Source: a virus. From it: a stretch of 23,527 nucleotides of DNA. The notes under the pieces are model-generated. The model had not been told where the DNA came from. It was given only the letters and a program-made list of their open reading frames with translations, and ran no database searches. The stretch's first letter is position 1. Each line of letters opens with the position of its first letter. The stretch is taken from the IMG/VR virus record IMGVR_UViG_3300028829_000115, positions 1-23,527 of that record. One strand, written 5' to 3'. This document shows, in pieces, positions 1 through 23,527 of this stretch. The position numbers and the translations under genes were made by a program.

Positions 1-407
1 CTACGAGTAGTGGCCCTCTTAGCTAAGTTATCAACGACAGTTTGAAGATTAGTGATAGCAGGATCATCAGGTGATGTAGCATTCTTAGCAGCATTTACAG
101 CGGATGTCAAGTCAAAAGTTGTAGGAAGATCCTCACCACCTAATAAATCTTCACGAATATCACCTGTCTCCAGTTGATAAGGTTTCAACAAACCCTCTAG
201 CTCTGTAGCTTTTGCTTTAGCTTGAGTAGCTGGAGTATCCTCAACTGTTGTTGTGCTGGCTTGTTGACCCTGTTGCTGTAATTCAACAACCGAACGGAAT
301 TGAGCATTGTAAGCAGCTTCATTATCCACTGGATCAAGTTGAGCTAGTTTAAGCTGTTCTTCTTTTAAGTTGTTAGCATAATTAGGGTCGTTTGGATCTA
401 TTGCCAT
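1..407 (-). CDS. Gln/Ala-rich probable internal virion protein, 3' end cut by window
   Basis: An open frame of 135 codons starts at ATG 405-407 and runs off the left edge without a stop. The start MAIDPNDPNYANN is preceded by TAAGGA, in which the TAA is the stop codon of the upstream gene, about 8 nt before the ATG. The protein is rich in Gln, Ala, Asp and Thr, has no membrane segment or cysteine, and looks helical in part (residues 14-50 and 100-130). I recognise no family. Its place at the end of the tail/virion run, next to another Gln/Ala-rich protein, suggests an internal virion or ejection protein, but this is inference from position and composition only. Confidence 0.75.
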   Translation of the reverse strand, partial: MAIDPNDPNYANNLKEEQLKLAQLDPVDNEAAYNAQFRSVVELQQQGQQASTTTVEDTPATQAKAKATELEGLLKPYQLETGDIREDLLGGEDLPTTFDLTSAVNAAKNATSPDDPAITNLQTVVDNLAKRATTR

Positions 408-417
408 TAGGTTTTCC

Positions 418-1443
418 TTAGCGGTTTTGGCCCATTAAGCCTTGAGCAGTAATTCTTTGTCGTAAGATATCACGAGGGTCAATAGAGGTAGGACCGAGAG
501 CACTTGGGGCAGCAGCAGCTTGACCTTGAGCAGCAGGTCTAAAGGCTTGCGTCTGAGCAAACTGAGCAGCCGCTTGTTGAGTACCGGCTGGTTGAACACC
601 AGCAGCTTGCATCATAGCAGCACGAGGGGTAGCCTGAGCAGCCAATTGAGCTGCCTGTCGTTGAGCTAGAGTATTAGCTTGTTGACCAACATCAGTTACT
701 TGACGAGAGATCTGTTCCCGGCCAGTCATACCAGCTTCCATAGCTTGTGCTCTTTGACGTTGTGCTTCACGTTGATATGCCTGAGCTGCCTGTTCTAGTT
801 GTTGAATGTTCTGACCTACACCAGAAACCGCACCAGTGATATCTTGAATACCACCAGTAAGTTGAGTGCCTAGAGCTTCTTGACCACCCATCAAGCCAGC
901 TTGACCGGCGAATAATGTTTCGGGTTGACCTTCAGCAGCAGTACCAATGGCAGCTTGTTGAGCAGCCTGAGCAGAAGCTAGAGCTTCCTGACCACCAAAC
1001 AACGTTTGATCAGGAGCGGTCGGAGCACCAATTGCCCCAGAGATGCCAGATACATCTGTACCTACGCCGCTAATATCTTGAGCCAAACTTAATTGCCCAC
1101 CCATTAAACCTGCTTGACCAGACATCAATCCCTCTTGACCAGTCATCAATCCCTCTTGACCAGTCATAAGACCTTCCTGACCAGTCATAAGACCCGTTTG
1201 ACCTGCCCCTAAACCAGACACTTGCTGTTGTAAAGGTGTCAGTAGAGCACCAATATCTGTAGTCTCTGCGGGTGTTGCACTAAGTGCTTGCATCCTTGCT
1301 GGTACTCCACCTCTTTTTGCTTCTTTATACCCATGCAAAGCATAATGTTGATAGCCACTCGTCAATCCCCCCGGAGCAGCAACAGCTTGGGCAACGTCTG
1401 GATTTGCTTGTAAGTAAGCAGCTTCTTCTTCAGCAGTAAACAT
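418..1443 (-). CDS. Virion-associated protein with NPDV-type N-terminal motif and GQxGLM heptads
   Basis: 341 residues, not assigned to a family with confidence. Residues 8-45 (AAYLQANPDVAQAV, then YQHYALHGYKEAKRGG) match a short motif I recall from bacterial and phage surface proteins: an NPDV strand, then HY, G and a basic end. Residues 81-115 are five tandem heptads of the form GQxGLM(T/S/G). GQAGLMGGQEAL recurs once further on, near residues 181-192. Residues 215-310 are Gln/Ala-rich and probably helical, typical of internal or ejected podovirus proteins. The start is supported by AAAGGA, 7 nt upstream, which overlaps the TAG stop of the upstream gene. A KRGG motif at residues 43-46 is shared with two other proteins in this window. 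A role in the virion interior or tail tip is inferred. Confidence 0.75.
   Translation of the reverse strand: MFTAEEEAAYLQANPDVAQAVAAPGGLTSGYQHYALHGYKEAKRGGVPARMQALSATPAETTDIGALLTPLQQQVSGLGAGQTGLMTGQEGLMTGQEGLMTGQEGLMSGQAGLMGGQLSLAQDISGVGTDVSGISGAIGAPTAPDQTLFGGQEALASAQAAQQAAIGTAAEGQPETLFAGQAGLMGGQEALGTQLTGGIQDITGAVSGVGQNIQQLEQAAQAYQREAQRQRAQAMEAGMTGREQISRQVTDVGQQANTLAQRQAAQLAAQATPRAAMMQAAGVQPAGTQQAAAQFAQTQAFRPAAQGQAAAAPSALGPTSIDPRDILRQRITAQGLMGQNR
1099..1203 (-). repeat. Five tandem 21-nt repeats encoding GQxGLMx heptads
   Basis: Five in-frame 21-nt units inside the gene at 418-1443 encode GQTGLMT, GQEGLMT (twice), GQEGLMS and GQAGLMG. The inner units are nearly identical at the DNA level, so unit number could vary by slippage without breaking the frame. 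Confidence 0.9.
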
Positions 1444-1444
1444 T

Positions 1445-1473
1445 ATTCTATCCTTTATCTAAAGCTTTGTCAA
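1445..1473 (-). promoter_or_regulatory. Candidate internal sigma70 promoter
   Basis: On the minus strand TTGACA (1468-1473) is followed by exactly 17 nt and TAGAAT (1445-1450, five of six bases). The predicted start, near 1438, lies just inside the gene at 418-1443, so its ATG would be missing from the transcript. The promoter would therefore serve the genes further left, or it may be a chance match. It also overlaps the Shine-Dalgarno sequence of that gene. Confidence 0.35.
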
Positions 1474-1678
1474 GCTTATCTTCTACGCGATGAAGTGCAT
1501 CCATAACCTGTCGCATATCATCTCTAAGTTCTCTACGAGTAGCATACTCTTCACGAGTTTTATTTACCAGGATGTCGATACGTTTCATCTCAGCCACTAA
1601 ACTACGAAACCCCCAAAATGCTGGAGCAATAATTAAAGTCAGTACAATATTCCAAAAGATTACAGGTGAGATATCCAT
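1448..1678 (-). CDS. Small membrane protein with coiled coil, holin- or spanin-like layout
   Basis: 76 residues. A hydrophobic segment at about residues 6-25 (VIFWNIVLTLIIAPAFWGF) is followed by a charged helical region, residues 28-76, with the heptad-like pattern of a coiled coil (KTREEYATRRELRDDMRQ, then HRVEDKLDKALDKG). This would place a short N-terminus and one membrane helix in the inner membrane with the helical tail on one side. Small proteins of this shape are common in marine phages and are sometimes labelled holin, but nothing here proves a lysis role. The start has AGGA 7 nt upstream. The TAG stop lies within the Shine-Dalgarno region of the next gene, so the two are probably translationally coupled. 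Confidence 0.8.
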   Translation of the reverse strand: MDISPVIFWNIVLTLIIAPAFWGFRSLVAEMKRIDILVNKTREEYATRRELRDDMRQVMDALHRVEDKLDKALDKG

Positions 1679-1693
1679 AAATCATTTCCTAGC

Positions 1694-2467
1694 TTAATCG
1701 TAGCGGTAGAGTTGCTTTGTCAGTTCTTGACCAACCTTTAAGAATTGTTCCGGTAACTCTACTTTGTGACTGCGCCTTGATATTGTAGGCCGCACTTCAT
1801 GTAGTTTATTAATCTCGTAGCTAAAATCATCTTCTTCAAAAGGACGAGTGATATTAGAAAGATCGTGCTGATATGCAGGTAGATCACAAAACTCGTATAC
1901 TTTATTCAGCACATCTGAGGTGTTGTTGATAATATCGTCATACTCAAGATATAGAACATTAGGATCTTTTACGAACTTAGATAATTTACACCCTTTAAGA
2001 TTATTGTGGATGGGAACGTCACCCCCTAAAATCCAATCATAAATATGTTCGTCAGAATACTTCGGATGCATTAAGTTGTAAAAAGAACTTAAAATTTGCT
2101 CTACGGGGCGTCTAAAACAAATTACCTTAACGTCCATACCAAAATATTTCATGGCTAATTTTCTATTTGCAGCCAGTAACCATCCCCTACCTTTTTCAAT
2201 AATAAATTTTTCGTTTGCATTTTTATAATATGACTTAATAGTACAAGCTACTAAATCTGTCCGCACATCCTCTAATCTTTTTTGTGCGTTGAGATCTTCT
2301 CTCGCCCCATTTTGATCAACAGAATTATGAGCATTCCACATTAAATCTACTAAAGGGCTGTTGCCGCTGCCATGAACATGAGGGTTCTGCGACAAAATGG
2401 ATGCTAGTAATGTAGATCCAGTTCTAGGCATACCAGCGAATAAAATAAAAGTTTTGTTTTTAAACAT
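1694..2467 (-). CDS. PAPS-dependent sulfotransferase-family protein
   Basis: 257 residues, a normal length for a single-domain sulfotransferase. The 5'-phosphosulfate-binding loop is AGMPRTGSTL at residues 11-20. The 3'-phosphate-binding region is VICFRRPVEQILSSFY at residues 115-130, with the expected Arg and Ser. Members transfer a sulfate group from PAPS to a sugar, lipid or protein; the acceptor cannot be read from the sequence. The gene starts 2 nt after the stop of the polyglycine protein and has no clear Shine-Dalgarno sequence, so it probably depends on re-initiation. It is visibly richer in A+T, Lys and Asn than the structural genes around it, as expected of a recently acquired cargo gene. 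It may modify the host envelope or the neighbouring adhesin; both are inference. Confidence 0.88.
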   Translation of the reverse strand: MFKNKTFILFAGMPRTGSTLLASILSQNPHVHGSGNSPLVDLMWNAHNSVDQNGAREDLNAQKRLEDVRTDLVACTIKSYYKNANEKFIIEKGRGWLLAANRKLAMKYFGMDVKVICFRRPVEQILSSFYNLMHPKYSDEHIYDWILGGDVPIHNNLKGCKLSKFVKDPNVLYLEYDDIINNTSDVLNKVYEFCDLPAYQHDLSNITRPFEEDDFSYEINKLHEVRPTISRRSHKVELPEQFLKVGQELTKQLYRYD

Positions 2468-2469
2468 AG

Positions 2470-3429
2470 TTAATTAAATTGTATCACTGCGTTTGAGGTA
2501 AATTCATAAGATTTAAATGTTGAGTACGTTCTTTTTGTAGCAGCACCAGATGTAAAACTAATATCGGGATATTCTTGAGGGTATCTAATAATAACAATAC
2601 CTTTCCCGCCAGGGGCTTGTTTACCCCCACCACCACCTAAACCGTCTGTCCCTGGGGAACCTGGGGTTCCAGAGCTTAGACTACCGCCCCCGCCACCTCC
2701 AAATACAGGGAAAGTAATACCAGTATCACCATACCTTCCACTACCACCGCCAGCATAAATAATCGAAGTACCGTCTTTAAATACATTGGGCGCTCCATCG
2801 CCACCTGAAGTACCGAACTTCTCATTAATGGGGTTAAATCCGGCGGCAGCAGCGGCGGCGGTAGTGCCGACCAACCTTGGTCTGGGTAATCCAGGTACTC
2901 CAGGCTCACCGGCTCCTCCGCCGCCACCAGCTCTATAGCTTGGTTGTCCATCACCACCTGGATTACCATTGGCGGTTGAACCACCACCAACACCCTTTGG
3001 GTTTCCAGGATTGTCACCCGTTCCACCACCTCCAGACCCCCCTGGATTACCATCCTGTTCACCTGGAGGAGTGCCGCTAGCACCATGACCACCCCCAATT
3101 GCAACAAGATTAAGTGTTTCGGCAGAGTCTTTAAAACTACTGGATCCACCATTCGCTGCGACTCCCCCACCGTCTCCGATTGTAACTGTGTAGGGTATAC
3201 CGTTAGTTACTGTTGCGCCAGTAGTCGCAAGAAAACCTCCTGCACCGCCACCTCCGCCATAGCCGAAATTACCGCCACCACCACCACCTCCGACAACTAA
3301 AACATCAAGCTGATCGAGCGGCAATCTTTCCCATGTATCCAATTGGTTTCTCTCAGCTACTTCATTCAGATCCCAAACAAAAGAGGTAGCTGTCGCGCTA
3401 ACATGATCAAATCCAATACTTCTTGCCAT
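2470..3429 (-). CDS. Polyglycine-rich tail adhesin-like protein
   Basis: 319 residues. After a 40-residue N-terminal region, LDVLVVGGGGGGG (residues 41-53) opens a long glycine-rich core that alternates runs of four to seven Gly with short beta-like segments (YTVTIGDGG, NLVAIGGGHG, SIIYAGGGSG). It ends with GGKGIVIIRYP near residue 280, and a 35-residue C-terminal region follows. The opening and closing motifs are those I recall from glycine-rich phage tail proteins. Polyglycine II folds of this kind form receptor-binding tips in some phages, such as the gp38 adhesin of T4-like S16. It follows the fibre and two small virion genes. Codons are GC-rich with many CC-ACC triplets, so copy number of Gly runs could vary. 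Receptor binding is inferred. Confidence 0.75.
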   Translation of the reverse strand: MARSIGFDHVSATATSFVWDLNEVAERNQLDTWERLPLDQLDVLVVGGGGGGGNFGYGGGGGAGGFLATTGATVTNGIPYTVTIGDGGGVAANGGSSSFKDSAETLNLVAIGGGHGASGTPPGEQDGNPGGSGGGGTGDNPGNPKGVGGGSTANGNPGGDGQPSYRAGGGGGAGEPGVPGLPRPRLVGTTAAAAAAGFNPINEKFGTSGGDGAPNVFKDGTSIIYAGGGSGRYGDTGITFPVFGGGGGGSLSSGTPGSPGTDGLGGGGGKQAPGGKGIVIIRYPQEYPDISFTSGAATKRTYSTFKSYEFTSNAVIQFN

Positions 3430-3447
3430 TATCGAATAATCCTATAT

Positions 3448-3822
3448 TTAACTTATTTCCTGATAAGAGACTGTAATCTCAATATCATCAGCAGCAGATG
3501 GAGTTGCTTTAATACTCATTGCCTCCTCTAAAAATATAGGGGAGTTTTTATCAATAACCACAACTGAGGCATCCGCAGGGACTACAACCGTACTTGCCAG
3601 CGCAAAACCTGTACCTGCTCCTGCCGGTTCATTATGGACTGTGACTGTTACATCGGCGGCTACACTACCGTCCACATTCGCTGCATAAAGTGATACCACC
3701 TGCATAACTATTCCACTATTAGATGCGTTGCTTAGAACACTAATACCACCAGTTGAACTTAGCGCAACTGAATCAGTCTTTGCGGTAATAGTAGCAACAT
3801 TGACGATATTAGGCGCTGCCAT
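3448..3822 (-). CDS. Small beta-rich virion protein
   Basis: 124 residues, with no membrane segment and no cysteine. The pattern MAAPNIVNVATITAKT at the start, then NVDGSVAADVTVTV and VPADASVVVIDKNSPIFLEE, ending VSYQEIS, strongly resembles a small protein I recall from marine T4-like cyanophages and other marine phages, annotated there as a virion structural or accessory protein. The sequence reads as a beta sandwich. A strong AAAGGAG lies 9 nt before the ATG. Its place between fibre-region genes suggests a tail or surface component. The function is unproven; the family resemblance is from memory. Confidence 0.7.
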   Translation of the reverse strand: MAAPNIVNVATITAKTDSVALSSTGGISVLSNASNSGIVMQVVSLYAANVDGSVAADVTVTVHNEPAGAGTGFALASTVVVPADASVVVIDKNSPIFLEEAMSIKATPSAADDIEITVSYQEIS

Positions 3823-3845
3823 AATTAATTACTCCTTTATGTACT

Positions 3846-4226
3846 TTAGCCATTTATATGCTCCAACCAAGCCTCTTCTGACTCAAAGTCAGCAGGGTCA
3901 GGTTCGCCAGAAATTTGATCTTCTGGGCGTCTAATGCGAAGCCTCCATCCGTCTGTTGGGTCGGGTTCAATATACGGAGCATTTTCAGGTTCCGGGATTT
4001 TTTCACTTACAACCCATTCGTTGTTTAACCAATCTAACCTATGAGTATCTTTATTAAAACTAGGGGGATCAGGTACTTCTGTATAACCAGCCTCCGTAAA
4101 ATGATTCAATACGGCCTCTCCGGTATACGTTCTATTACCTCCGGGTGATTGAGAATCAAGAACTCTTATTCTAGGGGGGAGAGTTCGTTGTGGATTATAA
4201 GCCCCCTCTTTGAAATACCATACCAT
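3846..4226 (-). CDS. Hypothetical tail-region protein
   Basis: 126 residues, rich in Pro, Glu and Trp, with no membrane segment. It begins MVWYFKEGAYNPQRTLPPR and ends with acidic PDPADFESEEAWLEHING. It starts 5 nt after the fibre stop codon and is probably translated from the same message with only a weak GGA upstream. Small proteins directly after a fibre gene are often fibre chaperones or distal tail parts, and the many aromatic residues and lack of low complexity suggest a folded domain. I do not recognise the family. Confidence 0.65.
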   Translation of the reverse strand: MVWYFKEGAYNPQRTLPPRIRVLDSQSPGGNRTYTGEAVLNHFTEAGYTEVPDPPSFNKDTHRLDWLNNEWVVSEKIPEPENAPYIEPDPTDGWRLRIRRPEDQISGEPDPADFESEEAWLEHING

Positions 4227-4231
4227 TTTTA

Positions 4232-6349
4232 TTATCCAAAAATTAATGCCATTGCAATTGCAAGACCTGCACCACCTGTAGCGGCTGTTTCTTGTTTAGA
4301 ACCGTCTGGGAAGATTAGACCGTTACCCGTAGTTGTAATACGCATATTACCAGTAACTTCTAAAGCAGTACCCGCTGTTACAGCAGCAGTGTTGATACCT
4401 ACGCTGGTAGTTGTAATGGTTACTGAGCCGATTGACGATGCGCTGCCTGTAACTGTAACATTTGTTGCACCAATTGTAGTTGCAGTAATAGCACCAGATA
4501 CGGTAAGATCACCTGTAACTGTAGCAGATGTGCTAGTAAAGGCTACTGCCCCGACAGTAGATGCACTGCCAACAATGGTAATATTAGACGCTGTGATGTT
4601 AGTAGTTACAGTAAGTGCATTAACACCAGTGACATTGTTAGAATCATCAATGATGACACCAGAGTTATTTAAGTTTGAACCTCCAGTACCGTCAAATCGC
4701 GCAACTGCGTTATCTGTTGCAGTACCTGGGCCAGATACATCACCATCACCTGCATCACCTTTGTCACCAGTCAAAGCGATGTCTACTAACAGAGAGTCGC
4801 CGCTTGTAAATGGTGCAACACCACTTGCCCCCTTATTAGCAACAGTTAGCTTTTGATAACCAGAAGCATTTGTAACTGCTGTCACACTATACTGGGCAAA
4901 TACTTCTGGGAAGGTAGCTTTACGAAGCGTAACAGTACCGAGGACACCAGAAGGATTGTTACCACCTGACAGCAAAGAAATAAACGCAGTCATATCAGCA
5001 CTGCTGAGAGCGTCTACATTATCAATAAAGATTGTTGTTGCTGCTGTTGATGAAGCATTGTTAAGTCTAATATTACCATCACCGGGATCTGCGTCAGCGG
5101 TTGCCCCACTAAATGTGTAGGACATAGCTGAACCTGGATCAAAGATATTAGTAATGCCAGTGATTGATCCGCCGGTGATATCAACATTACCAGAGATGAG
5201 TTTAGTAACTGTAACTGCTGTAGAGGTAAAGGTAGCAGCACCAATTGATGATGCGCTGCCTGTAGCGGTAATGTTACTTACACTGATGGTGGATGCACTA
5301 ATGTTTCCTGCTACAGATAAGGTAGAAGCTGTAATAGAACCAGAGACAGACAGATCACCTGTAACAGTAGCTGTAGTTTCAGTGAATGCTACTGCACCAA
5401 TACTAGAGGAATCACCAGTGACAGTTACATTAACTGCTGAGATAGTCGAGGCTGTGACAGATCCAGAGACTACTAGATTCCCAGTAATGGTAGCAGAGGT
5501 AGTCGTAAATGCTACAGCACCGATTGATGATGCGCTACCCGTCACAGAAACATTAACAGCAGAGATCGTAGAGGCTGTTACAGATCCAGATACTGTTAAG
5601 TTACCAGTAACAGTGGCTGATGTAGATGTAAAAGCAACCGAACCAATGCTAGATGCGCTGCCTGTTATTGTTACATCAGAAGCAGAAAAAGCACCAGTTA
5701 CATCTAGCGTACCTGTTACAGTAGCCCCTGTTGAAGTGAATGCTACAGAACCAATGCTTGATGCGCTACCAGTTACAGTAACATTAGTTGCACCTAGTGC
5801 GGTAAATGTACCAGCAGCAGGTGTTGTCCCACCAATTACGGCATTATCAATAGTACCTGAGTCGATGTCTGCGGATGAAGCATTTACTACAGTGAACGTA
5901 CCAGCAGCCGGGGTCGCACCACCGATAACCGCATTATCAATCGTACCGGCATTAATATCAGCAGTATCAGCAACGAGAGAGTCGATATTAGCAGTGCCAT
6001 CGAGGTGAAGATCTTTAAATTGAAATGTAGCAGTACCAAGATCTATATCATTATTAGTAAACGGTACAATCGCGCCATCTTGGATACTAACCTGACCAAC
6101 GGCTGCGGAAGATACTTCGACGTAGAAATTAAGTTGATTGGTGGACGTATCTACAAAGATTAAATTGTTTTGATCGAGATCAGCGATACGATTAATCGGC
6201 GGACCTTCATTTGCTGTACCGTCGTGTTTGTGACCTGTGCTCTCATTAAATGCGGCTAAGACTTGGTTAAACTCCGCATTAAGAGGTGGAGCCGAAACGA
6301 TCTCACCGTTCAGGATCTGCGCCGCTGATTGTCTACTGTAACCTGCCAT
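4232..6349 (-). CDS. Tail fibre with about seven beta-repeat units
   Basis: 705 residues from the start chosen here. The ATG at 6347-6349 gives MAGYSRQSAAQILNGE and lies 2 nt after the stop of the upstream gene; an ATG 39 nt earlier would add 13 residues inside that gene. The N-terminus contains GHKHDGT (residues 38-44), typical of phage fibre attachment domains. Two copies of GTIDNAVIGG(A/T)TPAAGTFT follow near residues 135-183. Five units of about 40 residues built on VTGSASSIG..VAFTST..TVTG span 190-386 and two more span 590-649. In between is VSGPGTATDNAVARFDGT (near 538-555), a motif known from many fibres. The C-terminus has LIFPDGSKQETAA and a hydrophobic end. It should form a trimeric, receptor-facing fibre. 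No peptidase-type chaperone domain is seen. Confidence 0.85.
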   Translation of the reverse strand: MAGYSRQSAAQILNGEIVSAPPLNAEFNQVLAAFNESTGHKHDGTANEGPPINRIADLDQNNLIFVDTSTNQLNFYVEVSSAAVGQVSIQDGAIVPFTNNDIDLGTATFQFKDLHLDGTANIDSLVADTADINAGTIDNAVIGGATPAAGTFTVVNASSADIDSGTIDNAVIGGTTPAAGTFTALGATNVTVTGSASSIGSVAFTSTGATVTGTLDVTGAFSASDVTITGSASSIGSVAFTSTSATVTGNLTVSGSVTASTISAVNVSVTGSASSIGAVAFTTTSATITGNLVVSGSVTASTISAVNVTVTGDSSSIGAVAFTETTATVTGDLSVSGSITASTLSVAGNISASTISVSNITATGSASSIGAATFTSTAVTVTKLISGNVDITGGSITGITNIFDPGSAMSYTFSGATADADPGDGNIRLNNASSTAATTIFIDNVDALSSADMTAFISLLSGGNNPSGVLGTVTLRKATFPEVFAQYSVTAVTNASGYQKLTVANKGASGVAPFTSGDSLLVDIALTGDKGDAGDGDVSGPGTATDNAVARFDGTGGSNLNNSGVIIDDSNNVTGVNALTVTTNITASNITIVGSASTVGAVAFTSTSATVTGDLTVSGAITATTIGATNVTVTGSASSIGSVTITTTSVGINTAAVTAGTALEVTGNMRITTTGNGLIFPDGSKQETAATGGAGLAIAMALIFG
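4403..4582 (-). repeat. Fibre repeat block 2, two units
   Basis: Two further units of the fibre repeat, VGSASTVGAVAFTST and VTGSASSIGSVTITTTS, lie near the C-terminal end of the fibre. They are separated from block 1 by about 200 residues of unrelated sequence. Confidence 0.8.
5192..5782 (-). repeat. Fibre repeat block 1, five units of about 120 nt
   Basis: Direct repeats inside the fibre gene encode (V/I)xVTGSASSIG(S/A)VAFT plus a SGSVTASTISAVN-type spacer. The minus-strand code for GSASSIG recurs with few changes, and two adjacent units are almost the same. Two related units lie at 4403-4582. Confidence 0.85.
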
Positions 6350-6351
6350 GA

Positions 6352-8493
6352 TTATCTGTATCCTGCATCTTGATAAGTGAGACCCCACCCCTGAATACTA
6401 TAGGGAGCCTCCGTACCCAAAGATGTAATGACGAAACCGATAGCTCGCCCTGAACCTTGGATATTCTTTTCTAGCACTGGGCTAGAAGATCCGCCGAAGG
6501 TAAAGTCTGAATTGTACGTTCCTCCGGTGGTGAAGTAGCGCAATAGAGCGCCTCGTGTAGATAGTTCGTATGAGCCAGGATTAAATTTATTAGGATCATC
6601 CCAGTCGTAGTAAACAGCCATATTAAACGTAGAAGTGCCTTCTGGCCGAGTGTAGATAGATACTTTATGGAATATTTTGCGCCGCTCCGTAGAATCAAAG
6701 TAGAAAAATGGAGTGGCATATACTGCTAGGACATCTGAGCCATTAAAGTCGTTTCCCGACTCTTGCTTATATATATTGCCATCAACATCCCCATGAACAA
6801 TAGTTTCTACGTCGTTAATTAAGTTGGATGCATTTACAAAGGATCTAATACCAAGTAGCTCACCAAACTCCCAACCGACTCGGTTATCAGCAAATCGTAA
6901 ACCACCGATAATACCTTGAGCATCTGCCGCAGCAACGGTCTCTGTAGGGAAGAAATATCTAAACTGAGACTTGTTACGAATGACAACCGAACTCATTAAA
7001 TCTAAGTTAAAGTTCTCTGGTAATGCTCTTAAAAGTTGCTGAATAGGCTTAGAAACTGTCTGTAATTCAACGTCACCAATACGGGCCGTACCTTGCAAAG
7101 GTCGAATACCATCAGAAGCTAAGAAGAGTACGTCACCCCCAATTTCAATAACGCTATCCGCAGCGACACATCCAGTGTTATTTGCAACTTCAGAAAGAAC
7201 AAAGTCAGAAGAGTTGTTTCCTGTAATTCGTTTAATTTTATTCTTGCCAAATACAAATAACGAATCTCGGAACTTAGCGATTGCAGTAATGGGGAAGCCT
7301 ACATTGATAGCTCCACCACCTGAAGCTGCCGTGTAATCTAAGTCATTGTTGGGGGCGCTAAATACTAAAAAGTTAGGAAAGAGGCTCATCCCAGAAAAAA
7401 AAGTATGATTTCTAAAATCATCAACGAGAGAAGCGCTCTCTATATTAAACTCAGTAGTTTCGTGAATATAGAACCAATTTACTGCCGTACCGCCTACATT
7501 ATTCTGGCTAGCAACAGACGAAGCAGTAGCTAACTCAAATGTATATGATGCGGTAGATACTACTGTTGCTACAGTGAAGTCTAAGCTATTTGCTGATTGC
7601 CCACCTAAATCAACGTTAATATTTGTGAACCTTACAGTATCTCCGGTGGCTAATCCGTGATCTGCATGGACAACAGTTACTGTAGCATCACCGTTACCGG
7701 TACTAAAAGGATTGCTTAATTGATTTTCTGTGTCAGGATCGCTCGTTCCCTGTTGATCATAAATTTGTAAAAAGGCTGCCGTAGCATGACGAACTGGTTT
7801 ATTAACACCATCCACAATAACGTGAACTTCTTTTCCAGTAAAGCTGTGCTCAGTGGTTCTAAGCTTATTTACCCCAATAGCTGATCTATTTTGTATACTA
7901 GCAGCGGTAGATAAATTAACCCAACCTACCCCACTCTGATGTTCAAAGATCGAGTAGTTTCGACTTACTGTAAAAAATATATTAGCAGCCGAACTAGAGA
8001 CAGTAGAAACTGAAGCACTCGATGCGGTAAAGGTAAAAGAATCAGTCGTAGCTACAGAAGTTACCGCAAATTCTCTAGCATTTAGATTGAGTCCACCAAG
8101 ACTGCTCGATACGTTAGTGAAGGTTACAAATTCTCCAACTGCCAATCCATGAGCAGAAGCTGTCACAGTAACAAAAGCAGATCCAGACGTAAGCGCAATA
8201 GCACCAACAGGAAGAGCAGCAGATGTAGAGTCAATCTCGTTACGTCGGGCAGCGTATACAGTGTTGTTGTGAATCCAGACCCCTAGAGTTTTGCCTACAC
8301 CTGGGACAGTAGGATTGTCTGAATCATATGGAGTAAAGCCATTAATACGACGGTATCCGCCGAACTGAGACACCTCAAAGTTTATCATACGAATAGCAGA
8401 ACCTGGATTGGTACCTGCTAACGTAAGAGAATCCTCGTTAGTATAAAGGCCACCTCGTGATATGATGGTTGCGTCACGAAGATTATCAGGCAT
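6352..8493 (-). CDS. Tail nozzle-like protein (tail tubular protein B / P22 gp10 type)
   Basis: 713 residues. Position directly after the adaptor gene, size and beta-rich sequence fit the nozzle of short-tailed phages, a hexamer that closes the tail below the adaptor ring. The N-terminus (LTLAGTNPGSAIRMINFEVS, near residues 23-42) and later segments such as GFPITAIAKFRDSLFVFGK and LFLASDGIRPLQG resemble the propeller-like repeats of nozzle proteins. Two copies of an insert domain are present at about residues 103-170 and 265-338. Each has HGL.(V/T)G(E/D).V.FTN, then LGG, a Phe-Val stretch, and (S/Y).TF. The start overlaps the adaptor stop as TAATG, so the genes are coupled. Identification is by pattern and order, not by a catalytic motif. 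Confidence 0.75.
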   Translation of the reverse strand: MPDNLRDATIISRGGLYTNEDSLTLAGTNPGSAIRMINFEVSQFGGYRRINGFTPYDSDNPTVPGVGKTLGVWIHNNTVYAARRNEIDSTSAALPVGAIALTSGSAFVTVTASAHGLAVGEFVTFTNVSSSLGGLNLNAREFAVTSVATTDSFTFTASSASVSTVSSSAANIFFTVSRNYSIFEHQSGVGWVNLSTAASIQNRSAIGVNKLRTTEHSFTGKEVHVIVDGVNKPVRHATAAFLQIYDQQGTSDPDTENQLSNPFSTGNGDATVTVVHADHGLATGDTVRFTNINVDLGGQSANSLDFTVATVVSTASYTFELATASSVASQNNVGGTAVNWFYIHETTEFNIESASLVDDFRNHTFFSGMSLFPNFLVFSAPNNDLDYTAASGGGAINVGFPITAIAKFRDSLFVFGKNKIKRITGNNSSDFVLSEVANNTGCVAADSVIEIGGDVLFLASDGIRPLQGTARIGDVELQTVSKPIQQLLRALPENFNLDLMSSVVIRNKSQFRYFFPTETVAAADAQGIIGGLRFADNRVGWEFGELLGIRSFVNASNLINDVETIVHGDVDGNIYKQESGNDFNGSDVLAVYATPFFYFDSTERRKIFHKVSIYTRPEGTSTFNMAVYYDWDDPNKFNPGSYELSTRGALLRYFTTGGTYNSDFTFGGSSSPVLEKNIQGSGRAIGFVITSLGTEAPYSIQGWGLTYQDAGYR

Positions 8494-9209
8494 TACTTTT
8501 CCCCGTGAGGGACATTAATCAAACGATTAACGCGAGTATCTCTAATGTCAGTAAATCTATTAACAAGCATTTTTCTCATGTTCTTGACGCCATCCTCAAA
8601 GCGCTGTCGAGCGATAGCGGCCTGTTGAGAATTGTCACGGAACATATAACAGTGGTACATTGCACCATCAATGACTACGTTCTTAAAACCATCAGGAACG
8701 GCCATAGTATCAGTAGCAGAAACTAAATCAGTTTGATATTTAAAATAGTCATAAGTGACAGTATATGCTTTATCAGGGACAGGGGTAAAACCTACACGAT
8801 TGTCGAGGGTACGATAAACGTACTGCGGTGTATCAAAATCACCAACGACGGCATTGCCATCTCTCTCGTAGTAGCGTTGAATAAAAGTATCCCAGTTAAT
8901 CTCTTTTATGCGACGAGCGTCAATATTGTTACCGTCATCTTTAGCAATGCGAAAGGAATCTAAGTCAGCGGTTTTCATATCGCTCTCTAAAGCGTATACA
9001 GCAGTACCAGTAGACATAGTGATTGTAGCTTCAGAGTGGTTAAAAGGAAACTCAAATTGCTCTTGCCCAACTTCTTGCAGACTAAAATTAATCGCATCTT
9101 TAACTTGAGCATGAAAACCAATTGTCGTAATAAAGTCAGCCGTAGTCATCTGAACTTCATTTAAACGACGAAGAGTATCATTTACAAGTGTGATAAAAGT
9201 TGTTGCCAT
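8493..9209 (-). CDS. Head-tail adaptor (tail tubular protein A-like)
   Basis: 238 residues. The N-terminal helices (FITLVNDTLRRLNEV, then AQVKDAINFSLQEVGQEQ), a central beta region with YVYRTLDNRVGFTPVPDKAY, and a C-terminal helical part (FKNVVIDGAMYHCYMFRDN) match the layout of podovirus adaptor proteins. These form a ring that joins the portal to the nozzle. The ATG follows the stop of the upstream gene directly (TAAATG) and lacks a good Shine-Dalgarno sequence, which suggests re-initiation. Its order, just before the nozzle-like gene, supports the call. Family membership is recalled from pattern, without a search. Confidence 0.75.
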   Translation of the reverse strand: MATTFITLVNDTLRRLNEVQMTTADFITTIGFHAQVKDAINFSLQEVGQEQFEFPFNHSEATITMSTGTAVYALESDMKTADLDSFRIAKDDGNNIDARRIKEINWDTFIQRYYERDGNAVVGDFDTPQYVYRTLDNRVGFTPVPDKAYTVTYDYFKYQTDLVSATDTMAVPDGFKNVVIDGAMYHCYMFRDNSQQAAIARQRFEDGVKNMRKMLVNRFTDIRDTRVNRLINVPHGEK

Positions 9210-10028
9210 TTATGCTGCTTTCAACCATGCAATCGGTACATTTGATCCCAATGAAAAGGAACCTTTTTTAACATCAGCGTCTACCGTCGTCGTAAATACA
9301 GAGTTTCCGTATGCATGAAATTTAATCTTTTTATCCCTAGATAGGATTTGAATAATCTTAGTAGCTTCTTGGGCCATACCTAAGTATTCAGCATTTGTAT
9401 GAAACTTTAAGCCCCGTGCATGGTCATTTACAAGAAGTTTAGGGTGATCATTCTTAATAAAGTTATTACGATTGACATTTAGGATCATGGTCCCGTCAGT
9501 ATCTTCTTTAAACCCGCAATCAAATCCTGTAATGTGTATTTCTTTATAACCTAACCATGCACATAAAAATAAAGCTTGAGCAGTAGAATTAGAACCACCT
9601 GCAATTAAATTAGGTGGCATCCACTCATTTGAAGAAATAGTATTAAACTTAAAAACTTTGCAGCCTTTAGCTACATCAAATACTTCAGGTTTAATTTGAG
9701 TTGAGAACAAGTAGTTTGTTTTTTTGTTTTTCCAAACTCTGTTAGGTTCGTTATCTCCTGCATCAACATGGATACAATAATGTGGTGTAACGCCTATGTT
9801 CTCTAAATACTCTACGGTCTTAGATGCAAAGATATCCCCTTTCCAATTTTGGATAAGAGGATGGAACTCCCTAATAGTGGGACCGCCAGCACAGATTAAA
9901 ACTTTGTCTTTTCTTTTTCTAGCACTATTTTTTAGTTTAGAGATCCACGGAACTTTTTGGTCTTTGTTTATTTCATAATGTTTTTTTAATGTATCATCAT
10001 CAATAGAACATTTAAGTGTAACTTCCAT
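9210..10028 (-). CDS. DUF115 / MptE-like family protein, possible transferase
   Basis: 272 residues. Motifs fit the DUF115 (MptE-like) Rossmann fold: KVLICAGGPTIREFHPLI at 43-60, in place of the usual GaGPSL loop; PHYCIHVDAGDNEP at 82-95; and GGSNSTAQALFLCAWLGYKE (144-163) followed by IHITGFDCGF (164-173). This fold is shared by pterin pyrophosphokinases and by enzymes of sugar transfer on flagella and capsules, so the substrate is open. The gene sits between capsid and adaptor genes, where no such enzyme is needed for assembly. It is AT- and Lys-rich compared with both neighbours, so it looks like inserted cargo. AGGAG 5 nt before the ATG gives it a good ribosome site. Modification of the virion or cell surface is inferred. 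Confidence 0.7.
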   Translation of the reverse strand: MEVTLKCSIDDDTLKKHYEINKDQKVPWISKLKNSARKRKDKVLICAGGPTIREFHPLIQNWKGDIFASKTVEYLENIGVTPHYCIHVDAGDNEPNRVWKNKKTNYLFSTQIKPEVFDVAKGCKVFKFNTISSNEWMPPNLIAGGSNSTAQALFLCAWLGYKEIHITGFDCGFKEDTDGTMILNVNRNNFIKNDHPKLLVNDHARGLKFHTNAEYLGMAQEATKIIQILSRDKKIKFHAYGNSVFTTTVDADVKKGSFSLGSNVPIAWLKAA

Positions 10029-10046
10029 AGATACTCCTGTAAAGTC

Positions 10047-10070
10047 GGGGAGGCCCGTTAAGACCTCCCC
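10047..10070 (-). terminator. Terminator-like hairpin after the capsid module
   Basis: On the minus strand GGGGAGG and CCTCCCC form a perfect 7-bp stem around a 10-nt loop, 8 nt past the stop of the gene at 10079-10591. The following tract is GACTTTAC, a weak U-run, so termination is probably partial. It would lower expression of genes downstream of the capsid module. Confidence 0.55.
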
Positions 10071-10078
10071 TGGTTTAG

Positions 10079-10591
10079 TTAAGCAGTGTCACGATCAACT
10101 TCGTTAGGACCAAGTTTTGCGGTCATATCAGTGAAGAACGCAATAACGCGAACCTGCCCAGTAGCAATAGCAGTATCACCAGCCGTTGCAATCTTGACAT
10201 CAATCGTGTCAATAGCAGAAGCTGGGTTAACGGTATTGGCACCGAAAGGAGCAAGACCGTTAGTGCCGATTGCTAAGAAGCCAGTGGAGGTTGCATCACC
10301 ACCGTCGATGAAGTCATCGCCTTCAGCAATATCAATGTCAAGGGTACAAACTGAACTGTTGACGGCAGTAACTACCTCAGCAGCAGCCCCATGAATCATC
10401 GTATTAGCAGGGACATCAATTACTTGGAAAACGTCACCAGCCGCCAAGGCAGAACCTTTAGCAGTAGTGGCCTCAGCAAAGTCGAGGGTAAACTCAACAG
10501 CGTAAGGCATCTGAGCGCCCAGGCGGGCTTTGTGGTTAGTGGAGGTGGCAGCGCCATTAGCAACACCACCTACAGTCATATCAATAGCCAT
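10079..10591 (-). CDS. Small capsid-associated protein, probable decoration or head protein
   Basis: 170 residues, Ala-, Thr- and Asp-rich, acidic and predicted mostly beta, with no membrane segment. It begins MAIDMTVGGVANGAATST and contains VFQVIDVPANTMIHGAAAEV and GQVRVIAFFTDM. It lies 14 nt after the capsid gene and is followed by a terminator-like hairpin, so it should be made in large amounts with the capsid protein. Its start has a very strong AAGGGGGG 8 nt upstream. Proteins of this size and position are often head decoration or fibre proteins. I recall similar proteins after the capsid gene in marine podoviruses, but the role is not shown by any motif. Confidence 0.7.
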   Translation of the reverse strand: MAIDMTVGGVANGAATSTNHKARLGAQMPYAVEFTLDFAEATTAKGSALAAGDVFQVIDVPANTMIHGAAAEVVTAVNSSVCTLDIDIAEGDDFIDGGDATSTGFLAIGTNGLAPFGANTVNPASAIDTIDVKIATAGDTAIATGQVRVIAFFTDMTAKLGPNEVDRDTA

Positions 10592-10605
10592 GATCTATAC
10601 CCCCC

Positions 10606-11664
10606 TTATTCGTAAGTGTTATAGATGGCACGAACAATCGCTTCAGGACGAAGCAATTTGCGACCATACAGATGCAGACCACGGACAACATCAGAGAAGC
10701 TGTCATTATCACGATAGGTCTCGACTTTTTCAATTTGTGAAGCTGTAGCAACAGCCGAATCGTGACCAGCAACGATTGCACCGAAGTTGGTTGGAGAACC
10801 GTTTGTATCAACAGTGCCTGGACCTGTACCCAATGATGGGAGGTTGTTAGACATATAGATACGGAAACCACGAACCATGCCGTCGATGATACGACCGTTA
10901 CGGAGGATATCACCAGCGTCTTGGCGACCAGCGAAGTCGTTGCTCAGCAATTTGCTGTTTTCGTCGTTGAGCAATTCAGCAAACACTGGATCAACAACGA
11001 GCCAACGACCATCACGATCAACGTTTTGTTGGTCAAGTTTACGAGCCATACGGTTGATAACCGCCAGAGGCGAAACAGCGTTTGTGTTAGCGCCAACAGG
11101 AATCGAGTCAGCCGAACCACCACCGAAGTCGGTGAAGTCCAAAGACATAGAAGCCAAAAGGCCATCAGCAGCAACTGTGCTAATAGGATCGGTGCCGGAC
11201 TTGTCAGCAGCAACACGAGCAGTATCTGCATTAGTATGTAATGAAGATTGCTTGTAGCCCGTCATGTAACCAAAGATTTCTTGGTCAAACTGATCCCGCA
11301 ACCGATAACCGGCACGGTCAGTAGCCATTGATTCAAAGTTCACATGGGAATGTGCTTCTTCAATGTCATCAATTTTGAAAGCGAAGTAGTTAGCTTGGTC
11401 AACGACCAAGGTGTAATCTTCGTCATCCAGCTCTTGTGGAACAACTTGAGTGCCACGCGAGTAAGCAGAAACCGAGATTTCTGGCTCTTTGATAATGCGG
11501 ACGGTATCGCCAAAGTTAGCGATCTCGCCAAAGTAATCGTTGTTAGTAATGTCCTCACAGATGGAGGTTTTACGAAAGGCAGTTTGGACCTTCTTGGAAT
11601 AGATGATTGGCGAAAAATTGCCGTTAGGAAGGTTCGCGTATCCTGCCGCACTTCTAAATGCCAT
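10606..11664 (-). CDS. Major capsid protein
   Basis: 352 residues. Order (scaffold directly upstream, decoration-like gene downstream), length and composition fit an HK97-fold coat protein of podovirus type. Patterns seen are FGDTVRIIKEPEISVSAY near residues 51-68, then DQANYFAFKIDDIEEAHS (about 89-106), AGYRLRDQFDQEIFGYM, RDGRWLVVDPVFAELL, and a C-terminal RGLHLYGRKLLRPEAIVRAI. It is a single full-length frame with no frameshift. Transcription probably comes from the consensus promoter at 11882-11910 through a 211-nt leader. AAAGGAG, 7 nt before the ATG, is the strongest ribosome site in the window. Both fit the most abundant virion protein. Confidence 0.88.
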   Translation of the reverse strand: MAFRSAAGYANLPNGNFSPIIYSKKVQTAFRKTSICEDITNNDYFGEIANFGDTVRIIKEPEISVSAYSRGTQVVPQELDDEDYTLVVDQANYFAFKIDDIEEAHSHVNFESMATDRAGYRLRDQFDQEIFGYMTGYKQSSLHTNADTARVAADKSGTDPISTVAADGLLASMSLDFTDFGGGSADSIPVGANTNAVSPLAVINRMARKLDQQNVDRDGRWLVVDPVFAELLNDENSKLLSNDFAGRQDAGDILRNGRIIDGMVRGFRIYMSNNLPSLGTGPGTVDTNGSPTNFGAIVAGHDSAVATASQIEKVETYRDNDSFSDVVRGLHLYGRKLLRPEAIVRAIYNTYE

Positions 11665-11875
11665 GAGTTTTCTCCTTTAAGAAAGTGCATAAAAGAGCTA
11701 ACGAGGGACACTTCAAGGCTGACAAGGATAGGGTGGGAAGAAGATCCGGCCTAAATTATCAGGTAGTTGAAGGCTAGGGTTAGCCTTTGAAAGAGTGGAG
11801 GAGCCTTATTGCCCCTCTCACCAGTAAGTTTTTTAGCGGTAGTCTCTAAATAGAGAGGCGCTATTTTAGTATTGA
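11665..11875 (-). promoter_or_regulatory. 5' leader of the capsid transcript with three hairpins
   Basis: Between the promoter and the capsid gene is a 211-nt non-coding leader. Read on the minus strand it holds TAGCG/CGCTA enclosing a TCTCT/AGAGA stem (11834-11863), a GC-rich hairpin GUGa-GAGGGGC/GCUCCUC-CAC with one bulge and one GU pair (11795-11821), and a perfect AAGGCTA-ACCC-TAGCCTT hairpin (11770-11787). None is followed by a U-run on this strand, so they are more likely to stabilise or process the message than to stop transcription. Confidence 0.6.
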
Positions 11876-11881
11876 AGTCAC

Positions 11882-11910
11882 ATTATATCAGAGTGAAAAA
11901 CGCTTGTCAA
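11882..11910 (-). promoter_or_regulatory. Consensus sigma70 promoter for the capsid genes
   Basis: On the minus strand TTGACA (11905-11910), 17 nt and TATAAT (11882-11887) match the consensus at all twelve bases, and TG lies at the extended -10 position. It starts 8 nt after the scaffold stop codon. Expected transcription start is near 11875. A near copy lies at 22373-22401. Confidence 0.9.
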
Positions 11911-11918
11911 GTAAAAAA

Positions 11919-12755
11919 TTACCTTGCAGCACCAGAAATATCATATTCAAAGTTACCGGAGCGAATAGCATCTTCAATCTCTTTTTCAAACTTTTCGTAA
12001 TCTCGACCAGAAAGACCCTTAACACGAGACTCTGACCAAGCTTTGCGCTCACCAGCCGGTTCATCTGAACGACGGCCACGGCTAACTGCTTTAGCAGCAT
12101 CCGTATTGTTCTTCTTAGTCTTACGACCTGTCTCAGCTTTATACAAGTCGATAGCCTTAGCAGCACCTAAGAAGTCTGTATCATTGTCATATAAGGCGCT
12201 TTGAATCCACTTAGGCTGTTCGCCAACCCATTCATGAAAGGATGAATCATTCCGAAGCTCATCAAAGTCTGGATGTAATCGAGCTAATTCAGTTTCAGCT
12301 TTTTCACGGGCAATTTTATTTTCTAGCTCTTCAACAACTTTAAGCTTTTGCTCAACTTCGCCTCGTGCTTCTTGGGCTTTTTTAGTGGCAATAGTTTCGA
12401 CGATCTTTGCTACGTCTGGATATTTTCCTGCCCAGGCTTCTAACTCTTCATCAGACTTAGGTAATTTAACCTGCTTCTTAGTTAGAGCTTCAACCTGTTC
12501 CTCAAGCTGTCGCAACTTCCGATCACTATCTTCCTGAGTCCTTTGCATATGACGACGTAGATCACCATATCGTTTTTTAAATGTTTGCTCCTCAGCGTTT
12601 AGATTTTGATCAGCTTCTTCTTCTTCACGTTCCTCGATACCTTTATTACGTTCTGCCTCCAACTCAGCCAATTCTGCTTCATCTTCAGCAATATGGTCTC
12701 GTTTGTACTTCATAGTTGCAACGCGGTCTTGATTTACTTCAGCAGTCATATTCAT
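11919..12755 (-). CDS. Capsid scaffolding protein
   Basis: 278 residues, highly charged and mostly helical, with no cysteine. Coiled-coil segments are clear at about 20-60 (EDEAELAELEAERNKG) and 75-165 (RKLRQLEEQVEALTKKQ, then EVEQKLKVVEELENKIAREK). A conserved-looking block HPDFDELRNDSSFHEWVGEQ (about 171-190) and a basic, glycine-containing C-terminus follow. Scaffolds guide capsid assembly and leave the shell before or during packaging. The gene lies directly upstream of the capsid gene, the standard place. GAGGAG about 8 nt before the first ATG supports that start; a second ATG two codons later is possible. The capsid promoter begins just past its stop. Confidence 0.82.
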   Translation of the reverse strand: MNMTAEVNQDRVATMKYKRDHIAEDEAELAELEAERNKGIEEREEEEADQNLNAEEQTFKKRYGDLRRHMQRTQEDSDRKLRQLEEQVEALTKKQVKLPKSDEELEAWAGKYPDVAKIVETIATKKAQEARGEVEQKLKVVEELENKIAREKAETELARLHPDFDELRNDSSFHEWVGEQPKWIQSALYDNDTDFLGAAKAIDLYKAETGRKTKKNNTDAAKAVSRGRRSDEPAGERKAWSESRVKGLSGRDYEKFEKEIEDAIRSGNFEYDISGAAR

Positions 12756-12830
12756 AGTATTCTCCTCAATGGGGGTCTCTAGTTGCCTAACACCATGTCA
12801 GGGGTAAAGAGTAGCCCGCAAATGTTAAAG

Positions 12831-14603
12831 TTAGTAATCCATTAAGCCGCCACGTTTGGCAGTCTTAACATTTTCAACTACTCTTCTATAGCCGATACCA
12901 GGAATGAATTTAAATTCAGGGGATGGGTCTTTATCAGGGTCTAATTGTTCTTCTGTAATTATCCCAGAATTTAAAAGAGGTTCACCACCATCATTATCTG
13001 GTTCTCCCTCTGGCCCCTCATCTGGAGGATCTAACTCGTCCATAGCATTTGGATCTCTATCCATTTCTTTTCCTATAACACCCGCCGCAAGACCTATGAC
13101 ACCAGGAACGTTAGACATTAGACCAACCAAAGATCTAAATGGAGAGGGTTCTTCTATTTTAGGAGTAGTAGGTAAATTAGGCAAGGCATTAATATTAGAC
13201 TGAGCAAACCCTGGTGAAGTAGTAGCTTCCTGAAGTTCTTTTTCAGCTTCTTGATAAGTGTCACTACCAGGAGCAGGTTCCGCCCCTGGCGATCCAGTAT
13301 TGGTTGGTGTGTCTTCATCTTCTTCACCTAACGTATCATCTTGCCCGATATCGCCGCCTTGAGCAAAAGGCATAGCCATCATACCGCTAGGGTGTGGCTT
13401 GGCAATAACTAAAGTGGTTTTAACAACACCCTCTGGTTCGTCTAGGTATTCCATCTCATCATCGTCTTCCTCAACCATACCATTTTCATCTACGTTTTCG
13501 ATGATGTCAAGATCTTCCATTTGCTGTAACTGCTGTAGAGCACCCTTATGCATTTCAACAATACGCTCAAGACCGAGGTATCTTACAACATTGGCAGGTA
13601 ACACATACTCTCCGGTAGACAGGTACGCTGGGATATCGTCGGCCACTTCCTCTGGTGTTGCGCCCGGAGGAGGGTCAGCAGGTTCTTCATCATCGTCTTT
13701 AACAAAATCAACTTCTTTTTCAACAGAACCTCCTTCATTCATTTTTGCGGGATTAATCTTATCTTCTTGAAAGAACTCTTCGGCTGCTCTGTCGAGAGTG
13801 TTTTTTTGAGGCATACCACCTTCTTGGAACGACGAACTCTTACCCTCCTCTTCAACAGAAGTAACACCTAATTCTAAAGCAAGTTTCTTCATGAGGTTTT
13901 CATATTCTTCATCAGACATTTCTTCAACTGAAGAAAGATCAGGACTAGCGGTGTAATCCGCAGATTCCATATTTTTATTCTCAGCCATATCTTCAAAAGG
14001 ATTTTTTGTATAATCAGGAGATTCTTCACTACGAGACATCATCGGGGTTGGTCTAGGCTCTGGGGTGACTGACATAGCATCAACCATTTGTTCTTCCATA
14101 GGACGAGGTTCTGGAGTAGGGGGAATAGTGCCTGCTTCTTTTTTTAATTGAGTTGTTAAATCCTGAAATCGAGAAACAATGCCTTTACGGCCAGAAGCAG
14201 GATTATCTCGCGCTTCTATATACTCTTCGTTATTAACATATTCATCAGCAGCTTGATCAAAATTGCCTTCATTAATTAAAGAAACAGTACGAGGACTATT
14301 AGCATTAGTTAATGATCCACGGAAAACTTCACTCGTAACAAGAACTTTAAGTTCAGGAGACATTTGATCAAAATTACTAAAGGTACGTTTTGCAACTTCA
14401 GTCTTTTCATCAATATCTTTATCTAATAAATTAAGAGCCTCTTCTTCTGTAATAGTTTGCCCAGGTTTGACATCAGGACCATAATGCCCATAACCAATTG
14501 TAGGAAACTTCTCTCCAGAAAAAAGAACTTCAGCTTTAGGCTGAAACCCCTCTTCTTGTATTAAGTATTGCTTTAGCATACTTTTAAATTCGTTGTCTGA
14601 CAT
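12831..14603 (-). CDS. Virion protein with N-terminal lysozyme-like (GH24-type) domain
   Basis: 590 residues. Residues 1-155 resemble phage lysozymes of the T4 type: IQEEGF with a candidate catalytic Glu at 17 or 18, FPTIGYGHYG at 33-42, ITEEEALNLLDKDI at 51-64, and a C-terminal helix pair. The rest is a long acidic, Pro- and Glu-rich chain. It contains EEVADDIPAYLSTGEYVLPA (318-337) and then VVRYLGLERI, a motif I recall from marine-phage virion proteins. A hydrophobic stretch lies at about 491-511 and the protein ends AKRGGLMDY. A lysozyme fused to a structural chain fits a virion-borne enzyme that opens the cell wall at entry, not a free endolysin. Its place between portal and scaffold supports packing in the head. 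Enzyme activity is inferred. Confidence 0.75.
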   Translation of the reverse strand: MSDNEFKSMLKQYLIQEEGFQPKAEVLFSGEKFPTIGYGHYGPDVKPGQTITEEEALNLLDKDIDEKTEVAKRTFSNFDQMSPELKVLVTSEVFRGSLTNANSPRTVSLINEGNFDQAADEYVNNEEYIEARDNPASGRKGIVSRFQDLTTQLKKEAGTIPPTPEPRPMEEQMVDAMSVTPEPRPTPMMSRSEESPDYTKNPFEDMAENKNMESADYTASPDLSSVEEMSDEEYENLMKKLALELGVTSVEEEGKSSSFQEGGMPQKNTLDRAAEEFFQEDKINPAKMNEGGSVEKEVDFVKDDDEEPADPPPGATPEEVADDIPAYLSTGEYVLPANVVRYLGLERIVEMHKGALQQLQQMEDLDIIENVDENGMVEEDDDEMEYLDEPEGVVKTTLVIAKPHPSGMMAMPFAQGGDIGQDDTLGEEDEDTPTNTGSPGAEPAPGSDTYQEAEKELQEATTSPGFAQSNINALPNLPTTPKIEEPSPFRSLVGLMSNVPGVIGLAAGVIGKEMDRDPNAMDELDPPDEGPEGEPDNDGGEPLLNSGIITEEQLDPDKDPSPEFKFIPGIGYRRVVENVKTAKRGGLMDY

Positions 14604-14605
14604 GG

Positions 14606-14842
14606 TTAATCCCTTTTGAGTTCTCCGAGCGCCCTAACATCGTCTTTGATGTAGACCAATCTCTTGAGTGCTGCGATAGCACCCTGCGCCCTATGAAGGG
14701 CAACTGGATCTTCCGACTGTTCTAAGAGTTTGTGTTGCTCAGTAATCTTTACCTCTAAAAAGGTGCTAAACCACTGCTTAAACTCTGGTTGATTCACGAT
14801 AGGAAAAAGCTGTCGGATATCGTCTCTTTCTCGCTCATTCAT
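14606..14842 (-). CDS. Small helical protein after the portal
   Basis: 78 residues from the ATG chosen here (14840-14842), which follows the portal stop by 1 nt with GGTGG 8 nt upstream. A GTG 18 nt earlier would add six residues inside the portal frame and has a weaker site. The protein is helical and charged (MNERERDDIRQLFPIVNQ, then HRAQGAIAALKRLVYIKDD) with no membrane segment. It ends 2 nt before the lysozyme-fusion gene. The function is unknown; a small assembly or head-completion role is suggested only by position. Confidence 0.7.
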   Translation of the reverse strand: MNERERDDIRQLFPIVNQPEFKQWFSTFLEVKITEQHKLLEQSEDPVALHRAQGAIAALKRLVYIKDDVRALGELKRD

Positions 14843-14843
14843 A

Positions 14844-17003
14844 TTATTGGCCACCGCCACCTGCTTGTTGTAAGATAGCCATCAGCTCAGGAGGGATCTG
14901 CTGACCTTGACCCTGCTGAGGTTGTGCGCCCCCACCTGTAGGAGCACCCTGTTCACCTGGAACTGGAGCTTGACCAACACCAATATTACCACCACCAGTA
15001 CCCATAGGATCTTGACCAACGGCAGCTTCAGGTTGCTCTGCCGCCATCTCCTGTTGCATCTGCTGCAAAAGAATTGCTTGACGGAAAGCTTCTTCTGGAC
15101 TGTTAGCTACTTTATCTACATCCAGATCCATAGTTGCGGCAATCTCTTTAATGATGTAAGGGAACTTAGCAAATGGAGCCAGGACAGGGTTAGATGCGAT
15201 CTGCAAGAAACTAATCAGACGTTGTGACCGAACCTCATTTTGCATAAAGCTTTCAGTGCCACGAGCACGGATCTCAAGATCTCCTCGGATCTCTGGGTCA
15301 AAGTCAAACTGCATATTAAATGCAAACATAGCCTCACCTAATGGGCGAAGAAGATAATCGTCAAAGTTTTTAATTACAGTACGAATAGAACCACTAGCAG
15401 CACCCATCAACATTGAGATACCTGAAGCCGTCCTGCCTGTACCCATGACACCAGTCTGTCCATGAGCATAAGAAGGTAGGCCAGAGGACTCGTCAGCAAG
15501 AACCCTGGCTTTGTCAAATAGCATCATATTCTCAGAGGAGACGTTAGGAAACTTTGTACCAAAGATAGCTTGCCCCGGAGCACCCCCTTGACGACGGAAT
15601 ACTTTACCTGGATAAACTGTCAAGTCTTGACCTGGAGTCAAGTTAGATTCATCCACCTCGATCAAGAGGTTTCCAGAAAGAACTGCGTTGTCAACTGCCA
15701 AACGCATAAAGCCGTTCATTAAGGTTTGCGTATCGTCCATGTTTTCAGCGAGGCCCACGCCGAAGAAAGAGTATGGGTTAACTTCGTAAGGGGTCGCAAA
15801 ATAAGGGATTCTTTTAGGCGTGAAAGGGTTGATAACAAAGCGTAGTATTTCTCCGTTACATACCCAACAATTGATTTGAATTTCATCTTCACTGTCGTAA
15901 TCATCAGGGATCTCCAAGTTATTATCACGAGCAATCTGAGCGTCAATAGTACCCCAGAACTCTAGGACTTCAAAACGCTCGACGCCAGTGCCACTATAGG
16001 ACGACCCACCTTCTGCGGCTTGATCATCGTCCATGTCATTTTCCCACCACTCACGGGTGTAGTTAGGACCGTCTTTAATCGCAGCTTCAATAGAAGATGC
16101 TCGGAAGTATGGCCGACGTTTCAACCCTCGTAATTGAGTACGAGACATACGATGTCGCTCGACAACATATTCACAATCATACATACTATAAGCATCGGGA
16201 TCAGGATAGAAGTTCCAAATCGACGTATGCTCAACTTGAGGAATGGTTTTTAGAATAGGATCGTACTCACCTTCCTCATTCCAATTTGAGTATTCTTTAT
16301 CATAAGCAAACGGACCTTTCATAATGCCCGTACCGAACGCAACACACTCAAAGCAACTAAATCGAAGATGCTTAGTAGCAGCAGATTCTTCTAACTGATC
16401 TTTAATTTTCTTTTCCATTGCCCTGGCAGCAGCCTGAGCTGGATGAAAGTTAATAGCAGATTGAGTAACGCCTGGACCTTCTTTCAGACCCTTGATATCT
16501 TGAAGATCCTCTTTAAGTGGACCTAGACGCTCGCGGAGAGTTTCCGCAGTATCGCCGGGTTGAAGATCTTGGCCATCACCAGGAAAGCCGTATACATTTC
16601 CAAACTGTTCAGCAGCAGCATTTTGCTCTGCTTCTTTAGGATCAAAGTGTACGGTATCAGCAACGCCTTCAGGAATAGGTGTGGGTTCAACACCAATAGG
16701 AAATTTATTCTGACTAAACAGAACGTCGATTAACTGACCATACGCAGCGAGAACTTTCGTCTTAGTAACCTTAATAAAGACACGGGATTTCTCAGACTCC
16801 GTAAACTGAACATCTGGGCCATAGATACCTCGGTAGTTCTTATATGCTTGAAGCCATCGACCTTCGTCATAATATCTTGAATCTTTCGCTCTCTCAAAGC
16901 GTTGTTCAACATAACTGACGATGTTAGTATACTGACCACGTTCTTCATCATCCCCGTCGTCTAAGACATTAATTGCATCGTTCTCAAAATCTTCGTCAGA
17001 CAT
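14844..17003 (-). CDS. Portal protein
   Basis: 719 residues, within the size range of podovirus portals, directly after the large terminase (11-nt gap). The acidic N-terminus (about 1-20) is followed by EQRFERAKDSRYYDEGRWLQ (33-52), a helical stem region with VFIKVTKTKVLAAYGQLIDV, and YEVNPYSFFGVGLAENMDDT, then TLMNGFMRLAVDNAVLSGNL, a pattern shared by portal proteins of P22-like and marine podoviruses. The last 70 residues are Gly-, Gln- and Pro-rich low complexity. Twelve copies would form the ring through which DNA enters and leaves the head. AGGAG lies 5 nt before the ATG. The call rests on order, length and these patterns. Confidence 0.85.
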   Translation of the reverse strand: MSDEDFENDAINVLDDGDDEERGQYTNIVSYVEQRFERAKDSRYYDEGRWLQAYKNYRGIYGPDVQFTESEKSRVFIKVTKTKVLAAYGQLIDVLFSQNKFPIGVEPTPIPEGVADTVHFDPKEAEQNAAAEQFGNVYGFPGDGQDLQPGDTAETLRERLGPLKEDLQDIKGLKEGPGVTQSAINFHPAQAAARAMEKKIKDQLEESAATKHLRFSCFECVAFGTGIMKGPFAYDKEYSNWNEEGEYDPILKTIPQVEHTSIWNFYPDPDAYSMYDCEYVVERHRMSRTQLRGLKRRPYFRASSIEAAIKDGPNYTREWWENDMDDDQAAEGGSSYSGTGVERFEVLEFWGTIDAQIARDNNLEIPDDYDSEDEIQINCWVCNGEILRFVINPFTPKRIPYFATPYEVNPYSFFGVGLAENMDDTQTLMNGFMRLAVDNAVLSGNLLIEVDESNLTPGQDLTVYPGKVFRRQGGAPGQAIFGTKFPNVSSENMMLFDKARVLADESSGLPSYAHGQTGVMGTGRTASGISMLMGAASGSIRTVIKNFDDYLLRPLGEAMFAFNMQFDFDPEIRGDLEIRARGTESFMQNEVRSQRLISFLQIASNPVLAPFAKFPYIIKEIAATMDLDVDKVANSPEEAFRQAILLQQMQQEMAAEQPEAAVGQDPMGTGGGNIGVGQAPVPGEQGAPTGGGAQPQQGQGQQIPPELMAILQQAGGGGQ

Positions 17004-17014
17004 AATAGCTCCTG

Positions 17015-18838
17015 TTAATAACCAAAGCGAGAATCAGAAGGTTTCCACTTTGCCTTTGGTGTATTTTCGTAAGCAATCCGAATGTTAGTAGGTCGAGAAG
17101 CAACCATATACCGGAGAGCGTCATAAGCGTGATCTTCAGCGTGAGTATCAACATCTTCAGGGTTACGCTTGTCGAGAGGAATAGAAGCGATCTGTCTAAT
17201 GACGTTAGGGCAGTTCTCAAAGAACCTAAGCCCTGGCTCGCCACTTTCTTCATCTTCCATCAATCTTTTATGTATCTCAATCTTACCACTGATACGAGAC
17301 CCTGGTGATCTATCAGAAGGTCTAAATCTACAACCCTCTGCATTAATCATCTCAGCGATAGATGGACCTCGATCTCCTCGTCTTGCCCAACAACTACTGT
17401 CAAGCACCGCATCATAGATCTTTCCATCGCCTTCTTCAACGTCTCGTATCATACGCCCTAATTGATCGGCTGTCAAGCGATTAATATATAATTCTCTATA
17501 AATCCACAGATTATCATCGTAGTCGATTGCACCCCACAAAACAGCAGAGTGAGATGAAAACCCGAAGTCGGCAGCTCTAATCTTTGTCCAGCCACTAGGA
17601 ATCTCAAACGGCTCGACAACGTGTTTTGATCTGTCAAAATCGGGGAAGGCTCCCTCTTCAACTACATCCCAGTCACCATACAGAAACTGCTTCCGTTTAA
17701 CCTCTGGCAAGGACGCCAACATAGCAATGTAGCTACTGTCTTGCGTCAGGTAGGGATTATCCCATACAGAGGCCGGAATAAACTTCCGAGTGATCTCCGT
17801 GGACAGAGTACGTCCTTCTAACTCGTATTCAACTTTTTCAGCAAACCGTTCACCGGGTTTAGCTGGTTCAATGAATAACTCTTTAACCCATCGTGATCCA
17901 ACGTTTCCTGGGTTTCCTGTAGCCCTCATGTGAAGAGGAATACTTGGATCTGCTGACCGGAGTGAGGATCTTAGAAAGTGCCAAACATCCGGGGTATTGT
18001 ACTGAGGTAATTCGTCTACACCGATCCACGAATAAGACTGACCCTGATATCTCAAAACGTCCTGTAAGTTTTCGCAGTACCCAAACTCGATACGAGCACC
18101 AGAAGGAAAGTGCCAAGTATTTTCTTGGGTCTTAAACTTTGCACCTGGAACTGTCTTAGGATATAGCTGCTGTGTCTGAAAGATAACATCCCTAAGTTCT
18201 GGCATAGACCTACGAATTAGTAATGCACGAGATGTAGGCTTATCCACAAAGCGTAAAGGAGCAATGAGCAAGCTATAAGTTTTACCGCCACCCCTAGCAC
18301 CGCCGTAGAATACCTCTCGCTCGTTTGCGCTAAGAAATTGAGTTTGAGGACCGGGGTTAGGCCGGAAAGCCACTTCCCGATTTTCTTCAACAGGTTCACC
18401 ACCAAAATCTAAACCCTCAACTACAGAAGGCTCTTTAGAAGATTTAGCCTTATCTAAGCGACGTTTAGCTTGCTCGGCTTTAATCCGAGTTTGTTTCTCA
18501 GTGTTTTTAAGATCTTCCAACTTTCGCTGGGCTGGGGTAAGCTTTTTTCTACGTTGTTTTCTACGTTGAAGTAACTCTTCTTCAGTCCAAGCAAGTTTGT
18601 GTAGTCTTGTTGCGGACAGCTTTCGATTGGTTTCGCTTTCCAACCAAGCTGCAACAGTTCTAACCGAACGTCCTGATCGCACATGATCAATAGCCTCGCC
18701 CAAAAGTTCCAAAGCCTTTGGATCAGGGGTATGCCACCCAACTCCATTTTCATCTACTTCCCTGTCAAAACCGAAGGGTAACTTTCCTCTGGCTTTGTAC
18801 TTCTCAGTTCGTAGATGATCAATCTTCCGTTGAGCCAT
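17015..18838 (-). CDS. terL: Terminase large subunit with N-terminal extension
   Basis: 607 residues. The ATPase has Walker A GGARGGGKT at 179-187, Walker B SWIGVDEL at 270-277 (Asp275, Glu276) and coupling motif ATGNP at 306-310. The RNase H-like nuclease shows Asp424 in RAADFGFSS, Asp480 in AVLDSS, and HAYDALRY at 570-577, so both activities look intact. Residues 20-85 form an extra N-terminal domain: PFGFDREVDENGVGWHTPDP, a helix pair, then SVRTVAAWLESETNRKLSAT. This resembles the post-catalytic helix-turn-helix domain of serine recombinases. A basic linker (90-135) joins it to the motor. The gene overlaps terS by 20 nt. It packages DNA into the prohead. Confidence 0.92.
   Translation of the reverse strand: MAQRKIDHLRTEKYKARGKLPFGFDREVDENGVGWHTPDPKALELLGEAIDHVRSGRSVRTVAAWLESETNRKLSATRLHKLAWTEEELLQRRKQRRKKLTPAQRKLEDLKNTEKQTRIKAEQAKRRLDKAKSSKEPSVVEGLDFGGEPVEENREVAFRPNPGPQTQFLSANEREVFYGGARGGGKTYSLLIAPLRFVDKPTSRALLIRRSMPELRDVIFQTQQLYPKTVPGAKFKTQENTWHFPSGARIEFGYCENLQDVLRYQGQSYSWIGVDELPQYNTPDVWHFLRSSLRSADPSIPLHMRATGNPGNVGSRWVKELFIEPAKPGERFAEKVEYELEGRTLSTEITRKFIPASVWDNPYLTQDSSYIAMLASLPEVKRKQFLYGDWDVVEEGAFPDFDRSKHVVEPFEIPSGWTKIRAADFGFSSHSAVLWGAIDYDDNLWIYRELYINRLTADQLGRMIRDVEEGDGKIYDAVLDSSCWARRGDRGPSIAEMINAEGCRFRPSDRSPGSRISGKIEIHKRLMEDEESGEPGLRFFENCPNVIRQIASIPLDKRNPEDVDTHAEDHAYDALRYMVASRPTNIRIAYENTPKAKWKPSDSRFGY
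17448..17476 (-). promoter_or_regulatory. Candidate promoter inside terL
   Basis: On the minus strand TTGACA (17471-17476), 17 nt and TATGAT (17448-17453, five of six) lie inside the nuclease-coding part of terL. Start of transcription would be near 17441, giving extra message for the portal and genes beyond. It could also be a chance match in coding DNA. Confidence 0.35.
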
Positions 18839-19190
18839 CCTCGTCCTCTAGCGGCGGCAAGATTACAATAGCCGCCCCGTTAGTTTTATGTTCTACTTTC
18901 TCAGTCTTTACGATACCAGCACGATCAAGAATCTCTTTGGCCGCTGCTAGTCTATCCCGGTTGCCTAGTGCGCTAGGATCATCCAAAATGCCAGACATTG
19001 ACAGGACCGCTTTAGGAGCGTTAGCCGCCAACATATACTCAGCCCTTTCAATAATCTCTGCTTTCATAGTACGGATGATGCGAGCAGGGTATTCTGTTTT
19101 AGCATAGCCAGCAATATCCATGGCTTCCCTAAAGTTACCCTGCGCCTCTCCGAATAAGGCATTAAGGAATTTTTCCTGTTGCTCAGTCAT
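18819..19190 (-). CDS. terS: Terminase small subunit
   Basis: 123 residues. An N-terminal helical region (MTEQQEKFLNALFGEAQGNF, then AMDIAGYAKTEYPARII) has the spacing of a DNA-binding helix-turn-helix. A middle helical part follows (AEYMLAANAPKAVLSM), then a segment DRLAAAKEILDRAGIVK and a C-terminal tail with AAIVILPPL, a usual end for small terminases that dock on the large subunit. It overlaps the upstream gene by ATGA and the large terminase by 20 nt, so it is translationally coupled to both. It would bind the packaging site and load TerL. The call rests on position, size and pattern. Confidence 0.82.
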   Translation of the reverse strand: MTEQQEKFLNALFGEAQGNFREAMDIAGYAKTEYPARIIRTMKAEIIERAEYMLAANAPKAVLSMSGILDDPSALGNRDRLAAAKEILDRAGIVKTEKVEHKTNGAAIVILPPLEDEDGSTED

Positions 19191-19981
19191 CCTTTAGAAT
19201 TTTTCCTCGCTGGTTTGTTATACATTCCACCACGCTTAGTAAACTGAACCATGCCACCCTTTTTTCTTCCGGGTTCTTCTCCGCGAGCTACTAATGGATC
19301 AAGTTCATCACCCTTATCGTAGGTTACGTCGATACCAAACTTTTCCTTAAAGAACTTTTTACCTGCCTCTTCGCTGAACCGTCCAGGTCGTTTAGTTTCA
19401 GTTCTTTCGCTTCTTGGGCCTTTATCTTTTTCTGAGCTACGATCAGCAGCTTTTCTTTTAGAAGCGGCTTCAGCTTTTCGAGCTAAACTAATTGCATTTT
19501 CACGCAACTGACTTCCAGGTGTAGATCCAAGCTCTTTTGTTTTTGTAATAGGAGCAGGGCGTTTGTTTTTTAAACGCTCAACGGGAGTACCTGTTGCGGC
19601 CTTTGCAATGTTAGTATCTCTATCCTCATTGCCTGTAAGTAAAACAGCACCGCCCCCAACTGCACCACCAGCTGTTCCGATAGCTCTACGATTTGTTGCT
19701 GCTTGATCTTTTAATTTTTTTGCAGCCTCATCAGAATAAAATCTACCTTTGTTATCCATGTATTTTTCTTTGACCACTTTAGATCGGGTTGGGTCCATTC
19801 GAGATTTTGCTGGAGGGCCAAAAATGTCTGGGAATCTTTTCCGAAGTTTATTCATATTTTTATTAACCAACTTAGCTGCTTCAGGACCGTATCGTTTGAC
19901 TGCTGCTTTTACACCTTGTTGACTAATCACTCTAGCAACATTTATTACCATTGGGATTGCCATAGCAAATTGTAATGCCAT
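19187..19981 (-). CDS. Basic protein of unknown function upstream of terS
   Basis: 264 residues with a strongly basic, low-complexity sequence. The N-terminus MALQFAMAIPMVINVARVIS is hydrophobic and may be a membrane or amphipathic helix. The middle is Lys/Arg/Ala-rich with a glycine patch TAGGAVGGGAVLLTG (104-118). The C-terminus contains GKKFFKEKFGIDVTYDKGDE and then RKKGGMVQFTKRGGMYNK. The last part carries the KRGG motif found in two other probable virion proteins here. I do not recognise a family. A DNA-binding virion or assembly protein is possible from charge and position. AAAGG lies 10 nt before the ATG. Confidence 0.65.
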   Translation of the reverse strand: MALQFAMAIPMVINVARVISQQGVKAAVKRYGPEAAKLVNKNMNKLRKRFPDIFGPPAKSRMDPTRSKVVKEKYMDNKGRFYSDEAAKKLKDQAATNRRAIGTAGGAVGGGAVLLTGNEDRDTNIAKAATGTPVERLKNKRPAPITKTKELGSTPGSQLRENAISLARKAEAASKRKAADRSSEKDKGPRSERTETKRPGRFSEEAGKKFFKEKFGIDVTYDKGDELDPLVARGEEPGRKKGGMVQFTKRGGMYNKPARKNSKG

Positions 19982-19986
19982 AATAG

Positions 19987-20235
19987 TTAAACCTTTCTAT
20001 ATTTTCGTGTCTTGGCAGCTATCTTAGGAGGCTGCTTGACGAACTGCTTACCTGCTTTGGTCCCCTTACGTTTAGCACGAGTAGTAGCAGCATACTCAGC
20101 TGCACTAAGGGACTTGATTGCTTTAGAAGGGAGGTAGCGCTCCCCAGTCTTTGCTGATGGTTTTCCAGATTTGGTTCGCCACTTCTGCTTTGTCCAAGAC
20201 TTCAGACTCTGCTGTGATTTTTTAAGTGCCATCAT
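19987..20235 (-). CDS. Small basic protein, C-terminal-half-like part of a DUF5872-type protein
   Basis: 82 residues, pI clearly basic. The block SLKSWTKQKWRTKSGKPSAK (10-29), ERYLPSKAIKSLSAAEYAAT (32-51) and GTKAGKQFVKQP (58-69) matches, from memory, the C-terminal half of a widespread bacterial and viral protein of about 150 residues that I know as DUF5872. The N-terminal half of that type is found separately in the gene at 20849-21073. It overlaps the HNH stop codon by 4 nt. Two ATG codons are adjacent; the second (20232) has better spacing to AAGGA. Function is unknown. Confidence 0.75.
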   Translation of the reverse strand: MMALKKSQQSLKSWTKQKWRTKSGKPSAKTGERYLPSKAIKSLSAAEYAATTRAKRKGTKAGKQFVKQPPKIAAKTRKYRKV

Positions 20236-20468
20236 CTTTTCCTTCTTGGCCCTTTGGGCTTTCGTAGGTTCTGTTGCTTTGTTACAATCCTTAAATTATT
20301 ACGCTTGTTATTTAGAGGGTTGTTATCTTTATGATCAACTTGAAAACCTTTAGGCGGATTCATCTTCTTTTTAGCTGCGTGGCGACTTCTATCTTTCTGC
20401 TTATACAGAGGATCTCCAGCTTTACGTCTAATATATTCTCTTCTATAGTTACGCGGAGTACGAGCCAT
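20232..20468 (-). CDS. HNH endonuclease, small
   Basis: 78 residues, basic. The HNH signature is GFQVDHKDNNPLNNKRNNLR (41-60) and then IVTKQQN, with Asp45-His46, Asn54 and Asn58 at metal and catalytic positions, as in small HNH nucleases with an NLR.VT ending. No zinc-binding cysteines are present and there is little outside the core. It could be a free-standing homing nuclease or a packaging partner, since HNH proteins next to terminase genes stimulate TerL cutting in some phages. The start overlaps the upstream stop as TAATG with GAGG 6 nt before it. Its place between the two DUF5872-like halves is notable. Confidence 0.85.
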   Translation of the reverse strand: MARTPRNYRREYIRRKAGDPLYKQKDRSRHAAKKKMNPPKGFQVDHKDNNPLNNKRNNLRIVTKQQNLRKPKGPRRKR

Positions 20469-20845
20469 TAACGGCCTCGTGAATCAAGCTTGTGAGTATC
20501 TTGATGATCTTCAAGCTCATCCCAAAGTTCGTCGATTAATTCTTGATTACGCTCAACGTCTTTCTGCATAACAGCAGACTTCTGCATCATCTTAGCCATC
20601 ATGTTGCCCATAGTACCATGTTCTCTTAGATCTTCCATGATAGCTTTAATCTTGCGGTCATGCTCAGCAACGTCACGGCGAAGGTTAACGTTTTGCTCAA
20701 TCGCCATTTTAGATGATAGACCACCTACTTCTTCTTTGAGATTATCAACTGTAAAAGCTTGCTGAGATACCCACCAAATAAGACCTATTGCCTGAAGGAT
20801 AACAGTGACAATAACCGCAATGGGGACTTTGTTATCGAAGTTCAT
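20468..20845 (-). CDS. Membrane-anchored coiled-coil protein
   Basis: 125 residues. One membrane segment at about 8-27 (PIAVIVTVILQAIGLIWWVS) is followed by a long charged helix: LKEEVGGLSSKMAIEQNVNL, RRDVAEHDRKIKAIMEDLRE, a Met-rich bend NMMAKMMQKSAVM, and ELIDELWDELEDHQDTHKLD. This is an inner-membrane anchor with a coiled coil, the shape of i-spanins and of some holin-like phage proteins; no partner lipoprotein is seen. GGAGG, inside the last codons of the upstream gene, lies 10 nt before the ATG. A lysis or membrane-contact role is inferred only. Confidence 0.75.
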   Translation of the reverse strand: MNFDNKVPIAVIVTVILQAIGLIWWVSQQAFTVDNLKEEVGGLSSKMAIEQNVNLRRDVAEHDRKIKAIMEDLREHGTMGNMMAKMMQKSAVMQKDVERNQELIDELWDELEDHQDTHKLDSRGR

Positions 20846-20848
20846 TTT

Positions 20849-21073
20849 TTACGAGCCTCCGTTTTTTTTGGCCTTATACCCACCACCAGCATCTTTGTAT
20901 GCCTTAGCTAACATCTGGGCTTTACGAGCAGACCATTGCCCGGGCTTGCCCCCTTTAGAGCCAGCCTTAATTCGATTGAACTGACGTTTACGCATCTCAG
21001 GCTTGGTATAGTTACCGGCCTCGTTAACTTTGCTCTTCGTCGGTTTCTTCTTCTTCGTAGTTGTTGCCATCAT
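20849..21073 (-). CDS. Small basic protein, N-terminal-half-like part of a DUF5872-type protein
   Basis: 74 residues, very basic. The core NYTKPEMRKRQFNRIKAGSK (21-40) with GGKPGQWSARKAQMLAKAYK (41-60) and DAGGGYK (61-67) is one I recall as the N-terminal half of DUF5872-type proteins. In the versions I remember it is directly followed by a segment like the gene at 19987-20235. Here it stops soon after GGGYK. It overlaps the 3' end of the upstream gene by 50 nt, an unusually long overlap in another frame. The first two codons are both ATG. Function is unknown; nucleic-acid binding is possible from its charge. Confidence 0.75.
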   Translation of the reverse strand: MMATTTKKKKPTKSKVNEAGNYTKPEMRKRQFNRIKAGSKGGKPGQWSARKAQMLAKAYKDAGGGYKAKKNGGS

Positions 21074-21683
21074 CTACCCCATGCAAATTATTATAGATCT
21101 CATCTAAGTCTCTATACTCTTCTGACTCAGAGGAAAACTCCCGGTGCATAGGCTCGAAATCAGGTCGTTCCCCGCCAAGCTCAAAAAAAGCAGGGTCATA
21201 AAACTGAGAACGGTTATTAGGAACCCCGACAATGCGACCATCATTAAGCTTACAAAGATGAGTAATTTTATTTTGTCGATGGTCGTCAGCATACATACTG
21301 TTAAGGTAGTCCACCGAGAACCAATAACGTCCTTCATGTTTTTCCCCGTTAATCAGAGCAAACATAGGCATATCACGAAACATCTCAAAACGAACTACAC
21401 TAAACTCAAAGGAGCCGCAGTCCCAGGGTTGAATCTCGTAATCTTCCCAGTCGTCATCACACTCCTTTGTGACGATGGCTCTGAGAGGCATACGACTCCA
21501 ACCGTACCCGCCATACCCAGGTTCAGTAAAGCAAACCTGAAAACTTAACTGCCTTCCCATGTAGCTCGTTATAGCATGGACAAACCCTTGCAGGTATTCT
21601 CCGTGATGTCTCTTATTCCCTGTGGTATACTCACGTCGAATAAGAACCCGTAGAAACGGGATGTTTTCAGTTAGTAAAGCCAC
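21024..21683 (-). CDS. Conserved-looking phage protein of unknown function, GTG start
   Basis: 219 residues from a GTG (21681-21683) that follows the previous stop by 2 nt without a Shine-Dalgarno sequence, so re-initiation is likely. The next ATG (near 21560) would remove 41 well-ordered residues. The folded part contains EYLQGFVHAITSYMGRQLSF (29-48), GGYGWSRMPLRAIVT, an acidic DDDWEDYEIQPWDCGSFEF and RYWFSVDYLNSMYADDHRQN. From about 180 a strongly acidic tail ends in EEEETDEEQS. I recall similar proteins in marine podoviruses but no function. The acidic tail could mimic DNA or bind the basic proteins encoded beside it; that is speculation. Confidence 0.75.
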   Translation of the reverse strand: MALLTENIPFLRVLIRREYTTGNKRHHGEYLQGFVHAITSYMGRQLSFQVCFTEPGYGGYGWSRMPLRAIVTKECDDDWEDYEIQPWDCGSFEFSVVRFEMFRDMPMFALINGEKHEGRYWFSVDYLNSMYADDHRQNKITHLCKLNDGRIVGVPNNRSQFYDPAFFELGGERPDFEPMHREFSSESEEYRDLDEIYNNLHGVDDGNNYEEEETDEEQS

Positions 21684-21685
21684 TA

Positions 21686-21805
21686 TTAGTATTTAGCGCT
21701 TTTACGACCCATTCCACCCATCTTCTTGGCCATTGGCTTCTTCTTAGCTGCCATGCCACCGCCCATCTTCTTAACGGTTGGTTTCTTAGCTGTCATCTTT
21801 TTCAT
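21686..21805 (-). CDS. Lys/Met/Gly-rich micro-protein
   Basis: 39 residues starting MKKMTAKKPTVKKMGGGMAA and ending KKMGGMGRKSAKY. AGGAG lies 7 nt before the ATG at 21803-21805; an ATG two codons earlier is too close to it. The chain has about 14 Lys or Arg and no acidic residue, with three KKMGG-type units, so it is probably disordered and binds nucleic acid. It overlaps the cysteine-rich gene by 20 nt in another frame. Small basic proteins of this sort occur in marine phages; the function is unknown. Confidence 0.65.
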   Translation of the reverse strand: MKKMTAKKPTVKKMGGGMAAKKKPMAKKMGGMGRKSAKY

Positions 21806-21899
21806 GCTCATTCTCCTCTGGCTGTTGCTGTTCAATGTGACAAGAGCACTTGCACACATCCACGTTACAATTACATTCTACACAAGAATCACATTTCAT
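21786..21899 (-). CDS. Cysteine-rich micro-protein, probable metal binder
   Basis: 37 residues. The first 21 hold seven Cys and one His: MKCDSCVECNCNVDVCKCSC (1-20), then His21. Spacing is C-x2-C-x2-C-x-C-x4-C-x-C-x-CH. The remainder is acidic and Gln-rich (IEQQQPEENEHEKDDS). It starts 8 nt after GGTGA, which contains the TGA stop of the upstream gene, and ends inside the next gene. Dense Cys-x-Cys pairs recall metallothioneins and small zinc-binding proteins, but I know no family with this exact pattern. Metal binding is inferred from the cysteines. It is too short for usual gene finders, and the good ribosome site and tight packing support it. Confidence 0.6.
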   Translation of the reverse strand: MKCDSCVECNCNVDVCKCSCHIEQQQPEENEHEKDDS

Positions 21900-21907
21900 T
21901 TGTTAAA

Positions 21908-22186
21908 TCACCATTTAACTCTATCAGCCCAGTACGCAGCAGACATCTTGCCCTTTTTAATATTCTTGGAGTGTCTAGCTTTGAAACTGGCTCTTTTCTT
22001 TTTCATCTTATCTGATTCACCGGCTTTAGGCTTACCAGCAGTCTTAGCACCTTGCTCACCAAAACGAATCATCTTAATGGTGTCACCCTCTTTGGCAAGC
22101 ACCGCATGACTTTTCTTAGGGTGATCCGAGGTTCTCTTAGGCTTGTTGTACCCAGAAAACTTCTCTCCACGATACTCGATAGCCAT
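21908..22186 (-). CDS. Small basic conserved phage protein
   Basis: 92 residues, basic. It begins MAIEYRGEKFSGYNKPKRTS and then has HPKKSHAVLAKEGDTIKMIR (22-41) and FGEQGAK. The C-terminal signature KKRASFKARHSKNIKKGKMS (63-82) with AAYWADRVKW is one I recall from cyanophages and other marine phages, where it is annotated only as conserved hypothetical. AAGGGG lies 5 nt before the ATG. It is the first protein gene after the leader and terminator block at 22205-22401, so its expression may depend on read-through of that terminator. Confidence 0.8.
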   Translation of the reverse strand: MAIEYRGEKFSGYNKPKRTSDHPKKSHAVLAKEGDTIKMIRFGEQGAKTAGKPKAGESDKMKKKRASFKARHSKNIKKGKMSAAYWADRVKW

Positions 22187-22204
22187 AAGAACCCCTTACT
22201 ACAT

Positions 22205-22246
22205 AAAAAAGTAGGGGCAACCCGTTGTATAATCGAAACGCCCCTA
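22205..22246 (-). terminator. Intrinsic terminator ahead of the 92-residue protein gene
   Basis: On the minus strand TAGGGGC (240-246 in the 22 kb block) and GCCCCTA (212-218) form a perfect 7-bp stem with a 21-nt loop, followed by C and six T (22205-22210). The stem is GC-rich at its core and the U-run is good. It sits about 160 nt after the promoter and 18 nt before the next start codon. Confidence 0.75.
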
Positions 22247-22366
22247 TTAATAAATTAACACCAGTTAACCTGTAAGTTTCACCGCAATCACACGAACCAG
22301 AATAGGTTTAGTTGTCTACCCATACCCCGCAAGATAGAGATAAACAACCCACAACGGGTATTTTGA
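22205..22366 (-). ncRNA. Candidate structured small RNA or attenuator leader
   Basis: A promoter matching consensus and a terminator bracket about 160 nt with no credible gene. Read on the minus strand, GUUGUUUAUC (22339-22348) pairs with GGUAGACAAC (22311-22320) in a 10-bp stem with two GU pairs. TTAAC-TGGT-GTTAA forms a small hairpin near 22253-22266. The 5'-end segment ACCCGTTGT (22351-22359) is exactly complementary to ACAACGGGT in the terminator loop (22220-22228). Such a contact could stabilise the folded RNA or control the terminator. Whether it acts as a free RNA or only as a leader is open. Confidence 0.5.
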
Positions 22367-22372
22367 AAACGC

Positions 22373-22401
22373 ATTATATCAGAGCGGAAAAACCTTGTCA
22401 A
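22373..22401 (-). promoter_or_regulatory. Consensus sigma70 promoter overlapping the phoH stop
   Basis: On the minus strand TTGACA (22396-22401), 17 nt and TATAAT (22373-22378) match consensus at all twelve bases, with TG at the extended -10 position. The TGA inside TTGACA is the stop codon of phoH. The flanks match the capsid promoter at 11882-11910 closely. Start is expected near 22366. Confidence 0.9.
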
Positions 22402-23111
22402 GTAAAAAATTTATCTTTTGCTAATAAATAAGACTTGACAAGTCCAGAACGCACAACATCGTCAATATCAAACTGGATCTTACTGAAGTCCTCTTTCATC
22501 TTATCTAGGATCTTCATAAAGTCTAGCAGCCCATGTCTGTCATGGTTCCTAGCTAAATCAGACTGCTTGAAATCACCTGAAAAGATTAGTCGTGTATTCT
22601 CACCAGCCCTAGTGATTACAGAGTCTAACTCGTGAAATGTCAGGTTCTGCATCTCATCAATAAACAATACACAGTTATCGTATGTCTCACCACGTATAAA
22701 TGACGTGGACATAAACTCTACCATGTCCTTACTTTTCAAAATGTCATATGCATCACCACGGCTAAAGATTTCTGCACAGACACTCTTATAAGGTGACTCA
22801 TATTGTTTAATCTTTTCTTTTAAGGTTCCTGGTAAGAAACCTAAATCTCTAGTAGGCACAGCTGATCTGATAATATATAACTTATGAATGTCATTATTAG
22901 TGTCTATAACATCTTTAAGAGCTAAATATAAAGCACAGAATGTTTTACCAGTACCTGCCATTCCATGTAGCACAAGATTTTTATCATTGTTAATATATTC
23001 AGTAAATGTCTTTTCTTGATTATAAGTTAAAGGTACAATGCTTTTAGTGTTGAATAAAGTATTATTACTATTAGTATTACTATTTCTTTTCTTACTTAGC
23101 CGTTTAGGCAT
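22398..23111 (-). CDS. phoH: PhoH-like ATPase
   Basis: 237 residues. After a low-complexity Asn/Lys/Ser N-terminus (1-22), the P-loop is LHGMAGTGKT at 48-57 and Walker B is CVLFIDEMQN at 147-156. Further PhoH patterns are IIRSAVPTRDLGFLPG (80-95), RGETYDNC, and LIFSGDFKQSDL (175-186), which matches sensor-like motif III of superfamily 1-type ATPases. PhoH proteins bind ATP and RNA; they are common in marine phages, where their role is still unclear. The gene is AT-rich compared with the virion genes. GGAG lies 10 nt before the ATG, and a good promoter and GATAC repeats lie just upstream. Confidence 0.88.
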   Translation of the reverse strand: MPKRLSKKRNSNTNSNNTLFNTKSIVPLTYNQEKTFTEYINNDKNLVLHGMAGTGKTFCALYLALKDVIDTNNDIHKLYIIRSAVPTRDLGFLPGTLKEKIKQYESPYKSVCAEIFSRGDAYDILKSKDMVEFMSTSFIRGETYDNCVLFIDEMQNLTFHELDSVITRAGENTRLIFSGDFKQSDLARNHDRHGLLDFMKILDKMKEDFSKIQFDIDDVVRSGLVKSYLLAKDKFFT

Positions 23112-23140
23112 AAAAACATTTCTCCCGACAGATCATATTA

Positions 23141-23193
23141 GATACGATACTACGTTTTGATACTCCGTATCTATCTAACAAGTAGATAGTATC
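23141..23193. repeat. GATAC/GTATC repeat cluster, probable operator
   Basis: Five copies of GATAC or its complement lie within 53 bp: 23141, 23146, 23159, 23167 and 23189. Two of them form the perfect palindrome GATAC-TCC-GTATC (23159-23171). A 7-bp inverted repeat CTATCTA/TAGATAG with a 5-nt gap (23171-23189) lies next to it and reaches the -10 box of the phoH promoter. The arrangement suits a repressor or activator site. Confidence 0.6.
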
Positions 23194-23214
23194 ATATCCT
23201 GAAACAGAAGTCAA
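23186..23214 (-). promoter_or_regulatory. Extended -10 promoter for phoH
   Basis: On the minus strand TTGACT (23209-23214), 17 nt and TACTAT (23186-23191), preceded by TGA as an extended -10, give a credible sigma70 promoter 75 nt before the phoH ATG. The start site near 23179 lies inside the inverted repeat 23171-23189. Confidence 0.7.
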
Positions 23215-23527
23215 TAGAAAAGATTGTCATTTAATGAAATAAATTACTTGACAGGATTATGGGGTCACACAGATTTGCGCATTGTGCCATGTGTTTACAT
23301 TTGATTTTCTCTAATTTTGTATAACCACATATACGGTACGGTAGACCCCCCCATGGCGACCGCCCGGCCCTTATAAATAGCCGCTGATTCGCAGACTATT
23401 TCGAGACGATCAAGCCTCCCGGAATAATATTTAACTCTATTTAGAATGCCTCTAATCTATTTGGAGCGGATCTAGGTTGATTTTTAGTGACACGGAAACC
23501 ACACCGCCAATCGGCCATTATATAGTA
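23215..23527. other. Non-coding control region at the right edge
   Basis: No supported gene occurs here; with the phoH promoter and repeats the gap is 416 nt. It is a mosaic of AT-rich DNA and a GC-rich patch (about 23336-23370) with tandem ACGGT, a run of seven C and CGACCGCCCGG. An imperfect hairpin AAATAG/CTATTT with an inner CTG/CAG stem lies at 23375-23401, and CTATTT recurs at 23437 and 23457. A plus-strand TTGACA at 23248 has no matching -10. A minus-strand TATAAT at 23517-23522 may be the -10 of a promoter whose -35 is outside the window. It may be an origin, a switch region or the boundary with another gene block. Confidence 0.5.

Follow-up and report, generated by a model that had tools for sequence, protein, structure and literature searches.

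The window, the whole 23,527-nt stretch of viral DNA that was analysed, contains a gene-free stretch of about 160 nt between phoH (22398-23111) and the next open reading frame, as the initial annotation had claimed and the ORF positions bear out. A minus-strand sigma-70 promoter of the form TTGACA-17-TATAAT, with a TG before the -10 element, is found there with the 12/12 score previously assigned to it, and two copies of this exact promoter pattern are present in the window, where 0.02 would be expected. The leader RNA that would start from it comprises two hairpins, P1 and P2, an unpaired GUGAUUGC motif and an intrinsic terminator (Table 1). The 10-bp stem recognised earlier (22311-22320 with 22339-22348) is correct and belongs to a 12-bp helix topped by a 5-bp apical hairpin. 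The terminator does close the unit, with an unusual architecture of a short 7-bp stem, a 21-nt loop and six U residues, and was missed by the consensus scan because this permits loops only up to 8. Nine nucleotides near the 5' end (ACCCGTTGT) are exactly complementary to nine nucleotides in the terminator loop (ACAACGGGT), a match with a chance probability of about 0.0005 given the composition of the tail and loop; the fold z-score of the leader is -2.2, which is modest on its own. No Rfam 15 family scores above its curated gathering cut-off in the window, and at relaxed E-values only chance matches are obtained in the window, L206 and L284. Comparison with its homologues indicates that the leader is a real RNA element, previously undescribed.

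Table 1. Features of the leader RNA unit and its surroundings in the window, and the long-range helix as found in each lineage (chance: probability of the helix on shuffling the tail and loop)
Feature	Position	Strand	Description
TTTTTTAC element	22402..22409	-	abuts the -35 element upstream; also at the capsid promoter and in relatives
Sigma-70 promoter, extended -10	22373..22401	-	-35 element overlaps the phoH stop codon
Leader RNA	22205..22366	-	start at about 22366 inferred from the -10 element; end is the terminator U-run
Long-range helix, 5' strand ACCCGUUGU	22351..22359	-	
Hairpin P1	22310..22349	-	12-bp stem 22338-22349 with 22310-22321, then a 1x1 internal loop
P1 apex		-	5-bp apical stem 22332-22336 with 22323-22327; tetraloop UGCG 22328-22331
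Hairpin P2	22295..22308	-	AACC 22308-22305 pairs with GGUU 22298-22295
GUGAUUGC motif	22284..22291	-	unpaired, invariant
Intrinsic terminator	22205..22246	-	stem 22240-22246 with 22212-22218; loop 22219-22239; U-run 22210-22205
Long-range helix, 3' strand ACAACGGGU	22220..22228	-	inside the terminator loop
First downstream gene of the module	21908..22186	-	92 aa, phrog_7595 (function unknown); start codon 18 nt past the U-run
Second copy of the leader promoter	11882..11910	-	in front of the major capsid gene; 86% identity across 49 nt
Long-range helix, lineage A			ACCCGUUGU/ACAACGGGU; 9 bp; chance 0.0005
Long-range helix, lineage B			UACCCGU/ACGGGUA; 7 bp; chance 0.008
Long-range helix, lineages C and D			AACUGC/GCAGUU; 6 bp; chance about 0.08 alone
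Long-range helix, lineage E			UACCUACUG/CAGUAGGUA; 9 bp; chance 0.002
Long-range helix, lineage F			UACCUACU/AGUAGGUA; 8 bp, 11 with G-U; chance 0.003

The TTTTTTAC-TTGACA module is common to the capsid and leader RNA promoters and is kept in many relatives (L176-L227). The leader of the major capsid gene (window 11665-11881, minus strand) is also strongly structured, with a z-score of -3.8 and no shuffle as good. It contains blocks conserved across relatives (AACUACCUG, UAGGCCGG, ACCCUA, GUCAGCCUUGAA and GUUAG) and a few compensatory pairs, and appears to be another RNA element, distinct from the first and with no terminator. Elsewhere in the window, the 219-aa protein encoded at 21024-21683 matches phrog_3704, labelled as a ferredoxin, with no Pfam match, and this label is doubtful.

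The large terminase subunit (TerL) of the window phage shares 55% identity with that of HTVC033P and 42-50% with those of the CRP and HMO-2011 phages, while its capsid protein is 61-62% identical to those of HMO-2011 and CRP-345. This relatedness to cultured members in both terminase and capsid identifies it as an HMO-2011-type phage. Phages of this type are among the dominant marine viruses (PMC9038755). The switching on of their late genes is undescribed in the paper that defined their diversity, where the words 'promoter' and 'noncoding' appear nowhere in the text (PMC9038755). In the TerL tree every carrier of the RNA falls into one clade (support 100/99), whose members are uncultured marine phages and whose nearest cultured relative is the pelagiphage HTVC033P, on a long branch. 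Six rows of this clade are labelled as RNA-free in the tree, of which two (L191 in G014 and L230 in G010) were later found to be carriers, and the others are contigs that start inside or just ahead of the terminase region, so that their label is no valid claim of absence. In the cultured phages CRP-603, CRP-345 and CRP-1 (L269, L268 and L274), the first promoter-like site at the end of the late region seems to share bases with a start codon (TTGACAATG...), which differs from the leader arrangement of the window phage.

Homologues of the element are found in six lineages (A-F). Within lineage A, one contig (L157) is identical to the window, and in the sister contig L019/L156 the block 22411-22205 is identical over 207 nt between flanks of about 98% identity. 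Two additional ORFs are present in the sister contig: one of 261 aa, with a weak match to PAPS reductase (20.1 bits against a cut-off of 22.5), separates phoH from the promoter, and one of 117 aa separates the terminator from the 92-aa gene. These ORFs, at 307-1092 and 1328-1681 of L019, exactly flank the RNA block, a place at which genes have come and gone. A blastn search recovered lineage B (L160-162) together with some of lineage C (L206) at about 68% identity, and further members of lineage C (L258, L259 and L266) were picked up by a pattern of the conserved core. A covariance model, R1, built from the core alone (P1, P2 and GUGAUUGC, with the long-range helix left out), recovered lineage D, comprising 11 contigs (59.6 bits, rough E-value about 3e-12), among contigs drawn in by a promoter pattern, as well as lineage E (G014; 33.7 bits, rough E-value 4e-7). 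Lineage F (G010) was found by its promoter, which heads the same packaging module. In lineage C a second 12/12 promoter is located about 177 nt upstream of the leader promoter (L206, 296-324).

The unpaired GUGAUUGC motif is invariant across the homologues. Seven contigs of lineage D carry the RNA with 100% identity; their terL third positions show 93.8% identity, the stretch of 100 nt ahead of the RNA, promoter included, shows 75.5%, and their first gene differs. No significant match to R1 is found in ten complete cultured HMO-2011-type genomes, and blastn of five lineage sequences against cultured phages yields no matches or chance matches only. A scan for the exact 9-nt pattern similarly returns only the sister contigs and chance matches, and a promoter pattern built from both window copies gives zero matches. 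Two Photobacterium matches in the genome-contig search were judged to be due to chance.

Compensatory changes among homologues and the presence of the 5'-end/terminator-loop match in relatives, both set by the initial annotation as tests on which its proposal could fail, are observed. In five core rows, 8 of 21 pairs are changed on both sides, compared to 3.7±1.3 in shuffles. When lineages D and E, the long-range helix and the terminator are added (seven rows, alignment A5), two-sided changes affect 18 of 34 pairs against 7.6±1.9 in shuffles, and the covariation score reaches 0.571, while shuffles give 0.187±0.029 and controls with slid partners, in which the signal is abolished, no more than 0.12. 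None of 500 shuffles equals any of the seven-row measures, in a control that ignores the relatedness of the rows. The proportion of paired cells in the seven-row alignment is 96.6%, counted on rows made gap-free by hand with bulges and linkers removed, a bias that leans towards structure. The rows were hand-edited before counting because MAFFT on the raw sequences misplaced a gap in P1, and lineage F was excluded from the pair counts because its P1 apex is unalignable without gaps. The slid controls and the many two-sided changes indicate that hand editing does not account for the signal. Many of the conserved pairs are G-U, and the compensations include U-G/G-U swaps, which are explicable by RNA pairing only. 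This argues against a DNA-level signal (for packaging or recombination, close to terS) and against a structured 5' untranslated region of the ordinary kind, conserved for reasons other than transcription control. Such a reading is very improbable, the promoter and terminator being kept too, even though the element is located a few genes upstream of the terminase genes and marks boundaries of gene gain and loss.

In every lineage a 5' strand 0-2 nt before P1 has a partner in the terminator loop (Table 1). The per-lineage chance values do not amount to six independent tests, since lineages A and B and lineages E and F are related pairs. The helix in lineages D and E is an independent test because R1, which recovered them, does not contain it, and lineage F, found by its promoter, has it also. 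Each of the six counted positions of the helix is paired in all seven rows, and five of the six are compensated; the added duplex energy in lineages A-D is -15 to -7 kcal/mol, pseudoknot penalty not included. The comparison thus indicates that the pairing between the 5' strand and the terminator loop is real and is kept while the letters change. The compact RNA with a 5' end that pairs with its own terminator loop, as originally proposed, is upheld by covariation in six lineages, while the term 'kissing match' is to be abandoned, as a single-stranded 5' tail pairing with a hairpin loop constitutes a long-range pseudoknot rather than a loop-loop kiss. In the predicted folds of some lineages, the 5' strand pairs locally near GUGAUUGC before the terminator has been transcribed.

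In every lineage the module leading to terS and terL begins with the unit. The first start codon follows the U-run at a distance of 5-29 nt in 13 representatives of the six lineages, most of which have a Shine-Dalgarno-like purine run before it, and the first gene differs between phages. An intrinsic terminator is thus placed directly upstream of the ribosome-binding site of the first gene, as in leader attenuators in general. A ribosome-mediated attenuator was considered and rejected, as no short ORF with a conserved start and frame, and hence no conserved leader peptide, occurs inside the RNA across the six lineages. A leader specific to the first gene was ruled out, homologues of this gene being common in other marine phages, where they occur without the RNA. 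The gene content around the unit indicates that it is independent of its neighbouring genes, and its fixed position may reflect inheritance, since a single phage clade accounts for all members. In the 10 kb of the window that separate the terminator from the capsid promoter, the best other promoter scores 11/12 and is located inside terL; weaker promoters within the module could serve downstream genes.

The ribosome-binding site beside the terminator, the fixed place at the head of the late module and the independence of gene identity therefore favour a leader that serves the operon as a whole through a conditional terminator, and they lower the likelihood of a stand-alone small RNA. We consider it somewhat better than even (a probability of roughly 55%) that the element is a cis-acting leader or attenuator of the late (packaging and structural) operon, with a terminated product that would also be a compact RNA. 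Host RNA polymerase would start at the near-perfect sigma-70 promoter and produce a leader of 130-165 nt, in which a 5' single strand is followed by the long P1 with its conserved apex, the short P2, GUGAUUGC and the large-loop terminator, the 5' strand pairing with the terminator loop as the covariation shows. Transcription would either stop at the U-run, releasing a compact RNA with its 5' end tied to its own terminator, or read through into the first late gene, whose ribosome-binding site is just past the U-run. The P1 apex and GUGAUUGC may be the part recognised by a protein or by RNA polymerase itself, and the helix between the 5' strand and the terminator loop would tune termination, which we infer to be partial and regulated. 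A classical anti-terminator switch is not evident, because the long-range helix and the terminator stem do not exclude each other.

Both functions offered by the initial annotation, a free RNA or a switch for late-gene read-through, are inferred from the sequence, and the switch fits better, because the unit lies at the start of the packaging module and the first gene begins 5-29 nt past the U-run. The main rival, possible but less probable, is a free small RNA acting in trans: its 5' end would be fastened to the loop of the terminator, which would stabilise it, a host RNA or protein would be the target of GUGAUUGC or the P1 apex, and late read-through would be incidental. The promoter and terminator kept in six lineages, the stronger conservation of the RNA than of adjacent coding DNA, the invariance of the unpaired GUGAUUGC and the gain and loss of neighbouring genes are all consistent with such an RNA. 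The close spacing of the start codon to the U-run in every lineage is, however, typical of a leader, and the window contains no perfect 8-nt antisense target of GUGAUUGC besides the element itself.

A bolder form of the switch is a phage RNA of a new class that would settle read-through into the late genes unaided: the nascent 5' end would pair locally and then capture the emerging terminator loop while the conserved hairpin core binds RNA polymerase. Such a protein-free late switch is unlikely. A put-like antiterminator, in which the two-hairpin core would bind the elongating RNA polymerase on emergence and resist the adjacent terminator and then those of the late operon, appears decidedly unlikely. 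It would agree with the two adjacent hairpins, spanning about 65 nt, that follow a strong phage promoter and precede a terminator, an arrangement shared with HK022 put (PMC9378689). The T7-type RNA polymerase family has no match in the relatives, a result that is uninformative as the control was also silent. Against this reading, it would be odd for a terminator to be conserved only to be overridden every time, put has no need of pairing with a terminator loop, and R1 finds no match in the complete HK022 genome, so that homology to put in sequence or structure is not observed.

The covariation-supported element, defined in its parts and located at the start of the late module, combines a conserved core with a pseudoknot of an uncommon kind, formed with a terminator loop. 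Late control in this uncultured clade is now directly testable with a small reporter construct, and the element can serve as a model of how tertiary contacts may influence an intrinsic terminator. It shares with riboswitch-type and protein-controlled leader attenuators the structured leader, the intrinsic terminator and a ribosome-binding site right past the U-run. It differs from them in that a mutually exclusive antiterminator appears to be no part of its fold, and metabolite feedback on one gene is excluded because the downstream gene is not conserved. The put RNA of HK022 binds RNA polymerase and suppresses termination without protein factors. It is a promoter-proximal phage leader RNA of about 65-70 nt with two adjacent stem-loops (PMC9378689). 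Similarly, two stem-loops are found here just past a phage promoter, with P1 and P2 in lineages A-E (P2 is not resolved in lineage F), but they precede a late rather than an early operon and are accompanied by a conserved terminator and the long-range helix. In phage lambda, the strong promoter PR' heads the late genes and makes a short RNA, the 6S RNA, terminated at tR', and late expression consequently needs read-through of this nearby terminator, for which Q acts via a DNA site and a pause. The Q families PF03589 and PF06530 have no match in three relatives and HMO-2011, with positive controls, in a search that leaves other Q-like proteins uncovered and in contigs that may be incomplete. 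Q-dependent late control is among the matters treated in PMC7171158. The sequence of the window locus follows the lambda PR'/tR' order of promoter, short terminated RNA and then late genes; unlike in lambda, the RNA itself is under strong structural selection, with a helix joining its 5' end to the loop of its terminator.
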